Positions 1-64,000 of a stretch of 64,000 nucleotides of DNA are shown one piece after another (the first letter of the stretch is position 1; each line of letters starts with the position of its first letter). The notes below the pieces were generated by a model that worked only from the letters and a program-made list of their open reading frames with translations, was not told the DNA's origin and did no database searches. Origin of the DNA: Streptomyces toxytricini (GTDB lineage Bacteria > Actinomycetota > Actinomycetes > Streptomycetales > Streptomycetaceae); contig NZ_BMTY01000004.1 of NCBI RefSeq assembly GCF_014649915.1, positions 61,624 through 125,623 of the forward strand, given 5' to 3'. The position numbers were made by a program, and so were the translations under genes.

Positions 1-170
1 CTCTACCCCACCTCCGGGGGTGCTCATGACCAGCCGCGCCCACCTTGTCCGATTAGCCCATGTTTGAGTGGTTTATCGTGCACGATATGTCTGGGTCGAG
101 CCGAATCTGACGCCCCGACAGATTTGCGGCGGCCCCGATCAGCCACGAGCAGGGGAGTGGACGGAACCGC
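1..170. promoter_or_regulatory. Upstream region of the NlpC/P60-like gene with a 14-bp palindrome
   Basis: No gene is seen here; the window begins inside an intergenic region or at the end of an unseen gene. A perfect 14-bp palindrome, TATCGTGCACGATA, lies at 74-87. It sits between a weak -35-like TTGAGT (64-69) and a -10-like TATGTC (86-91). A second small inverted repeat, AATCTG (104-109) with CAGATT (119-124), lies in the presumed 5' leader. I infer a promoter with an operator over its spacer. No factor can be named, and I did not recognise a ydaO-type c-di-AMP riboswitch. Confidence 0.4.
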
Positions 171-2276
171 ATGACGATGCAGCCCCCGGTGCATGTGCCG
201 ATGCCGACGCCCGTTTTCGAGGAGTACGAGCCCGCAGGCGACTGCGGCTGCCCGGGCTGCGCGGAGCGCCGGCGCTCCCTCGCCCGCGCCAGGGCCATAC
301 CGCTCCGGGACGGCGGCCACCCGGCCGCCCGGGGCGCACGCCGGGCGCTCGTCCTGGCCACGGCCGCGGGGGCCGTACTCGGCGGCGGCACGGCCTCGAC
401 CGCATTGGCGGCCCACGCCCCGGCCCCCGACACGGTGACGGGCACGGCCCCGAGCCGCGAGGCCCGCGCGGCGGGCGGCTCAGACACCGCGGACACCCGA
501 TCGGGGACCGCCGCGGACGCCCGCCCCGGGAGCGCCACGGACGCCCTCGGCCGTGACGCCGCCGGCACCCGGCCCGGGGCCGCCGAGGCCGCCCGTGCGG
601 GGAGCGCCGGGGGTGCCCGTACCCGTGACGCGGCGGACACCCGGCCGGGGACGGACGAGGCCACCCGCACCCGGCCCACTGCGGACCCTCGGCCCGCGGA
701 CACCGGTAAGCCCCGACGGCCTGCCGCCGGCAGGGACGCCCGCCGCACCGACACGGCGCACGGCCACCCGGGCGACGTCCCGAGCGCCCGCCCAGGTCGG
801 GACAACCCTGACCGCCCGGGCTCCCGGCCCGGCCAGGACATCCGCGACGACACCGGCGCCCGCCCAGGTCGGGAGGCCCGCGACGACCCGGGCTCCCGGC
901 CCGGCAGGGACACCCGCGGCGACACCGGCGCCGGCCCAGGTCGGGAGGCCCGCGACGACCCGGGCTCCCGGCCCGGCAGGGACGCCCGCGACGACCCGGG
1001 CGCCCGCCCCGATCGGGACACCCGCGACGACCCGGCCGGCACCCCGCAGGGCGACCGCTCCCCGCTGCACGGCCGCCCCGGGCCGGTCAAGCCGGGCGGC
1101 GCGCCGGGCGCGCCCTCCTCGGTCCGGCGCATCGACCGGGCCACGATCATCAACCGGGCGAAGCTGTGGCTGGACGCGAAGGTCCCGTACAGCATGTCCT
1201 CGTACTGGACGGACGGATACCGGCAGGACTGCTCCGGCTACGTCTCCATGGCCTGGAACCTCGGCTCGAACGAGTGGACCGGCAGCCTCGACAAGTTCGC
1301 GACCCGGATCACCAAGGACGAGCTCCTGCCGGGCGACATGCTGCTCTTCCACAATCCGGCCGACCCCACCAACGGCTCGCACGTCGTCCTCTTCGGCGGC
1401 TGGGTCGACGAGACGCGCACGCACTACACGGCGTACGAGCAGACCCGCCCGGCCACGCGGAAGGCGGCGACACCGTACGGGTACTGGAACAACTCCTCCA
1501 AGTACGTCCCGTACCGGTTCACGGGGGTGACGGGCGGCCTCACCACCCCGGCCCCGGAGCCGGCCGCCCCCGACCCGGGTGCGGACCCGAAGCCGGCGGC
1601 GCCGTCGAAGGAGTACCCCGGGGCCGCGATGTTCGGGCCGGGCGCGGACAACCCGCACGTCGCCGAACTCGGCCGGATGCTCATCGAGCGCGGCGGCCGC
1701 CGCTTCTACCCCAAGGGCCCGAGCACGAAGTGGAGCGACGCCGACCGGCTGGCGACACAGGCGTTCCAGAGCGCGCAGGGCTGGACGGGCGCCGACGCCG
1801 ACGGCATCCCCGGCCCGTACACCTGGCAGCTGCTGGTGGAGGGCGGGGGCAAGGACATCCGCCCGACCATCGACCCGGCGCCGGGCCCGACCGGGTCGCA
1901 GGCCGGCAGGCCGGGCGCCCCGGCCCGCCCCGGCACCCCGGCGGCTCGGCCCGCCCCGGCGGCACTTCCCGCCCCCGGCGCACCGGGCGCCTCCGCGCGG
2001 CCAAGCACCGGCGCCGCCCGACCGGGCACTGTCGCGATGCCTGCCTACCCGGGGGCGTCGGTGTTCCGCCCCGGATCCACCCACCCGTCCATCGCCGCCC
2101 TCGGCCGCCGGCTGGTGGAGAAGGGCTTCGGCAAGCACTACACCACAGGTCCCGGACCCGGCTGGAGCGAGGCCGACCGCCGCAGCGTCGAGGCGTTCCA
2201 GCGCGCCCAGGGCTGGCGCGGCGCCGCGGCCGACGGATACCCGGGCCCGGAAACCTGGCGGCGGTTGTTCGCATGA
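171..2276 (+). CDS. Secreted NlpC/P60-like hydrolase with two C-terminal peptidoglycan-binding repeats
   Basis: A 701-aa exported cell-wall protein. The N-terminus carries a short cysteine motif DCGCPGC (residues 24-30), then a hydrophobic segment at about 59-80 ending in an Ala-rich probable signal cleavage region. Residues about 85-320 are low complexity and rich in Asp/Arg/Pro/Gly, with imperfect repeats. The catalytic part (about 325-450) has DCSGYV with the presumed nucleophile Cys354 and GSHVVLFGG with His404, as in NlpC/P60 cysteine peptidases. Two related repeats at about 482-560 and 625-700 begin YPGAAMFGPG and YPGASVFRPG and end in a GPxTW motif, resembling peptidoglycan-binding domains. 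The likely role is cleaving or remodelling peptidoglycan outside the cell. The stop TGA is followed by the Shine-Dalgarno of the next gene, so the two are probably cotranscribed. ATG177 is an alternative start. Confidence 0.85.
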   Translation: MTMQPPVHVPMPTPVFEEYEPAGDCGCPGCAERRRSLARARAIPLRDGGHPAARGARRALVLATAAGAVLGGGTASTALAAHAPAPDTVTGTAPSREARAAGGSDTADTRSGTAADARPGSATDALGRDAAGTRPGAAEAARAGSAGGARTRDAADTRPGTDEATRTRPTADPRPADTGKPRRPAAGRDARRTDTAHGHPGDVPSARPGRDNPDRPGSRPGQDIRDDTGARPGREARDDPGSRPGRDTRGDTGAGPGREARDDPGSRPGRDARDDPGARPDRDTRDDPAGTPQGDRSPLHGRPGPVKPGGAPGAPSSVRRIDRATIINRAKLWLDAKVPYSMSSYWTDGYRQDCSGYVSMAWNLGSNEWTGSLDKFATRITKDELLPGDMLLFHNPADPTNGSHVVLFGGWVDETRTHYTAYEQTRPATRKAATPYGYWNNSSKYVPYRFTGVTGGLTTPAPEPAAPDPGADPKPAAPSKEYPGAAMFGPGADNPHVAELGRMLIERGGRRFYPKGPSTKWSDADRLATQAFQSAQGWTGADADGIPGPYTWQLLVEGGGKDIRPTIDPAPGPTGSQAGRPGAPARPGTPAARPAPAALPAPGAPGASARPSTGAARPGTVAMPAYPGASVFRPGSTHPSIAALGRRLVEKGFGKHYTTGPGPGWSEADRRSVEAFQRAQGWRGAAADGYPGPETWRRLFA
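798..1045 (+). repeat. In-frame degenerate repeats (about 33-36 bp units) in the linker
   Basis: Imperfect in-frame repeats encode units such as DDPGSRPGRD and DDTGARPGRE. They group into a longer period of about 72 bp, seen around 870-990. They lie in the extracellular linker before the NlpC/P60-like domain. The encoded segment is highly charged and probably disordered, likely a wall-spanning linker whose length could vary by slippage. Confidence 0.7.
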
Positions 2277-2287
2277 CGGAGGCAACG

Positions 2288-5200
2288 ATGTACCCGACGC
2301 TCACCACCTCCACCACCGGCACCCTCCGCGTGCCGCCCGTTTCCACCGGGGGCCTGCGGCCCCCGTCGGCCCCCGTCGTCCACGGCACGGGCACGATGCG
2401 CCCGGCCCCGCGGCCCGGCCGCCGCGGCCTGGCGTCCCTGCTGCCGACGGACCCGACGCCCCCGGCCTCGGCCGGCGTCGCAGCGGCCGGGACCGCCACG
2501 CCGACCCCGGGCCGCGAGGCCCCGGCCGCGGCGGTGCCGGCCCCGACGGACCCGCCGGTCTCGGACACCGCCGCGGCAGGACCGGCCCCGGCCGGTCCCG
2601 CGCCGGCGGCTCCGCCCGGCCCCGAAGTCCCCTCCGCCAGGCCGCCGGCCGGGGCACGGGCCGCCTCCGCACAAGGCCACGGGCGAACCCCGGCCGCGAC
2701 CGAACCCGGAGCGCACTTCCACCCGCAGCCACCCGCCGCCCGCCCGGAACCGGTACCGGCGCCCGCGCCCGGCAGCCGCCCGCCCGGCCCCCGCCCGACG
2801 GACCCTCCGGCGCCGACCTCCACTGCTCCGTACGCTCGGCCCGGCGCGATCCCGCCGTCGCACCAGCTGCCGGGCCGTCCGGCCGCGGTGCCGGCAGGCG
2901 CCGCAGCCGAGCACACGGAACGGTCGGGACACGGCCCGGCGGGCACCCCCGCCCGGACCGCGGCCGGTCCGGAGGCCGTACCGGCAGCTGCCACCGCCGG
3001 GTACGCGGACCCGGGCGCGGCCCCGTCGGCGGCCGGACACGGCCCGGCGGGCACCCCCGCTCAGACCGCGGCCCGTCCGGAGGCCGTACCGGCAGCTGCC
3101 ACCGCCGGGTACGCGGACCCGGGCGCGGCCCCGTCGGCGGCCGGACACCGCCCGGGGGACGCCCCCGCCCGGACCGCTGCCCGTCCGGAGGCCGCACCGG
3201 CAGGTGCCACCGCCCGGTACGCGGACCCGGGCGCCTCTCCTTCGCGGTCCGGCCACCGTCCGCCGGAGGCGCCGGCCCGCCCGGGGCGTCCGGAGTCCGT
3301 GCAGGCGGGAATCACCTCCCTGCGCGCGGACCCGGCCCCCCCGCCGGCCGGGCACAGGGCGTCGAGCCCGGCCGCGGTGGCCGTGGCGCAGACCCGGCTG
3401 CACATCGGCCCCGCGGCCCGGGTCGCCGTCCTGCCGGCACCGGTGCGCTCCCGGTGGGTCGCCGGGGTGCCGGGCGCCGTGGTCCTGACGGCTCGGGAGG
3501 TCCTCCTCCCGCACGGCCGGACCGCCGGCGACGACACCGCCCTCGGGGATGTCCCGGCAGCCCGCACCGAGCCCGGCCACGCGCCGGCCGCGCCCGCGGA
3601 CGGCAACGGAACGGCCCCCGGCGGCGGGGGTGCAGCGGCGCCCGAAGCACCGGCCACGGCGACCCTGGACATCCCGCACCCCGCAGCCGCCCCCGACCCG
3701 CAGGCGACACCGCCCGCCGCCACCGAGCAGGACCCGCGCCCCGGACAGCACGGCGCGTCGCAGGGCAGGGCGTCCGCCACCGCGGCGGAGCCCGCCCCCG
3801 TGCCGGGCCGCCCGCAACCGGCGGATGCGCCGGACGCACCGGGCCGACACGCAACGGCGGACGCCGCCGTGGTGCCCGGCACCGGGGACGGGTCGCACGG
3901 AGCGCCCGGCGCGCATCCGGCGGACGCCGCCGACCTGCCGGGTCGGGCGGCAGCCGCCGCCGGCAAGCCCGGCTCCCTGAGCGGGCCGCTCGACGCGCAG
4001 GGCGCGCATGCGGCGGACACGGCCGGAGCATCGCGCCCGGACGGCCAGTCCTCTGTGCCGACCCGGTACGCGGCGGCAGGTGCCGCTGACCAGCCCGACA
4101 TCGCGGACGGGCCTCACCTCGTGCCCGACCTGCATGTGGTGAACCCTGCCGACGCACCCGGCCCGTACGCGCAGGCGGACCCGTCCGGCCGGCCGGGCCG
4201 GTACGCCGCAACGGACGACGCCGCCGAGTCCGGCACCACGGATGGAGTGTCCACCCCGCACGCTTCAGCGGATTCTGCGGGCGGGCCCGCCCCGCAAGCG
4301 GCGGCCTCGCCGGGCGACCCGGGCCGGTATGCGACGGCGGGTGCCGCCGGGAGGTCCGGCCCCCGGCACCGGCCGCACGGCGTGCCCGCCGCGCATGCGG
4401 TGGACCCCGCCGAGACGTCGGCCCCCTGCGCGCAGCCGGATCCCTACGCGCACGCGGACACCGCCGGCGAGCCGGGCCCTTCCGCGGCAGCGGAAGCCGC
4501 CGGCGCGCCCCGCATCCCGGGCGGGACGCTCGGCGCGTACGCGGTGCACGGGTCCGGCGCGCCGGACCCGTACGCACCGGCTGACGCCGACGGCTTGCCC
4601 GGCATGGCGGACACGCCGGCCGGTGTGCCCGGCCCGTACGCGGCGGACTCGGCCGGTCGACCCGGTGCGTACGCGGCAGCCGACCCGGTCGGCAGTGGGT
4701 CTGCCTCCGGCTCTCCCGACGAGCCGGTCGGTGTGCCCGGGCCGGGTGTTGCCGGGGATGCCGCGACCGGTGATGCGGACGTGGAAGGGGAAGAGCACGC
4801 TGTGCCGGCGGGGCGGGGCTCCGTGGTGGAGATCGTCTCCCTGGCCGTGGCGCGCGGCGTCGAGGGCGGCAGCGGGGAGGCGGCGCAGGGCGGCGTGTCC
4901 TCCGCCGCGGTCCGCGGGGTGGACGTCACCGCCGTCCCGGTGCACCTGCCGTTCCCCGCCGAGCCGCGCACCCCCGGCGCCGGCACCCCGGCCGCCGCGC
5001 CGGGCCGGTCCGCCCGGCGTGCGGTGCCGGTGCCGCGGCCGGCTCCCGGGCGGCGGGTGCCGCGGGGGGACGACCGGCTGCGAGAGCACCGGGGGCCCGT
5101 CCTGCCCGGCTGGGTCGGTGTCGCGGTGGGCGGGCTCGCCCTCGGCGGGTGCCTGGCCGTGCTGTGGCGGGCCGGAGCCGTGCCGGACGAGTTCACGGCC

Positions 5201-5959
5201 GCGTTCGGTGTGGCGCCCCGCGCCTACCAGGGGCTGCGCGCCACCCACTGGCCGCCGCTCGCCTTCCTCGGCATCGTCGCCCTGCTCTCCCTCGGCGGCC
5301 TCGGCCGCGGCAAGGTCGGGCACGCCTGGGTGCTGACCCTGTTCGGCCGCTACCGCGGCACGGTCCGCCGGACCGGCCTCACCTGGGTGAGCCCGCTCCT
5401 CCTGCGCCGCCGGATCGACGTCCGCCTGCGCCACTGGCGCAGCGACCCGATGCCCGCGGTCGACTGCGGGGGCCTCGCCCTCCAGGTGGTCGTGCAGGTC
5501 GTCTGGCAGGTCAAGGACACGGCGCGGGCCGCGCTGGCCGTCGAGGACCACACCGAGTACCTGGCCGAGCAGGTCGAGGCGGCGATGGCGCGGGTGCTGT
5601 CGCAACTGCCCGCCGACGCCTTCCACGAGGACGCGCCGACCCTGCGCGACACGGAGGCCGTCGGCGAGGCGCTGACCAGGATGCTCGCCGCCGAGACCGA
5701 GGCGGTCGGCATCGAGGTGTACTCGGCGCAGCCGACGCGGATCGAGTACGCGCCCGAAGTCGCCGAGGCGATGCGCCGCCGCCGGGTCGCGGCGATCGAC
5801 GCGAAGCACAGGGACACGGTCCTGACGTCGGTCGTGGACGCCGTCGACGACACCGTCCACCGGCTGACCTCGCGGGGCCTGGTCGAGCTGGACGACTACG
5901 AGCGGAAGGCCCTGGTGAAGGACCTCACCGTCGCCTTCTACACCGGCCGTTCCGAGTAA
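2288..5959 (+). CDS. Giant Pro/Ala-rich SPFH (band 7) domain membrane protein
   Basis: A 1223-aa protein. ATG2288 is chosen because GGAGG (2278-2282) lies 5 nt upstream; ATG2273, which overlaps the previous stop, is possible. About the first 900 residues are very rich in Pro, Ala and Gly, with tandem repeats at about 214-340 and many degenerate YAxAD-type segments. Two hydrophobic segments follow at about 941-963 and 989-1006. The C-terminal ~210 residues (from GHAWVLTLFGRYRGTVRRTG) match the SPFH/band 7 (stomatin/prohibitin) fold. This includes a region like WQVKDTARAALAVEDHTEYL and a long helical stretch AAIDAKHRDTVLTSVVDAV. SPFH proteins form membrane scaffolds. The long disordered N-terminus is unusual, and its role and side of the membrane are unknown. 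Confidence 0.85.
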   Translation: MYPTLTTSTTGTLRVPPVSTGGLRPPSAPVVHGTGTMRPAPRPGRRGLASLLPTDPTPPASAGVAAAGTATPTPGREAPAAAVPAPTDPPVSDTAAAGPAPAGPAPAAPPGPEVPSARPPAGARAASAQGHGRTPAATEPGAHFHPQPPAARPEPVPAPAPGSRPPGPRPTDPPAPTSTAPYARPGAIPPSHQLPGRPAAVPAGAAAEHTERSGHGPAGTPARTAAGPEAVPAAATAGYADPGAAPSAAGHGPAGTPAQTAARPEAVPAAATAGYADPGAAPSAAGHRPGDAPARTAARPEAAPAGATARYADPGASPSRSGHRPPEAPARPGRPESVQAGITSLRADPAPPPAGHRASSPAAVAVAQTRLHIGPAARVAVLPAPVRSRWVAGVPGAVVLTAREVLLPHGRTAGDDTALGDVPAARTEPGHAPAAPADGNGTAPGGGGAAAPEAPATATLDIPHPAAAPDPQATPPAATEQDPRPGQHGASQGRASATAAEPAPVPGRPQPADAPDAPGRHATADAAVVPGTGDGSHGAPGAHPADAADLPGRAAAAAGKPGSLSGPLDAQGAHAADTAGASRPDGQSSVPTRYAAAGAADQPDIADGPHLVPDLHVVNPADAPGPYAQADPSGRPGRYAATDDAAESGTTDGVSTPHASADSAGGPAPQAAASPGDPGRYATAGAAGRSGPRHRPHGVPAAHAVDPAETSAPCAQPDPYAHADTAGEPGPSAAAEAAGAPRIPGGTLGAYAVHGSGAPDPYAPADADGLPGMADTPAGVPGPYAADSAGRPGAYAAADPVGSGSASGSPDEPVGVPGPGVAGDAATGDADVEGEEHAVPAGRGSVVEIVSLAVARGVEGGSGEAAQGGVSSAAVRGVDVTAVPVHLPFPAEPRTPGAGTPAAAPGRSARRAVPVPRPAPGRRVPRGDDRLREHRGPVLPGWVGVAVGGLALGGCLAVLWRAGAVPDEFTAAFGVAPRAYQGLRATHWPPLAFLGIVALLSLGGLGRGKVGHAWVLTLFGRYRGTVRRTGLTWVSPLLLRRRIDVRLRHWRSDPMPAVDCGGLALQVVVQVVWQVKDTARAALAVEDHTEYLAEQVEAAMARVLSQLPADAFHEDAPTLRDTEAVGEALTRMLAAETEAVGIEVYSAQPTRIEYAPEVAEAMRRRRVAAIDAKHRDTVLTSVVDAVDDTVHRLTSRGLVELDDYERKALVKDLTVAFYTGRSE
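2927..3349 (+). repeat. Tandem 108-bp coding repeats in the SPFH protein
   Basis: Three near-identical 108-bp units (2927-3034, 3035-3142, 3143-3250) are followed by a diverged partial fourth unit to about 3349. Each encodes 36 residues of the form GHGPAGTPARTAA...YADPGAAPSAA. The first two units are almost identical at DNA level, which suggests recent duplication or gene conversion. The period is a multiple of three, so a change in copy number keeps the frame. Confidence 0.85.
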
Positions 5960-5972
5960 CCGGCCCACCGCC

Positions 5973-6028
5973 GGCTCCCGGCTCCCGGCTCCCGGCTCCC
6001 GGCTCCCGGCTCCCGGCTCCCGGCTCCC
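5973..6028. repeat. Eight perfect tandem copies of a 7-bp unit (GGCTCCC)
   Basis: Eight uninterrupted copies of GGCTCCC begin 13 bp after the stop of the SPFH gene. They are intergenic and not of CRISPR type. This is a simple-sequence tract likely to vary in copy number between strains. It lies just before the terminator hairpin at 6057-6097. Confidence 0.9.
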
Positions 6029-6056
6029 GGCCCTTCGGCCCTCCGAGCCCCGGCCT

Positions 6057-6097
6057 GACGGCCCCGGCCCCGCCCCCACGGGCGGGTCGGGGCCGTC
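6057..6097 (+). terminator. Hairpin terminator after the SPFH gene
   Basis: A long GC-rich hairpin. Arm GACGGCCCCG (6057-6066) pairs with CGGGGCCGTC (6088-6097), and the stem continues inward with CCCGCCC against GGGCGGG around a short loop. There is no T-tract, as is common for Streptomyces terminators. Confidence 0.65.
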
Positions 6098-6213
6098 GCC
6101 CTGCCCGCGGGGGTGTCCTGTCTTCGGACAGCCCGCCGCCGCTCCCGCATTCGCCGCACGGCCCGTACGGCTTCCCGCGCGCCGAGGTCGGGCCGGGTGC
6201 GGGCGGGGTCCGG

Positions 6214-6291
6214 TGGTCCGGACCATCGGTTCCCGCAATGGTCTGGACATGGCCAACTGGCGTCAATAACCTGGGACTTGGTCTAGACCTG
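6214..6291 (+). promoter_or_regulatory. Three DasR operator (dre)-like boxes before the LPMO gene
   Basis: Three matches to the dre core TGGTCYRGACCW lie in about 80 bp. They are TGGTCCGGACCA (6214-6225, a perfect palindrome), TGGTCTGGACAT (6239-6250) and TGGTCTAGACCT (6279-6290). DasR is the GntR-family repressor of chitin and GlcNAc genes in streptomycetes and is released by amino-sugar phosphates. The third box lies 110 bp before the ATG. The match is direct; regulation by DasR is inferred from the family and from the chitin-active product. Confidence 0.75.
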
Positions 6292-6400
6292 AAAACTCCG
6301 CCCGTGCGGCAGCGGACCCACCCGCGGCCGTCCCCACGCGTGCGCACGCTCTCGCGCTCTCTCCCCGGACCTCCCCCCCACGTTCAAGGAGCACCGCATC

Positions 6401-7036
6401 ATGCGTCTCTTCCGCATGCCCTCACGCCTGCCCGTGCGCCCCTCCGGACGGGCAGGCTCCGCCGCCGCGCTCGGTCTCGCCGGCGTCATCGGGCTCGCGC
6501 TCGCCTCCGCGCCCTCCGCCAGCAGCCACGGCTACACCGACAGCCCGATCAGCCGCCAGAAGCTCTGCGCCAACCGGACCGTCTCGAACTGCGGCCCCAT
6601 CCAGTGGGAGCCGCAGAGCGTCGAGGGCTTCAAGGGCTTCCCCGCGGCCGGCCCCGCCGACGGCACGATATGCGCCGGCGGCCACCCCGAGTTCGCGCAG
6701 CTCGACGACCCGCGCGGCGGCACCTGGCCCGCCACCCAGGTCACCTCCGGACAGGGCTATGCCTTCCGGTGGCAGTTCACCGCCAACCACGCCACCACCG
6801 ACATCAAGTACTACGTCACCAGGAACGGCTGGGACTCCGGCAGGCCGCTCACCCGCGCCGCCCTGGAGCCGCAGCCGTTCCTCACCGTCGCCTACAACGG
6901 GGCCCGGCCCGCCATGACGACCGTCCACAACGGCGTCATGCCCGCCGGAAAGACGGGCCGGCACCTGATCCTGGCCGTCTGGACCGTCCACGACACCCCG
7001 ATGGCCTTCTACTCCTGCTCCGACGTCCAGTTCTGA
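6401..7036 (+). CDS. chb: AA10 lytic polysaccharide monooxygenase (chitin-binding protein)
   Basis: A 211-aa secreted copper monooxygenase of the CBM33/AA10 type, which oxidatively cleaves or binds crystalline chitin. A signal peptide (1-42) ends ...SAPSASS, so His43 becomes the mature N-terminus and the first ligand of the copper histidine brace. The second brace His is His130 in FTANHATTD. Paired cysteines (Cys56, Cys64, Cys91 and one near the C-terminus) fit the disulfides of the family. It is a single-domain enzyme of usual length. AAGGAG (6386-6391) precedes the ATG by 9 nt. The three dre-like boxes upstream suggest induction by chitin products together with the chitinase at 9.7 kb. Confidence 0.93.
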   Translation: MRLFRMPSRLPVRPSGRAGSAAALGLAGVIGLALASAPSASSHGYTDSPISRQKLCANRTVSNCGPIQWEPQSVEGFKGFPAAGPADGTICAGGHPEFAQLDDPRGGTWPATQVTSGQGYAFRWQFTANHATTDIKYYVTRNGWDSGRPLTRAALEPQPFLTVAYNGARPAMTTVHNGVMPAGKTGRHLILAVWTVHDTPMAFYSCSDVQF

Positions 7037-7098
7037 CCCGCCACGGAACCGGAACCGGAGCTTTAACCGCCGCAGGAGCACCCGGCCGCGGGGGTGGT

Positions 7099-7127
7099 TT
7101 GGAGCACCCCCGCGGACCAGGTAGTAT
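7099..7127 (+). promoter_or_regulatory. Promoter of tRNA-Lys
   Basis: A -35 TTGGAG (7099-7104) and a -10 TAGTAT (7122-7127) are separated by 17 bp. The -10 ends 15 bp before the mature tRNA 5' end, a good sigma-70-type housekeeping promoter. Confidence 0.7.
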
Positions 7128-7142
7128 TTTCTCTGTCAGCAG

Positions 7143-7216
7143 GCGCCGCTAGCTCAGTTGGTTAGAGCAGCTGACTCTTAATCAGCGGGTCCGGGGTTCG
7201 AGTCCCTGGCGGCGCA
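7143..7216 (+). tRNA. tRNA-Lys (anticodon CTT)
   Basis: A complete 74-nt cloverleaf. The acceptor GCGCCGC (7143-7149) pairs with GCGGCGC (7209-7215), and the anticodon loop CTCTTAA gives anticodon CTT. The T-loop is TTCGAGT. CCA is not encoded: the discriminator A is followed by CCTG. An identical copy lies in opposite orientation at 17139-17212. Confidence 0.97.
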
Positions 7217-7222
7217 CCTGTC

Positions 7223-7261
7223 CTTCGGGCGGCTTCCGGTTCCACCGGGAGCCGCCCGAAG
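7223..7261. terminator. Bidirectional hairpin between tRNA-Lys and the IclR gene
   Basis: Arms 7223-7239 and 7245-7261 form a 17-bp stem with one T-G wobble and a 5-nt loop. It lies 6 bp after the tRNA and 63 bp beyond the convergent IclR stop, so it can serve both. Confidence 0.8.
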
Positions 7262-7324
7262 TGTTTCCCCGGCGTCCCTCGCACCGCGGCCTCTCCCGTG
7301 AGCCGCGTCACAAGGCCGGCAGGC

Positions 7325-8083
7325 CTACAGGGTGAGCGACAGCAGCAGCGGCGCGGCCTTCCGGTTCAGGGTCTCCGCCGCCGCCCGCAGCCGGTGCGCG
7401 TGCTCCACGGGCATCGACAGCGCCAGGCAGCCCACCGACGCGCCCGCGGTGATAGGCACTGCCGCGCAGACCGTCCCGAGCGCGTACTCCTGGAGGTCGA
7501 GCACCGGCACCGTGGCCGGCTGGCTGTCCAGCTTCGAGAACAGGACCCGCTCGCTCACGATCGTCTTCGACGTCAGCCGGGCGATCTTGTGCCGGGACAA
7601 GTGGTCGCGCCGCCCGTTCTGGTCGAGCTGGGTCAGCAGGCACTTGCCGACCGCGCTCGCGTGCGCCGCGGAGCGGAAGTCCACCCACTCGTGCACCTTC
7701 GGGGTGCGGGGGCTGTCCGCGAACTGCGTGATCCTCACTTCGCCGTCCACGTACCGGCTGATGTAGACCGCCGCACCCACCGAGTCCCGTAGCCGGTCCA
7801 GGGTCTCCTGCAGCTTCTCCTGCAGGGCCTGCTGCCGGTCCGCGCCCGAGCCGAGCAGGACCAGCGAGTCGCCTATCGCGTACGCGCCGTCCGACACCTC
7901 CAGGACGTACCCCTCGCGGCGCAGCATCAGGAGCATCGGAGCGAGATGGACCGCGGGCAGTCCGGTCTCGCGCGCGATCTGCTCGTCGGACACGCCGCCG
8001 GTGTGGCGGGCGATCGCTTCGAGCACGCGCAGGGCGTACTGCACCGAGTGGAACGGCGCGGTCGGCTCGGGCTTCAGCGCCAC
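7325..8083 (-). CDS. IclR-family transcriptional regulator
   Basis: A 252-aa regulator. An N-terminal winged helix (about 12-75: VQYALRVLEAIARHTGGVSDEQIARETGL...) is followed by an IclR effector-binding domain. That domain includes the typical stretch SAVGKCLLTQL and a C-terminal ITAGASVGCLALSMPV. The GTG start at 8083 has GGGGGAG about 5 nt upstream. It is divergent from the luciferase-like oxidoreductase; the intergenic region contains a 14-bp palindrome. The effector is unknown, and control of the neighbouring oxidoreductase is only inferred from the arrangement. Confidence 0.88.
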   Translation of the reverse strand: MALKPEPTAPFHSVQYALRVLEAIARHTGGVSDEQIARETGLPAVHLAPMLLMLRREGYVLEVSDGAYAIGDSLVLLGSGADRQQALQEKLQETLDRLRDSVGAAVYISRYVDGEVRITQFADSPRTPKVHEWVDFRSAAHASAVGKCLLTQLDQNGRRDHLSRHKIARLTSKTIVSERVLFSKLDSQPATVPVLDLQEYALGTVCAAVPITAGASVGCLALSMPVEHAHRLRAAAETLNRKAAPLLLSLTL

Positions 8084-8204
8084 GGTCTCCCCCTAGCAGG
8101 TCGTTACCGCTTGCCGTACCACGATAGCCACCAAGAGGCGCATCCGGAGTGCCTGTTGGGGAGATTGATGGCCGGATAACGCCCTCCCGCCAGGACCTAC
8201 GCCA

Positions 8205-8218
8205 CTGGCATATGCCAG
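8205..8218. promoter_or_regulatory. 14-bp palindrome in the IclR/oxidoreductase divergent region
   Basis: CTGGCATATGCCAG is a perfect 14-bp palindrome, 122 bp upstream of the IclR start and 105 bp upstream of the oxidoreductase start. IclR proteins bind short palindromes between divergent genes, so this is a plausible operator. No binding is known. Confidence 0.5.
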
Positions 8219-8322
8219 GGTCACGGGCCCGACCCCACAGCAGTGCAGCCGCCCCGGGAATGCCCGCCCCCGCTCCCCGGTTCGACTCCCCGTACGGACG
8301 TACGAGCGAGACGGGAGTTGCC

Positions 8323-9480
8323 ATGAGTGACCACGGGGAAGCCGCGCGGGAGGCCCGCCCGGCCGGCGGCGCGCAGGAACCGGAATCCGGGGCCGCGCCC
8401 GCGCCCCACCCGGTCCGGGGCACCGCGCACGGCACCGCCCCCGTCCCGCTGTCGGTGCTGGACCTCGTCACCGTCGGCAGCGGCAGCACCGCGAGCGCGT
8501 CCCTGCGCACCAGCGTCGCCCTCGCCAAGCTCGCCGAAGCCCGCGGCTACCGGCGGCACTGGGTCGCCGAGCACCACTCCATGCCCGGTGTCGCCAGCTC
8601 CTCGCCCGCCGTGATCCTGGCGCACCTGGCCGCCCACACATCCCGCATCCGCCTCGGCTCGGGCGGCGTCATGCTGCCCAACCACGCCCCCCTCGCCGTC
8701 GCCGAGCAGTTCGGCACCCTGGAGGCGCTCGCCCCCGGCCGGATCGACCTCGGCCTCGGCCGCGCCCCCGGCACCGACGGCCGCACCGCCGCCGCCCTGC
8801 GAGGCCCCGGCCGGGCCGAGGAGGGCCACGACGAGTTCCCCCGCCGCCTCGCGGAGCTCACCCGCTTCCTCGACGACGACTTCCCCGACGGCCACCCCTA
8901 CGCCCGGATCCACGCCGTGCCCGGCCCGGTGCAGGGGCCGGCCGGGCGCCCGCCGCTGTGGCTGCTCGGCTCCTCCGGCTTCAGCGCCCGCCTCGCCGGC
9001 GAGCTGGGCCTGCCCTTCGCGTACGCCCACCACTTCTCCGCCGCCGGCACGCTGCCCGCCCTCGACCTCTACCGGCAGACGTTCCGCCCCTCGGCCGCCC
9101 TGGACGCCCCGTACGCCGTGATCGGAGTGTCGGCGCTCGCCGCCGACACCGCCGCCGAAGCCCGCGCCCAGGCGCTCACGGGCGCGCTGTCGATGCTCCG
9201 GCTGCGCGCGGGCCGACCAGGCCTGATCCCCACCCCGGAGGAGGCGGCGGCGTACGACTTCTCGCCGCCGGAGCGGGAGTTCGCCGACGGCTGGCTGGCC
9301 AACGTCGTGCACGGCACCCCGGACGAGGTCCGCGCCGGGCTCGACGCGCTGGCCGCCCGCACCGGCGCCGACGAGCTGATGCTGACCGCGAACGCGCACG
9401 GCGCCGCCGCCCGGCTGCGCTCCTACGAACTCGTCGCGGACGCGTACGGGATGCCGGCGGGGGAGCCGCAAGGCGACTGA
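8323..9480 (+). CDS. Luciferase-like (LLM class) flavin-dependent oxidoreductase
   Basis: A 385-aa enzyme of the bacterial-luciferase TIM-barrel superfamily, using FMNH2/F420-type cofactors; the substrate is unknown. Typical segments are VPLSVLDLVTVGSGSTASAS, RYRRHWVAEHHSM-like (YRRHWVAEHHSMPGVASSSP), RIRLGSGGVMLPNHAPL and ERFG-like AEQFGTLEALAPGRIDLGLGRAPG. These match the family annotated MsnO8-type LLM oxidoreductases. ATG8323 is chosen because GGGAG (8313-8317) precedes it and the upstream part of the open frame has non-conserved composition. The first ~40 residues look disordered. It is divergent from an IclR regulator and followed by a strong terminator, so it is monocistronic. Confidence 0.88.
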   Translation: MSDHGEAAREARPAGGAQEPESGAAPAPHPVRGTAHGTAPVPLSVLDLVTVGSGSTASASLRTSVALAKLAEARGYRRHWVAEHHSMPGVASSSPAVILAHLAAHTSRIRLGSGGVMLPNHAPLAVAEQFGTLEALAPGRIDLGLGRAPGTDGRTAAALRGPGRAEEGHDEFPRRLAELTRFLDDDFPDGHPYARIHAVPGPVQGPAGRPPLWLLGSSGFSARLAGELGLPFAYAHHFSAAGTLPALDLYRQTFRPSAALDAPYAVIGVSALAADTAAEARAQALTGALSMLRLRAGRPGLIPTPEEAAAYDFSPPEREFADGWLANVVHGTPDEVRAGLDALAARTGADELMLTANAHGAAARLRSYELVADAYGMPAGEPQGD

Positions 9481-9549
9481 CGGCGTACGAACGGGGTTCG
9501 GCTGGTTTGTTGCCGAAACCTTGCGGCAGCCTTTCCTAAGGCACCCTTA

Positions 9550-9584
9550 AACCGCTCGTCACCCGGGGTGACGAGCGGTTTTTC
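9550..9584 (+). terminator. Rho-independent terminator after the LLM oxidoreductase
   Basis: A perfect 14-bp stem, AACCGCTCGTCACC (9550-9563) with GGTGACGAGCGGTT (9567-9580), has a 3-nt loop and runs into a T-tract. It is one of the few classical intrinsic terminators in the window. Confidence 0.9.
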
Positions 9585-9623
9585 GTGCCCCTGCACGCCT
9601 CTGACGAGGGGATTTACCCCGCG

Positions 9624-9683
9624 AGTGGTCTAGTCCTTCTTTGGTCCAAACCATTGACGGCGCATGTCGGTGATCGCTATCAC
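9624..9683 (+). promoter_or_regulatory. Chitinase promoter with two dre-like repeats
   Basis: Two dre-like boxes lie in tandem: TGGTCTAGTCCT (9626-9637) and TGGTCCAAACCA (9642-9653). Streptomyces chitinase promoters classically carry 12-bp direct repeats of this kind. The second box abuts a -35 TTGACG (9654-9659), and an 18-bp spacer leads to a -10-like TATCAC (9678-9683). Repressor on these boxes would overlap or flank RNA polymerase. DasR control is inferred. Confidence 0.75.
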
Positions 9684-9735
9684 TTCTCCCACCCGGACCT
9701 CTTGCCCTCCCTCCCCACTTCCCCGGAGGCAGTAC

Positions 9736-11424
<1,689 letters not shown>

Positions 11425-11450
11425 TCCCCCCACCCCGCGCCGAGCGGCCT

Positions 11451-11486
11451 GCCGCCCCGCACCCACCAGCCCGGGTGCGGGGCGGC
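11451..11486 (+). terminator. Hairpin terminator of the chitinase gene
   Basis: A perfect 14-bp stem (11451-11464 with 11473-11486) and an 8-nt loop, 26 bp after the stop codon, without a T-tract. Confidence 0.8.
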
Positions 11487-11912
11487 GGTGCGTCGTGCGG
11501 CAGCCCGATCCGGACACCGGCCGGAGGCGGGCGCGGCACGCAGTGGCGCGGCGGGGCCCGGCCCCCTGGCGGGAGGCCGGGCCCGACGCGTTCCCCCGTT
11601 CCGCGGTCCGGCCCGACCGCGCTTCCCCCGAATGCGCGACCGGCCCGTCCCGCCGTGCGGCCGGCCCGCACGCTGCTGCGGCGGCCCGGCTGACGGAGCG
11701 ACTCTCCTCCGCCAACCTGCACCAAGTCCAGGGGCGGCTGCCGAACCGGGTCAGCGTGGGACGTCCCACGCTCTGACCTGCTGGGATGCACGTCCGTGGG
11801 ATGCGCCGACGGGACGCCGCCGACGCGCATGGTTCTCGCCAACCAGTGGTCCGGACCTGGAACCCCGGCCGGGGCGGCCCGATGCTGGGGGAGAACAGGG
11901 GGGAACGGAACA
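11487..11912. promoter_or_regulatory. Long leader of the HTH-membrane genes: 20-bp palindrome and a dre-like box
   Basis: There is no convincing gene in this 426-bp stretch. It contains a perfect 20-bp palindrome, AGCGTGGGACGTCCCACGCT, at 11753-11772. Nearby related TGGGATG(C) sequences lie at about 11781-11805. A dre-like box TGGTCCGGACCT lies at 11847-11858, 54 bp before the GTG of the next gene. The palindrome may be an operator for the HTH proteins encoded downstream; this is inferred from position only. Confidence 0.55.
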
Positions 11913-12761
11913 GTGGCGCGTTGGAAGGAACTGCCCGCCGCACTCGACAGCCGGGAGCGCCGGCTCGTCGCGGAGTTGCGGCGGCTGAAGGACCACAGCG
12001 GTCTGAGCCTGGCCGCACTGGCGGCGAAGACCGCCTACAGCCGGTCGTCGTGGGAGCGGTACCTCAACGGCAAGCAGCCCGTGCCGCGGGAGGCGGTCGA
12101 GCAGCTGGCCCGGGTGTGCGGGACGGAGCCGACCCGGCTGACGGTGCTGCACGACGTGGCGGTACGGGCGCGGCAGCCCGCGGCCGGAGCAGCCGCCCCG
12201 AAGGACCCGGAGGAGCAGCAGGACGCCCCGGCGGAGGAGGCCGCGGCCGCGCCCCCGGAGGAGACGCACACGCCGGCCGCAGGCGAAGCCGACGGCGGGC
12301 AGGCGGGGGCCCGGCCCGGGCGGACGGTGTCCCTCGGGTGGTTCCTGGCCGGGATCGCCGCCGCTGCGGCGGTGGCCTTCACCGCGGGCCTGCTGGCCGG
12401 CGGCGCCCGGTCGGACGGCGGGAAGGCGGCGGACGCCGTGCAGACGGCCCAGGGGGCCTCCGCGGGCGGCAAGTCCGGCTACCGGCGGGGCGTGGCGTAC
12501 GCCTGCGAGGTGAAGCGGGAGGGGACGGAGCTGCGGGCCGGGCACGGCACGAGCCGCACCATCCTGCTGGACACCAACAGCACCGGCTTCGACGTCGTCG
12601 AGGTCCAGTGCCTGCTGCGCGAGCACGGCTTCGACCCGGGCAGCACCGAGGGGCTGTACGACCAGGCGACGAAGGACGCGGCGACGCGGTTCCAGAAGGC
12701 GCGCGGGCTCGTCGCGGACGGCATCGTCGGCCCGAAGACCTGGGGGGAGCTGCGTAAGTGA
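11913..12761 (+). CDS. HTH (XRE-like) membrane protein with extracytoplasmic peptidoglycan-binding domain
   Basis: A 282-aa protein. The cytoplasmic N-terminus (about 15-75) is an XRE/Cro-type helix-turn-helix containing GLSLAALAAKTAYSRSSWER and YLNGKQPVPREAVEQL. A Pro/Ala/Glu-rich linker follows. One transmembrane segment (about 138-160) contains GWFLAGIAAAAAVAFTAGLL. The C-terminus has a PG_binding_1 domain (VVEVQCLLREHGFDPGSTEG ... DGIVGPKTWGEL). It joins a DNA-binding domain to a cell-wall-binding domain across the membrane, which suggests a wall sensor acting on transcription. The GTG start follows a G-rich Shine-Dalgarno. Its stop overlaps the next start in GTGA, so the two genes are translationally coupled. 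Confidence 0.82.
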   Translation: MARWKELPAALDSRERRLVAELRRLKDHSGLSLAALAAKTAYSRSSWERYLNGKQPVPREAVEQLARVCGTEPTRLTVLHDVAVRARQPAAGAAAPKDPEEQQDAPAEEAAAAPPEETHTPAAGEADGGQAGARPGRTVSLGWFLAGIAAAAAVAFTAGLLAGGARSDGGKAADAVQTAQGASAGGKSGYRRGVAYACEVKREGTELRAGHGTSRTILLDTNSTGFDVVEVQCLLREHGFDPGSTEGLYDQATKDAATRFQKARGLVADGIVGPKTWGELRK

Positions 12762-13603
12762 TCACGGACACGGAGTGCGGGCAGCTCGCCGCGGAGCTGC
12801 GGCGGCTGCGCGAGCGGACGGGGCTCAGCCTCGCGGCGCTGGCCCGGCGCACCCCGTACAGCAAGTCGTCGTGGGAGCGGTACCTCAACGGCAAGCAGCC
12901 GCCGCCCCGGAAGGCCGTGGAGGCGCTGTGCGCCGTCGCGCACGAGCCGCCCGCCCGGCTGCTGGCGCTGTGGGAGCTCGCCGACAGCGCGTGGAGCGGC
13001 CGGGCCCGCCCCGCGGGGTCCGCACCTGCCGCGCCGGGCGGTCCCGCACCCGCCGTAGCCGCGCCCGCGGCGTCCGCAGCCGTGGACGGGCCGCCCGCCC
13101 CGCCCGCCCGGCGGTGGCGTCCTGCGGCCGCCGCGGCCGGGGCGGTGTGCGCGGCGGCCCTCGCGGCGGGCGCGGCGCTGCTCGCCCTGCGCGGCCCGGA
13201 GCCGGAGCGGGCGGCAGCCGGGCCGGAGGAGAAGCCGATCCGGAACCCGGGCTGCGCGGCGGAGTCGTGCACGGGCCAGGACCCGACACGGATGGGCTGC
13301 GGCGGCGCGGGCATGGTCGACACCGTCCTCGCCGCCGACGCGGCGGGCGGGCGGCACCTGGAGCTGCGGCACGGCGGGATGTGCCGGGCGGTGTGGGTGC
13401 GGGCGTCGGGCCTGGCAGCGGGCGACCGCGTCGAGCTGTCCGTCCCCGGCGGCGCGCAGCCGCAGGTGCTGCTCATGTCGGAAGGGGCCCTCGGAACCTA
13501 CGTGTCGACGCCGATGGCCGCGGCGGCCAAGGGCCCCGCCGGGGCCCGCATGTGCCTGCTGCCGGCCGGCGCCGCCGAGGCCGCCCGCGTCTGCTTCCCC
13601 TGA
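12758..13603 (+). CDS. HTH (XRE-like) membrane protein with DUF2690-like extracytoplasmic domain
   Basis: A 281-aa protein coupled to the previous gene through a GTGA overlap. The N-terminal HTH is nearly the same as its neighbour's (TPYSKSSWERYLNGKQPPPR against TAYSRSSWERYLNGKQPVPR), so the pair arose by tandem duplication. A low-complexity Ala/Pro linker leads to a transmembrane segment at about 125-150. The extracytoplasmic part has several cysteines (NPGCAAESCTGQDPTRMGCG, GGMCRAVW, RMCLL) and resembles the DUF2690 family found fused to HTH domains in streptomycetes. DNA target and ligand are unknown. It probably works with the upstream protein. Confidence 0.8.
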   Translation: MITDTECGQLAAELRRLRERTGLSLAALARRTPYSKSSWERYLNGKQPPPRKAVEALCAVAHEPPARLLALWELADSAWSGRARPAGSAPAAPGGPAPAVAAPAASAAVDGPPAPPARRWRPAAAAAGAVCAAALAAGAALLALRGPEPERAAAGPEEKPIRNPGCAAESCTGQDPTRMGCGGAGMVDTVLAADAAGGRHLELRHGGMCRAVWVRASGLAAGDRVELSVPGGAQPQVLLMSEGALGTYVSTPMAAAAKGPAGARMCLLPAGAAEAARVCFP

Positions 13604-13639
13604 CCGGCGGCCCGAGGGTGCCGGCCGTCGCGCCGCCGG

Positions 13640-15484
13640 TCAGCTCCGGTCGCGGCCCGCACCCGGGCGGGTGCCGATCATCTCCGCGATCCGCTCCGGC
13701 GCGACGGCCCGCGAGTACAGCCACCCCTGCCCTGTGTCGCACCCCACGCGCCGCAGCCGGGCCGCCTGTCCGGCGGTCTCCACGCACTCCGCGGTCACCG
13801 TCAGGCCCAGCCGGTGCGCGAGCTGGACGAGGGCCTCGACGATGGTCTCGTCCGCCGGGTTCGGGTGGGTCCCGTCGTCGTAGCGGAAGCCGCGCACGAA
13901 GGACCCGTCCAGCTTCAGCACCGACACCGGCAGCCGGCTCAGGTAGGCCAGGTTCGAGTACCCGGTCCCGAAGTCGTCGATGGCGATCCGCACCCCCATG
14001 TCGCTGAGCGCCTGGAGCGCCTGCAGCGGCCGCCCGGCCGATCCCATCACCGCCGACTCGGTGAGCTCCAGCTGGAGCAGCTGCGGCGCCAGCCCGGTCT
14101 CGGCAAGGATCCCGGCGACATCGCCCACCAGGTCCGAGTCCCAGACCTGCCGGACGGCGACGTTCACCGACACGAAGACCGGGCTGTCGCCGGGATGCTC
14201 GATCTGCCAGCGCCGCGCCTGCCGGCAGGCGGTCCGCAGCACCCAGCGGCCCAACTGCACGATGGAGCCGTCCTCTTCGGCGATGCCGATGAACCGATTC
14301 GGCGTCAGGTTGCCGAACTGCGGGTGGTTCCAGCGCACCAGCGCCTCCACCCCGCGCACCGTGCCGCTCTCCAGGTCCACCAGCGGCTGGTACTCCACCG
14401 CGAACTCGCCGCGCTCCACCGCCGGCCGGAGCGTGGAGCTGAGGGCCTGCCGGGTCATGCGGTGGGCGTTGCGCTCGGGGTCGAAGAGGGTCCAGCGGGC
14501 CTTGCCGTCGGCCTTCGCCCAGTACAGCGTCGTGTCCGCGGCCTGCATCAACCCCGTCGCCGAGGTGCCCTCCGCGGCCCGCTCCACGACGCCGATCGAC
14601 GCCGACACCGACAGCCGCTGCCCCGCCAGGTCGAACGGCTCCTGGATCGCCGCGAGGACGCTGCGGGCCAGGTCCGCGAGCTGCTCGGTGCCGGTGGAGT
14701 CCTCCACCAGCAGCGCGAACTCGTCGCCGCCGAGCCGGGCCACCAGGTGCCCGCCGGTCCGCCCGTACCCGGACTGGTCGGCGCACCGCGTCAGCCGGGC
14801 CGCGACCGCCGTCAGCAGCCGGTCGCCGACGCGGTGCCCGAGGGTGTCGTTGACGGCCTTGAATCCGTCCAGGTCCAGGTAGCACAGGCCGATCCGGCCC
14901 GTGCCGCCGTGCTCGTACGAGGAGGACTCCAGGGCGGCGGAGAGCCGCTCGAAGAACAGGGCCCGGTTGGGCAGCCGCGTCACGGGGTCGTGCATCTGCA
15001 GGTGCCGCAGCCGGGCCTGGAGATCGCGGCGGTCGCTGATGTCGGCGACGGAGAGCAGGACGTCCCGGGTGCCGGGCACCGGGCCGAGGGTGACCTCCGT
15101 CCACAGCGAGTGCCCGTCCGGGTGCTTGAGGCGGCGCGTGCAGCGCAGCCGGGCCTGCCGGCCCCGCAGCACCTCCTGGTACGCCTGCCAGGTGCGGGCC
15201 TCCGCGCCCAGGTCGACGAGGTCGGCGGCGCGCCGGCGCACCAGCGCGTGCGGCTCCGCGCCCAGCAGGGAGGCCAGCGCCGGGTTCGCGGCGACGACCT
15301 GCCCGCCGCGGTCGACGACGGCCATCGCGAGGTGCGCGGCGTTGAACGCCGCCCGGTAGTCGCGCGGTTCGGGCTCCGCCCGCTCCGGCGCCGAGGACAT
15401 GACAGGCACTGAAGGGTGACGCTCCGTAATGGCCGATCGGATGCTGTCGGCCGCCGAACCGGTTTCGTCAGAGGTGCCGCTCAC
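13640..15484 (-). CDS. cdgA: PAS-GGDEF-EAL cyclic-di-GMP enzyme (probable CdgA)
   Basis: A 614-aa soluble protein with no membrane segment. A PAS domain spans about 42-150. The GGDEF domain (about 165-330) has intact GGDEF at 252-256 and no RxxD inhibitory site just upstream. The EAL domain (about 345-605) has intact EAL (380-382), ELTES (473-477), DDFGTGYS (503-510) and AECVET. Both synthase and phosphodiesterase motifs are kept, so it may make or degrade c-di-GMP, the ligand of the developmental regulator BldD. The name follows domain order and the nearby adpA/des synteny recalled from S. coelicolor and is not proven. The GTG start has GGGAG 7 nt upstream, and a -10-like TATGAT lies at 15532-15537 on the minus strand. 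Confidence 0.85.
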   Translation of the reverse strand: MSGTSDETGSAADSIRSAITERHPSVPVMSSAPERAEPEPRDYRAAFNAAHLAMAVVDRGGQVVAANPALASLLGAEPHALVRRRAADLVDLGAEARTWQAYQEVLRGRQARLRCTRRLKHPDGHSLWTEVTLGPVPGTRDVLLSVADISDRRDLQARLRHLQMHDPVTRLPNRALFFERLSAALESSSYEHGGTGRIGLCYLDLDGFKAVNDTLGHRVGDRLLTAVAARLTRCADQSGYGRTGGHLVARLGGDEFALLVEDSTGTEQLADLARSVLAAIQEPFDLAGQRLSVSASIGVVERAAEGTSATGLMQAADTTLYWAKADGKARWTLFDPERNAHRMTRQALSSTLRPAVERGEFAVEYQPLVDLESGTVRGVEALVRWNHPQFGNLTPNRFIGIAEEDGSIVQLGRWVLRTACRQARRWQIEHPGDSPVFVSVNVAVRQVWDSDLVGDVAGILAETGLAPQLLQLELTESAVMGSAGRPLQALQALSDMGVRIAIDDFGTGYSNLAYLSRLPVSVLKLDGSFVRGFRYDDGTHPNPADETIVEALVQLAHRLGLTVTAECVETAGQAARLRRVGCDTGQGWLYSRAVAPERIAEMIGTRPGAGRDRS

Positions 15485-15829
15485 CGTGGCTCCCGCAGTG
15501 CTCGTGTGTGTCCGCGCAGGAAAGTGTGCCGATCATAGAGGCAGCCGGACGGCCCTATCCAGCGGCGTCGCCGTGTGGGGGGCCGCGCCTCCGCGTGCTG
15601 ACGGTCCGTCGGCGCCTCCTGGGAGATCGTTTCTGTGCAGGTGTGAGCGACTGGCTCCGGCTTCCGGCCTCGGGTGATCGAACGTGACGTTCTGTAGGCA
15701 AGAGAGTGAACGCGTGGGTCACCGGCTTGCCGCACCCCTCACTCGTGTGGGGCACCGGAACAGGGCGTTAGTAAGACAATCGACTCAGGGTGGGACGAGA
15801 GGGTACGAAACTCACCACCGGAGGTCGAT
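15485..15829. promoter_or_regulatory. Divergent promoter region of the GGDEF-EAL and metalloprotease genes
   Basis: No gene is seen. On the minus strand TATGAT (15532-15537) is a good -10 for the GGDEF-EAL gene. An interrupted inverted repeat GTGA(9 nt)TCAC lies at 15706-15722. It is reminiscent of BldD half-sites, but the spacing does not fit the published box. The protease gene has GGAGG (15820-15824) 5 nt before its GTG. Confidence 0.4.
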
Positions 15830-17065
15830 GTGCGGCGACAGCAGACACCCGGGGGAGTGGACCGCTCCCGCCTTCGCAGCGCGGCGGCGGCGCTCACCTC
15901 CCTGTCCGCGCTCGCCGCCATGTCCCTCGTCACCGGGCCGGCCGCCGCCGACTCCGGCGCCGGACCGTGCGCCCTGGCCCGCACGGCGGCCCACCACTCC
16001 CTCGGCCTCGACACCTGGAACGGCGCCTACCCGCGGCCGGTGCGCAGCCTCGACGCGGTCATGGTCTTCCTGTCCTTCCCCGACCACCGGGCCGTGCTGA
16101 CCCCGGAGGAGCTCGCCGCCGACCACTTCCCCGCCACCAGCGACTTCTTCGACCGGGCCTCCTACGGCCGGTTCCGCCTGGTCGCGCACCCGCAGCAGCA
16201 GTGGATCCCGATGCCGCAGCCGTCCACGGCGTACGGGATACAGCGCGACTGGGCGCCCGCCGACCGGGCCGCGTACCTGCGGGACGCGGTGACGGCCGCC
16301 GACCGGGAGATCGACTTCTCGCGGTACGACGTCGTCTACTTCGTCGCCGACCCGGACGCGCCGGGCGTCGACTCGGACGCCACCAAGGTCGTCAACTTCG
16401 ACCGGCCGATCCGCGCCGACGGCACCGACCTGCGGCGGATCGTCACCGTTTTCGAGCGGCACCCCCCGGACCGCAACGTCCTCGCGCACGAGACGGGGCA
16501 CGTCTTCGACCTGCCTGACCTCTACCACCGGCCGAGCGACGGCAAGGGCGACTGGGACACCCACGTCGGGGACTGGGACGTCATGGGCAGCCAGTTCGGG
16601 ATGTCTCCCGACCTGTTCGCCTGGCACAAGTGGAAGCTGGGCTGGCTGGACGCCTCGCAGGTGGACTGCGTGCAGTCCGGCTCCTCCCTGCACACCCTCC
16701 AGCCGGTCGGGGTCGCCCCGCCCCCCGGCTCCTCCGGCGGCACCCGGCTCGCCGTGGTCCGCACGGGGCCCGGCAGCGCGGTCGCCGTCGAGGCGCGGGG
16801 CTCCGCCGGCAACGACGGGGACACCTGCACGGAGGGCGTCCTGGTCTACCGGGTGCGGAACGAGGCACCCTCGGGCGGCGGGCCGATCGAGGTGCTGGAC
16901 GGGCACCCGGACACCGAGGCCTGCTGGGACCGCTCGGTGTACCCGCCGCTGGCGGACGCGCCGCTGGAGGTCGGCGAGTCGTTCACCGTGCCCGGCGAGC
17001 GGATCCGGATCGAGGTCGCCGACCGGACCGCCTCCGGCGCCTACACCGTCAAGATCACCACCTGA
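15830..17065 (+). CDS. Secreted M6-like (immune inhibitor A-type) zinc metalloprotease
   Basis: A 411-aa exported protein. The signal peptide (about 1-40) contains an Arg-rich start and LTSLSALAAMSLVTGPAAA. The zinc motif HETGH (His220 to His224) sits in NVLAHETGHVFDLPD and is followed by DVMGSQFGMSPDLFAWHKWK, the pattern of M6-family metalloproteases. A C-terminal beta-rich domain (about 285-411) has ...GVLVYRVRNE... and ends ...TASGAYTVKITT. The role is inferred as extracellular proteolysis; the substrate is unknown. GGAGG lies 5 nt before the GTG. It is monocistronic and shares a bidirectional terminator with the convergent tRNA-Lys. Confidence 0.85.
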   Translation: MRRQQTPGGVDRSRLRSAAAALTSLSALAAMSLVTGPAAADSGAGPCALARTAAHHSLGLDTWNGAYPRPVRSLDAVMVFLSFPDHRAVLTPEELAADHFPATSDFFDRASYGRFRLVAHPQQQWIPMPQPSTAYGIQRDWAPADRAAYLRDAVTAADREIDFSRYDVVYFVADPDAPGVDSDATKVVNFDRPIRADGTDLRRIVTVFERHPPDRNVLAHETGHVFDLPDLYHRPSDGKGDWDTHVGDWDVMGSQFGMSPDLFAWHKWKLGWLDASQVDCVQSGSSLHTLQPVGVAPPPGSSGGTRLAVVRTGPGSAVAVEARGSAGNDGDTCTEGVLVYRVRNEAPSGGGPIEVLDGHPDTEACWDRSVYPPLADAPLEVGESFTVPGERIRIEVADRTASGAYTVKITT

Positions 17066-17096
17066 GGGGTGGCGGGGCCCGGCCGAGCCGGACAAC

Positions 17097-17132
17097 GAGG
17101 AAGGCCCCCCACTCGCGTGGGGGGCCTTCCTC
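17097..17132. terminator. Bidirectional terminator between the metalloprotease and tRNA-Lys
   Basis: A perfect 16-bp stem (17097-17112 with 17117-17132) closed by a TCGC loop. It lies 31 bp past the protease stop and just past the 3' end of the leftward tRNA-Lys. Confidence 0.88.
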
Positions 17133-17138
17133 CGTCTG

Positions 17139-17212
17139 TGCGCCGCCAGGGACTCGAACCCCGGACCCGCTGATTAAGAGTCAGCTGCTCTAACCAACTG
17201 AGCTAGCGGCGC
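17139..17212 (-). tRNA. tRNA-Lys (anticodon CTT), second identical copy
   Basis: A complete 74-nt tRNA, identical base for base to the copy at 7143-7216 but on the other strand. The anticodon loop is CTCTTAA and CCA is not encoded. It starts at 17212 and is read leftward into the hairpin at 17097-17132. Confidence 0.97.
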
Positions 17213-17230
17213 TTGCTGACGAGGAAGACA

Positions 17231-17788
17231 TTAGCAGGAGGAGGCCCGGAAGGAAAAATCGATATCCGCAGCTCGGGCCGCGCGCACGTACGCCCACAGC
17301 AGCGCCTCCGGCCCGGGCAGCCACGGGCGGCGGGTGTCGGGGGCGACGAGCCAGCGGGAGGGGCCGGGCGCCGCGTCCAGCGGCGGCACGCCGACGGCGT
17401 CGCCGAGGCCGTGGCACAGCGGTGCCGGCACCGGGTTCCCCCACTCCTCCCAGGCCAGCAGCGCCGGCAGCCGGTGCGCGGTCCCCGGGGCGGCGAAGAG
17501 CAGCACCCGCCCCCGGTGCACCGCGACGGGACCGCTGCCCGGCCCCTCCGACCACAGCAGGTCCAGCATGCGGCGACCGAGGACCGACGGGACGTTGACG
17601 ACGTCGAAGGCGGTGCCGCAGGGCAGTACGGCCGGGGCCCACGGCCGGGCCTGCCACGCCTCCAGGGTGTCCTCCGGCCGGGCCGATGCCGAGGCGAGCC
17701 AGGCGGCGCCCTGCGCCGTGACCTGGGTGGCCGTACGGGAGTCCCGGTCGGGACAGGCGGAAGCGGAGGCCGTCGTCAGCGTCGTCAT
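17231..17788 (-). CDS. Conserved actinobacterial protein, possibly primase/polymerase-like
   Basis: A 185-aa soluble protein containing PWAPAVLPCGTAFDVVNVPS, HRGRVLLFAAPGTA and RWLVAPDTRRPWLPGPEALL. I recognise this as a family found in streptomycetes, often annotated as a short relative of the bifunctional DNA primase/polymerase N-terminal domain. No catalytic site can be shown from the sequence. It ends 19 bp from tRNA-Lys. Function should be treated as unknown. Confidence 0.65.
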   Translation of the reverse strand: MTTLTTASASACPDRDSRTATQVTAQGAAWLASASARPEDTLEAWQARPWAPAVLPCGTAFDVVNVPSVLGRRMLDLLWSEGPGSGPVAVHRGRVLLFAAPGTAHRLPALLAWEEWGNPVPAPLCHGLGDAVGVPPLDAAPGPSRWLVAPDTRRPWLPGPEALLWAYVRAARAADIDFSFRASSC

Positions 17789-17930
17789 GGCAATGATCTA
17801 CCGTCCGTGGCGGAGCGGTTTCCACGAGTTACGGAAAACCGGGACACGGCGGCCCCGGCTGCGCTATGTTCCGCCCCGCATATGCCACGGGACGTTCCTG
17901 TCGCGGCGTTTGCCAGGCCCCTCGCGGGGG

Positions 17931-18278
17931 CTACCCGCAGCCGGGGCCACCGCCGCGCTGGAGGGTCTCCCCGAACTCGATCATCTTCAGGGCGTAGTCC
18001 TCGGTCCACTCGGCCTCGGACGCGATCAGCGCCGGGTCCAGCCGGTCGAACCGCCGCGGATCGGCCAGCTGCGCCGCGGCCACGGCCTGGAACTCCATGG
18101 CCCGCTCCGCCGCCGCCCGGAAGGCCAGCGTCAGCTCGGTGGCCCGGGCCAGCAGCTCCCGCGGGTCCTCGATCGATTCCAGGTCGAAGAAGTGCTCCGG
18201 GTCCGCGACGGCCTCCGACGGCTCGAAGAGCAGCGGCGCGGGCCGCAGCTTCCGCTCGGTCCGCTCGGGCTCTGCCAT
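17931..18278 (-). CDS. Conserved hypothetical small acidic protein
   Basis: 115 aa from ATG18278, which is preceded by AGGAGGAG. It is mostly helical and acidic in the middle (PEHFFDLESIEDPRELLARA, TLAFRAAAERAMEFQAVAAA). No signal peptide, membrane segment or known motif is seen. It is transcribed leftward, downstream of the helicase operon but separated by about 235 bp that carry a degenerate copy of the helicase 3' end. Function unknown. Confidence 0.7.
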   Translation of the reverse strand: MAEPERTERKLRPAPLLFEPSEAVADPEHFFDLESIEDPRELLARATELTLAFRAAAERAMEFQAVAAAQLADPRRFDRLDPALIASEAEWTEDYALKMIEFGETLQRGGGPGCG

Positions 18279-18376
18279 GCGTCTCCTCCTGGTGCGCGTT
18301 ACGGGACCGGGCCGGGCGCCGGGCCACCCTCCATTGTCCAACGCCCGCGCAAGAGGGCCCGCCCCCCGTGCCCGGC

Positions 18377-18449
18377 TCACGGCCGCCAGGCCGCGCGGTG
18401 CTCCGCGAGGGGGGCCGGCACCGCGTGGTTCGCCGCCCGGCCGTCCGGG
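18377..18449 (-). pseudogene. 73-bp degenerate duplicate of the helicase gene 3' end
   Basis: This segment aligns without gaps to 18514-18586, the end of the helicase reading frame, with about five substitutions in 73 bp including the conserved stop codon. The encoded tails are NHAVPAPLAEHRAAWRP in the copy and NHAVLAHLAEHRVAWRP in the gene. It has no start or body and is a remnant of a partial tandem duplication. Confidence 0.85.
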
Positions 18450-18513
18450 CTGTTTCCGTCGGCCGCCTGCGGCGGCGTGCCGGACTCCGCCCGGCGCGGG
18501 GGCGGCGCTGCGG

Positions 18514-19893
18514 TCACGGCCGCCAGGCCACGCGGTGCTCCGCGAGGTGGGCCAGCACCGCGTGGTTCGCCTCCCAGCCGTCCGGGAACTTCACCGTCAC
18601 GCCCAGTTGGACCGGCTCCGCCGACGGGTGCTCGTCCAGCAGGTCCGCGATGCCCGCCCGGGCCACCACCACGCACGCGTGCCGGTGCCGCGAGGCCAGT
18701 ACGCACAGGCGGCCCGTCTCCAAGTGGAAGGCCGTCGCGTCCGGCCGCCCCGACAGCGGGTGCAGCACCACCGTCAGGTCGTACTCGCGGCCCTGCAGCC
18801 GGTTCGCGGTGTCCACCGTCACGCCCGCCACCCCGAGCCCGGCCAGCGCGGCGCGCACCGCGGCCGCCTGGTCCCGGTGCGCGGTGCCGACCGCGATCCG
18901 GTCGGGGGTGAGCGGGGCCGGGTCGGGGGAGTGCTCGTCGCGGGCGACCGCCCCGCGGTCCAGGGCGCGGCGGACCACCAGGGCCACGGCCCGGACCGCT
19001 TCCGGGTCGGTGCGCGGGGTGTGCCGGGCGGGCAGCTCCAGCAGGCCCCAGCCGGCCTCGGCGGCCTCGTCCAGCACCCGGTCGGGGCCGGAGCCGTCGG
19101 AGGGGGCCCCGTACGAGAGCCTCCGCTCGCCGGGGCCGGTGCCGCTGCGGAACTGCGAGTACGGGTAGAAGGCGCGCGAGACGAGCGGCGCGGCGGTCGC
19201 CGGGAGCCGCCAGGACACGGGCAGCCGGTGCTGCGGCAGCTGCGGGTTGTGCGCGAGCAGCGTGCTGACCGCCGAGGCGGAGGGGTCGTAGGAGAGGCCC
19301 GCCCACTGCTCCGCGCCGACCACGCTGAACGGGTCCAGCTGCCCGGGGTCGCCGACGAACAGGGCCCGCTCGAACAGCCCGGCCACGGCCAGCAGCGCGT
19401 CCGAGCGCATCTGGTAGGCCTCGTCGACGATGGCGTGCTCCCAGGGCTCGGTGTTCTTCACGTACGCCCACTTCGCCGCCGTCGAGATGGTGACCGGCAG
19501 CTCCGCCAGGTCGCCCGGCTTCGCCGACAGGGTGACCGACGGCAGGTCCCGCAGCGCCGGGTCGTATGCGTCGGCGTCGCTGCTGTGCAGGCGGCCCACC
19601 CGCAGCTCCGGGTCCTTGTCGGCGAGCCGCAGCACCAGGTCGTCGACCTGCGCGTTCGTCTGCGCGACGATCATCAGCCGGCGGCCGGCCGCTGCGAGCT
19701 CGCGCGCGGCGCGCACCACCAGGGTGGACTTGCCGGCCCCGGGCGGGGAGTCCACGACGACGCCGCGCTCCGGCCCGTGCAGCGTGTCGCGCAGGATCGC
19801 GGCGGTCGCCGCGGCGGCGGCCGCGCCCGGGTCGGACGCGGCGGGCACGGCGCCGGGGGCGGGCGTGGGGCGGGGGATCGGGCTCGCGGTCAA
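18514..19893 (-). CDS. Superfamily 1 (UPF1/Dna2-type) helicase
   Basis: 459 aa from a TTG start whose TTGA overlaps the stop of the upstream gene. Motif I is SPPGAGKST (49-57) and motif II is DEAY (157-160). Motif III is LFVGDPGQLDPF. The C-terminal part has motif V/VI-like VDTANRLQGREYDLTVV and LASRHRHACVVV. The pattern of an AAA_12-type second RecA domain fits the SF1B group (UPF1, Dna2). An ATP-driven DNA or RNA helicase is a firm family assignment; the substrate is unknown. As the last gene of the nuclease/unknown/helicase operon, it probably works with the RecB-like nuclease. An ATG or GTG start further upstream is not available in frame without deep overlap. Confidence 0.85.
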   Translation of the reverse strand: MTASPIPRPTPAPGAVPAASDPGAAAAAATAAILRDTLHGPERGVVVDSPPGAGKSTLVVRAARELAAAGRRLMIVAQTNAQVDDLVLRLADKDPELRVGRLHSSDADAYDPALRDLPSVTLSAKPGDLAELPVTISTAAKWAYVKNTEPWEHAIVDEAYQMRSDALLAVAGLFERALFVGDPGQLDPFSVVGAEQWAGLSYDPSASAVSTLLAHNPQLPQHRLPVSWRLPATAAPLVSRAFYPYSQFRSGTGPGERRLSYGAPSDGSGPDRVLDEAAEAGWGLLELPARHTPRTDPEAVRAVALVVRRALDRGAVARDEHSPDPAPLTPDRIAVGTAHRDQAAAVRAALAGLGVAGVTVDTANRLQGREYDLTVVLHPLSGRPDATAFHLETGRLCVLASRHRHACVVVARAGIADLLDEHPSAEPVQLGVTVKFPDGWEANHAVLAHLAEHRVAWRP

Positions 19894-21464
19894 AGGAGGT
19901 CCTCGTCGGTCACGGCGTCGGGCTGCCAGGCGGCGGCTTCGGCCGCCGCGGATCCGGGCGGGCCGCCGTGAGTCCACGGGGTCTGCTCCGGGTCGGGCAG
20001 CTTCGGGCCGCCCCGCGCGTCGTGCTCGAACAGCGTCCAGCAGATGCGGTCGCCCTTCTCCGGCACCGAGCCGGGCTCCGGCTCGCGGCCGCGGCCCATC
20101 TTGTCCAGCAGCCGCAGCACCAGGCGGCCGTCCTCCTCGCGGCGGACGAACTGCGCGCTCTGCGGGCGCCCGTCCAGGGAGCGGTACACCTTCTGGCCGC
20201 CCTCCTCCGCGAGCTGCGGCCGGTCCTCGGTGAACACGGTGACCAGGGGGCGGGGGCTCGGCCGCTTGGAGTCGGTCCACTCCATGACGACCTCGGTGAC
20301 CTCGCCCGCGAAGGCCTCGCCGGCGAGCCGCCGGCCGGCCATGACCAGCGGGTCGTCCAGGGCCTCCTGGGCGTCGAGGCGCACCTGCTCCGTCTCCCGA
20401 GTCGCGAGCTTCTGCGCCGCGGTGACCGCGTCGTCGCGGCGCGGCTGCGGCGGCTCGCCCGCCCGGACCCGGTCGCGGTGCCCGGTGTAGGACCAGCGGT
20501 CGCGGACCCAGCGCTCCTCGGCCCGCTCGGCGGGCGGCAGGCCGCGCAGCAGGTCCAGGGCCCGCCACACCGCGTCCCAGGTGGGGCGCATCTGCCCGGC
20601 GACCAGCTCGCGGACCTCCTCCGCGGCGCGGGCCGCCTGCGCCGGGCGGCCGGAGGCGCGCGCGGCGTCGTAGCGGGCCATGGCGGGGGCCAGCAGCTTG
20701 TTGTCGAAGGCCGGGTCGGTGGCGGGCCCGGCGGGCGGGACCAGGAGGCGGCCCTCCCGGTCGCGGCCCGACTCGGCGCGGAGCGCGGCCGCGGCGCCGG
20801 ACTCGCCCTCCGGGGGGTCGATCCAGGCGAGCAGGGCGCCCAGGTGCTGGTCCTCCAGGTTGCTCTGGCCGGTCGCCCAGTGCCGGGCCAGCACCTCCGT
20901 CGCCGCGAGCAGCATGGCCGAGCCGGGGACGCGGGAGCGCTCGCCGAGGTGGGTGAGCCAGCGCCCCAGCAGCGGGACCCGGGCGGGCGCCGGGTACGGG
21001 TTGTCGGGGTCTTCCTCGGCGGTGCGGCGGAACCGCATCGACCGGCCCAGCAGGCGCACGTGGTCGACGCCGGCGCGGCTGGGGACGACCAGCTGGGGGG
21101 CGTCCAGGCACAGCTCGGCGGAGACCTTGCCGCGCACGCCGGTCTCCGGGTCGGTCTCGGTGCGTTCGACCGGTTCGACGGCGTCGGCGTACGACTCGAC
21201 GTACGGCAGGACCTCGTCGGCGAGGTCGGCGAGGAAGGACCAGCGCAGGTCGCGGTCGCGGGGCTGCGGCACGACCAGCAGCCGGGGTGCGGCCCGGTCG
21301 GTGCCGACGAGCGCGCCGAGGGGCGCGCCGGCCTCGCCCGCGGTGGTCAGCGGGACGAGGACGAGCGGGCGCTCGGACAGGTGGCGGTGGCGGACGGTCG
21401 CCAGCGGGCGGGCCCGGCCCGCGCGGACCGCCTCCAGGCGGGCGAGGGTGTTCAGCAGGGGCAT
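19890..21464 (-). CDS. Unknown protein of the nuclease-helicase operon
   Basis: A 524-aa soluble protein with no recognised domain, signal peptide or membrane segment. ATG21464 is preceded by GAGGAGG. The start lies 13 bp inside the end of the nuclease gene, and the stop shares TTGA with the helicase start, so all three are translationally coupled. The N-terminal third is Arg-rich with ERPLVLVPLTTAG and PRLLVVPQPRDRDLRW. The middle is helical, and the C-terminus (about 385-480) looks beta-rich (EVTEVVMEWTDSKR, RLVLRLLDKMGRG). It may be the adaptor or specificity subunit of a nuclease-helicase complex; that is inference from the operon only. Confidence 0.82.
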   Translation of the reverse strand: MPLLNTLARLEAVRAGRARPLATVRHRHLSERPLVLVPLTTAGEAGAPLGALVGTDRAAPRLLVVPQPRDRDLRWSFLADLADEVLPYVESYADAVEPVERTETDPETGVRGKVSAELCLDAPQLVVPSRAGVDHVRLLGRSMRFRRTAEEDPDNPYPAPARVPLLGRWLTHLGERSRVPGSAMLLAATEVLARHWATGQSNLEDQHLGALLAWIDPPEGESGAAAALRAESGRDREGRLLVPPAGPATDPAFDNKLLAPAMARYDAARASGRPAQAARAAEEVRELVAGQMRPTWDAVWRALDLLRGLPPAERAEERWVRDRWSYTGHRDRVRAGEPPQPRRDDAVTAAQKLATRETEQVRLDAQEALDDPLVMAGRRLAGEAFAGEVTEVVMEWTDSKRPSPRPLVTVFTEDRPQLAEEGGQKVYRSLDGRPQSAQFVRREEDGRLVLRLLDKMGRGREPEPGSVPEKGDRICWTLFEHDARGGPKLPDPEQTPWTHGGPPGSAAAEAAAWQPDAVTDEDLL

Positions 21465-22678
21465 GCGCCCTCCTCGGGGGCCTCGGCGCCTTCCGCGGCG
21501 GCGAGGGCCCGGGCGGCGGCGCGGTCCGCGGCCTCGGCGAGGGCCTCGGCGCGCAGCCGGGCCGCCTGGAGCAGGGCGGCGGCGGTCGGGTCGTCGGCGG
21601 GGCCGCGGCCGGCGGCGGCGTCGAGGGCCTGGGCGACGGTGGCGCACCCGCCGAGTTCCCCGCGGACGGAGCGGCCGAGCGCCGTGGCCTCGCCGGCGGC
21701 GCGGGCCCGTTCCCGGCAGTGGAAGGCCAGCTCGCAGGCGGAGAGGCATTCGGGGGCGTAGGAGGCGGAGACGGCGGCGACGGCCTCGGTGAGTTCGTCG
21801 GCGGGCCGGGCCGGGTCGAAGGTGAGCCCCGGGGGGAGGTCCGCGGCGAGCTCCTCGACCCGGGTGAGGCGGGCGAGCTGGCGGCGGGTGACCGCGCGCT
21901 CGCGGCGTACGTCGACGGGGGCGGCGGCCGGCTGGTTGGAGAAGTCCTTCGGGCAGACGAGGAGCACGGTGTGCCCGACCTCGGCGGCTTCCACCTTGGC
22001 GGCGGTCGCCTCCAGGGCGAGGACGTACACGGCGGCCTGCCGGGCGGCGGCGCCGACCTTGGCGGGGTCGGCGGAGCCGTCGAGCAGCGGGAACGACTTG
22101 ACCTCCACGACGGTCCAGCGGCCGTCGGGGTGGACGACGACGGCGTCGGGCTCCAGGTACGCGGGGGTGCCGGCGACCTCCAGGGCGAGCATCGGGTGGT
22201 CCAGCAGGGTCCACTCGCCGGCGGTGGTGGCCTCGCGCAGGGCGAGCGCCGTCCGGGCGGCGCGGCCCTCGGGGCCGGCGGCGGCGAGGTCGGGGACGCG
22301 GGCGCCGGCGCGGGGCGGTTCTGCGCCGGCTCCGAGGTGGAGGTGGACCAGGCGGAGCAGCTCGGCCCCGCCGTCGCCCTTGACCTTGGCCTCGAAGGAG
22401 TTCCCGCGGATGATCGCGAACTGCGACTGGCCGAACGGCGCGGGTGAGCCGAGGGCCGCCGCCAGTGCCGTCTTGTCGACTCCGGCCCCGTCCAGGAGGG
22501 CGCGTCTGCCGCAGCCCGGGTTCGCGGCGAGCGCCGCCAGCGCGCGGGCGTCGAGCGGACGGGGAGGCACGGCCGGGCCGCGCAGGTCAGCGAGCCGCTG
22601 CCGCAGTGTCGTCGTCTGGGGCGGGCCGCTGTGCGGGTAGGAGCTCACGGGCGGAAGTGTCCCATCCGCCACTGACAA
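21452..22678 (-). CDS. PD-(D/E)XK nuclease of the Cas4/Dna2/AddB iron-staple type
   Basis: Up to 408 aa. Using TTG22678 as residue 1, the RecB-nuclease motifs are Asp178 in LEPDAVV, Glu192-x-Lys194 in VVEVKS and the QxxxY motif at Gln214-Tyr218 (RQAAVYVLAL). A lone N-terminal Cys56 and a C-terminal Cys311-x3-Cys315-x5-Cys321 cluster fit a 4Fe-4S staple as in Cas4, AddB and Dna2 (usual spacing x2/x5). It is predicted to be a DNA exonuclease or endonuclease. The start is uncertain: TTG22678, GTG22672 and GTG22648 all lie inside the upstream PAP2 gene and none has a clear Shine-Dalgarno. The 3' end overlaps the next gene by 13 bp. Confidence 0.8.
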   Translation of the reverse strand: MSVADGTLPPVSSYPHSGPPQTTTLRQRLADLRGPAVPPRPLDARALAALAANPGCGRRALLDGAGVDKTALAAALGSPAPFGQSQFAIIRGNSFEAKVKGDGGAELLRLVHLHLGAGAEPPRAGARVPDLAAAGPEGRAARTALALREATTAGEWTLLDHPMLALEVAGTPAYLEPDAVVVHPDGRWTVVEVKSFPLLDGSADPAKVGAAARQAAVYVLALEATAAKVEAAEVGHTVLLVCPKDFSNQPAAAPVDVRRERAVTRRQLARLTRVEELAADLPPGLTFDPARPADELTEAVAAVSASYAPECLSACELAFHCRERARAAGEATALGRSVRGELGGCATVAQALDAAAGRGPADDPTAAALLQAARLRAEALAEAADRAAARALAAAEGAEAPEEGACPC

Positions 22679-23423
22679 TCGGGGGCGTACCGCCGAAACC
22701 CGCTGTTCGGGACGGCAGCCGGCGGGCGATCGCGTATCCGGCGGCCATCACGGCGGCCCCGGCGGCGGCGTCGAGGAAGTAGTGGTTGGCCGTGCCCATG
22801 ACGACCAGCACGGTGAGGGCGGGGTAGGCGGCGCCGAGGGCCCTCAGCAGCGGCCGCCGGCCGTACCGCCACAGCAGGACGCCGCACCACAGGGCCCATC
22901 CCACGTGCAGGCTCGGCATGGCCGCGTACTGGTTGGTCAGGCCGCCCATCCCGCGGGGCGCGCTCGCCTCGGCGCCCCACCAGCCGTACGCGCTGTACTG
23001 CGCCATCGTGTCGGTGAAGCCGTACGCGGGGTCGAGCAGCCGGGGCGGGCAGGTCGGCAGGAGCGTGAAGCCGACGAGGCCGAGGAGGGTGGAGGCCACG
23101 AGCCAGGTGCGGGCGGCGGTGTAGGCGTGCGGGCGGCGGCGGTAGAGCCAGACCAGCACGGCCGGGGTGACCAGGTAGTGCAGGGAGGCGTACACGAAGT
23201 CGGCGGGGACGCCGAGGGCGGCGTGGCCGGTGAACAGCCGGTTCAGGGGCCGCTCGAAGTCGATGCCCAGCACCTCCTCGGCGCGGAGGATCGCGAGCCC
23301 GTGGCCGACGGCGAGCCCGACGTCGCCGCGGGCGAGGAGTCTGCCGCCGGAGTAGGCGCCGTAGAGGAGCCCGAGGAGCAGCAGTTCGGCCCACCAGCGC
23401 GCGGGCTTCCGCCGTTCAGTCAT
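22587..23423 (-). CDS. PAP2 superfamily membrane phosphatase (inositolphosphotransferase-like)
   Basis: A 278-aa membrane protein with about six hydrophobic segments, beginning [20 protein letters not shown]. The acid-phosphatase motifs are MPSLHVGWA (SxxH-type) and [11 protein letters not shown], as in the PAP2_3 (Aur1/Ipt1-like) branch that acts on lipid phosphates or phosphoinositol head groups. ATG23423 is divergent from the histidine phosphatase. Its last ~60-90 bp overlap the possible starts of the nuclease gene, so it may head the same transcript, though its function looks unrelated. The final ~40 residues are hydrophilic. Confidence 0.85.
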
Positions 23424-23541
23424 GCGGGCTAAGACGTGTGTTCGGGCGTGCGGGTTGCCCGGTACCGGTGTGATGGATGATGGTCGGACGATACGAGCAC
23501 GCGAACCGCCGCGAACCACCAGTACCGGGAGAAACACGACC

Positions 23542-24138
23542 ATGGCGCCCCGCATCCTCCTCGCCCGGCACGGCCAGACCGCGTGGTCCAAGCTCGGCAA
23601 GCACACCGGCCGCACCGACGTGCCCCTGCTGGACGAGGGCCGGCGCGGCGCGAAGCTGCTCGGCGAGCGGCTCGCCGGGGAGCCGTGGAACGCCCTGCCG
23701 GGCGTGGAGGTCCGCACCAGCCCCCTGTCCCGGGCGAGCGAGAGCTGCGACCTGGCCGGGTTCGGCGGCCGGGCCGAGCCGTGGGACCTGCTGATGGAGT
23801 GGGACTACGGCGACTACGAGGGCATGACCCCGGCCGAGATCCAGGCGGTCCGCCCCGGCTGGCTGATCTGGCGCGACGGCGTCCCCGGCGGCGAGTCCGT
23901 CGCCGACATCGCGGCCCGCGCGGACGAGGTCGTCGCCTGGGCCCGCTCCGCCGAGCGGGACGTCCTCGTCTTCGCCCACGGGCACATCCTGCGCACCCTC
24001 GCCGCCCGCTGGCTCGGCTTCGAGGCCTCCTTCGGGGCGCGCATCCGCCTGGAGCCCACCTCGCTGTCGGTGCTCGGCTGGGCGTACGGGGCCCCCGCGC
24101 TGGAGCGCTGGAACGACACCGGGCACCTGGAGGCGTAG
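23542..24138 (+). CDS. Histidine phosphatase family protein (phosphoglycerate mutase-like)
   Basis: A 198-aa protein of the branch-1 histidine phosphatase superfamily. The catalytic motif is LARHGQTAW (His11 region), with a conserved [11 protein letters not shown] arginine segment, an acidic [12 protein letters not shown] and the second histidine in FAHGHILR. It removes phosphate from small molecules; the substrate is not predictable. ATG23542 gives a normal family start, with GGGAGAA about 10 nt upstream. It is convergent with the HTH-TPR regulator, with 18 bp between the stops. Confidence 0.88.
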
Positions 24139-24156
24139 GCCGCCCCCGCGGGGACG

Positions 24157-25464
24157 TCAGGCCATGGCGCGCCGGGCCAGGAAGGCCGCCACCCGGGGGC
24201 TGCGCTGGTGCGGCACCAGGGTGCGGGCCGTGCCCGACAGCATGCTCTCGACCCGGGTGGACTGCACGTCCGCGAGCAGGTCCATGACGCGGCCGCCCGC
24301 CCAGGCGGCCTCGTCGGGGGCGCCCGCGCGGGCCAGGTCGTCGGCGAGCTCCGCGGTGTAGAGGGCCACGTTGCGGGCGAAGTGCGGGTCCTGGAGGTCC
24401 GCGGCGCGGCGGGCGTGCCGGGCCGCGCGGGCGTGCTCCCCGAGCGCCGCCCAGCAGCGCGCCTCCAGCGACTCCAGCTCGGCCTCGCCGAAGAAGGACA
24501 TCCACTCCGGGTCGGCGTCGGCCTCCCCGCGGGCGAACTCGGCGTGCGCCCGGCCGAGGGCGTCCTCGCAGGCCCGGCGGTCGGCCAGGCCGGCCCAGCC
24601 GCCCGCCTCGCGCAGCGCGAGCAGCGACAGCAGCCGGTGGGAGCCGAGGGAGCGGGCGGCGCGGCGGCCCGCCTGCGCGGCCCGCACCGACTCGCGCGGG
24701 CGGCCGGTGTCCCGGGCCAGGAAGGCCATGTTGCTGAAGGCGTGCGCCTCCAGGGCGGCGTTCCCGGAGACGCGGGCCGTGGCGAGGGCCTCCGCGTAGT
24801 GGGAGCGGGCGTCGTCGAAGCGGCCGGAGTCGTGCGCCAGCCAGCCCACCGACAGGGCCAGCTCGCCGGCGCCCGCGTGCAGCCGGTCCTCGGTGGACTG
24901 CCGGGCCGCGCCCGCGTCCAGCAGGGCGTAGGCGGCGCGCAGCGGTTCGGCGGCGCGGCGGTACAGGGCGTCGGCGCCGTGCCGGTCGTCCAGCAGCCGG
25001 ATCCGGCGCACGGCGTCCTCGACGGCCGCGGCCTCGGGCTCGCCGGCGCGGGCCGGCAGCCGGCGCGTGTCGCCGAAGAGGGTCAGGCCGAGGGTGGCGG
25101 CCGCCACGGTCGCGGAGCCGCCCGCCATGAAGGCGCGGCGCTGCACGTCGCTCTCCTTGGACCGTGCCTGCGTACGGGAGTGGGCGGTGCGCTGGGCGGC
25201 GCGCCCCCGCACCGCCTCGCGCGGGGAGAAGCCCAGGTCGGTCAGGGCCAGGCCGGGGAACATGTGCAGGAAGACCCGTTCGTAGGCGTAGTTGGGGCAG
25301 CGGATCTCCCCGGCCTCGACGCGGCCGATGTAGCGGGCGTCGCAGGAAACCGTTTCTCCGATGTCGCGTGCGGCCCGCCGCACCAGGGCCGCGAACTCGG
25401 CGGGGGAGCGGGTTCCGCGCAGCCGCCGGAACGCCTGGTTGGGTGAGTGCGGGAACGCCGCCAT
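24157..25464 (-). CDS. HTH-TPR regulatory protein (NsdA-like)
   Basis: A 435-aa protein. Residues about 18-75 form an XRE-like DNA-binding region (SPAEFAALVRRAARDIGETV, RYIGRVEAGEIRCPNYAYER). A short hydrophobic segment (about 112-130: RRAFMAGGSATVAAATLGLT) follows a basic stretch. The C-terminal ~290 residues are tetratricopeptide-like helical repeats (SVGWLAHDSGRFDDARSHYA, HAFSNMAFLARDTGRPRESV). The layout is that of NsdA/NsdB-type proteins, negative regulators of sporulation and antibiotic production in S. coelicolor. I infer a developmental or stress regulatory role and do not claim orthology. Confidence 0.8.
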   Translation of the reverse strand: MAAFPHSPNQAFRRLRGTRSPAEFAALVRRAARDIGETVSCDARYIGRVEAGEIRCPNYAYERVFLHMFPGLALTDLGFSPREAVRGRAAQRTAHSRTQARSKESDVQRRAFMAGGSATVAAATLGLTLFGDTRRLPARAGEPEAAAVEDAVRRIRLLDDRHGADALYRRAAEPLRAAYALLDAGAARQSTEDRLHAGAGELALSVGWLAHDSGRFDDARSHYAEALATARVSGNAALEAHAFSNMAFLARDTGRPRESVRAAQAGRRAARSLGSHRLLSLLALREAGGWAGLADRRACEDALGRAHAEFARGEADADPEWMSFFGEAELESLEARCWAALGEHARAARHARRAADLQDPHFARNVALYTAELADDLARAGAPDEAAWAGGRVMDLLADVQSTRVESMLSGTARTLVPHQRSPRVAAFLARRAMA

Positions 25465-25727
25465 GGACGTGGCCTCTCTGGCAGGGGACGCACCGCCGGT
25501 GCTGTCGGCGGGGTGCCGGCCCGGCGCGCACGCAACGTACCGCCGGCGGCGGCCCTGTGATGTGGTGTTTGGCTACAAACCGGATATCTCACCCGCGATC
25601 CGCCATGAACTGCCATCCTTTGCGGCGTCTTGCCGCCGCATCTGTTGACGGACCGGGGCGTTGAACCCCTTGAGGAGCGCGCTGCGGCTCCCGTCCCCCG
25701 CGCGCAGGCGACGGAGGAGGCGTTCTG

Positions 25728-26198
25728 GTGGTGGAGGCCGGTATGGAAAGCACTGGAATGGACACCGCGCCCGCGCAGGGCGCGCCCTGCGCAACCGGGT
25801 TCCCGGCGGCCCCCGCCGTCCCGGCGGTCGCGGCGGCCGGGGCCGGTGCGCCGGACCTCGTGACCGTGCCCGCCCGGCAGGGCCTGGAGGCCGTCGACAT
25901 CATCCGCCGCGCCGCGGACCGGGACGGCGGGGTCGGGCCGGTCCTCCACGACGGCTCGGGCGACACCCTCGGCTTCCTCGTGCCGCCCGGCACCGCCGAC
26001 GGCTGGGACCTGCCGGGCAGCGCCTGTACGCAGACGAACGGGCGCGGGATGCGCTTCGGCGACCTGCCGCCGGCCGCGCGGGACGGGGGCTGGCTGCTCC
26101 CGCCCGACCCCGCGGGCAGCGTCACCGACCCGGCGGTGCTGCGGGCGGCGCTGGGGGAGGCGGCCCGGCTGATCGAGGCAGCGGACAGCTGCAGCTGA
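25728..26198 (+). CDS. Conserved hypothetical protein
   Basis: 156 aa from GTG25728, with GGAGGAGG 7 nt upstream; ATG25743 is an alternative. The first ~40 residues are Ala/Pro-rich and variable. The rest contains TVPARQGLEAVDIIRRAADR and LGFLVPPGTADGWDLPGSAC, which looks like a small folded domain found in streptomycetes. Two cysteines occur near the C-terminal half. It is divergent from the HTH-TPR regulator. I do not recognise a function. Confidence 0.7.
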   Translation: MVEAGMESTGMDTAPAQGAPCATGFPAAPAVPAVAAAGAGAPDLVTVPARQGLEAVDIIRRAADRDGGVGPVLHDGSGDTLGFLVPPGTADGWDLPGSACTQTNGRGMRFGDLPPAARDGGWLLPPDPAGSVTDPAVLRAALGEAARLIEAADSCS

Positions 26199-26241
26199 GC
26201 CGGGCGGGCCGGCGGACCCGCGGGGCAGGGACAATGGCCTG

Positions 26242-27186
26242 GTGGCAGGCAAGGGCAAGGGCAAGGACAAGGGCCGGGGCGAGGCGCGCGGCGCGGAGGC
26301 CGGCGGCGCGCGGCGCGGCCGCACCGGCGCGCCCGCGGCGGGCCCCGGCGGCGGCTCCGCGCCGGTCTCCGCGCAGGTGGAAGGCGGGCTCGCGGAGCTG
26401 GCGCCCGACCGGGAGCGCGCGGGCGGCTGGACCCTGCTGATCGACGGGGCGCCGCAGTCGCACGTCGACCTCGCCGACCCGGGCCGGCTCGCGTTCGCCT
26501 ACCAGCGCCGCATCGGCCACCTCATCGACCTCGCCGCCCCCGCCCGGCGGCCGCTGAACGTGGTCCACCTCGGCGGCGGCGCCTTCACCCTGGCCCGCTA
26601 CACGGCGGCCACCCGCCCCCGCTCCCGGCAGCAGGTCGTCGAGGTCGACGCCGCGCTGGTCGCCTTCGTACGGGAGCACCTGCCGCCGGACCCGCAGGCC
26701 GGGATCCGCGTCCGGGCGCTGGACGCGCGCGCCGGCCTCGCGAAGGTCCCCGACGGCTGGGCGGACCTGGTCATCGCGGACGTGTTCAGCGGCGCCCGCA
26801 CCCCCGCGCACCTGACGAGCACCGAGTTCCTGGACGAGGTGCGCCGCACCCTCGCGCCCGGCGGCTGGTACGCGGCGAACCTGGCGGACGGGCCGCCGCT
26901 CGCGCACCTGAAGGGCCAGATCGCGACCGCGGCCGCCCGCTTCCCCAACCTGGCGCTGGCCGCGGACCCGGTCGTGTGGCGGGGGAAACGTTTCGGCAAC
27001 GCGGTGCTCGCCGCCTCCGACGGCGAACTGCCCGTCGCCGAGTTCACCCGCCGGGTCGCGAGCGACCCGCACCCCGGGCGCGTCGAACACGGCCGGGCCC
27101 TGACCGACTTCGCGGGCGGCGCAGCCCCGGTCGCGGACGCCTCGGCGGTCCCATCGCCGCAGCCGCCCCCTTCGGTCTTCCGCTGA
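26242..27186 (+). CDS. Spermidine synthase-like methyltransferase-fold protein
   Basis: A 314-aa protein from GTG26242. A Lys/Gly-rich N-terminal tail (1-35) is followed by a Rossmann-type fold of the spermidine synthase/SAM methyltransferase group. Characteristic stretches are LNVVHLGGGAFTLARY (nucleotide-binding glycine loop), QQVVEVDAALVAFVREHL, RALDARAGLAKVPDG and DLVIADVFSGARTPAHL. The usual polyamine-binding acidic motif is changed to DVFSGA, so true aminopropyltransferase activity is doubtful. It may be a methyltransferase or an orphan paralogue. The last ~30 residues are low complexity. Confidence 0.82.
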   Translation: MAGKGKGKDKGRGEARGAEAGGARRGRTGAPAAGPGGGSAPVSAQVEGGLAELAPDRERAGGWTLLIDGAPQSHVDLADPGRLAFAYQRRIGHLIDLAAPARRPLNVVHLGGGAFTLARYTAATRPRSRQQVVEVDAALVAFVREHLPPDPQAGIRVRALDARAGLAKVPDGWADLVIADVFSGARTPAHLTSTEFLDEVRRTLAPGGWYAANLADGPPLAHLKGQIATAAARFPNLALAADPVVWRGKRFGNAVLAASDGELPVAEFTRRVASDPHPGRVEHGRALTDFAGGAAPVADASAVPSPQPPPSVFR

Positions 27187-27215
27187 CGGGGCGGGGCCCG
27201 TGCCCCGCCGGCCGC

Positions 27216-27776
27216 TCAGTTCTCGTACGTCTCCACCAGCGGCGGATGGCTGTGCCAGGTGCAGAAGACGGACACCTCGCGGTCGCCCTTGGTGAAGGTG
27301 ACCCGGATCCAGTACGGCTGCTTCCACACCTGCATCTGCCAGCCGGCCTCCGGCGTCGCCTGGACCAGGTCCGCCGAGGACGCGCCGAGGTCGAAGACCA
27401 CCCGCCCGCCTGCCGCCGTGTACGCCTTCACCCGCCCGGCATCGCCGGAGCCGTCCGCGGCGTCCTGGCCCGCCGGCAGGGAGCCCGGCCCCCCGGACGC
27501 CTTCGGCGACGGACTGACGGACGGCTGCCCGCCGGGCGTCGCGCCCGGGGCCGGCGGGGAGGCCCCGGCGGACGGCGAGCCCGACGGGGACGGCTCGGGC
27601 GCGGCGGTGGGCGGGCGCTGCGTCGCCGAGGACAGCGCGTCCGGCGCCAACGGCACCGCGAGCGGCGGATCGTAGGCCGTTCCGGACATGACGGAGTGCA
27701 CGCCCCACCACGACAGCGTCACCGCCGCCCCGGTCGCCAGCAGCCAGGCGAAAGCATGTACAAGTCCTCGGCGCAT
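27216..27776 (-). CDS. Membrane-anchored or secreted hypothetical protein
   Basis: 186 aa from ATG27776. A single N-terminal hydrophobic segment (about 5-30: LVHAFAWLLATGAAVTLSWW) is followed by a Ser/Pro/Gly-rich linker (about 50-110). The C-terminal domain of about 70 residues contains RVVFDLGASSADLVQATPEA and WQMQVWKQPYWIRVTFT. It is divergent from the two-component system next door (79 bp between starts) and could be its accessory sensor or target; that is inference. No family was recognised. Confidence 0.75.
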   Translation of the reverse strand: MRRGLVHAFAWLLATGAAVTLSWWGVHSVMSGTAYDPPLAVPLAPDALSSATQRPPTAAPEPSPSGSPSAGASPPAPGATPGGQPSVSPSPKASGGPGSLPAGQDAADGSGDAGRVKAYTAAGGRVVFDLGASSADLVQATPEAGWQMQVWKQPYWIRVTFTKGDREVSVFCTWHSHPPLVETYEN

Positions 27777-27855
27777 CAGGCCACATACTGCACCACCCGC
27801 CCCGAACGCCGCCCGACACCCCGCGGTGTCCCCCGAATGGACTACGGTGCGGCCC

Positions 27856-28545
27856 ATGGCAAGTGTGCTCGTGGTCGAGGACGACCAGTTCGTACGTTCC
27901 GCCCTCATCCGGCACCTGACCGACGCCGCCCACACCGTGCGCAGCGTCGGCACGGCCCTGGAGGCCCTGCGGGAGGTCGCCCACCACCGCTTCGACGTCG
28001 TCATCCTCGACCTCGGACTGCCCGACCTGGACGGGGCCGAAGCCCTGAAGATGCTGCGCGGCATCACCGACGTCCCCGTGATCATCGCCACCGCGCGCGA
28101 CGACGAGGCCGAGATCGTCCGGCTGCTCAACGACGGCGCCGACGACTACCTGACGAAACCGTTCTCCGTCGAGCACCTCTCCGCCCGCATCGCCGCCGTC
28201 CTGCGCCGCGCCCGCGCCGCCGCCGGGGCCGAGGCGCCCTCCCGCGTCCTGCGCGTGGGCGGGCTGGCCATCGACCCGCTGCGCCGCCAGGCCGAACTGG
28301 ACGGCGCCGTCCTGGACCTGACGCGCCGCGAGTTCGACCTGCTGGCCTTCCTCGCGGGCCGGCCCGGCGTGGTCGTCTCCCGGCGCGAGCTGCTCGCCGA
28401 GGTGTGGCAGCAGTCGTACGGGGACGACCAGACCATCGACGTGCACCTGTCCTGGCTGCGCCGCAAACTCGGCGAGACCGCCGCCAACCCCCGCTACCTG
28501 CACACGCTGCGCGGTGTCGGGGTGAAGCTGGAACCGCCCGCGTGA
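27856..28545 (+). CDS. OmpR/PhoB-family response regulator
   Basis: A 229-aa protein. The receiver domain (1-115) has acidic residues in VVEDDQ, the phosphoacceptor Asp in VVILDLGLPD and the conserved Lys in LTKPFS. The C-terminal winged helix (about 130-228) has LTRREFDLLAFLAGRPGVVV and LRRKLGETAANPRYLHTLRG, typical of OmpR-type regulators. It is followed 25 bp later by its sensor kinase. It has a divergent hypothetical membrane protein upstream. The signal and target genes are unknown. Confidence 0.92.
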   Translation: MASVLVVEDDQFVRSALIRHLTDAAHTVRSVGTALEALREVAHHRFDVVILDLGLPDLDGAEALKMLRGITDVPVIIATARDDEAEIVRLLNDGADDYLTKPFSVEHLSARIAAVLRRARAAAGAEAPSRVLRVGGLAIDPLRRQAELDGAVLDLTRREFDLLAFLAGRPGVVVSRRELLAEVWQQSYGDDQTIDVHLSWLRRKLGETAANPRYLHTLRGVGVKLEPPA

Positions 28546-28570
28546 GCGGCGGCGGCAGGGGGGCGCGCCC

Positions 28571-29971
28571 GTGAGGTGGGCCCTGGTCAAGGTGTGCCTG
28601 GCGGTCACGGTGATGGTCGTCGTGGCCTTCGCGGTGCCGCTCGGGCTCGTCGTCCAGGAGATGGCCAGCGACCGGGCCTTCTCCAACGCCGAGCGGCAGG
28701 CCGCCACGATCGGCCCGACCCTGTCCATCACCACCGACCCCGTACAGCTGCGCAAGGCGGTGGAGTCCACGCAGACGGGCGCCGCCGGGCGGATGGCCGT
28801 GCACGTGCCCGCCGTCGGCGGCAGCCAGGCCGTCGAGGTCGGCAACGGCCGGGCCGCCGTCCGCGCCGTGGAGGAGACCCGCAGGCAGGGCCGGGCCATG
28901 ACGGTCCCACTGGCCCGGGGCGGTTCCGCCCTGCTCCAGCCCACGGCCCTGGGCTCCGGCGACATCGCCGTCGTCGAGATCTACGTCCCCGAGGCCGAGG
29001 TCAGCAACGGCGTCGGCACCGCCTGGCTCGTCCTCGCCGGCGTCGGCCTCGCCCTGGTCGTCGGCTCGGTCGCCGTCGCCGACCGGCTCGGGGCCCGGCT
29101 CGTACGGCCCGCCGAGCGGCTCGCCGACGCCGCCCACCAGCTGGGCGAGGGCCGGCTCGGGGCGCGCGTACCGGAGGCCGGGCCGAAGGAGCTCCGCTCC
29201 GCCGCCGTCGCGTTCAACTCCATGGCCGACCAGGTCGTCGAGCTCCTCGCGAACGAGCGGGAGCTCGCCGCCGACCTCTCCCACCGGCTGCGCACCCCGC
29301 TGACGGTGCTCCGGCTCAACGCGGCCTCGCTCGGCGAGGGCCCGGCCGCCGAGCAGACCCGCGCGGCCGTCGAGCAGCTGGAGCGGGAGGTCGACACGAT
29401 CATCCGCACCGCCCGCGAGCAGCGCGCCCCCGGCCCGGGGGCGGGCGCCGGCTGCGACGCCTCCGAGGTGATCCGCGACCGGATGGGGTTCTGGTCGGCG
29501 CTCGCCGAGGACGAGGGCCGCACCGTCCGGCTCGCCGGGGTGGACCGCACCGTACGGATCCCCGTGGCCCGGCCCGAACTGGCCGCCGCACTCGACGCGC
29601 TCCTCGGCAACGTCTTCCGGCACACCCCCGAGGGCACTCCCTTCGCCGTCGACGTCCACGACGCCGGCGACGCCGTCATCGTCCTCGTCTCCGACGCCGG
29701 CCCCGGCATCGACGACCCCGACGCCGCCCTGCGCCGCGGCAACGACGGCGGCCGCGACGGCTCGACCGGCCTCGGCCTGGACATCGTCCGCCGGGTCGCC
29801 GAGTCCACGGGCGGCGACGTGCGCATAGGCCGCTCCGTCCTCGGCGGCACCGAGGTCAGGCTGTGGATCGCCCTCGACGGCCGGAGCCGCGGCGCCGGCC
29901 CGGACGGCGGCCGCGAGCGGCGCGGACGGCGCAGGCGGCGCGGGCGCGCTGCTGCCGGTCAACCGACGTAA
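28571..29971 (+). CDS. Membrane sensor histidine kinase
   Basis: 466 aa from GTG28571. Two transmembrane segments (about 5-30 and 148-172) frame an extracytoplasmic sensor of about 115 residues. HAMP follows at about 175-230. The H-box is LAADLSHRLRTPLTVLRL, with phospho-His in SHRLRTP; the N-box is LLGNVFRHTPEG, the G1 box DAGPGIDD and the G2 box STGLGLDIV. It forms a two-component system with the preceding response regulator, and the Arg-rich C-terminal tail is unstructured. The sensor domain was not matched to a known ligand fold. Confidence 0.92.
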   Translation: MRWALVKVCLAVTVMVVVAFAVPLGLVVQEMASDRAFSNAERQAATIGPTLSITTDPVQLRKAVESTQTGAAGRMAVHVPAVGGSQAVEVGNGRAAVRAVEETRRQGRAMTVPLARGGSALLQPTALGSGDIAVVEIYVPEAEVSNGVGTAWLVLAGVGLALVVGSVAVADRLGARLVRPAERLADAAHQLGEGRLGARVPEAGPKELRSAAVAFNSMADQVVELLANERELAADLSHRLRTPLTVLRLNAASLGEGPAAEQTRAAVEQLEREVDTIIRTAREQRAPGPGAGAGCDASEVIRDRMGFWSALAEDEGRTVRLAGVDRTVRIPVARPELAAALDALLGNVFRHTPEGTPFAVDVHDAGDAVIVLVSDAGPGIDDPDAALRRGNDGGRDGSTGLGLDIVRRVAESTGGDVRIGRSVLGGTEVRLWIALDGRSRGAGPDGGRERRGRRRRRGRAAAGQPT

Positions 29972-30033
29972 CCGGCGGGCGCCGGGGGCGCGCCTCGCGG
30001 GGCGCGCGCGGGAGCGTGGGTAGCGTCCGCGGC

Positions 30034-30198
30034 ATGGACACCCTCATCTTCGGCGGTCTCCTCGCCACCCTGTTCGCCCTGTGCCGGGAGTCGTCGCGGA
30101 CGGCCGTGCTCGGCGCCTGGTGGGCCGTGCTCGCCGCGGTGGTCCTGCTGACGGCCCACCACGCCGCGGGCGGCCCGTCGCTCGGGGCGGGCCTCTGA
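30034..30198 (+). CDS. Small membrane protein, DUF5993-like
   Basis: A 54-aa protein with two hydrophobic helices (LIFGGLLATLFALCRES and VLGAWWAVLAAVVLLTAHH). It ends two bases before the start of the DsbB-like gene. Small proteins of this kind (DUF5993) are commonly encoded next to disulfide-bond formation protein B in actinobacteria, and I recognise this arrangement. It is probably a partner or subunit of the DsbB-like protein. The Shine-Dalgarno is weak. Confidence 0.75.
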   Translation: MDTLIFGGLLATLFALCRESSRTAVLGAWWAVLAAVVLLTAHHAAGGPSLGAGL

Positions 30199-30200
30199 CC

Positions 30201-30851
30201 GTGGTCACGATGCACAGCAGCATGGTCCCGGAGACGCCGATCGAGGGCGGCCTCCTCGGCCGGGTCCAGTTCTGGTTCGCCTGCCTCTTCACCGCCGGCT
30301 GGGCGCTCGTCGCCGCCGGCGGCCTCGTCCACCAGTTCGCGGCAGGGGCGCTGCCGTGCCCGCTCTGCGTCGTCCAGCGGATGTGCATGCTTCTCGCGGC
30401 GGCGGGCGCGGCCTACATCGTGCGGACGGCCCTGATGGACGGGGCCGTCTCCGGCCGCGACTACATGACCGGGTGGGGGCTCGCGCTGACCGCCCTCGCC
30501 GCGGGCTCCTTCGCGTCCTGGCGGCAGGCCGTCCTGCCGGGCGGCCGGGCGGACGGCGCCGCGGTCCTCGGCCTGCACCCGCCCGTGTGGGCGGCGCTCC
30601 TCTTCCAGGCCTCCGCCGCGGCCGTCGGGATCGTCCTCGCCCTCGCCCACGCGACCGCGGACCGCGCCGTCCCGGCGGCCGGGCCCGGCCGCTACCGGAC
30701 CGCGGGGGCGGCCGCGCTGTGGCTGCTGGTGCTGGTCACCGCCGTGAGCCTGGCCGCGGTCTTCCTCCAGGAGGGCTTCCACTGGTTCCTGCCCGACACG
30801 CCGCGCCGCTACGAGTTCTTCCACGACGTACTCCCCGGCCGGCTGCGGTAG
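30201..30851 (+). CDS. DsbB-like disulfide bond formation protein
   Basis: 216 aa from GTG30201 (GGGGCGGG about 9 nt upstream; ATG30210 and ATG30222 also possible). It is an integral membrane protein with five or more hydrophobic segments. The quinone-proximal redox motif is present as LPCPLCVVQRMCM. The second, periplasmic-loop cysteine pair of classical DsbB is absent: the rest of the protein has no other CxxC or paired cysteines. It would reoxidise a DsbA-like thiol oxidase. Coupling to the DUF5993-like protein may supply what is missing. This is a firm family match, with the electron route uncertain. Confidence 0.85.
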   Translation: MVTMHSSMVPETPIEGGLLGRVQFWFACLFTAGWALVAAGGLVHQFAAGALPCPLCVVQRMCMLLAAAGAAYIVRTALMDGAVSGRDYMTGWGLALTALAAGSFASWRQAVLPGGRADGAAVLGLHPPVWAALLFQASAAAVGIVLALAHATADRAVPAAGPGRYRTAGAAALWLLVLVTAVSLAAVFLQEGFHWFLPDTPRRYEFFHDVLPGRLR

Positions 30852-30887
30852 CCCGGGTCCGTCCGGGGGGGAGGCTGCGTCCGCCCG

Positions 30888-31255
30888 TCAGTCCCCGGAG
30901 CGCAGGCGCTCCGCCTGCGCACGGCCCACCTCGGCGGCCCGCCGCATGAAGTCTGCGATCACGGCCGGCTCGGCGTCCGAACAACCCTCCAGCACGGCGC
31001 CGAACGCCCGGCCCGGGGTCTCCCAGGCCTCGCCGAGCCGGGCCCGGGCGTTCGGCGCGAGCGCGGCGAGGGAGCGGCGGCGGTCGCCGGGATCCGCGAG
31101 CCGCTGCACGATCCCGGCCTTGACCAGGCGGTCCACCAGGCGCGTGGCCGAACCGGAGGTCAGCCCCCTCAGGCGCGCCACGTCGCCCGTGCTGACCGGG
31201 CCGGGTTCCAGGTCCAGCAGGGCGACGCACTGCAGGTCGCGGTGCACCCTCTGCG
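30888..31255 (-). pseudogene. 5'-truncated MarR-family regulator
   Basis: The frame ends normally (...VGRAQAERLRSGD) and keeps the winged helix: LQCVALLDLEPGPVSTGDVA, LTSGSATRLVDRLVKAGIVQ and DPGDRRRSLAAL. Homology starts at about RVHRDLQC, so the N-terminal dimerisation helix of a normal ~150-aa MarR protein (about 30-40 residues) is missing. The break lies beside the 3' end of tRNA-His and its hairpin. The only near start, GTG31247, would give 119 aa and has no spaced Shine-Dalgarno. I take it as a remnant; expression of the shortened form cannot be excluded. Confidence 0.75.
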
Positions 31256-31268
31256 CCGCGGACGCGGA

Positions 31269-31302
31269 AGGGCCCCGGCCCGCTTCCGCGGACCGGGGCC
31301 CT
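31269..31302 (-). terminator. Hairpin terminator of tRNA-His
   Basis: AGGGCCCCGG (31269-31278) pairs with CCGGGGCCCT (31293-31302), 9 bp beyond the tRNA 3' end. An overlapping alternative hairpin, GCGGAAG/CTTCCGC (31264-31270 with 31283-31289), is also possible. Confidence 0.75.
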
Positions 31303-31310
31303 CCTGCCAG

Positions 31311-31384
31311 GGTGAGTGACGGGACTCGAACCCGCGGCCACCTGGACCACAACCAGGTGCTCTACCAACTGAGCTACACCCACC
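31311..31384 (-). tRNA. tRNA-His (anticodon GTG)
   Basis: The acceptor GTGGGTG pairs with CACTCAC with one G-T wobble. The extra G at position -1 lies at 31384 and pairs with discriminator C at 31311, as required for tRNA-His. The anticodon stem-loop is CCTGGTTGTGGTCCAGG, anticodon GTG. CCA is not encoded. Confidence 0.96.
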
Positions 31385-31388
31385 ATGC

Positions 31389-31406
31389 CCGGTCGAAACC
31401 GACCGG
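31389..31406 (-). terminator. Short hairpin between orn and tRNA-His
   Basis: CCGGTCG (31389-31395) and CGACCGG (31400-31406) form a 7-bp stem around AAAC, about 80 bp beyond the orn stop and just before tRNA-His. It is a possible weak terminator or processing site. Confidence 0.45.
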
Positions 31407-31487
31407 CCGAAGAAAAGGGTACAGGGTCCCGGAGGGTGCTCGCGCCCCCGTTTTCCGGGACCCCCCTGCGGAGGGCCGCTCCGCGTG

Positions 31488-32090
31488 CTATCCGGCGGGC
31501 AGCACGTACTTCGCGGCGATGGTCCGGGCGGTGTCCGAGTCGGGCCCCGGCTGCGGCACGAAGACCGCCTCCCGGTAGTAGCGCAGCTCGGCGATCGACT
31601 CGCGGATGTCCGCCAGCGCCCGGTGGTTGCCGTTCTTCGGCGGGCTGTTGAAGTACGCCCGCGGGTACCAGCGGCGCGCCAGCTCCTTGACCGAGGACAC
31701 GTCCACGATCCGGTAGTGCAGGTGGCCCTCCAGCGCCGGCATGTCGCGCAGCAGGAACCCGCGGTCGGTGCCGACCGAGTTCCCGCACAGCGGCGCCTTC
31801 CGGGGCTCCTTGACGTGCTCGCGCACGTACGCGAGGACCTGCTCCTCCGCGTCGGCCAGCGTCGTCCCCCCGGCCAGCTCGGCGAGCAGGCCGGAGGCGG
31901 TGTGCATCTCGCGCACCACGTCGGGCATGGTCTCCAGGGCCGCGTCCGGCGGGCGGATCACGATGTCCACGCCCTCGCCGAGCACGTTCAGCTCCGAGTC
32001 GGTGACCAGCGCGGCCACCTCGATAAGTGCGTCGTCCGTCAGCGAGAGACCGGTCATCTCGCAGTCGATCCACACCATGCGATCGTTCAT
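31488..32090 (-). CDS. orn: Oligoribonuclease (3'-5' exoribonuclease for short oligonucleotides)
   Basis: A 200-aa DEDDh exonuclease. The motifs are [11 protein letters not shown] (DxE), the central [13 protein letters not shown] (Asp) and [12 protein letters not shown] (HxxxxD). It degrades 2-5-nt RNAs and pGpG, the product of c-di-GMP breakdown, so it acts downstream of EAL enzymes such as the one at 13.6 kb. It lies downstream of adpA in the same direction, as in S. griseus and S. coelicolor, where it is ornA and matters for development. A hairpin at 32158-32198 separates it from adpA. Confidence 0.95.
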
Positions 32091-32157
32091 GCGTCCACCT
32101 TATGCGCTCCCCGCGCCGATCCTGCCGGGCCCGCACCCGGGCGCCCCCGGGGACGGC

Positions 32158-32198
32158 GCAGGGCCCCGCACCGGTTCGAGACCGGTACGGGGCCCTGC
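32158..32198 (-). terminator. Hairpin between adpA and orn
   Basis: The arms around GGGCCCCGcACCGGT (32161-32175) and ACCGGTaCGGGGCCC (32181-32195) form a long stem with one mismatch and a TCGAG loop, extended by flanking GCA/TGC. It is likely the adpA terminator. Confidence 0.75.
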
Positions 32199-32225
32199 CG
32201 TTCGGGGTGCGCCCCCGCCCCGGTG

Positions 32226-33395
32226 CTACGCGTGCTCGCGCAGCACCCGGTTCGGGGCGTACAGCTCCGTCACCGTCGGGCCGGAGGCGGCCAGCGCCGC
32301 CGCCGCCCGCTGCGGCTGCGGGGTGCGCTGGTGCGGCACCGGCCCCGCGGCCAGGTCGGAGGCCTGCGCCTCGCCCTGGGGCCGGCGGGCCCGGTAGGCG
32401 GAGCGGTAGGCCGCCGGGGAGGAGCCCAGCTGGCGGCGGAAGTGCCCGCGCAGCGCGACCGGCGAGCGGAACCCGCAGCGTCCGGCGACCTCGTCGACCG
32501 AGTAGTCGGAGGTCTCCAGCAGCCGCTGCGCCTGGAGCACCCGCTGGGTGATCAGCCACTGCAGCGGCGCGCTGCCGGTCAGCGAGCGGAACCGCCGGTC
32601 GAAGGTGCGCCGGCTCATGTACGCCCGGGCGGCGAGCGTCTCCACGTCGAACTGCTCGTGGAGGTGTTCCAGCGCCCAGGCGACGACCTCGGCCAGCGGG
32701 TCGGCGCCGATCTCCTCCGGCAGCGACCGGTCGAGGTAGCGCTCCTGGCCGCCCGTGCGCCGCGGCGGGACGACGAGCCGGCGGGCCAGCGCCCCGGCGG
32801 CCTCGCTGCCGTGGTCGGTGCGCACGATGTGCAGGCACAGGTCGATTCCGGCCGCGGTGCCGGCGGACGTGAGGACGTCGCCGTCGTCGACGAACAGCTC
32901 GCGCGGGTCGACGTGGACGGACGGGTACCGCTTGGCCAGCGTCGGCGCGTACATCCAGTGCGTCGTCGCGGGCCGCCCGTCCAGCAGACCGGCGGCGGCG
33001 AGCACGAAGGCCCCCGTGCACAGTCCGACGATCCGGGCCCCCTCCTCGTGCGCCAGACGCAGGGCGTCCAGTGCCTCCGGAGGCGGCGGCGAAGTGATGG
33101 AGCGCCAGGCCGGGACGACGACGGTGCCCGCGCGGGCGATCGCCTCCAGGCCGTACGGCGCGGTCAGTTCGAGTCCGCCGGTGGTCCGCAGCGGACCGTC
33201 CTCACCGGCGCACACGAGCAGTCGGTAGCGTGGAACTCCCGCGTCCTGCCGGTCGATGCCGAACACGGAGAGTGGAATGGAGCTCTCGAAGATCGGCCCG
33301 CCGCTGAACAGCAGCACCGCGACGATCTCCCTGCGGCGACGCCCCGCGAGCTTCCTGCCGGCGTCGGCGACGACGGCGGTGGAATCCTGGCTCAT
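32226..33395 (-). CDS. adpA: AdpA (BldH) developmental master regulator, AraC family
   Basis: A 389-aa protein. The N-terminal DJ-1/PfpI-like dimerisation domain (about 24-210) includes IVAVLLFSGGPIFESSIPLS and GARIVGLCTGAFVLAAAGLL. The C-terminal AraC double-HTH DNA-binding domain (about 240-330) includes MSRRTFDRRFRSLTGSAPLQ and SVDEVAGRCGFRSPVALRGH. It activates morphological and antibiotic genes in streptomycetes. ATG33395 is preceded by AAGGGGGG on the coding strand. In studied species adpA carries a TTA codon in the linker, read only with the bldA tRNA. Here no TTA occurs within the frame; the linker reads RYLDRSLPEEIG with CTC and CTG leucines. A TTA triplet lies just upstream of the ATG, outside the frame as called. 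Confidence 0.95.
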   Translation of the reverse strand: MSQDSTAVVADAGRKLAGRRRREIVAVLLFSGGPIFESSIPLSVFGIDRQDAGVPRYRLLVCAGEDGPLRTTGGLELTAPYGLEAIARAGTVVVPAWRSITSPPPPEALDALRLAHEEGARIVGLCTGAFVLAAAGLLDGRPATTHWMYAPTLAKRYPSVHVDPRELFVDDGDVLTSAGTAAGIDLCLHIVRTDHGSEAAGALARRLVVPPRRTGGQERYLDRSLPEEIGADPLAEVVAWALEHLHEQFDVETLAARAYMSRRTFDRRFRSLTGSAPLQWLITQRVLQAQRLLETSDYSVDEVAGRCGFRSPVALRGHFRRQLGSSPAAYRSAYRARRPQGEAQASDLAAGPVPHQRTPQPQRAAAALAASGPTVTELYAPNRVLREHA

Positions 33396-33768
33396 GGCTA
33401 AGCCCCCCTTGGGTGTCGCGACTCCTTGGTCTGGTCGCACCTGCACGTTTCCCCTCGGCCTTGCACGTGGATCCCCCGCCGTAAAACATGATCGAATCTA
33501 CTGCGTCCACTGGTGTCGGCGTGACAAGTTCAGCACGCAGCGCTATGTCGACTTGGCAACTTGGCGAAAAGCATTCGATCAGGAACCGTTCCGCTCCGCT
33601 ACCGGCCTGCGGGATCCTGGATTCGGCCGTGGCCGGTACTCATCGGGTCTGCCGGGCCCTCCGCGGCCGTCGTCGCTGGTGGTGGGGGGCGGGACGGGAC
33701 ATTCCGGCAAGGGGGCAGACCTTCCGGGAAGTTGGCTGAAACCAAGCGGGTGTGGTTGTGCGAACCGG
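33396..33768. promoter_or_regulatory. adpA upstream region
   Basis: A 373-bp region without a convincing gene. It holds the adpA Shine-Dalgarno and leader. A direct repeat ACTTGGC..AACTTGGC at about 33550-33566 partly resembles AdpA-type sites (TGGCSNGWWY), as expected for autoregulation, but the match is imperfect. The last part is the 3' flank of the small membrane gene. No ArpA-like palindrome was identified with confidence. Confidence 0.4.
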
Positions 33769-34218
33769 TCAGTCCCGCGGGGTGCCCCCGCCCGAACCCG
33801 CACAGCCGTGCCGGCCGCCGCCGCGGGCCGGGCCCGCGCCCCGCGAGTGCCGCCGGCGCCGCCCGGCGGCCGCCCGCTCCCGCGCCGGGGCGAGCGCGGC
33901 GGCCCGCCCGGCCTGCTCGGACCGGCGGAGCATCACCCGGCACACGGCCGTGACCGCGACCAGCCCCAGGGTCGCCACCGCGGCCCCGCCGAAGGAGGTC
34001 CCGTAGACGACGAGGACGACCGGGACGAGCAGGCAGCTGAAGACCGCCCAGCGCACCACGTCACCCGCGGGGTCCTCGTGCCGGCGGTGCGCGGACCGCA
34101 CGGACGGGTGAACCGCGCCGCCCGCGGAACGCCGGGGCGCACCGGCGTACGGGTCGGCGTGCGGGCCGGTGGGCGCCGGCTCGGCGGGCTGGGCGGGCGG
34201 AACCGGATGGCCGGGCAC
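33769..34218 (-). CDS. Small membrane protein of unknown function
   Basis: 149 aa from GTG34218, with AGGGAG about 8 nt upstream. A Pro/Ala-rich cytoplasmic N-terminus (1-53) leads to two adjacent hydrophobic helices (about 55-92: VVRWAVFSCLLVPVVLVVYG and AAVATLGLVAVTAVCRVML). A basic, low-complexity tail rich in Arg/Gly follows. The family was not recognised. It lies upstream of adpA in the same direction but 370 bp away, so it is probably a separate unit. Confidence 0.7.
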   Translation of the reverse strand: MPGHPVPPAQPAEPAPTGPHADPYAGAPRRSAGGAVHPSVRSAHRRHEDPAGDVVRWAVFSCLLVPVVLVVYGTSFGGAAVATLGLVAVTAVCRVMLRRSEQAGRAAALAPARERAAAGRRRRHSRGAGPARGGGRHGCAGSGGGTPRD

Positions 34219-34558
34219 GGCGTGCTCCCTGCGGGCTCTTCCTGAACGGTCGGACGCCTGTCCAACGGCGCCCGGCGGGGCTCGGTCACTGCGCGCACGG
34301 GTGGCACGGCGGCCCGCCCGTCACTGGCTGTAGGGGCCAGCGGCCATTGCCAAGGAGGCCCGCCTCCGGCATGCTCCCTGGGACGCTCTCCAAGTGCTGC
34401 ATGCCCTGTGCAGGACAGGAGTGTCGCCGTACCCTGAGGGGTAAGGGCTTGGGAAGATGCTTCCCGGACAGAGCTCCGTCACCCTGCGTCGTCGATTTCA
34501 CCCAATGCCGCCCCGCCGTCTTGTCCCTTCGCCCGAGGACCTCTTCGCCGAGACACCC
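34219..34558. promoter_or_regulatory. Upstream region of the universal stress protein gene
   Basis: 340 bp without a supported gene. An inverted repeat GGGAAG/CTTCCC with a 3-nt spacer lies at 34451-34465. The open frame continues upstream of the chosen start (possible ATG at 34457 and 34505), but its composition does not look conserved. No clear -10/-35 pair was identified. Confidence 0.35.
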
Positions 34559-35089
34559 ATGGCCGGTCACGAATTCCCCGAACCCGCGGACCGCAAGCGC
34601 AAGCCGCTCGCCGACCACGTGCCGAGCGACGTGCGCGCGGCGGACCAGGCGCGCCACCCCTGCGACCCGGCCTTCCGCCACGGCGTGGTGGTCGGCTTCG
34701 ACGGCTCCACCTCCAGCGAGCGCGCCCTGGCGTACGCGATCGGCATGGCGCGGCGCTCCGGCTCCGGCCTGATCATCGTGCACGTGGCGAACCGGCTTCC
34801 GACCACGGTGTGGGCGGGCTGCGAGCCGCCTGTCTTCGTCGACGTGCCGGACCACCGCACCGAGGTGCTGGGCCTGGAGCTGGCCTGCGCGGACTACCTG
34901 GCAGAGGTGCCGTGGATCCTCGTCGAGCGGGGCGGCGACATCTGCCACGAGCTGGAGGAGGTCGGCCGGGAGTACTCGGCGGACGCCATCGTGGTCGGCT
35001 CGACGCACGGGATCGTGGGCCGGATCTTCGGCTCGGTCGCGGGCCGGCTGGCCAAGCGCGCACAGCGACCGGTTGTTGTCATTCCGTAA
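34559..35089 (+). CDS. Universal stress protein (UspA family)
   Basis: 176 aa from ATG34559 (MAGHEFPEPADRKRK), a start I recognise from streptomycete homologues; the Shine-Dalgarno is poor, and ATG34505 and ATG34457 are alternatives. The Usp fold begins at about 43 with GVVVGFDGSTSSERALAYAI. The ATP-binding signature Gx2Gx9G(S/T) is at the C-terminus: VVGSTHGIVGRIFGSVAGRL followed by AKRAQRPVVVIP. It is a single-domain protein. It is likely induced by stress or stationary phase; position next to adpA is the only context. Confidence 0.88.
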   Translation: MAGHEFPEPADRKRKPLADHVPSDVRAADQARHPCDPAFRHGVVVGFDGSTSSERALAYAIGMARRSGSGLIIVHVANRLPTTVWAGCEPPVFVDVPDHRTEVLGLELACADYLAEVPWILVERGGDICHELEEVGREYSADAIVVGSTHGIVGRIFGSVAGRLAKRAQRPVVVIP

Positions 35090-35185
35090 TCCCGCTGGTG
35101 TCGATTGTGCGGTTGTGCACCCCTGTAAAGGGTAGATAAATGCTGCTGGGACGCAGCAACAACTGCAGATCGAAGGGAGCCCGCC

Positions 35186-35758
35186 GTGGACAACGGTGTC
35201 TCTGCGGGAAGCACGGCCTCCACCTCGACCCTCGGGAACATGGCCCTGGGTCTCACCCTTCTCGCCTTCGGAATCGGACACACCGGCATCGTCGGCGGAG
35301 TGTCCGCGGCCGACTCCGTCTCGCTCGCGACCTACGTCGGCGGCCTCGCCCTGTTCGTCCTCGGACTCCTGGAGTACCGCGGCGGGAACGGCTTCAACGG
35401 CACGGCGTTCGCGGGCCTCGGCGCCTTCTGGTTCACATGGGCCCACGGGGCCGACGGCAAGGTCTCGGCCAACGCCGCCGGCCTGTTCCTGCTCCTCTTC
35501 GCCCTGCTCGCGCTGACCCTCACCCTGGGCGCGCCGGGCGGGCTCTTCGGCCAGGGCGCCTACGCCCTGCTCACCCTCTCCCTCGTCCTCCTCGCCGTGG
35601 GGACGCTCGCCGGCAGCGGCGGTCTGGGCAAGGCCGCCGGCTGGGTGGCCGCCGTCTCCGGGCTGATGGCCTGGTACGGCGCGACGGCGGCGCTCGCCAA
35701 CTGGCCGACCGCACTGGGCCGGGCATCGGGCGGCAGGAGCGCGGCCGCCGCGGGCTGA
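35186..35758 (+). CDS. GPR1/FUN34/YaaH (SatP)-family acetate/succinate transporter
   Basis: 190 aa from GTG35186, with AAGGGAG 6 nt upstream. It has six hydrophobic helices, for example MALGLTLLAFGIGHTGIVGG, TYVGGLALFVLGLLEY and FLLLFALLALTLTLGAPGG. The N-terminal TLGNMALGLTLLAFG corresponds to the NPAPLGL-type signature of the acetate uptake transporter family, and FAGLGAFWFTWA to the second conserved block. It probably imports acetate or related short acids by proton coupling. A possible -10 TAGATA lies at 35133-35138. It ends in a bidirectional hairpin shared with glmS. Confidence 0.85.
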   Translation: MDNGVSAGSTASTSTLGNMALGLTLLAFGIGHTGIVGGVSAADSVSLATYVGGLALFVLGLLEYRGGNGFNGTAFAGLGAFWFTWAHGADGKVSANAAGLFLLLFALLALTLTLGAPGGLFGQGAYALLTLSLVLLAVGTLAGSGGLGKAAGWVAAVSGLMAWYGATAALANWPTALGRASGGRSAAAAG

Positions 35759-35816
35759 CCCGCTCGGCGCCGTCCCGCCAGGCGGCGCCGCACGGGAAGG
35801 CGGCGCGGAACGCGCG

Positions 35817-35848
35817 AACGGCCCCCGGTCTTCGGACCGGGGGCCGTT
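35817..35848. terminator. Bidirectional terminator with UUCG tetraloop between yaaH and glmS
   Basis: A perfect 14-bp stem, AACGGCCCCCGGTC (35817-35830) with GACCGGGGGCCGTT (35835-35848), is closed by TTCG, an exceptionally stable tetraloop. It lies between convergent genes. Confidence 0.9.
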
Positions 35849-35901
35849 CGGCGGTTGCGGCGCGCCTCGGCGCGTTTCGGCGGTGCGGCCGCCGGCCGCC
35901 G

Positions 35902-37719
35902 CTACTCGACGGTGACGGACTTCGCCAGGTTGCGCGGCTTGTCGATGTCGCGGCCCAGGGCCAGGGCGGTGTGGTAGGCCAGCAGCTGGAGCGGGATGCC
36001 CATCAGGATCGGGTCCAGCTCGTCCTCGTTCTTCGGGACGATGATGGTGTGGTCGGCCTTCTCCTGCTCGCGGTGCGCGACGGCGAGGATGCGGCCGCTG
36101 CGGGCCTTGATCTCCTCCAGGGCGGCGCGGTTCTTCTCCAGCAGGTCGTCGTCGGGGACGATCGCGACCGTCGGCATCGCCGGCTCGATCAGGGCGAGCG
36201 GGCCGTGCTTGAGCTCGGAGGCCGGGTAGGCCTCGGCGTGGATGTAGGAGATCTCCTTGAGCTTCAGGGAGGCCTCCAGCGCGACCGGGTAGCCGCGGAC
36301 GCGGCCGATGAACATCATCGACTTGGCGTCGGCGTACTGGGCGGCCAGCTCCTTGATGTCCTCCTCGCCCTTGAGGATCTCCTCGATCTGGGCGGGCAGG
36401 CGGCGCAGGCCCTCGATGATCCGCTTGCCGTCGGTGACGGACAGGTCGCGGATGCGGCCGAGGTGCACGGCGAGCAGCGCGAACGCCACGACCGTGTTGG
36501 TGAAGCACTTGGTGGAGACGACGCAGACCTCGGGGCCGGCGTGCACGTACACGCCGCCGTCGGCCTCGCGGGCGATGGCGGAGCCCACCACGTTGACGAC
36601 GCCGAGGACGCGCGCGCCCTTGCGCTTGAGCTCCTGGACGGCGGCCAGCACGTCGTACGTCTCGCCGGACTGGGAGACGGCGATGTAGAGGGTGTCGGGG
36701 TCCACGACCGGGTTGCGGTAGCGGAACTCGGAGGCCGGCTCCGCGTCCGCGGGGATGCGCGCCATGCCCTCGATGAGGCTCGCGCCGATCATGCCGGCGT
36801 GGTACGAGGTGCCGCACCCGAGGATCTTGACGCGGCGGATGCCGCGGGCCTCGCGCGGGTCGAGGTTCAGGCCGCCGAGGTGCACGGTGGAGAAGCGGTC
36901 GTCGATGCGGCCGCGCAGGACGCGGTCGACCGCGTCGGGCTGCTCGCTGATCTCCTTGTGCATGTAGGTGTCGTGGCCGCCCATGTCGTAGGAGGCGGCC
37001 TCCCACTCGACGGTCTCCGGGGTGGCGGTGGTGGTCGCGCCGGAGGTCGTGTAGGTGCGGAAGTCGTCGGCCTTCAGGGTGGCCATCTCGCCGTCGTCGA
37101 GGGTGACGACCTGGCGGGTGTGGGCGACGAGCGCGGCGACGTCGGAGGCGACGAACATCTCCTTCTCGCCGATGCCGAGGACGACCGGCGAGCCGTTGCG
37201 GGCGACGACGATGCGGTCGGCGAAGTCGGCGTGCATCACGGCGATGCCGTAGGTGCCCTCGATCGCCTTGACGGCCTCGCGGACCTTCTCCTCCAGGGTC
37301 TCGGCCTGGGAGCGGGCGATCAGGTGGACGATGACCTCGGTGTCGGTCTCCGAGACGAAGACCACGCCCTCGGACTCCAGCTTGGCGCGGAGCTCCGCGG
37401 CGTTGTCGACGATGCCGTTGTGGACGACGGCGACCTTGTTCTCCGCGTCCAGGTGCGGGTGGGAGTTGATGTCGCTCGGGGCGCCGTGGGTGGCCCAGCG
37501 GGTGTGCGCGATGCCGGTGGTGCCGGCGAAGCGCTTGGGGACCCGGGTCTCCAGCTCACGGACGCGGCCCTTGGCCTTGACGACCTTGAGCGCCGTGGAC
37601 TTCGGGCTGTTGACGACGATGCCCGCCGAGTCGTACCCGCGGTACTCCAGGCGCTGGAGCCCCTCCAGCAGCAGCGGCGCCACGTCGCGCTTGCCGATGT
37701 ATCCCACGATTCCGCACAT
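35902..37719 (-). CDS. glmS: Glutamine-fructose-6-phosphate aminotransferase (glucosamine-6-phosphate synthase)
   Basis: 605 aa, full length. The N-terminal glutaminase (Ntn) domain starts at Cys2 in MCGIVGYIG. Two SIS domains contain LGCGTSYHAGMIGASLIEGM and SQSGETYDVLAA. The C-terminus ends ...LAKSVTVE as in the family. It makes glucosamine-6-phosphate for peptidoglycan and is the step linking GlcNAc metabolism to the wall. By synteny with S. coelicolor this is the glmS2 copy. AGGAGGGG lies before the ATG. It is preceded by a 91-aa gene on the same strand, and the pair has a dre-like box upstream (38122-38133). Confidence 0.95.
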   Translation of the reverse strand: MCGIVGYIGKRDVAPLLLEGLQRLEYRGYDSAGIVVNSPKSTALKVVKAKGRVRELETRVPKRFAGTTGIAHTRWATHGAPSDINSHPHLDAENKVAVVHNGIVDNAAELRAKLESEGVVFVSETDTEVIVHLIARSQAETLEEKVREAVKAIEGTYGIAVMHADFADRIVVARNGSPVVLGIGEKEMFVASDVAALVAHTRQVVTLDDGEMATLKADDFRTYTTSGATTTATPETVEWEAASYDMGGHDTYMHKEISEQPDAVDRVLRGRIDDRFSTVHLGGLNLDPREARGIRRVKILGCGTSYHAGMIGASLIEGMARIPADAEPASEFRYRNPVVDPDTLYIAVSQSGETYDVLAAVQELKRKGARVLGVVNVVGSAIAREADGGVYVHAGPEVCVVSTKCFTNTVVAFALLAVHLGRIRDLSVTDGKRIIEGLRRLPAQIEEILKGEEDIKELAAQYADAKSMMFIGRVRGYPVALEASLKLKEISYIHAEAYPASELKHGPLALIEPAMPTVAIVPDDDLLEKNRAALEEIKARSGRILAVAHREQEKADHTIIVPKNEDELDPILMGIPLQLLAYHTALALGRDIDKPRNLAKSVTVE

Positions 37720-37745
37720 GAAGTACTGCCCCTCCTGAGGTTCGG

Positions 37746-37770
37746 ATTGCCCGTGCCGTGCCGTGCCGTG
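37746..37770. repeat. Short CCGTG tandem repeat between the 91-aa gene and glmS
   Basis: About four copies of a 5-bp CCGTG unit occur in the 60-bp spacer upstream of glmS. It is probably neutral. Confidence 0.5.
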
Positions 37771-37779
37771 CTGCGGCGC

Positions 37780-38055
37780 TCAGCCGTAGACGATGCGCCG
37801 CAGCTGCCGCAGCGACAGCTCCGGCGGCGCCACGGCGCGGTGCGGCAGCTCGGCCGCGATCCGTTCGAAGATCTCGGCGTTGACCGCCCCGCCGGCCTGG
37901 AGTTCGCGGTGCCTGCGGCGGACGAACTCCTCGGTCGTCTCGTCGAAGTACGCGAGCACGTCAAGTACCACCCGTGCGGCCTCCCCGCGCTGGAGCGAGG
38001 TGCTGCGTACCAGGTGGTCGACGAGGTCGTCGTACGACGGGCGGCGGTCGAGCAC
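37780..38055 (-). CDS. Small conserved helical protein upstream of glmS
   Basis: 91 aa from GTG38055. It is all-helical and charged: DDLVDHLVRSTSLQRGEAAR, VLDVLAYFDETTEEFVRRRH and LSLRQLRRIVYG. No Shine-Dalgarno is seen. A promoter TTGCGT-17-CAATAT (38090-38085 and 38067-38062 on the minus strand) would start the RNA at or near the GTG, implying a leaderless mRNA. It lies 60 bp upstream of glmS on the same strand, so probably an operon. It is conserved in streptomycetes in this place as far as I recall; function unknown. Confidence 0.75.
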   Translation of the reverse strand: MLDRRPSYDDLVDHLVRSTSLQRGEAARVVLDVLAYFDETTEEFVRRRHRELQAGGAVNAEIFERIAAELPHRAVAPPELSLRQLRRIVYG

Positions 38056-38091
38056 TCGTAGATATTGACGGGAGAAGTGCAGGAACGCAAA

Positions 38092-38117
38092 GATCCTGCC
38101 CGAAACCGGGCAGGATC
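38092..38117 (-). terminator. Intrinsic terminator after the DUF4429 gene
   Basis: An 11-bp perfect stem (38092-38102 with 38107-38117) with a 4-nt loop. Read on the minus strand it is followed by CTTTGCG. It lies 46 bp past the DUF4429 stop and overlaps the -35 zone of the 91-aa gene promoter. Confidence 0.8.
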
Positions 38118-38118
38118 A

Positions 38119-38136
38119 CGCTGGTCTGGACCAGCG
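38119..38136. promoter_or_regulatory. dre-like palindrome upstream of the orf91-glmS unit
   Basis: CGCTGGTC-TG-GACCAGCG is an 18-bp palindrome. Its core TGGTCTGGACCA (38122-38133) differs at one position from the dre core TGGTCTAGACCA. It lies about 30 bp upstream of the -35 of the leaderless promoter for the 91-aa gene and glmS. Regulation of glucosamine-6-phosphate synthesis by DasR, whose ligand is that compound, would be a feedback loop; this is inferred. Confidence 0.7.
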
Positions 38137-38163
38137 GAATGCGTCGATCCGCTAAGGAAGCGG

Positions 38164-39060
38164 TCAGAAACGCCGCAAAACGGCCTGCTTGGCCGCGGTG
38201 AACTCGTCCGCCGTGAGGATCCCCGACTGGTGCAGATCGCCCAGCTCGCGCAGCCGGCGCAGCAGCGCGTCGTGGTCCTCCGGCCCCGAAGGCTCCGGCG
38301 CCCCCGCCGCGAGTTCCGGCGCGGCCGCCGCGGCCGCCGCCGGGACCGGCTCGGGCACGGCCGCCGGGTGCGGCATCCGCACCGCCACGGCTGCCGCGAC
38401 CAGCGCCATCAGCGGGTCCTTCCGGAAACCGAACAGCTCCACCGTGTACGGGTCGTACTTCGGCGCGGGCGCCGGCGGGGCCCCGGCCAGCGTGAACCGG
38501 ATCCACCCGTTGTCCAGGCCCTTGGACGGCGACCACTCCACCCCGCGCAGGTCCGCCACCCGGAACTCCCGCGGGCCCCCGGAGCTCTTCGCCTCCTCCG
38601 TCGTCCAGTTCCAGTCCAGGCCCACCCGGTCGCCGTCGAAGGCGACCGTCCCGTCGCCCGCCGCCACCGTGATCGGCACCGCCGGCCCCGGCAGCAGGTA
38701 CGCCTCCACCGGGCCCGACTCCACCTGCTCCAGCAGCAGCGCGTTGCGCACCTCGTCCACGAAGTACTCGGCCACGCCCGACCGGTCCGAATCCACCGCC
38801 AGCCGGTACGGGTCCGAGGACTCCGGCAGCCGCCCCCCGGTCACCTGGAGCAGCGGGCACGCCCCGTCACGCAGGCGGAGCCTGAGCCGTCCGGCCTTGC
38901 GGCCCGGCTCGAAGCTGATCCCGGCGATGGCGCGCAGCGGCACGACCACCTCGCCGAGGCTCTGGCGCAGCAGGCCCACCCCCTTGTCCCGCCCGGGCAC
39001 GATCCGCACCGCGTCCCCGTCGAAGCCCCACGTACCGTCCTTCTGGATGATTTCCGCCAT
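38164..39060 (-). CDS. DUF4429 protein with C-terminal SHOCT domain
   Basis: 298 aa from ATG39060. Two DUF4429 units begin MAEIIQKDGTWGFDGDAVRI and VPITVAAGDGTVAFDGDRVG; each carries a beta-rich PH-like pattern. An Ala/Pro linker of about 35 residues leads to a C-terminal SHOCT motif (LLRRLRELGDLHQSGILTAD, EFTAAKQAVLRRF), a short oligomerisation element. It is soluble; the role is unknown. Divergent from the hexosaminidase, with only 51 bp between starts. Confidence 0.85.
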   Translation of the reverse strand: MAEIIQKDGTWGFDGDAVRIVPGRDKGVGLLRQSLGEVVVPLRAIAGISFEPGRKAGRLRLRLRDGACPLLQVTGGRLPESSDPYRLAVDSDRSGVAEYFVDEVRNALLLEQVESGPVEAYLLPGPAVPITVAAGDGTVAFDGDRVGLDWNWTTEEAKSSGGPREFRVADLRGVEWSPSKGLDNGWIRFTLAGAPPAPAPKYDPYTVELFGFRKDPLMALVAAAVAVRMPHPAAVPEPVPAAAAAAAPELAAGAPEPSGPEDHDALLRRLRELGDLHQSGILTADEFTAAKQAVLRRF

Positions 39061-39094
39061 CCTGCGATTCTCGCACCGCCCCTCGCACGCGAGT

Positions 39095-39111
39095 TGGCCT
39101 ATACCTGGGCC
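39095..39111 (+). promoter_or_regulatory. Probable leaderless promoter of the hexosaminidase gene with a weak dre-like match
   Basis: No Shine-Dalgarno precedes ATG39112. A -10-like TATACC (39100-39105) ends 6 nt before the ATG, so transcription probably starts at the start codon. TGGCCTATACCT (39095-39106) matches 9 of 12 dre core positions and would cover the -10. No good -35 was found. Both points are moderate inferences. Confidence 0.45.
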
Positions 39112-40698
39112 ATGAGAGTCCTGCGACGCACGCTCGGCACCCTCCTCCTCCTGGCCTCGGTCGCCTCCTGCGCCACCGCCCGCGGCGACGACGCGAAACC
39201 GGGCGGCCCCCGGCCCGCCGCCCCCGCCGGCTTCGGACAGCTCCTGCCCGCCCCGGCCTCCGTCCGGGCGTCGGGATCCGGCCACGTGCTCGGCCCGGGC
39301 ACGGTCATCCGGACCGGCCGCACCGGCGACGCGGAAGTCCGCCGGGTCGGCGAAATCCTCGCCGGGCAGCTCCGCGGCCCCACCGGGCTGCCGCTGCCCG
39401 TCGTGGACGCCCCCGGGGGCGGCGGGATCGAGCTGCGGCTCGACGCCGCCGCCCCGGACCTCGGCGACGAGGGCTACCGGCTGGAGTCCGGCCCGCGCGC
39501 CGTCACCCTCACCGCCCGCACCCCGGCCGGCCTCTTCCACGCCGGGCAGACGCTGCGCCAGCTGCTGCCCACCGCGGGCGCCGGCACCATCCCCGGCGGC
39601 ACGGTCACCGACGCGCCCCGGTTCGCCTACCGCGGGGCGATGCTCGACATCGCCCGGCACTTCTTCACCACGGAGCAGGTCAAGCGGTACGTCGACCAGC
39701 TCGCCCAGTACAAGGTGAACGCCCTCCACCTGCACCTCACCGACGACCAGGGCTGGCGGATCGCCATCGACTCCTGGCCGCGGCTCGCCGAGTACGGCGG
39801 CGGCAGCGAGGTCGGCGGCGGGCCCGGCGGGTACTGGACGAAGGACGAGTACCGCGACCTGGTGCGGTACGCGGCCGAGCGGTACGTGGAGGTCGTCCCG
39901 GAGATCGACATGCCGGGGCACGTGAACGCCGCGCTCGCCTCCTACGCGGAGCTGAACTGCGACGGGAAGGCGCCCCCGCGCTACACCGGCACCAGGGTCG
40001 GCTTCAGCTCGCTGTGCACCGGGATCGAGCGGACCTACGACTTCGTCGAGGACGTCCTCGCCGAGGTGGCCGCCCTCACCCCCGGCCGCTACCTGCACAT
40101 CGGCGGCGACGAGGCGTCCGCCACCCCGGCCGCGGACTACGCGGAGTTCATGGACCGGGCGCAGCAGGCGGTCGCCCGGCACGGCAAGACGGTGGTGGCC
40201 TGGCACCAGCTGGCCGGGGCGCGGCCGGCGCCGGGGGCGGTGCTCCAGTACTGGGGCCACGACAGGACCGGCGCGGCGGAGAAGGAGCGGGTCGCGGCCG
40301 CCGGGAAGGCGGGGCACCCGGTGATCCTGTCACCGGCCGACCGGCTCTACCTCGACATGAAGTACGACGCGGCGACGAAGCCGGGCCTGTCCTGGGCGGG
40401 CTACGTGCCGGTGCGCCGGGCGTACGAGTGGGACCCCGGGGCGTATCTGGCCGGGCTGCCGGCCGGGGCGGTGCTGGGGGTCGAGGCGCCGCTGTGGACG
40501 GAGACCGTCGCGACCCGCGAGGACCTGGAGTACATGGCGTTCCCGCGGGTGCTGGGCCTCGCCGAGCTCGGCTGGAGCCAGGGGCCGCCCGACTGGGCGG
40601 AGTACGGGCCGCGGCTGGCCACGCAGGCGCCGCGGATGGAGGCGCAGGGCATCGGCTACCACCGGGCGCCGGACGTGCCCTGGCAGACACGGCGGTAG
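39112..40698 (+). CDS. GH20 beta-N-acetylhexosaminidase, lipoprotein
   Basis: A 528-aa exported enzyme. The signal peptide ends in a lipobox, LASVASC (Cys about 21), predicting lipid anchoring. A GH20b-like N-terminal domain (about 40-165) includes ELRLDAAAPDLGDEGYRLES. The catalytic barrel (from about 170) has RGAMLDIARHFF, HLHLTDDQGWRI, EIDMPGHVNAAL and the acid/base pair in YLHIGGDEAS. It cleaves GlcNAc from chito-oligosaccharides and so completes the chitin pathway of the window. By synteny it matches the SCO2786-type enzyme of S. coelicolor. A hairpin separates it from the convergent desD. Confidence 0.93.
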   Translation: MRVLRRTLGTLLLLASVASCATARGDDAKPGGPRPAAPAGFGQLLPAPASVRASGSGHVLGPGTVIRTGRTGDAEVRRVGEILAGQLRGPTGLPLPVVDAPGGGGIELRLDAAAPDLGDEGYRLESGPRAVTLTARTPAGLFHAGQTLRQLLPTAGAGTIPGGTVTDAPRFAYRGAMLDIARHFFTTEQVKRYVDQLAQYKVNALHLHLTDDQGWRIAIDSWPRLAEYGGGSEVGGGPGGYWTKDEYRDLVRYAAERYVEVVPEIDMPGHVNAALASYAELNCDGKAPPRYTGTRVGFSSLCTGIERTYDFVEDVLAEVAALTPGRYLHIGGDEASATPAADYAEFMDRAQQAVARHGKTVVAWHQLAGARPAPGAVLQYWGHDRTGAAEKERVAAAGKAGHPVILSPADRLYLDMKYDAATKPGLSWAGYVPVRRAYEWDPGAYLAGLPAGAVLGVEAPLWTETVATREDLEYMAFPRVLGLAELGWSQGPPDWAEYGPRLATQAPRMEAQGIGYHRAPDVPWQTRR

Positions 40699-40714
40699 AG
40701 GGGGCGGCGGAGGA

Positions 40715-40756
40715 GCGGGCCGGTGTGCGAGGGACCGTCGTCGCACACCGGCCCGC
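40715..40756. terminator. Bidirectional terminator between hexosaminidase and desD
   Basis: A perfect 16-bp stem (40715-40730 with 40741-40756) and a 10-nt loop between convergent genes. Confidence 0.88.
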
Positions 40757-40763
40757 CCCGTGC

Positions 40764-42548
40764 CTACCGCCGCGCGAAGGGCGCGACGGGGTTCTGCAGG
40801 GTGCCGACCAGCTGGAGCGCGGCCGACGGGTCGGTCAGGTCGACCATCTGCCTGTTGTTGCGCAGCTGGAGCCGGTTCAGGCAGGACAGCTGGAACTCCG
40901 GGGCGAAGAGGTCGTACTGCTCGAAGCGCTCGGCGAGCTGCGGCATCGACTCCTGGTAGGCGTGGCCGCAGTCCGCGACGGCCTTCCAGAAGGTGTCCTC
41001 GTCGCAGACTCCCTCGGTCGCGAGGATCGAGCCCAGGAAGCGGAAGAAGCAGTCGAAGACGTCCGTGAAGATCGACAGCAGCTTCATGTCCTCGGGGACG
41101 TCCGCCCGGATCCGCTCGACCGCCGGCGGCAGGACCGCGTCCGGGTCCATGACGACGATCTCCTCGGCGATGTCCTTGAAGATCGCCCGCTTCACCACGC
41201 CGCCCTCGATGACGAGGATGGTGTTCTCGCCGTGCGGCATGTACGCGAGGTCGTACTGGTAGAAGCAGTGCAGCAGCGGCACCAGGTAGGCGCGCAGGTA
41301 GTGGCGCAGCCACTCGGCCGGGGAGAGCCCCGACTCCTCGATCAGCGCGGCGGCGAAGGACCGCCCGTCGGCGTCCACGTGCAGCAGCGAGGCCATCGTG
41401 GCCAGCCGCTCGCCCTCCTTCAGGGAGCCCACCGGCGACTCGCGCCACAGCGCGGCCAGCATCTTCCGGTACGGCGAGTACCGGTCCGTGGCCCGCTCGT
41501 ACTGGCGGTGGTGGTAGCCGATCGCCGCCCGCTCGCGGATGATCGAGAAGTCGACGGACTGCAGCACCTCGTCGTTCTCGATGAGGCGGTGCAGCCAGTC
41601 GTTGATGGCCGGGGTGGCCTCCATGTACGCCGCGGACAGGCCGCGCATGAAGCCCATGTTCAGCACCGAGATCGCCGTCTTGACGTAGTGCTTCTCGGGG
41701 GCGCTCGTGTTGAAGAAGGTGCGGATGGACTGCTGCGCCAGGTAGGCGTCCTCGCCCTCGCCGAGCAGCACCAGGCGGCGGTTGGCGATCTCCGCGGCGA
41801 AGGTGACGGTCGTCTTGTTCCACCACTGCCAGGGGTGGATCGGCAGCAGGTGGTAGTCCGCCAGGTCCAGGCCGAGCGCGGCCATCTTCGCCTCGAACCC
41901 GGCGATGGCCGCCTCGCCCAGCTCGGCGCGCATGAAGGAGTCGTGGTCCAGGCCGGCGCCGGCCGTGAAGGTGGAGACGTCCTTGCGCGCGGCCACCCAC
42001 ACCAGGTGGACGGGGCTCGCCGCCTCCGGCGCGTACGAGCGGAACTCGTGCACGCCGAAGCCGAGGCGGCCGTTGTTGGCGACGAAGCAGGGGTGGCCCT
42101 CCGTCATGCCCGTCTCGATGTCCTGGAACGAGGACTTCGCGAGGACCGCGGCCGGCACCTGCGGCTTGGTGTACTTGAAGCCCGTGCCCGCCAGGGTGGA
42201 GGAGATCTCCTCCAGGTAGACGGGCAGGACCTCGTCGCTCAGGCCGAGCGCCCCGCGCATCTCGATGTGGAAGTCGAGGGCGTCCGGCTCGGCCTCGGCG
42301 CCGTCCTTCAGGCGGACGATGGAGGCCTCGTCCACGACCCAGTGGTCCAGGGCGTGCCGGACGGCGCGGAAGCGGTACTCCACCGTGCCGTCGTCGCTGA
42401 GGACCCGGTAGCCGGAGCCGTCCTCCAGGGGCCGCGGGGCCAGCAGGCGCTCGTGGGAGAACTCCGCGAGGGCCTTGCGGACCAGGGCGCGGTTGGCGCG
42501 GGCCCACAGCTCGGGGGAGAGGTGGGAGATCGCGTCGGAGAGGCTCAT
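40764..42548 (-). CDS. desD: Desferrioxamine synthetase DesD (NIS synthetase)
   Basis: A 594-aa NRPS-independent siderophore synthetase of the IucA/IucC type. It ATP-activates and joins N-hydroxy-N-succinyl-cadaverine units and cyclises them to desferrioxamine E. Family motifs are GHPCFVANNGRLGFGVHEFR, HLLPIHPWQWWNKT, KTAISVLNMGFMRG and YMPHGENTILVIEGGVVKR. The ATG overlaps the desC stop as ATGA, with GGGAG 7 nt before it. It is the last gene of desABCD. Confidence 0.96.
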   Translation of the reverse strand: MSLSDAISHLSPELWARANRALVRKALAEFSHERLLAPRPLEDGSGYRVLSDDGTVEYRFRAVRHALDHWVVDEASIVRLKDGAEAEPDALDFHIEMRGALGLSDEVLPVYLEEISSTLAGTGFKYTKPQVPAAVLAKSSFQDIETGMTEGHPCFVANNGRLGFGVHEFRSYAPEAASPVHLVWVAARKDVSTFTAGAGLDHDSFMRAELGEAAIAGFEAKMAALGLDLADYHLLPIHPWQWWNKTTVTFAAEIANRRLVLLGEGEDAYLAQQSIRTFFNTSAPEKHYVKTAISVLNMGFMRGLSAAYMEATPAINDWLHRLIENDEVLQSVDFSIIRERAAIGYHHRQYERATDRYSPYRKMLAALWRESPVGSLKEGERLATMASLLHVDADGRSFAAALIEESGLSPAEWLRHYLRAYLVPLLHCFYQYDLAYMPHGENTILVIEGGVVKRAIFKDIAEEIVVMDPDAVLPPAVERIRADVPEDMKLLSIFTDVFDCFFRFLGSILATEGVCDEDTFWKAVADCGHAYQESMPQLAERFEQYDLFAPEFQLSCLNRLQLRNNRQMVDLTDPSAALQLVGTLQNPVAPFARR

Positions 42549-43135
42549 ATCGACGCTCCCGTGGTCAGGCCGGTGGCCGCTTCGAACTGTTCGCGGGTGC
42601 AGAAGCTGAGGAGGGCGGTCTTCTCCGGCTTCTGCACGGGGCGCTCCGGGACGAAGCCGACGGCCTCGTTCAGGGCGTGCACGGCCTTGTTGTCGACGTC
42701 GGGCTCGACGACGACGCGGCGGACGGACGGGTCGGCGAAGAGCGCCGCCATGACCGTGGTGATCACGGCGCGGGTGAAGCCGTGCAGGGGCGTGTCGCTG
42801 GGCGCGACGAGGAAGTGCATGCCGACGTCGCCGGGCTCGGCGTCGTACAGGCCGACCAGCTCCAGCCTGCTCGGGTCGTAGCGCTCCATCAGGAACGCGG
42901 GCCGGCCCTCGTGCAGGCCGATGAACGCGTCGTGGTGCTCGGCGGCCGCGATCTTCATGTACTCGCGCTCGACGTCGGGCAGGGAGGCGTCCTGCATCAT
43001 CCAGAACGCCGCCTTCGGGTGGGTGACCCACCCGTGGAGCAGCTCTGCGTCGGTCAGCGGGTCCATGGCGCGGATCGCGAAGGTGCCGAGGACGGCGTCC
43101 GTGCGGGTGTGGAGGATCTCGGTGGTGGTGCTCAT
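42545..43135 (-). CDS. desC: Desferrioxamine biosynthesis acyltransferase DesC
   Basis: A 196-aa GNAT-fold N-acyltransferase of the IucB/RhbD type, which acylates N-hydroxycadaverine with succinyl- or acetyl-CoA. Recognisable blocks are [39 protein letters not shown] and [20 protein letters not shown]. It is of usual length. It overlaps desB upstream and desD downstream by ATGA on both sides, so translation of the whole set is coupled. Confidence 0.95.
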
Positions 43136-44451
43136 GCGTGCACGCCTTCCGGGGCGGCGAACTGCTGGAACGCGATGGACTTCTCGACCTTGTAGTACTC
43201 GCGGCCGAGCAGTTCCTTGACGATGTACGCGTTGCGGTACGCGGCCATGCCCAGGTCCGGCGAGGTGATCGAGTGGTTGTGGACGGTGCCGTTCTGCAGG
43301 AAGACCTCGCGGCCGGCCGTGTCGATGGTGTAGTTGCGGGCCGCGTCGGGACGGCCGTGGCCGTCGAAGTTGATGCGGTCGCGGATCGGGGCGAGGAACT
43401 CGGGCAGGACGAACTTGTAGCCGGTCGCGAGGACGAGGCCCTCCGTGGCGAGGGAGAAGTCGCGCTCCTGCTCCTCCTGGCGCAGGCCCAGCGTGTAGGT
43501 GCCCGCGGTGGTGTCGTAGGCCGCCGAGTTCAGCGCGGTGTTGGTCATCAGCGTGGTCGGGACGGGGCCCGGCATGGTGACCTTCTTCTGGTAGAGCAGG
43601 TCGAAGATGGCGTTGATGAGCTCGCCGTCGATGCCCTTGAAGAGGTTCTTCTGCTGCGTCTCCAGCCGGTAGCGGGTCTCCTCGGGCAGGGCGTGGAAGT
43701 AGTCCACGTACTCCGGGGAGGTCATCTCCAGCGTGAGCTTGGTGTACTCCAGCGGGAAGAACCGCGGGGAGCGGGTCACCCAGTTGAGCTGGTAGCCGTG
43801 GACGTCGATCTCGGAGAGCAGGTCGTAGTAGATCTCCGCGGCGCTCTGGCCGGAGCCCACCAGGGTGATCGACTTCTTCTTCTGGAGCTCCGCCTTGTTC
43901 GCCATGTACGCGGAGTTGTGGAAGAAGTCGCCGCCCAGGCCGGCGCAGGCCGGCGGGACGTACGGCGGGGTGCCGGTGCCGAGGACCAGGCGGCGGGCCA
44001 GGTGGGTCTCGCCGCGGTCGGTGCGGACCTCGTAGACGCCGGCCCGCTCGTCGTAGGAGACCTCGGTGACGGAGGTGGAGAACTGCACGTTCTCCAGGCG
44101 GTCGGCGGCCCAGCGGCAGTAGTCGTTGTACTCGGTCCGCAGCGGGTAGAAGTTCTCCCGGATGTAGAAGGAGTACAGCCGGTCCTGGTCCTTGAGGTAG
44201 TTCAGGAACGAGAACGGCGAGGTCGGGTCGGCCAGGGTGACCAGGTCCGACATGAACGGCGTCTGCAGGTGCGCGCCGTCCAGGAACATCCCCGCGTGCC
44301 ACTCGAAGTGCGGCTTGGTCTCGATGAAGAGGCCGTCGAGCTCGTCGATCGGGGCGGTCAGGCAGGCGAGTCCCAGGTTGAAGGGACCGAGGCCGATACC
44401 GATGAAGTCGAGGGGCCGGCGGGGGTCACGGGGCTCACGAGACGACTGCAA
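43132..44451 (-). CDS. desB: Cadaverine N-monooxygenase DesB
   Basis: A 439-aa FAD/NADPH N-hydroxylating monooxygenase of the lysine/ornithine hydroxylase type. The FAD-binding [14 protein letters not shown] is at about 18-31 and the NADPH-binding [20 protein letters not shown] follows about 175 residues later. The C-terminal LATGYKF is typical. It hydroxylates cadaverine made by DesA. The start is the TTG at 44451, with GGGAG 6 nt upstream; no in-frame ATG or GTG fits. It overlaps the desA end by 17 bp. Confidence 0.95.
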
Positions 44452-45916
44452 GGGATTCTCCCAGGTACTGCTCGGCGTGGGACGCGAGGAGGTCGAGCAC
44501 GGCCGCGATGTCGGCCGTGGTGGTCTGCGGGTTGAGGAGGGTGAACTTCAGGTACTGCCTGCCGTCGACCTTCGTGCCGGCGACGACGGCCTCGCCGGAT
44601 GCGAACAGGGCCTTGCGGGCGTGCAGGTTGGCCTCGTCTACGAGGTCGGGGCGCACGTCGTCCGCGGGCACGTAGCGGAAGACCAGGGTGGAGATCTGCG
44701 GCCGGACGACGACCTCGTAGCGCGGGTCGGCGTCGATGATGTCCCAGCCGGCGGCGGCCAGGTCGACGACCTCGTCGAAGAGCGAGCCGATGCCGTCGGC
44801 GCCCATGGTGCGCAGGGTCATCCAGAGCTTGAGGGCGTCGAAGCGGCGCGTGGTCTGGATCGACTTGTCGACCTGGTTCGGAATCCGCTCCTCGGCCATG
44901 CGGCGCGGGTTGAGGTAGTCCGCGTGGTAGGTGGCGTGCTTGAGGGTGTCGCGGTTGCGGACCAGCATCGCGCTGGAGCTCACGGGCTGGAAGAAGGACT
45001 TGTGGTAGTCGACCGTGACCGAGTCGGCGTGCTCGATGCCGTTCAGCAGGTGCCGGCGGGTGGGGGAGACCAGCAGTCCGCAGCCGTAGGCGGCGTCGAC
45101 GTGCATCCACGTGCCGTGCTCGGCGGCCAGGCGGGCGATCTCGGGGAGCGGGTCGATGGACCCGAAGTCGGTGGTGCCGGCGGTGGCGACGACGGCCATC
45201 GGGATGAGGCCCTCGGAGGCGCACTCCTCCAGCTCCAGCGCGAGGACGGAGGTGTCCATGCGGCGGTTGCGGTCGACGGGCACGGCGATGACGGCCTCGT
45301 AGCCCATGCCGAGCATGGCCGCCGACTTCTTGACGCTGAAGTGGCTGGCCTCGGAGGTGAAGATGCGCAGGCGGGGCAGGACCTCGGACTTGGCGAGGGG
45401 GCGCTCGGCGGCCTGCATGGCCTTGCGGCAGGCCTCGTCGCGGGCGAGCAGCAGGGAGTGGAAGTTGGACTGGCTGCCGCCGGAGGTGAAGATGCCGTCC
45501 GCGTCCGGGCCGAGGCCGATGCGGGCCGCGGTCCAGTCGATGAGGCGGCGCTCGATGAGCGTGCCGCCGATGGACTGGTCCCAGGTGTCCAGGGAGGAGT
45601 TGACGGCGGAGAGGACCGCCTCGCCGAGGACGGCGGGGATGACGACCGGGCAGTTGAGGTGGCCCAGGTAGCGCGGGTGGTGGAAGTACACCGCGTCGCG
45701 CAGGTAGACCTCTTCCAGCTCGTCCAGGACGGCGGCCGGGTCCTCCAGCGGGCGGTCCAGGTCGATTCCGTTGACCACCGGGGCGAGTTCGTCCACGGAT
45801 ATTCCGGTGTGGGGCCGCTGGGTGGACGCGAGTTTCGCGGCGACGCGCTCGACGCCCTCGGTGACGGAACGCCGGTAGAGCTCCGCGGTCGTCTCATTCA
45901 GGAGATGCGAGCGCAT
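44435..45916 (-). CDS. desA: Lysine decarboxylase DesA
   Basis: A 493-aa PLP-dependent group II decarboxylase that makes cadaverine, the committed step of desferrioxamine synthesis. The PLP lysine lies in [20 protein letters not shown], and [11 protein letters not shown] is the conserved cofactor-contact block. GGAGGAAAG precedes ATG45916 by 7 nt. The perfect iron box 50-68 bp upstream makes transcription iron-repressed. It is the first gene of desABCD. Confidence 0.96.
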
Positions 45917-46219
45917 CAACTTTCCTCCGGGGCAGGGGAAGAGGGGGGAAGATCAGGTGCAAGCCTTAGGTTAGCCTAACCTAATTATTGAGCCAAATGG
46001 GGGTGGGTCCCGGTCGGAGTCGGCCAGGTCCCTTGACATGAAGAATCGTGGAGGCCGCTGGTGGGACGGCAACGAAAACGCTGGTGACGGGGTATCGGAC
46101 GGCTTGCGGACCGCTGGAGCCAGGACCCGGGAGCACCTCGGCCGGCGGCCGGCCGGCATGCCGAAAGGCCCCTGCCGGAGCCCGTTGGCCTGAAGTGGCC
46201 GCTGGGGCCGTCCGCAGCC
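45917..46219 (-). promoter_or_regulatory. desA promoter region
   Basis: 303 bp with no gene. It holds the desA leader, the iron box at 45966-45984 and the 3' flank of the siderophore-interacting protein gene, which has several GC-rich inverted repeats (for example near 46140-46210) but no single clear terminator. Confidence 0.6.
45966..45984. promoter_or_regulatory. Iron box (DmdR1/IdeR operator), perfect match, before desA
   Basis: TTAGGTTAGCCTAACCTAA matches the 19-bp DtxR/IdeR/DmdR consensus at every position. With Fe2+ the repressor binds and shuts off desABCD. Confidence 0.96.
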
Positions 46220-47137
46220 CTACAGCGCGGAGGCGGGGTCCTCGCTGGCGGCCTTGCCCGCGTACGCCTCGGCGAGCAGCTGCTCCTCGCTGGCGCCCAG
46301 GCGCCAGTAGCCGGTGAAGCGCACCGCGCGCCGGTCGAGGGAGCGCTCCTGCACGAGGTGCCGGCGGACGGCGCGGATCGTGCCCGCCTCACCCGCGAGC
46401 CAGCCGTACGGGCGCTGCGCCTGCGGGAGTCCGGCGGCCCGCACCGCCTCGACCACGCGCTCGGCCCGGCCGGGGCCGGCCCCGCGCACGATCCACGTGA
46501 TCTCCGCGTCGGCGGCGGTCTTCAAGTCGAGCCGGTCGTCGGCGTGCGGGACCTCGAAGAACGCCCGCACCCGCATGCCCGGCGCCTGGCGCTCCAGGAT
46601 CGCGGCGGCCGCGGGGAGCGCCGTCTCGTCCGCGTACATCACCAGCGCGTCGGTGCCAGCCGGCGGCTGGAAGCGCACGGACTTGTTGCCGGCCACCGTC
46701 GGGCCGATGGCCAGGATCCGGTGGCCTGCGGCGGCCCGGCCGGCCCAGGCGGACGCGGGGGAGGAGTCGCCGTGGAGCACGAAGTCGATGTCCACCTCGA
46801 CCGCGCCGCCGTCCCCGTCGCGCTGCTCGCGGACCGTGTACGAGCGCATGACCGGCCGCTCGCCGTCCGGCATCCCGCGCCAGGCGGCGAACCAGGTGTC
46901 CTCGGCGGTGGAGGGCAGTTCGGTGTGGACCCGGTGCGCGGGCGGGAGGAAGAGCGAGAGGCTCTGGTCGAAGCCGCCCGAGCGGAAGCCGGCCAGGCCG
47001 TCGCCGCCGAAGGTGACCCGCAGGAAGGAGTGGCCGAGGCGGCGGGTGCGGAGCACTTCCGGGGCGAAGAAGCGGAAGTGGGCGGCTGCGGCCTCGGGTG
47101 CGGGCGCGGTCGCGGTGCCGGACGCGGAGTCGGACAT
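46220..47137 (-). CDS. desF: Siderophore-interacting protein (ferric-siderophore reductase, FAD-dependent)
   Basis: A 305-aa cytoplasmic flavoreductase of the ViuB/SIP family, which releases iron from imported ferrioxamine. The FAD-binding RPVMRSYTVRE is at about 92-102, and the C-terminal NAD(P)H domain has LVMYADETALPAAAAILE and YGWLAGEAGTIRAVRRHL. It is located between desE and desA, as in S. coelicolor, where the gene has been called desF. No iron box was found in the 166 bp upstream; it may depend on read-through from desE. Confidence 0.92.
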   Translation of the reverse strand: MSDSASGTATAPAPEAAAAHFRFFAPEVLRTRRLGHSFLRVTFGGDGLAGFRSGGFDQSLSLFLPPAHRVHTELPSTAEDTWFAAWRGMPDGERPVMRSYTVREQRDGDGGAVEVDIDFVLHGDSSPASAWAGRAAAGHRILAIGPTVAGNKSVRFQPPAGTDALVMYADETALPAAAAILERQAPGMRVRAFFEVPHADDRLDLKTAADAEITWIVRGAGPGRAERVVEAVRAAGLPQAQRPYGWLAGEAGTIRAVRRHLVQERSLDRRAVRFTGYWRLGASEEQLLAEAYAGKAASEDPASAL

Positions 47138-47166
47138 GCGGGTGGATCCCCCCTGGGTGTCGGGCG

Positions 47167-47258
47167 GGCGCCGGACCGCGGGTCAGCGGGGTCCGGCGCC
47201 GGATGGGTGTGGCCGTGCCGCGGCAGGACCGAGGGCCCGCGGCGTCGGCCGCGGGCCC
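47167..47258 (-). terminator. Two hairpins between desE and the SIP gene
   Basis: GGGCCCGCGGC/GCCGCGGGCCC (47233-47243 with 47248-47258) is a strong hairpin after desE. GGCGCCGGACC/GGTCCGGCGCC (47167-47177 with 47190-47200) lies in the leader of the SIP gene. The first is a likely terminator; the second may attenuate read-through. Confidence 0.65.
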
Positions 47259-47303
47259 GGGTCCCGGATGTATCTCCTGCCGGCCGTGGGGCCGGCCGGG
47301 GTA

Positions 47304-48365
47304 CTAGCCGACCTTCTTGGCGTTCTGGATGGCCTTGGCGAGGTCCTCCAGGACCTGGGCGCACTTCTCGTAGGAGTAGATCGGCTCGGTCACGCGCGGG
47401 GCGACCTGGCCGGCCTTGACGGCGGGCAGCTCGTTCCAGGTCGGCTTGGCCTTCAGGGCGTCGGGCTGGAGGGTGCCCGTGCGGTTGTCGAGGAGGACGA
47501 GGTCGGCCTTGTACTTGCCGGCGTTCTCCCAGCTGAGGCTCTCGAAGAAGCCGCCCTGGTCGAGCTTGTCCTGCTCGGGGGAGACGAACTCGACGCCGAG
47601 GGACTCGAAGTACTTCAGGTCGGCGGAGGTCTTCGGGGTGGAGACGTAGAACAGCGCGTCCGAGCCGGAGCCGACGAGCACCTTGATGCCCGGGTTCGCC
47701 TTGGTGGCCTCGCGGACCTTGCCGGCGGCGGCCTCGAAGCGGGCCTTGGCGTCGGTGACCTTCTTGCTGTTCAGGTCGGCGCCCAGGGCCTTCGCCAGGT
47801 CGGCGGTGCGGGCCAGGGACTTGTCCATGGAGGCGTCGCCGCCCACGCCGATCGCGGCGGCCGGGGCCAGGGCCAGGATCTTGTCCTTGGAGGCCTCGGG
47901 CACGTACCAGTAGGTGCCGTCCCAGGTGTTGGTGACGAGCAGCTCGGGGGCCAGGGAGGCGTACTTCTCGACGTTGAACTCGTCGTAGACGTTGCCGAGG
48001 ATCTCGACCTTGGAGATGTCCATCGAGCCGGCCGTCACGTCGGGCTTGCCGTCGGCGGTCTTGGTCGGGCCGAAGACGCCCTTGACCGAGACGCCGTAGT
48101 CGTACAGCGCGGCCGCGGTGCCGGTGTAGGCCACGACGTTCTTCGGGGCGGCCTTCAGGCTGACGTCCTTGCCCAGGTCGTCCTTGAAGGTCCAGGCGCC
48201 CGACGCCGCGGCGCCCTTGTCCGCGTCGCCGCCGCTCTTCGCCTTGTCGGTGCCGCCGCACGCGGTCAGCGCCGCGACGAGGCCGAGGGCGCCGCCGGCG
48301 GCGACCAGGCCGCGGCGGGTGAGGTAGGAGGTACGGGACTTGGGCATGTCGGTGTCCGCTTTCAT
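47304..48365 (-). CDS. desE: Ferrioxamine-binding lipoprotein DesE
   Basis: A 353-aa ABC-transporter substrate-binding protein of the siderophore class (class III helical backbone). A twin-arginine-like and lipobox signal, TRRGLVAAGGALGLVAALTAC, anchors the mature protein at Cys. Conserved parts are VVAYTGTAAALYDYGVSVKG, LAPELLVTNTWDG and ALAPAAAIGVGGDASMDKSL. It captures ferrioxamines for uptake; no permease genes are adjacent. ATG48347 is an alternative start. A near-consensus iron box (48401-48419) lies just upstream. Confidence 0.94.
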   Translation of the reverse strand: MKADTDMPKSRTSYLTRRGLVAAGGALGLVAALTACGGTDKAKSGGDADKGAAASGAWTFKDDLGKDVSLKAAPKNVVAYTGTAAALYDYGVSVKGVFGPTKTADGKPDVTAGSMDISKVEILGNVYDEFNVEKYASLAPELLVTNTWDGTYWYVPEASKDKILALAPAAAIGVGGDASMDKSLARTADLAKALGADLNSKKVTDAKARFEAAAGKVREATKANPGIKVLVGSGSDALFYVSTPKTSADLKYFESLGVEFVSPEQDKLDQGGFFESLSWENAGKYKADLVLLDNRTGTLQPDALKAKPTWNELPAVKAGQVAPRVTEPIYSYEKCAQVLEDLAKAIQNAKKVG

Positions 48366-48400
48366 ACGTGCCGGGCGGCCGAAACGGGCCGTTCGGTGGG

Positions 48401-48419
48401 GAAGGTAAGCCTAACCTAA
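48401..48419. promoter_or_regulatory. Iron box before desE (16/19 match)
   Basis: GAAGGTAAGCCTAACCTAA matches the DmdR/IdeR 19-bp consensus at 16 positions (differences at 1, 2 and 7). It lies 36 bp upstream of the desE start, consistent with iron repression of uptake together with synthesis. Confidence 0.88.
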
Positions 48420-48620
48420 AGGGATCTCCGGCGGGGATGCAAGGCCGGTCCGCGCCCGAGCGCCAATCGTGATCTGCGGGAGACCTTCCGTGATCCGGCA
48501 TTCCCGTGAAGTGCCGTCCGGAGAAAGTGAATTGCCGGTCCGTCGGCTTCGGGAGCGAAAAGCCGTTCTGCCGAGTACCCGGCAATTCGGCAGAAAACGA
48601 ATTGCAGCGGCGCACAAAGG
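48420..48620. other. Intergenic stretch between desE and acdH
   Basis: Part of a 316-bp gap (48366-48681). Apart from the desE iron box on one side and the acdH terminator on the other, I see no gene or structured element. GC content is locally lower than in the flanking genes. Confidence 0.5.
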
Positions 48621-48663
48621 CCGGGGGCCGGCGCAGGATCGTTCCCCCTGCGCCGGCCCCCGG
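48621..48663 (-). terminator. Terminator of the leucine-catabolism operon
   Basis: A perfect 17-bp stem (48621-48637 with 48647-48663) and a 9-nt loop, 19 bp beyond the acdH stop. Confidence 0.88.
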
Positions 48664-48681
48664 CCGCGGCCCGCCCGTGCG

Positions 48682-49842
48682 TCAGCCCGTGAAGCCCAGC
48701 TCGCGCGCGATGAGCATCCGCTGGACCTCGCTCGTGCCCTCCCCGATCTCCAGGATCTTGGAGTCGCGCCACATGCGGGCCACCGGGTACTCGTTCATGA
48801 ACCCGTATCCGCCGTGGATCTGCGTGGCGTCCCGCGCGTTGTCGACGGCGACCGTCGAGGAGTACAGCTTCGCGATGGCCGCCTCCTTCTTGAACGGCTC
48901 GCCGTTCACCAGCCGGGACGCGGCGTCGCGCCAGCCCACCCGGGCCATGTGGGCGCGCATCTCCATGTCGGCCAGCTTGAACTGGATGGCCTGGTTGTCG
49001 CCGATGGGCCGGCCGAAGGCCTGCCGCTCCTTCGCGTACTTCACCGACTCGTCCACGCAGCCCTGCGCCAGGCCCGTCGCCAGCGCCGAGATCGCGATGC
49101 GGCCCTCGTCGAGGATGCGCAGGAACTGCGCGTAGCCGCGGCCCTCCTCGCCGACCAGGTTCTCCAGCGGGACCCGCACCCCGTCGAAGGACAGCTCGCG
49201 GGTGTCGGAGGCGTTCCAGCCGACCTTGGAGTAGGGGGCGGCCACCGTGAAGCCGGGGGTGCCGGACGGCACGATGATCGAGGAGATCTCCGGACGGCCG
49301 TCGTCCTTGCGGCCGGTGACGGCCGTGACGGTGACCAGGCCGGTGATGTCCGTGCCGGAGTTGGTGATGAAGCACTTCGAACCGTTGATCACCCACTCGC
49401 CGCCGTCCTTGACGGCCGTGGTGCGGGTGCCGCCGGCGTCCGAGCCGGCCCCCGGCTCGGTCAGGCCGAACGCGCCCAGCACCTCGCCCGAGCACAGCTT
49501 CGGCAGCCACTGCCGCTTCTGCTCCTCCGAGCCGAAGAGGTACAGCGGCATCGCGCCCAGCGAGACGCCCGCCTCCAGGGTGATGGCGACCGAGGAGTCG
49601 ACGCGGGCCAGCTCCTCCAGGGCGATGCCGAGGGCGAGGTAGTCGCCGCCCATGCCGCCGTACTCCTCGGGGAAGGGCAGGCCGAACAGGCCCATGCGGC
49701 CCATCTCGCGCACGATCTCGTACGGGAACTCGTGCCGCTCGTAGAAGTCGCCGATCTTCGGCGCGACGACGTCGTGCGCGAACGCCTCCACCGTGCGGCG
49801 GAGCTCCTCGTGCTCGGGGGTCAGGCGGTGGTCGAGGGACAT
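48682..49842 (-). CDS. acdH: Acyl-CoA dehydrogenase, probable isovaleryl/branched-chain type (AcdH)
   Basis: A 386-aa flavoprotein. Typical blocks are LGAFGLTEPGAGSDAGGTRT, WVINGSKCFITNSG, ARDATQIHGGYGFMNEYPVA and EGTSEVQRMLIAREL. The Glu in GFMNEYP is the usual catalytic-base region. It oxidises isovaleryl-CoA and related branched acyl-CoAs, the first CoA step of leucine breakdown. It is the last gene of the operon with HMG-CoA lyase and the carboxylase subunits. AAGGAGTGA before the ATG lies at the end of hmgL (7-bp gap). By synteny it corresponds to acdH of S. coelicolor. Confidence 0.92.
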   Translation of the reverse strand: MSLDHRLTPEHEELRRTVEAFAHDVVAPKIGDFYERHEFPYEIVREMGRMGLFGLPFPEEYGGMGGDYLALGIALEELARVDSSVAITLEAGVSLGAMPLYLFGSEEQKRQWLPKLCSGEVLGAFGLTEPGAGSDAGGTRTTAVKDGGEWVINGSKCFITNSGTDITGLVTVTAVTGRKDDGRPEISSIIVPSGTPGFTVAAPYSKVGWNASDTRELSFDGVRVPLENLVGEEGRGYAQFLRILDEGRIAISALATGLAQGCVDESVKYAKERQAFGRPIGDNQAIQFKLADMEMRAHMARVGWRDAASRLVNGEPFKKEAAIAKLYSSTVAVDNARDATQIHGGYGFMNEYPVARMWRDSKILEIGEGTSEVQRMLIARELGFTG

Positions 49843-49849
49843 GGTGTCT

Positions 49850-50791
49850 TCACTCCTTGTGGGAGAGGGCGCGGACGGTGCGGGAGGGGCTGGGGCGCCC
49901 CAGCCGTTCGGCCATCCACACGCTCGTGGCGGTGAGGGCGGCCAGGTCGACCCCGGTCTCGATGCCGAGGCCGTCGAGCATCCACACCAGGTCCTCGGTG
50001 GCCAGGTTGCCGGTGGCGCTCTTCGCGTACGGGCAGCCGCCGAGGCCGCCGGCGGAGGCGTCCACGGTGGCCACCCCGTGCTCCAGCGCGGCGAGGGTGT
50101 TGGCGAGGGCCTGGCCGTACGTGTCGTGGAAGTGCACGCCGATCCGGTCGGTCGCCACGCCCGCCCCGTTCAGGGCGGTGAGCAGGGACCGCACGTGGCC
50201 GGGGGTGCCGGTGCCGATGGTGTCGCCGAGGCTCAGCTCGTCGCAGCCGAGGTCCAGCAGCGCCTTGGCCGTGCCGACGACCTGCGCGACGGGCACGGGC
50301 CCCTCCCACGGGTCGCCGAAGCACATGGACAGGTAGCCGCGGACGTGCGCGCCGCCCTCCTTGGCCCGGGCCACGACGGGCTCGAACATGGCGAGGGACT
50401 CGGCGACGGTCCGGTTGAGGTTCCGGGCGGCGAACGTCTCGGTCGCCGAGCCGAAGACGGCGATCCGGTCGGCGCCCAGGGCGAGCGCCCGGTCCAGGCC
50501 GCGCTCGTTGGGCACGAGCACGGGCAGGTGCACGCCGGCCCCGGCGAGGTCCGCGAGCTGCGGGTACAGCTGCTCGGCGTCGGCGAGCTGCGGCACCCAC
50601 TTGGGGTGGACGAAGCTCGTCGCCTCGACGGTGCGCAGCCCGGCGGCGGCCAGCCGGCGGATGAACTCGGCCTTCACCTCGGTGGGGACGGCCGTCTTCT
50701 CGTTCTGCAGCCCGTCGCGGGCGCCGACCTCGTGGATGCGCACGCGGGCGGGCAGGCCGGGGGCCGGGACGGCCATGGGGAGCCCGTTCAC
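49850..50791 (-). CDS. Hydroxymethylglutaryl-CoA lyase
   Basis: 313 aa from GTG50791, which overlaps the carboxylase stop as GTGA and has GAGGAGG 7 nt upstream. It is a DRE-TIM barrel enzyme. The catalytic/metal motif is [25 protein letters not shown] is conserved, and the metal-binding [12 protein letters not shown] and cysteine loop [14 protein letters not shown] are intact. It cleaves HMG-CoA to acetyl-CoA and acetoacetate, the last step of leucine catabolism. No methylglutaconyl-CoA hydratase gene is adjacent. Confidence 0.94.
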
Positions 50792-52809
50792 GCGCCCGCC
50801 TCCTCGTCCTCGTCGGGGGTGACGACGGCCAGGACCTGGTCCATGGCGACGGTCGTCCCGGGGGAGACGTCCAGCTCGGCGACCGTGCCGGCGTGCGGGG
50901 CGGAGATGACGTGCTCCATCTTCATGGCCTCGACGACGAGCAGGCTCTGCCCGGCGGCGACCTTGTCGCCGACCGCGACCTTGACGACGGTGACGGTGCC
51001 CGGCATCGGTGCGGCCAGCGTGTCGGCGCCCGCGTGGCCGCGGCCGCCGAGCGCGGCCGCGACGGGGTCGTGGTGCTGGACGTGCCAGCTGTCGCCGTCG
51101 CGGCCGAGCCAGACCCCCTCCGGGGAGGCGGCGTGCCCGAACGCGTGGGTGGCGCCGTCGAGTTCGACGGTGAGCCGGTCGGCGGTGAGGGAGACGATCC
51201 GGCCGCGGGCCGGGCCGCCCTCTGCACCCGGGTGCTCGATCTCCAGCTCCGCGCCGAGGCGGCGGGTGCGGACGGCGACCGGGTCCTGGCCGGGCAGGCG
51301 GAAGTGGTGGACCGTCCAGGCCGGGGTGCCGCCGAGGCGCCAGCCGTCGGCCGCGGAGAACGGGTCCGCCCACCCCTGTCCGGCCGCCGCGTCCGGGGCG
51401 GGCTCGCGGGCCAGAAGCGCGGCGGCCGCGTACACCTCGGGCGGGACCCCGTCCGGCAGGAGGCCCGGCAGGTCGCGCTCGACGAGCCCGGTGTCCATGT
51501 TCCCGGACACCACGTCCGGGTGGGCCAGCAGCCGGCGCAGGAAGCCCGCGTTCGTCTGCACGCCCAGGATCACCGTGTCCGCGAGCGCCCCGCGCAGGAC
51601 GCGCAGCGCCGCCGCCCGGTCGGGCCCGTACGCGATCACCTTCGACAGCATCGGGTCGTACGTGGAGCCCACGTCCACCCCGGCCGCCAGCCCGGAGTCG
51701 GTCCGCACGGTCCGCCCCGACGGCTCCGACAGCGCCAGGACCGTGCCGCCGGACGGCAGGAAGCCGCGCGCCGGGTCCTCCGCGCAGACGCGGGCCTCGA
51801 TCGCGTGCCCGGTCAGCTGCACGTCGTCCTGGGTGAGGCCGAGTTCGCCGCCGGCGGCCACCCGCAGCTGGAGCTCGACCAGGTCCAGGCCGGTGACCAG
51901 CTCGGTCACCGGGTGCTCGACCTGGAGGCGGGTGTTCATCTCCATGAAGTAGTAGGAGGAGGGGTCGCCGCCGGGGACGATGAACTCGACGGTGCCCGCG
52001 CCGACGTACCCGCACGCGCGGGCGGCCTCGACGGCCGCGGCGCCCATGGCGGCCCGGATCTGCGGGGTCAGCAGGACGGACGGGGCCTCCTCGATGACCT
52101 TCTGGTGGCGCCGCTGGAGCGAGCACTCGCGCTCGCCGAGGTGGACGACGTTGCCGTGGGCGTCGGCCATCACCTGGATCTCGATGTGGCGGGGCCGGTC
52201 CACCCAGCGCTCCACGAGCAGGGTGTCGTCGCCGAAGGAGGAGCGGGCCTCGCGGCGGGCCGCCGCGATCTCCTCCGCCAGCACCGCCCCGTCGCGGACC
52301 AGGCGCATGCCCTTGCCGCCGCCGCCAGCGGACGGCTTGAGCAGGACCGGCATGCCGATCTTCTCGGCGGCCTCGACGAGCTCGGCGTCGGACAGGCCGC
52401 TCCCCGAGGAGCCGGGGACCACGGGCACGCCCGCCGCCCGGACGGTCTCCTTGGCCCGGATCTTGTCGCCCATCAGGGAGATCGCGGACGCGGGCGGGCC
52501 GATGAAGACCAGTCCGGCCTCCGTGCAGGCCTGCGCGAACGCGGCGTTCTCCGCGAGGAAGCCGTAGCCGGGGTGGACGGCCTCGGCGCCGGTCCGCCGG
52601 GCCGCCTCCAGGAGCCGCTCCACGGACAGGTAGCTCTCGGAGGCGGCGGCGGGCCCGATCCGGACGGCCGTGTCGGCCTCCCGCACGTGGCGGGCGTCCG
52701 CGTCGGCGTCGCTGAAGACGGCCACCGACCGGATGCCGAGCTCGCGCAGGGTGCGGATGACCCGGACCGCGATCTCGCCCCGGTTGGCCACAAGGACAGT
52801 GCTGAACAT
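50788..52809 (-). CDS. Biotin-dependent acyl-CoA carboxylase alpha subunit (methylcrotonyl-CoA type)
   Basis: 673 aa from ATG52809. The biotin carboxylase domain (1-450) has [20 protein letters not shown], the ATP-grasp glycine loop [14 protein letters not shown] and [10 protein letters not shown] linker domain follows. The C-terminal biotinyl domain has the acceptor Lys in [14 protein letters not shown]. Together with the beta subunit 30 bp upstream it carboxylates 3-methylcrotonyl-CoA; the leucine-pathway neighbours support this over propionyl- or acetyl-CoA. The start could also be GTG52824. It ends in a GTGA overlap with the lyase. Confidence 0.92.
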
Positions 52810-52839
52810 CTTGGGGGTCCTCACGTCACAGGTCGCAGG

Positions 52840-54456
52840 TCACATACGGAAGATGCCGAAGCCGGGCTCGCCCAGCGGCGCGTTCGCGCAGGCGGTCAGG
52901 GCGAGCCCCAGCACCTGCCGGGTCTCCAGGGGGTCGATGACCCCGTCGTCCCACAGCCGCGCGGTGGCGTAGTAGGCGCTGCCCTGCTCCTCGTACTGGG
53001 CGCGGACCGGGGCCTTGAAGGACTCCTCGTCCTCCGCGGACCACTCCTGGCCGGCACCCTCGATCTGGTCGCGCTTGACCGTGGCGAGGACGGACGCCGC
53101 CTGCTCGCCGCCCATCACGGAGATCTTGGCGTTGGGCCACATCCACAGGAAGCGGGGCGAGTACGCCCGCCCGCACATCGAGTAGTTGCCCGCGCCGTAC
53201 GAGCCGCCGACGACCACCGTCAGCTTCGGGACGCGGGTGCAGGCGACGGCCGTGACCATCTTGGCGCCGTGCTTGGCGATGCCGCCGGCCTCGTAGTCGC
53301 GGCCCACCATGAAGCCGGAGATGTTCTGCAGGAACAGCAGGGGGATGCCGCGCTGGTCGCACAGCTCGATGAAGTGGGCGCCCTTCTGGGCGGATTCGGC
53401 GAAGAGGATGCCGTTGTTGGCGACGATGCCGACGGGGTGGCCGTGGATGCGGGCGAAGCCGGTGACGAGGGTCGTGCCGAACTCGGCCTTGAACTCCTGG
53501 AAGCGGGAGCCGTCGGCGATGCGGGCGATGATCTCGCGGGCGTCGTAGGGGGTGCGGGAGTCGACGGGGACCGCGCCGTACAGGCCGTACGGGTCGACCT
53601 TCGGCTCCTCGGCCTGCTCCACCGCCCACGGCAGGGGGCCCCGCTCGGGCAGGGTCGCCACGATGTTGCGGACGATCCGCAGCGCGTGCGCGTCGTCCTC
53701 GGCGAGGTGGTCGGTGACGCCGGAGACGCGGCTGTGGACCTCGCCGCCGCCGAGCTCCTCCGCGGTGACGACCTCGCCGGTGGCCGCCTTCACCAGCGGC
53801 GGCCCGCCGAGGAAGATCGTGCCCTGGTTGCGGACGATGACGGCCTCGTCGCTCATCGCCGGGACGTACGCGCCGCCCGCGGTGCAGGAGCCGAGGACGG
53901 CGGCGATCTGCGGGATGCCGGCGCCCGACATGCGGGCCTGGTTGTAGAAGATGCGGCCGAAGTGCTCCCGGTCGGGGAACACCTCGTCCTGCATCGGCAG
54001 GAAGGCGCCGCCGGAGTCGACCAGGTACAGGCAGGGGAGACGGTTCTCCAGCGCCACCTCCTGGGCCCGCAGGTGCTTCTTGACCGTCATCGGGTAGTAC
54101 GTGCCGCCCTTGACGGTGGCGTCGTTCGCGACGACGACGCACTCGCGGCCGCTGACCCGCCCGATGCCCGCGATGACCCCGGCGGCCGGCGCCGCGCCCC
54201 CGTACATGCCCTCGGCGGCCAGGGGGGCCAGCTCCAGGAACGGCGAACCCGGGTCCAGGAGCGCGTCCACCCGGTCACGGGGCAGCAGCTTGCCGCGCGC
54301 CGTGTGGCGGGCCCGGGCCTTCTCGCCGCCCCCGAGGCGGACCGCCGCCAGGCGGGCGCGCAGCCCCTCGGACAGTTCGCGGTGGGCCGCCTCGTTGGTG
54401 CGCCAGGCCTCGGACGCCGGGTCCGCGGCGCTGGTCAGCACGGGTGCCTGCTGCAT
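52840..54456 (-). CDS. accD1: Acyl-CoA carboxylase carboxyltransferase beta subunit (methylcrotonyl-CoA type)
   Basis: A 538-aa crotonase-like carboxyltransferase. Conserved blocks are [40 protein letters not shown], the acyl-CoA site [20 protein letters not shown] and the carboxybiotin site [20 protein letters not shown]. The methylcrotonyl type is suggested by [20 protein letters not shown] and by the operon. It is the first gene of accD-accA-hmgL-acdH; AAGGGAG lies 8 nt before the ATG. An inverted repeat likely bound by the divergent TetR lies just upstream. Confidence 0.92.
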
Positions 54457-54484
54457 CGGTCGAGCTCCCTTGCTCGGATCCACG

Positions 54485-54531
54485 GTTAATGAGCGTTAAC
54501 GTGTGTGGCGCCTAGGTTAACGACCGCTAAC
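54485..54531. promoter_or_regulatory. Paired TetR operators between accD1 and tetR
   Basis: Two related 16-bp inverted repeats, GTTAATGAGCGTTAAC (54485-54500) and GTTAACGACCGCTAAC (54516-54531), are spaced 31 bp centre to centre, about three helical turns. The first lies 28 bp upstream of accD1. The second overlaps the -35 region (TTAACG, 54517-54522) of the TetR gene. They probably give joint control of operon and regulator. Confidence 0.8.
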
Positions 54532-54540
54532 GGCCCTGTC

Positions 54541-54546
54541 TAGAAT
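54541..54546 (+). promoter_or_regulatory. -10 element of the tetR gene, leaderless transcript likely
   Basis: TAGAAT (54541-54546) is 18 bp from a TTAACG -35 and ends 8 nt before ATG54555. No Shine-Dalgarno precedes the ATG, so the mRNA probably starts at or next to the start codon. Confidence 0.65.
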
Positions 54547-54554
54547 GGTTGCCC

Positions 54555-55133
54555 ATGAGCACTTCAGCGGCCGCACCCACCCGTCGCGAGCAGATCCTCA
54601 GCGAGGCCGCACGCCTCTTCGCCGAACGCGGCTTCCACGGCGTCGGCGTCGACGAGATAGGCGCGGCGGTGGGCATCAGCGGCCCCGGGCTCTACCGGCA
54701 CTTCGCCGGGAAGGACGCCATGCTCGCCGAGCTGCTCGTCGGGATCAGCGAGCGGCTGCTCACCGGAGGCCGGCGCCGCGTCGAGGAGGCCGACGGCGAC
54801 CCGGCCGCCGTCCTGGCCTCGCTGATCGACGGCCACATAGACTTCGCCCTCGACGACCGCGCCCTCATCACCCTCCACGACCGCGAGCTGGACCGGCTGC
54901 GCGACGCCGACCGCAAGCTCGTCCGGCAGCTCCAGCGCCAGTACGTCGAACTGTGGGTGGCCGTCGTGCGCGAACTGCACCCCGGCGTCGGCGAGGCCGA
55001 GGTCCGCGTCGCCGTCCACGCCGTCTTCGGCCTGCTGAACTCCACGCCCCACCTGGGGACGCCCGGCCGCGAGGCCACGGAGTCGCTGCTGCGGCGGCTC
55101 GCGCACGGCGCGTTCCGGGCGCTGAGCGCGTGA
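54555..55133 (+). CDS. TetR-family regulator of the leucine-catabolism operon
   Basis: 192 aa from ATG54555. The HTH (about 10-56) is REQILSEAARLFAERGFHGV, VDEIGAAVGISGPGLYRHFA and GKDAMLAELL. The C-terminal domain has LIDGHIDFALDDRALITLHD and RQYVELWVAVVRELHPG, typical of TetR proteins that sense acyl-CoAs. It is divergent from accD1 with paired operators between. The ligand is presumably an acyl-CoA of the pathway; this is inferred. Confidence 0.9.
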   Translation: MSTSAAAPTRREQILSEAARLFAERGFHGVGVDEIGAAVGISGPGLYRHFAGKDAMLAELLVGISERLLTGGRRRVEEADGDPAAVLASLIDGHIDFALDDRALITLHDRELDRLRDADRKLVRQLQRQYVELWVAVVRELHPGVGEAEVRVAVHAVFGLLNSTPHLGTPGREATESLLRRLAHGAFRALSA

Positions 55134-55161
55134 CGCGCCCGGTCCGCCGCTTGGGATGGAA

Positions 55162-55180
55162 GCCCCGCCTCCGGCGGGGC
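55162..55180 (+). terminator. Short hairpin after the tetR gene
   Basis: GCCCCGCC (55162-55169) pairs with GGCGGGGC (55173-55180) around a 3-nt loop, 28 bp past the stop and 18 bp before the next ATG. It may terminate or only attenuate. Confidence 0.6.
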
Positions 55181-55198
55181 GGCGGCACAATGGGCCGC

Positions 55199-56020
55199 AT
55201 GCCGAAGCCGACTGAGCCGACCGTGCCGATACCGACGTCCGTACCGACCCGCGCCGAACTGGTGGAACACCTGGTCCGCACGCGGATCGCCGGACAGGTC
55301 GCCACCCCGCGCGAGAACAACCTGGCCCACTACCGGGCCCTCGCCAACGGGGACCGGCACTACTGGCTCGGCCTCGACCTCGGCGACCGCTGGAGCGACG
55401 AGCAGGACGTCCTCGCGGTGATGGCGGAGCGCTGCGGCGTCGTCGACGACGCCGAGCACCGGCAGGGCCAGGACACCATCGACCCCGAGCTGACCGCCGC
55501 CGCCCTCGACCGGATGGCGGCCCGGCTGCGCAAGGCGGCCCTGGACCGGCAGAGCGTCCTCTTCGCCACCGGGCACCCGGGCGGCCTGCTGGACGTGCAC
55601 CGCGCCACGGCCGCGGCGCTGCGGGCCGCGGGCTGCGAGATCGTCGCCATCCCCTCCGGGCTCATCGCCGACGAGGCCTCGGTGTGGCAGTTCGCCGACG
55701 TCGCCGTCCTGGAGCGGGGCGCCACCCTGTGGCACACCCACTCCCCGGAGCCGATGGCCGCGATCCTGGACGGGCTCGCCGCCGCGGGCCGGCCCCTGCC
55801 GGACCTGGTCGTCGCCGACCACGGCTGGGCGGGCTGCGCCGCGCAGCGCGGCCTGGACGCGGTGGGGTACGCCGACTGCAACGACCCGGCGCTCTTCCTC
55901 GGCGAGGCCGAGGGAACCGTACAGGTGGTGGTCCCGCTGGACGACCACGTCCGCGACCCGCGCTACTACGACCCCCTGGTCGCCTACCTGCTGGACGCGG
56001 CCGGCCTCGCCGGGGACTGA
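55199..56020 (+). CDS. Phosphatase-like conserved actinobacterial protein
   Basis: 273 aa from ATG55199 (ATG55190 is three codons upstream). It contains HLVRTRIAGQVATPRENNLA, SVLFATGHPGGLLDVHRATA, EIVAIPSGLIADEASVWQFA and DLVVADHGWAGCAAQRGLDA. I recognise a streptomycete family annotated only as phosphatase. The GHPGG and DHGWAG blocks suggest a nucleotide- or phosphate-binding enzyme, but no catalytic mechanism can be shown. Probably part of a short unit with tetR. Confidence 0.75.
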   Translation: MPKPTEPTVPIPTSVPTRAELVEHLVRTRIAGQVATPRENNLAHYRALANGDRHYWLGLDLGDRWSDEQDVLAVMAERCGVVDDAEHRQGQDTIDPELTAAALDRMAARLRKAALDRQSVLFATGHPGGLLDVHRATAAALRAAGCEIVAIPSGLIADEASVWQFADVAVLERGATLWHTHSPEPMAAILDGLAAAGRPLPDLVVADHGWAGCAAQRGLDAVGYADCNDPALFLGEAEGTVQVVVPLDDHVRDPRYYDPLVAYLLDAAGLAGD

Positions 56021-56102
56021 CGCCGGACCGGGCGCGGGCGCCCGGACCGGGCGCGGTCGCACCGCGCCCGGGCGTCGGGCGCGCCGCGCCCGGTCCCCGG
56101 CG

Positions 56103-56981
56103 TCAGGTGCGCGGGACGCGGACCACGCCCTCCTGGATGACGGTGACGGCCAGGCGGCCGTCCCGGGTCCAGATGCGGGCCTGGCCGAGCCCGCGGCCCC
56201 GCTGCGAGGTCGGCGAGTCCTGGTCGTACAGCAGCCACTCGTCGGCCCGGAACGGCCGGTGGAACCACATCGCGTGGTCGAGGGAGGCGCCGACCACGTC
56301 GCCGACGGCCCAGCCGCCCCGGCCGTGCGCGAGCAGCACCGAGTCGAGCAGGGTCATGTCCGAGACGTACGTGGCCAGGCAGGTGTGCAGCAGCGGGTCG
56401 TCCCCGTCGAGCTTGCCGGCGGTGCGGAACCACACCTGGGAGCGCGGCTCGACGGGCTCGCCGATGGTGCCCCACGGCGGGGTCGTGGCATATCGCAGGT
56501 CCACCGCGGCCCGCGACTCCAGCAGCCGCTCGACCGTGGCCCCGTCCTGGAACAGGTGCCGGTAGGCGGGCAGGTCCTCCTCGGCCGTGGGCAGCGTCTC
56601 CGGGTCCGGGGCGTCCGGCATGGAGACCTGGTGGTCGAGGCCCTCCTCGTGCGTCTGGAAGGACGCCGAGAGGTGGAAGATCGGCTGGCCGTGCTGGACG
56701 GCGACGACCCGCCGGGTGGTGAAGGAGCGCCCGTCGCGGATCCGGTCCACGGAGTAGACGATGGGCGCGCCCGCGTCCCCCGTGCGCAGGAAGTACGAGT
56801 GCAGGGAGTGCGCGGTGCGGTCTCCGGGCACGGTCCGGCCGGCCGCGACCAGCGCCTGCGCCGCGACCTGCCCGCCGAACACCCGCGGCACCAGGGAGGT
56901 GCGGCTCTGGCCGCGGAAGATGTTCTCCTCGATCTGCTCCAGGTCGAGCAGATCGAGGAGACCGGTCAGTGCCTTGCTCAA
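56103..56981 (-). CDS. tesB: Acyl-CoA thioesterase II (TesB)
   Basis: 292 aa from a TTG start at 56981; a good ATG or GTG is lacking and the N-terminus fits the family. It is a double hot-dog thioesterase: RVFGGQVAAQALVAAGRTV, LHSYFLRTGDAGAPIVYSVD, and the catalytic set including SLDHAMWFHRPFRADEWLLY and QEGVVR near the end. It hydrolyses medium or long acyl-CoAs. The gene follows the acyl-CoA dehydrogenase by 6 bp, so the two form an operon for fatty or acyl-CoA turnover. Confidence 0.92.
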   Translation of the reverse strand: MSKALTGLLDLLDLEQIEENIFRGQSRTSLVPRVFGGQVAAQALVAAGRTVPGDRTAHSLHSYFLRTGDAGAPIVYSVDRIRDGRSFTTRRVVAVQHGQPIFHLSASFQTHEEGLDHQVSMPDAPDPETLPTAEEDLPAYRHLFQDGATVERLLESRAAVDLRYATTPPWGTIGEPVEPRSQVWFRTAGKLDGDDPLLHTCLATYVSDMTLLDSVLLAHGRGGWAVGDVVGASLDHAMWFHRPFRADEWLLYDQDSPTSQRGRGLGQARIWTRDGRLAVTVIQEGVVRVPRT

Positions 56982-56987
56982 GGGGAC

Positions 56988-58145
<1,158 letters not shown>

Positions 58146-58440
58146 GGCCGGCTCCCTTCGTCGCGGCAGTCCGCCGCCTGTGTCTAAGCGCTTGCTCATA
58201 GCAAAGTTACCGGCGAGTTGGCGACTCTGTCCAGAGCTCTGCAGACGGTATGACAAGCGCCACCCCCGCTGGTGGCGGCGCCGTCGACGGCCTCGGGGAC
58301 AACCCTGCCGACTCCCCTGACGACCCCGGGCGTTACCCGCAGGGGGCGGCTCCTGCCCGCGCAGGATCCGGCGGGCGGCCGGTGATCACCAGGATGGGAG
58401 CCGTCCCGCACCGCCCCGAGCCGACCGACCGGGAGTCCGA

Positions 58441-59583
58441 ATGAACCGCCGTACCCGCACCGCCCTCGCCGCCGCCCTCCTCCTCGGCCTCACCGCCGGA
58501 CCCCTCGCCACCGCCGCCCACGCCGCACCCGCCCCGGCCGTCGCGAGCGCCCGGGACGCCGCGGACGGCCCCGACACCGCGGCGCTGCGCGCGGCCCTCG
58601 CCGGGCTGCCGGACAGGGACGCGACGGCCGCCCTCATCCGCGTCGGCGGGAACGGCCGCTGGACGGGCGCGGCCGGCGTCCGCGACCTGCGCACCGGCGC
58701 CCCGGCCCTGGAGAACGCCCGCTTCCGGGCCGGCTCCACCACGAAGATCGTCACCGCGGCGCTCGTCCTCCAGCTCGCCGCCGAGGGCCGGATCGACCTG
58801 GACGCCTCCGTCCAGCAGCTGATGCCGGGGCTGCTGCCCGCGACGTTCGCCAAGCCCGTCACCGTCCGCCACCTGCTCAACTTCACCAGCGGCATCCAGG
58901 GCGGCGACGGCTTCGGCAACACCGTCGCCGAGGAGTACCCGCACCGCTTCGAGACGATCACCCCGCAGCAGTCCGTGGCCTCCGGCACCGCCAAGGGCCC
59001 GGCCTTCGACCCGGGCACGCAGCAGCACTACAACAACATCAACTACACGATCCTCGGCATGCTGGTGGAGAAGGCCACCGGCGACTCCTACGCCCACCAG
59101 GCCGAGGTCCGGATCTTCCGCCCCCTCGGCATGACCGGCACGTCCTTCCCGCGCGGCACCGACCCCCGCATCCACGGCCCGCACCACCGCGGCTACCAGC
59201 TGATCGACGGCGAGCCGGTCGACGTCACCGAGTGGAACATGTCCGACCGCTTCGCCGCGGGCGACATGATCTCCACCACGCGCGACCTGGAGCGCTTCCT
59301 CACCGCCCTCTTCCGGGGCCGCGTCGTCCCCGCGCCGCAGCTGGAGGAGATGTTCACCGTCCCGGACGTCCCCGGCGCCACGCGCAGCGCGGGCCTCCAG
59401 CGGTTCACCGTGAACGGCAAGGAGGTGTGGGGCAAGACCGGCGCCCGGCCCGGCTACCACACGGTGATCGCCGCCACCCGCGACCTGTCCCGCACCCTCG
59501 TCTACTCCGTGAACAGCACCGATGCCAAGGGCGACGGGCTGGCCATCTTCCAGCGGTTCGGGCTGGCGGCCTTCAACCGCTGA
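58441..59583 (+). CDS. Secreted serine beta-lactamase-like hydrolase (class C / D-Ala carboxypeptidase fold)
   Basis: A 380-aa exported protein. The signal peptide (about 1-29) is RTRTALAAALLLGLTAG-like with AHAAP cleavage. The active-site SxxK is RAGSTTKIVTA. A YxN-type motif lies in QHYNNINYTILG, and the third motif is the KTG of VWGKTGARPGYH. It belongs to the penicillin-binding-protein-like serine hydrolases (Beta-lactamase family PF00144), acting on D-amino peptides, esters or beta-lactams. GGGAG (58430-58434) precedes the ATG. The stop overlaps the convergent PucR stop region by 11 bp. Confidence 0.9.
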   Translation: MNRRTRTALAAALLLGLTAGPLATAAHAAPAPAVASARDAADGPDTAALRAALAGLPDRDATAALIRVGGNGRWTGAAGVRDLRTGAPALENARFRAGSTTKIVTAALVLQLAAEGRIDLDASVQQLMPGLLPATFAKPVTVRHLLNFTSGIQGGDGFGNTVAEEYPHRFETITPQQSVASGTAKGPAFDPGTQQHYNNINYTILGMLVEKATGDSYAHQAEVRIFRPLGMTGTSFPRGTDPRIHGPHHRGYQLIDGEPVDVTEWNMSDRFAAGDMISTTRDLERFLTALFRGRVVPAPQLEEMFTVPDVPGATRSAGLQRFTVNGKEVWGKTGARPGYHTVIAATRDLSRTLVYSVNSTDAKGDGLAIFQRFGLAAFNR

Positions 59584-61126
59584 CCGGGGGGCCTTCCGCT
59601 GCCGCATCCTGCTCCGGGGCCTGCGACGCCGCCGTGCGCAGGGCGAACCACAGCTCCATGCGGACGTCCGCGTCGTCCAGGTCCCGGTCCAGCAGGGCCG
59701 CGGCGCGGGCGATGCGCTGGCGGACGGTGTTGCGGTGCACCCCCAGGTCGGCGGCCGTGCGGTCCCAGCTGCCGTGCCGGGCCAGCCAGGTGCGCAGCGT
59801 CCCCCGCAGCACCGGCGGGAGCGGCCCGAGCAGGGCCTCGGCGTGGGCGCGGGCCTCGGCCTCGCCGACCAGGCCCGCGAGGCCCGGCTCGGTGTGCCGG
59901 GCGAGGGCCGTACGGGCCGCCTCGGCGCGGGCCAGGGCGCGGTGGGCCTGCGCGTCGGCCACGGCCAGGGCGTCCGGCGCGGCCGGAGCGCTGACGCCCA
60001 GCCGCCACCCGGGCTGCGGGCCCGGATCCCGGTCCGTGAGGAGCCGTACGGCCGGCCCGCCCGGATCGGCCAGTACGGTGCCCAGCGCGGCCGCGAGGCC
60101 CCGCGGATCGGGGCCGCCGCGGGCGTGGACGGCGTACCAGGGGCCCGGACCGCCCAGCGCCGCGGCGGGGGAGCCGCCCAGCAGCAGCCGGGTCAGCGCC
60201 GCGGCCTGCTCCCCGGCCGGCCGCTCGGCGGTGAGCAGCGTCAGGAGCACGGCCGCGACCGAGGCGATCGTGTGGTCCCCGGGGGTGCGGACCGGCGCGG
60301 CCGTACCCAGGGCGGCCTGCCGGTCCGCGGGCCGGCCCAGGGCGTGCGCCGCCAGGTGCCAGCCGCCCGCCTGGTCCGTGGCGGTGGCCGGGCCGCCGCG
60401 CCGCCCCACCCGATCCAGCAGCGCGTCCAGTGCCCCCCGGGCCCCCGCCGCGGCCGGCGGCGGGCCGCCCGCGGCGCGGCCGTCCGGCCACAGCACGACG
60501 TACCCGCCGAGGCCGGCCGCGAGCCGCGACAGCACCGCCGGGACCGGATCGGGGCGGGCCGCCGCCGCGGCGAGGGCCTGCTGGGCCTCGGTCACCCGGC
60601 GCAGCTCCCGCGTCCGTGCCTCGGCCATCAGCCGCCACACCGCGCGGGCGACCGCGGTGAACGGGGTCCGCGGCGGCACCTCCACCAGCGGCAGCCCGTG
60701 CCGCGCGCACGCCTCGGCCAGCGCGGGCGGGACCTCCGCGTGCAGCGGCGCCACGCCGAAGCCCAGCGCGGCGGCGCCCGCCGCGACGAGCCGGGCCGCG
60801 TACCGGTCGTACCCGCCGGCCGCGGCGAGGCCCTCGGCGGGCCCGGTCCCGGCGCCCGCGGCGGCCTCGAAGCCCGCCCCCGCCGCGTCCGCCGCCCCCG
60901 CCGTCAGCAGCAGCTCCCCGCCGAGCAGGTACGGCGCCGGGTCGGCCATCTCCGAGGCGTGCACCCCGTGCACCGCCGCCTCCGCGGGCCCCGCCAGGTG
61001 CCGCAGCCCGAGCTCCCGGTCGGCGAGCAGTGCCCTCAGCGGCACGGGCGGCACCGGCGAGGCAGGACCCCCGCCGGGGCCCGAAACATCCTGTGTGCGG
61101 GATTCGTCCATGGATACTCCGGACAT
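59573..61126 (-). CDS. PucR-family transcriptional regulator
   Basis: 517 aa from ATG61126 (ATG61111 also possible). The N-terminal PucR domain (about 28-150) includes [20 protein letters not shown] and [15 protein letters not shown]. The middle is Ala-rich with a GGDEF-like relic fold typical of the family. The C-terminal HTH_30 has [40 protein letters not shown]. PucR regulators activate purine or amino-acid catabolic genes. It is divergent (98 bp) from the ureohydrolase gene, its probable target. Confidence 0.88.
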
Positions 61127-61224
61127 GTCAGCGGGGCCGTATGGAGGAAACGTACACTTCGCGCCCTCCCTGCCGCGCCGTACGCTCGAAGGACCGCACC
61201 GTAGGACCTCACGAAGGGCATCCC

Positions 61225-62193
61225 ATGAGCACCGAGCAGACGCCGCGCGGACCGGTCGACTCCTCCCGCATCCCGCGCTACGCGGGCCCCGCGACGTTCG
61301 CGCGACTGCCCCGCCTGGACGAGGTCGGCTCCGCCGACGTCGCCGTCGTCGGCGTGCCCTTCGACTCCGGTGTCTCCTACCGCCCCGGCGCCCGCTTCGG
61401 CGGCAACGCCATCCGCGAGGCCTCCCGCCTGCTGCGCCCGTACAACCCCGCGCAGGACGCCTCCCCGTTCGCGCTCGCGCAGGTCGCCGACGCCGGCGAC
61501 ATCGCCGTGAACCCCTTCAACATCAACGAGGCCGTCGAGACGGTCGAGGCCGCGGCCGACGAGCTGCTGGGCGCCGGCTCCCGCCTGATGACCCTCGGCG
61601 GCGACCACACCATCGCCCTGCCGCTGCTGCGCTCGGTCGCGAAGAAGCACGGCCCGGTCGCCCTGCTGCACTTCGACGCCCACCTGGACACCTGGGACAC
61701 CTACTTCGGCGCCGAGTACACCCACGGCACCCCGTTCCGCCGCGCCGTCGAGGAGGGCATCCTCGACACCGAGGCGCTCTCCCACGTCGGCACCCGCGGC
61801 CCGCTGTACGGCAAGCAGGACCTCGACGACGACGCCAAGATGGGCTTCGGCATCGTCACCTCCGCCGACGTCTACCGCCGCGGCGCCGACGAGGTCGCCG
61901 ACCAGCTGCGCCAGCGCATCGGCGACCGCCCGCTGTACATCTCCATCGACATCGACGTCCTCGACCCGGCCCACGCCCCCGGCACCGGCACCCCCGAGGC
62001 GGGCGGCATGACCTCCCGCGAGCTGCTGGAGATCATCCGCGGCCTGTCGTCCTGCAACCTGGTCTCCGCGGACGTCGTCGAGGTCGCCCCGGCGTACGAT
62101 CACGCCGAGATCACCTCGGTCGCGGCCTCGCACACCGCGTACGAGCTGACCACCATCATGAGCCGCCAGATCGCGGCCGCGAAGGGCAAGTAG
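61225..62193 (+). CDS. Agmatinase/guanidinobutyrase-family ureohydrolase
   Basis: 322 aa from ATG61225, GAAGGG upstream. It is a Mn-dependent ureohydrolase: metal ligands occur in [23 protein letters not shown] and [20 protein letters not shown]. The family signature [18 protein letters not shown] is intact. It hydrolyses a guanidino compound (agmatine or 4-guanidinobutyrate) to urea and an amine. The two cannot be told apart from sequence alone. A ThDP enzyme follows by 49 bp, so they are probably cotranscribed. Confidence 0.92.
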
Positions 62194-62242
62194 CCGCCAC
62201 GGCCACGCCCTTCGGCACGTCGGCACGGAAGGCCCGCACAGC

Positions 62243-63928
62243 GTGACGCACGACCACGACCTGGTACTCCGCCCCACCGACGCCCAGCGGGCGGCGGCAC
62301 TCGCCGCGCCGCCGGGCCGCACGGGCGGGGACCTGGTCGTGGAGACGCTGCGCGGGCTCGGCGCGACGACCGTGTTCGGGCTGCCGGGGCAGCACGCCCT
62401 CGGCCTGTTCGACGCGGTCGGCCGCTCCGACCTGCGGCTCGTCACGCTGCGGGTGGAGAACAACGCCGGCTTCGCGGCCGACGCGTACGGCCGGCTGACC
62501 GGCGAGGCCGTGCCGCTGCTGCTGTCGACGGGCCCGGGCGCGCTCACCGCGCTGCCCGCCCTCGCGGAGGCGGCCGCCGCCTCCTCGCCGGTCCTCGCCA
62601 TCTCCTCCCAGGTGCCGGCCGCGGGCCTCGGCGGCGGGCGCCGCGGCCACCTGCACGAACTGCGCGACCAGGCCGCCTCCTTCCGGGACGTCGTCAAGTC
62701 CGTCCACACCGCCCGCACCCCCTCGCAGATCCCCTCCGCCGTCGCCGCGGCGTGGGAGTCGGCGCTGACGGCGCCGCACGGGCCCGTCTGGGTGGAGATC
62801 CCCGAGGACGTCCTCCGGGCGGAAACGTTCATCCCGCAGGTCACGGGCATGGACGCCACCCCGCACGAGCTCGCCCCGCGCCCCGAGCTGACCGCGCTCG
62901 CCGCGCACTGGCTGGAGCACGCCGAACGCCCGGCGATCCTCGCGGGCGGCGGCGTCATCCGCTCGGACGCGGCCGGAAAGCTGAAACAGCTCGCGGAACG
63001 CCTCGACGCGCCCGTCGCCACCACCTTCGGCGGCAAGGGGGCCTTCCCCTGGAAGCACCCCCTGTCCCTCCAGTCCTGGCTGGAGGACCGCCACACGACC
63101 GACTTCCTCGAAGACGCGGACGTCCTGCTGGTGGTCGGCTCCGGGCTCGGCGAGCTGTCGTCGAACTACCACACGTTCCGCCCCCGCGGCCGCGTCGTCC
63201 AGATCGAGGCCGACCCCGGCAAGCTGGAGTCCAACCACACCGCGCTCGGCATCCACGCCGACGCCCGCCTCGCCCTCCAGGCCCTCCTGGAGACCGTCGC
63301 CGAACGCCGCGACCCGGCCGCCGCCGGGCGCGCCCGCACCGTCCTCTCGGCCGTCAGGGCCCGCCTCGCCGGCCAGGGCCTCGACCTGGAGCAGGGCCTC
63401 CTCGCCTCGATCCGCTCGGCCCTCCCCGCCCGCTCCCCGTCGTTCTGGGACATGACGATCCTGGCGTACTGGGCCTGGTCCGCCTTCGACCCGCGGCACC
63501 CCAACACCATGCACTCGGCGCAGGGCGCGGGCGGCCTCGGCTACGCCTTCCCCGCCGCCCTCGGTGCCTGCCTGGCCGAGCCGGGCACCCCCGTCCTCGC
63601 CGTCTCCGGCGACGGCGGCGCCATGTACTCCCTCGCCGAACTGGCCACGGCCCGCCAGCACGACCTGGACGTCACCTGGCTGATCGTCGACGACGGCGGC
63701 TACGGCATCCTCCGCGAGTACATGGCGGACGCCTTCGACGGCCGCACCACCGGCACCGAGCTGACCCGCCCGGACTTCGCGGCCCTGGCCGAATCCTTCG
63801 GCGTCCCCGCCGTCACCACCACCCCGGACGCCCTCCGCGCGGACCTGGAGAAGGCCCTGGCCACATCCGGCCCGTCGGTGGTGGTCCTTCCGGCCAAACT
63901 CCGCATGTTCGCCCCGACCCACGTGTAA
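62243..63928 (+). CDS. Thiamine diphosphate-dependent enzyme (acetolactate synthase-like)
   Basis: 561 aa from GTG62243. It has three-domain ThDP enzyme architecture. The Pyr domain (about 25-190) has the cofactor Glu in LRVENNAGFAADAYGRLTGE and LLLSTGPGALTALPALAEAA. The central domain (about 215-340) contains FLEDADVLLVVGSGLGELSS. The PP domain (about 390-540) has LAVSGDGGAMYSLAELATAR. In the metal motif the usual NN is replaced by DD (LIVDDGGYGILREY). The reaction is unknown; cotranscription with a ureohydrolase suggests guanidino or amino-acid catabolism. Confidence 0.88.
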   Translation: MTHDHDLVLRPTDAQRAAALAAPPGRTGGDLVVETLRGLGATTVFGLPGQHALGLFDAVGRSDLRLVTLRVENNAGFAADAYGRLTGEAVPLLLSTGPGALTALPALAEAAAASSPVLAISSQVPAAGLGGGRRGHLHELRDQAASFRDVVKSVHTARTPSQIPSAVAAAWESALTAPHGPVWVEIPEDVLRAETFIPQVTGMDATPHELAPRPELTALAAHWLEHAERPAILAGGGVIRSDAAGKLKQLAERLDAPVATTFGGKGAFPWKHPLSLQSWLEDRHTTDFLEDADVLLVVGSGLGELSSNYHTFRPRGRVVQIEADPGKLESNHTALGIHADARLALQALLETVAERRDPAAAGRARTVLSAVRARLAGQGLDLEQGLLASIRSALPARSPSFWDMTILAYWAWSAFDPRHPNTMHSAQGAGGLGYAFPAALGACLAEPGTPVLAVSGDGGAMYSLAELATARQHDLDVTWLIVDDGGYGILREYMADAFDGRTTGTELTRPDFAALAESFGVPAVTTTPDALRADLEKALATSGPSVVVLPAKLRMFAPTHV

Positions 63929-63987
63929 TGCCGTTCCGCGCTCGCTAGGTTGGCCGCGATCACGAGCACGGAGCGCAAGGGGGAGCG

Positions 63988-64000
63988 GTGTCCTTCGAGG
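63988..64000 (+). CDS. Start of a further gene, cut by the window end
   Basis: GTG63988 follows a strong AAGGGGGAG and opens MSFE... with only four codons visible. A possible -10 TAGGTT lies at about 63945-63950. The identity cannot be given. Confidence 0.5.

Follow-up and report, generated by a model that had tools for sequence, protein, structure and literature searches.

Three genes overlapping head to tail lie on the reverse strand of the 64,000-nucleotide stretch of Streptomyces toxytricini DNA analysed here (the window). They encode, in order, a nuclease, a middle protein and a helicase (Table 1). The frames are open, as an earlier note on this DNA had described, and the nuclease and middle genes overlap by 13 bp and the middle and helicase genes by TTGA. 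The start of the nuclease gene needs a correction. The frame from TTG 22678 favored in the earlier note is indeed open, but this codon is doubtful as the actual start because it opens a conserved promoter-like block (TTGTCAGTG...). The GTG at 22648, 30 bases inside, appears to be the likelier start.

Table 1. Features of the three-gene set in window coordinates.
Feature	Position	Strand	Remark
Set of three overlapping genes	22678-18514	-	open frames confirmed
Promoter motif of RecA-NDp/PafBC (DNA-damage) type, TTGTCAGTG-N8-nAnnnT	22656..22678	-	one mismatch to published consensus; overlaps TTG 22678
Nuclease gene	21452..22648 (398 aa from GTG, likelier) or 22678-21452 (408 aa from the TTG of the earlier note)	-	PD-(D/E)XK, iron-staple cysteines
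Cys56 codon, lone N-terminal Cys of predicted Fe-S staple	22511..22513	-	invariant 69/69
Asp178, Glu192-x-Lys194, Gln214-x3-Tyr218 codons, active site	22025..22147	-	D 67/69, E 68/69, K 69/69, Q 68/69, Y 69/69
Cys311-x3-Cys315-x5-Cys321 codons, C-terminal cluster	21716..21748	-	invariant 69/69
Middle gene	19890..21464	-	524 aa; N-terminal alpha/beta region, long helices, C-terminal beta barrel
Middle-protein residues 384-480, barrel resembling 1B domain of UPF1-like helicases	20025..20315	-	structural matches
Helicase gene	18514..19893	-	459 aa; TTG start overlaps middle-gene stop; SF1B motor (1A/2A)
Helicase Walker A (GAGKST, residues 52-57) codons	19723..19740	-	G52, G54, K55 invariant 37/37

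The evidence supports placing the first protein among the iron-staple nucleases, the type of Cas4, AddB and Dna2. The earlier note had given it a RecB-type core with Asp178, ExK (192-194), QxxxY (214-218), Cys56 and C-x3-C-x5-C, and each motif lies where it was placed. These residues are more than chance matches because they are invariant or nearly so in the 69-row alignment (Table 1). Alignments A6 and A5 hold 68 and 72 of the 80 named loci, plus the window, and omit near-duplicates (L065, L066, L068-L070) and truncated, over-long or odd-start rows. Among 149 nuclease sequences, in which some genomes appear twice, the full canonical residue set is present in 140 and all four cysteines are retained in 147; the two rows short of four (L034 and L054) are one protein entered twice, its N-terminus trimmed by our choice of start. 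Catalytic residues are lost in seven. Genome G010 (L032, L052) was excluded from the nuclease analysis for an assembly gap over the gene.

The AlphaFold model of the nuclease (pLDDT 87.8) also bears out the RecB-type core. Its best match in the VIA comparison is Cas4 (7mi4; Z 10.7, rmsd 4.3, 196 aligned), followed by EXO5 (Z 8.8), AddAB (8.6), AdnA (8.1) and Dna2 (7.0; 5ean, 211 residues). Nucleases without an Fe-S cluster, namely those of the lambda exonuclease type, MGME1 and RecE, fit the model as well as the Fe-S ones do, except Cas4; the cysteine layout suggests that the protein may carry an Fe-S cluster. A PDB sequence search with the single sequence returned nothing, and one with the profile returned only repeats of designed proteins. 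The fold and four-cysteine layout are shared with the nuclease domains of Cas4, AddB and AdnA, but here the nuclease is its own chain beside an SF1B helicase and not part of a UvrD-type one. The set is thereby set apart from AddAB, AdnAB and RecBCD, in which a UvrD-like SF1A motor is fused to the nuclease.

The last protein is likewise supported as an SF1B helicase of the DNA2/SMUBP-2 (UPF1-like) group, and, of the intact Walker motifs read in the earlier note, Walker A is invariant at G52, G54 and K55 (Table 1). It matches AAA_11 (1.2e-11), its top PDB sequence match is DNA2 (5.8e-9), and a profile search retrieved SMUBP-2 and DNA2. Throughout alignment A7, comprising 36 of 53 usable helicases plus the window, the Walker A lysine is preceded by only 26-57 residues, which leaves no space for a 1B domain in the helicase chain.

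The middle protein was said to contain no known domain. By sequence this stands: no family matched over a cut-off, no PADLOC model matched it or the nuclease at E <= 1, and the best match of a PDB profile search had only E 1.3. The predicted structure, however, contains a recognisable barrel. The model (mean pLDDT 91.1) has long helices at 251-380 and a C-terminal beta barrel. The closest structural counterpart of the barrel is the 1B domain of senataxin (Z 8.9, rmsd 2.3, 81 aligned); those of Sen1 (Z 8.4) and IGHMBP2 (Z 7.6, rmsd 5.1, 124 aligned including the preceding helix) are also within the top ten. Unrelated FNR-like and F1-ATPase barrels reach Z 7.2-7.7, at least 1.2 Z below senataxin, and by the caution given for the comparison tool a Z under 8 may reflect a common arrangement only. 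When Foldseek is used alone, flavin and ATPase barrels come out on top, and nothing matches at E <= 0.001; the absence of a family from these match lists is not read as its exclusion. The middle protein probably supplies, in trans, the 1B barrel that the helicase is missing. The UPF1-like helicases (IGHMBP2/SMUBP-2, senataxin, Sen1, UPF1) would then share with the set the motor family and probably a 1B barrel with the helix before it, but in the set barrel and motor are on separate chains. The N-terminal part of the model gives a hint of polymerase exonuclease domains, those of poxviruses matching with Z 8.8 and rmsd 4.0 over 187 residues at 5% identity.

The three genes are conserved together. 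All three occur in order at 58 of 80 named loci (gaps of at most 341 bp in 55 and of 1.0-2.4 kb in 3), and none of the 58 shows a fusion of nuclease and helicase. At 21 loci, all in Micromonospora or Verrucosispora, nuclease and middle genes occur with no helicase in the fetched flank; at one of these (L126) the contig stops within the middle gene, so that 20 of the 80 loci have a long enough flank and yet no helicase beside the pair. The remaining locus is cut before the nuclease. A fourth, family-less gene is present in most named loci outside Streptomyces. It has matches in 16 of 296 genomes, of which 13 are strong, every one in a genome with the set; in G286, G468 and G327 the match is weak or broken.

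The loci with only the pair could mean that nuclease and middle protein form one enzyme and that the helicase acts apart from it as a complete motor, merely co-transcribed where it adjoins, the barrel of the middle protein being unrelated to 1B. That non-helicase barrels score nearly as high as those of the helicases would agree with this. Nevertheless, a helicase match is present somewhere in all 21 pair-only genomes (in G210 it is in two pieces, at the ends of contigs). In seven of them the helicase locus was fetched; it lies on the same contig and strand, 10-81 kb downstream, in five, where contigs of equal length were taken to be the same, and on another contig in two. The motor also has no room for a 1B domain of its own, and overlapping junctions are common: 4-nt overlaps occur at 42 of 79 junctions between nuclease and middle genes and at 26 of 59 between middle and helicase genes, counts that rest on start codons picked by us. 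We regard a separate motor as unlikely, and prefer a middle protein that completes the motor.

A comparable pairing of activities exists in a single chain. Bad, a bacterial DNA2-like enzyme, is described as having 5'-3' translocase/helicase and ssDNA nuclease activity (PMC7430649). The Bad/TIGR03491 type (Geobacillus, with a second class in mycobacteria) has, like the set, a nuclease with four spanning cysteines first and an SF1B motor last, but is one chain instead of three. The domain order of the fused proteins is nuclease, RNase_H_2, a stretch and AAA_11/12; in the four fused Dna2-like proteins scanned, the RNase_H_2 domain occupies the place corresponding to the N-terminal part of the middle protein.

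Membership of the set in the TIGR03491/Bad type by sequence was tried with whole profiles and domain cuts, locally and globally, and was rejected, as only the helicase aligned. It is homologous to the helicase of the fused actinobacterial proteins (profile comparison, 24% identity, 358 columns, E 1.4e-22). The nuclease and middle protein have no detectable sequence homology to these actinobacterial proteins, the fused members compared. Against the fused set A8 (10 of 14 fetched loci, with L172, L174, L176 and L185 left out for a wrong or short frame), hhalign gave P 0.1 for the nuclease and P 0.058 for the middle barrel versus stalk and barrel; neither is significant, and both are background because a mismatched control pair, the middle N-terminus versus the helicase, gave P 0.027. 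The TIGR03491 (TM0106) model has no match in the S. toxytricini genome and none over the cut-off in 28 sampled Streptomyces genomes, three of which have weak matches below it. Since homology to the fused type is undetectable in two of its three proteins, we propose that the set may work like Dna2 and Bad and do not file it as a member. The two types also tend to exclude each other. Among 296 genomes of the class, the set is in 48 and the fused type in 99, with both in 2 where 16 are expected (one-sided p 2e-7; 0.004 without Streptomyces). By genus, 2 are shared where 3.9 are expected (p 0.18, not significant). The exclusion serves as support only, because it is strong by genome and not by genus.

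The set stands behind a promoter motif of the RecA-NDp/PafBC type, the consensus of which is given as tTGTCRgtg-8 nt-TAnnnT (PMC5656591). Among the 21 core loci aligned, all of which extend to the site (unlike L025, L026 and L029; repeat fetches of the same genomes are omitted), TTGTC and an A-x-ACT at the -10-like place are present in all, and the full TTGTCRGTG in 19. A relaxed motif has 13 sites in the S. toxytricini genome, one upstream of recA and one upstream of a macrodomain gene, and none in the reversed control; it was defined after inspection of the site in the window, which therefore matches by design. For the M. smegmatis PafBC motif, an initial search is reported not to have found it conserved in S. 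venezuelae (PMC9380542). We infer from the motif that the set may be induced by DNA damage.

Position among core genes had been taken in the earlier note to argue for repair rather than a mobile defence island. The core copy agrees with this, as all 10 core loci examined share a conserved neighbourhood and it stands behind the damage-type motif. The argument covers the core copy only, because divergent copies adjoin defence genes. Among 128 loci, a non-random sample partly chosen as second copies, pPIWI-RE genes adjoin divergent copies at three (L047, L217, L219) and DUF2397 genes at three others (L049, L058, L234), and two Micromonospora loci carry insertions of GmrSD_N and RhuM genes. The helicase also partially matches defence helicases (PADLOC MkoA, 1.5e-9; NCBIfam PLuB_AAA, 7.7e-16, falling far short of the cut-off). 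Alternatively, then, defence against phages or plasmids could be the main role of the set, which would have become fixed in Streptomyces and whose nuclease and helicase would destroy invading DNA. Against this stand the conserved core neighbourhood, the presence of the set in 27 of 28 sampled Streptomyces genomes and a promoter motif common to recA. SbcD/SbcC relatives adjoin the set at eight of the 128 loci, at least as many as for pPIWI-RE or DUF2397, and the eight include all three DUF2397 loci. No PADLOC defence system matches all components of the set, the helicase giving partial matches only. A primary role in defence seems improbable to us. A viral origin was considered and rejected, one scan of viral contigs with the middle protein being blank and no viral fold matching at E <= 0.001.

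One of the SbcD/SbcC loci is a same-strand run of six genes, and the tree of copies is compatible with one origin of the SbcCD-linked copies. These neighbours, the nuclease fold (5ean) and the top match of the helicase are likenesses to eukaryotic DNA2 and Mre11-Rad50-Dna2. The set differs in its three chains and in its cysteine spacing, C-x3-C-x5-C where Dna2 has C-x2-C-x5-C.

We consider it rather probable that the operon encodes a Dna2-type nuclease-helicase distributed over three chains, of which the middle one gives the stalk and the 1B domain in trans. Under DNA damage, the operon would be switched on through its RecA-NDp/PafBC-type promoter. Through its long helices and barrel, the middle protein would make up in trans for what the motor lacks and would hold the nuclease to the motor, and the three-chain complex would load on a junction or a broken end. 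The motor, with a presumed polarity, would unwind DNA or translocate along one strand, and the nuclease would cut the strand fed to it. The outcome may be end resection or the processing of flaps and junctions, tasks performed by Dna2 and, by analogy, by Bad.

A broader reading is offered more tentatively. The set may be a new actinobacterial three-subunit SF1B nuclease-helicase, with 1B in trans, that serves as damage-inducible housekeeping machinery for DNA-end processing in Streptomyces and has a fourth, family-less subunit in many other lineages. Divergent copies may have been recruited, perhaps more than once, beside SbcCD (as a bacterial counterpart of Mre11-Rad50-Dna2, once in a single gene run), pPIWI-RE and DUF2397; the pPIWI-RE lineage would have lost the nuclease site and kept the four cysteines.

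If this is true, the nuclease, the accessory or 1B part and the motor of a Dna2-type enzyme could be purified separately and mixed, which would allow direct tests of what the 1B barrel and the cysteine-bearing nuclease each do. The linear chromosomes of Streptomyces depend on break repair, and the set would be a near-universal, possibly damage-induced candidate for resection in this genus. A module tied to both SbcCD and defence genes would be a DNA-end machine for repair as well as for conflict.

Re-reading of the window sequence bore out the frames, overlaps and residues that the earlier note gave for the three genes of the operon. In the sequence family libraries the nuclease has a sub-threshold match to PDDEXK_1 (E 0.006), the helicase matches AAA_11 and AAA_30, and the middle protein matches nothing above cut-off. 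The helicase alone of the three is matched in NCBIfam, PADLOC and PHROGs, by partial matches only.

The AlphaFold2 model of the nuclease, built from 69 sequences, has a mean pLDDT of 87.8. A second-look structural alignment places it with Cas4 (7mi4; Z 10.7, rmsd 4.3, 196 aligned), and further matches include type I-C Cas4 (Z 9.5), EXO5 (8.8), AddAB (8.6), AdnA and SSO0001 (8.1 each) and Dna2 (Z 7.0, rmsd 4.6, 211 aligned). The iron-staple group is not singled out by fold alone, since LHK-Exo (Z 9.1), lambda exonuclease (8.5), MGME1 (8.4) and RecE (8.3), to our knowledge relatives without Fe-S, rank in between. Foldseek puts the Cas4-family protein ACE1 first (8.3e-4), the sole match below 0.001. 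Cys56, C311, C315 and C321 are invariant in all 69 alignment rows; among 149 sequences, 147 carry the complete four, and the other two are a single protein counted twice with its N-terminus cut. Catalytic residues are altered in seven sequences that fall into two tree groups (loci L047, L217 and L219; L123, L131, L133 and L232). All seven nevertheless keep the four cysteines, whose retention therefore does not depend on catalysis; this is what a structural cluster, here a putative Fe-S cluster, would lead one to expect. The first group adjoins a pPIWI-RE island and has the ExK motif replaced by LIR; another PDDEXK_1 gene lies adjacent to these copies.

The best PDB sequence match of the helicase is DNA2 (5.8e-9), then SMUBP-2, and its profile finds SMUBP-2, DNA2 and UPF1. 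One comparison of this profile with ten fused bacterial Dna2-like proteins, the single-chain type, extends over 358 columns (E 1.4e-22). None of the 37 helicases aligned departs from the key residues of Walker A, Walker B, GD-x2-Q, Q367-G368-x-E370 or R402/R404. In these sequences the Walker A lysine is preceded by only 26–57 residues, too few to leave space in the chain for a stalk and the 1B barrel domain of UPF1-like helicases. Copies of the helicase tail resembling the one 3′ of the operon (table) were also seen in three related loci (L018, L020 and L023).

The model of the middle protein (mean pLDDT 91.1) comprises an N-terminal alpha/beta region, long helices at 251–380, a barrel from strands within 384–477, and a tail. 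The barrel is matched best by senataxin (Z 8.9, rmsd 2.3, 81 aligned) and Sen1 (8.4), and lower by IGHMBP2 (Z 7.6, rmsd 5.1, 124 residues including the helix preceding the barrel) and UPF1 (7.3). The part of IGHMBP2 matched by the middle protein is chain residues 3–146; the motor match begins at 201. FNR-like and F1-ATPase barrels score Z 7.2–7.7 against the same barrel, residues 31–375 match poxvirus polymerase exonuclease domains with Z up to 8.8, and Foldseek ranks flavin and ATPase barrels first, none below E 0.001. Profile comparison of the middle protein with the fused proteins gave scores no better than mismatched control pairs. The modelled fold alone does not decide the identity of the barrel. 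Provision of 1B in trans is nevertheless the best reading, because the fold, a motor without just this domain, and the gene order agree; the middle protein probably supplies the 1B of the helicase.

The middle protein occurs in 32 of 41 close relatives, including all 25 of Streptomyces, and in 48 of 296 class genomes, including 27 of 28 of the genus; with a single nuclease sequence as query, 5 of 149 genomes of a phylum sample matched. Two short peptide patterns, scanned across 84,980 species genomes, yielded at least 449 relatives, of which 80 were kept as named loci, all of them actinomycetes to judge by their names. The three genes stand in order in 58 of the 80, the gap between middle and helicase genes being at most 341 bp in 55 and 1.0–2.4 kb in three (L099, L100 and L116), two of which hold an additional gene there (table). 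One locus is cut before the nuclease. The remaining 21, from Micromonospora or Verrucosispora, have nuclease and middle genes only; the flank past the middle gene is 4.7–10 kb in 20, and in L126 the contig stops within that gene. A helicase match is present in all 21 genomes. Among the seven whose helicase locus was fetched, it lies in five downstream on apparently the same contig and strand, 10–81 kb off.

In the four fused proteins scanned, RNase_H_2, AAA_11 and AAA_12 follow in order, with PDDEXK_1 ahead in two. The class sample has this type (TIGR03491 above cut-off) in 99 genomes, the split set in 48 and both in 2 versus 16 expected (one-sided p 2e-7), or 2 versus 7.8 with Streptomyces left out (p 0.004), genome-level figures that are inflated by shared ancestry; counted by genus, it is 2 versus 3.9 (p 0.18). 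No genome has both types in family f64 (7 split, 13 fused) or f65 (10 and 14), the two families that account for 17 of the 21 sets found outside Streptomyces; families f6 and f91 have one genome each with the set, and in both cases it also has the fused type. It looks as if split set and fused type replace one another.

The first bases of the frame opening at TTG 22678, TTGTCAGTGGCGGATGGGACACT, have one mismatch to the RecA-NDp/PafBC-type consensus tTGTCRgtg-8 nt-TAnnnT, as given in an excerpt of PMC5656591. Across 21 aligned core loci (Streptomyces copies in a conserved neighbourhood) this block is sharply conserved relative to the sequence ahead of it; the full TTGTCRGTG is found in 19, and the last base differs in L018 and L028. 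Outside the core, the best match of any copy has at least two mismatches. A relaxed motif has 13 sites in the 7.2-Mb source genome (reversed control 0), with recA and a macrodomain gene among the genes downstream. According to an excerpt of PMC5087735, Streptomyces recA has such a promoter, and so does SCO6735, a UV-inducible macrodomain gene that may be orthologous to the one found here. Further sites in the source genome lie ahead of genes for AAA_5, WGR-domain and HEPN (SAV_6107-like) proteins, and the same damage regulon may include these genes. A stricter, AGACTTC-ended motif occurs in 39 of 61 Streptomyces genomes (reversed control 0; positions checked for part of the matches); the source genome, reading ACACT, is not among them. 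Against a damage promoter counts an initial search, described in an excerpt of PMC9380542, in which the M. smegmatis PafBC motif was not found conserved in S. venezuelae. If translation starts at GTG 22648, 30 bases further in and directly after the −10-like element, the transcript would be leaderless or close to it.

Features in the window and in fetched loci of relatives (L-numbers)
Feature	Location	Position	Strand	Remark
185-aa gene	window	17231-17788	-	3′ of operon; Prim-Pol N-terminal domain 2.3e-5; SCO3374 family under cut-off
Second, diverged copy of the last ~20 helicase residues (...ANHAVPAPLAEHRAAWRP)	window	18380-18451	-	just 3′ of helicase stop, other frame
GmrSD_N gene	L099, Micromonospora	11574-13916		between middle and helicase genes
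RhuM gene	L100, Micromonospora	11503-12552		between middle and helicase genes
Nuclease with LIR for ExK	L047	7841-9001		adjoins pPIWI-RE island
Fourth gene	L124	8026-8820		upstream of nuclease
Fourth gene	L234	7675-8511		upstream of nuclease

The same phosphatase and PAP2 genes precede the operon in 10 of 10 core loci. On its 3′ side a 115-aa gene is found in all nine that reach that far (in L044 after ~5 kb of other sequence), and the 185-aa Prim-Pol-like gene in 8 of 10 examined. In a tree of 61 middle proteins the ten core rows form one fully supported group and three pPIWI-RE-linked rows a separate one; eight SbcCD-linked rows stand in three places, still compatible with a single origin. 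Near the set, SbcD or SbcC relatives occur in 8 of 128 loci (L049 with SbcD only) and pPIWI-RE genes in 3 of 128. Three of the eight (L049, L058 and L234) also have a Pfam-confirmed DUF2397; DUF2397/DUF2398 we take to be type III Wadjet components.

A fourth gene accompanies the set in 71 of 129 loci. Its product has 265–290 aa, a charged N-terminus that by eye looks coiled-coil, and LRRDEE and RPYY motifs, with no match in Pfam and none above cut-off in NCBIfam. In 53 of the 80 named loci it lies upstream of the nuclease, always on the same strand, ending within ~0.4 kb of the nuclease start; 4 of the other 27 (L084, L104, L114 and L115) extend too little upstream to tell. In Kibdelosporangium (L124) the fourth gene stands ahead of nuclease, middle and helicase genes, with SbcD and then SbcC after them, in a run of six genes on one strand. 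The Streptomyces core lacks the fourth gene, and the 5 of 41 relatives positive for it are the five with a divergent copy. All 13 class genomes (of 296) with a strong match hold the three-gene set; 35 of the 48 set-bearing genomes are without it.

We found no paper describing the set among titles and abstract openings outside subscription papers and preprints. We infer, mechanism and complex included, that the operon is a split Dna2-like nuclease-helicase serving DNA repair in the core of Streptomyces. Elsewhere, divergent copies of the set adjoin SbcCD and defence genes. As predicted from sequence and models, an already known kind of enzyme, the Dna2-like nuclease-helicase, would here take the new form of a three-gene split variant.
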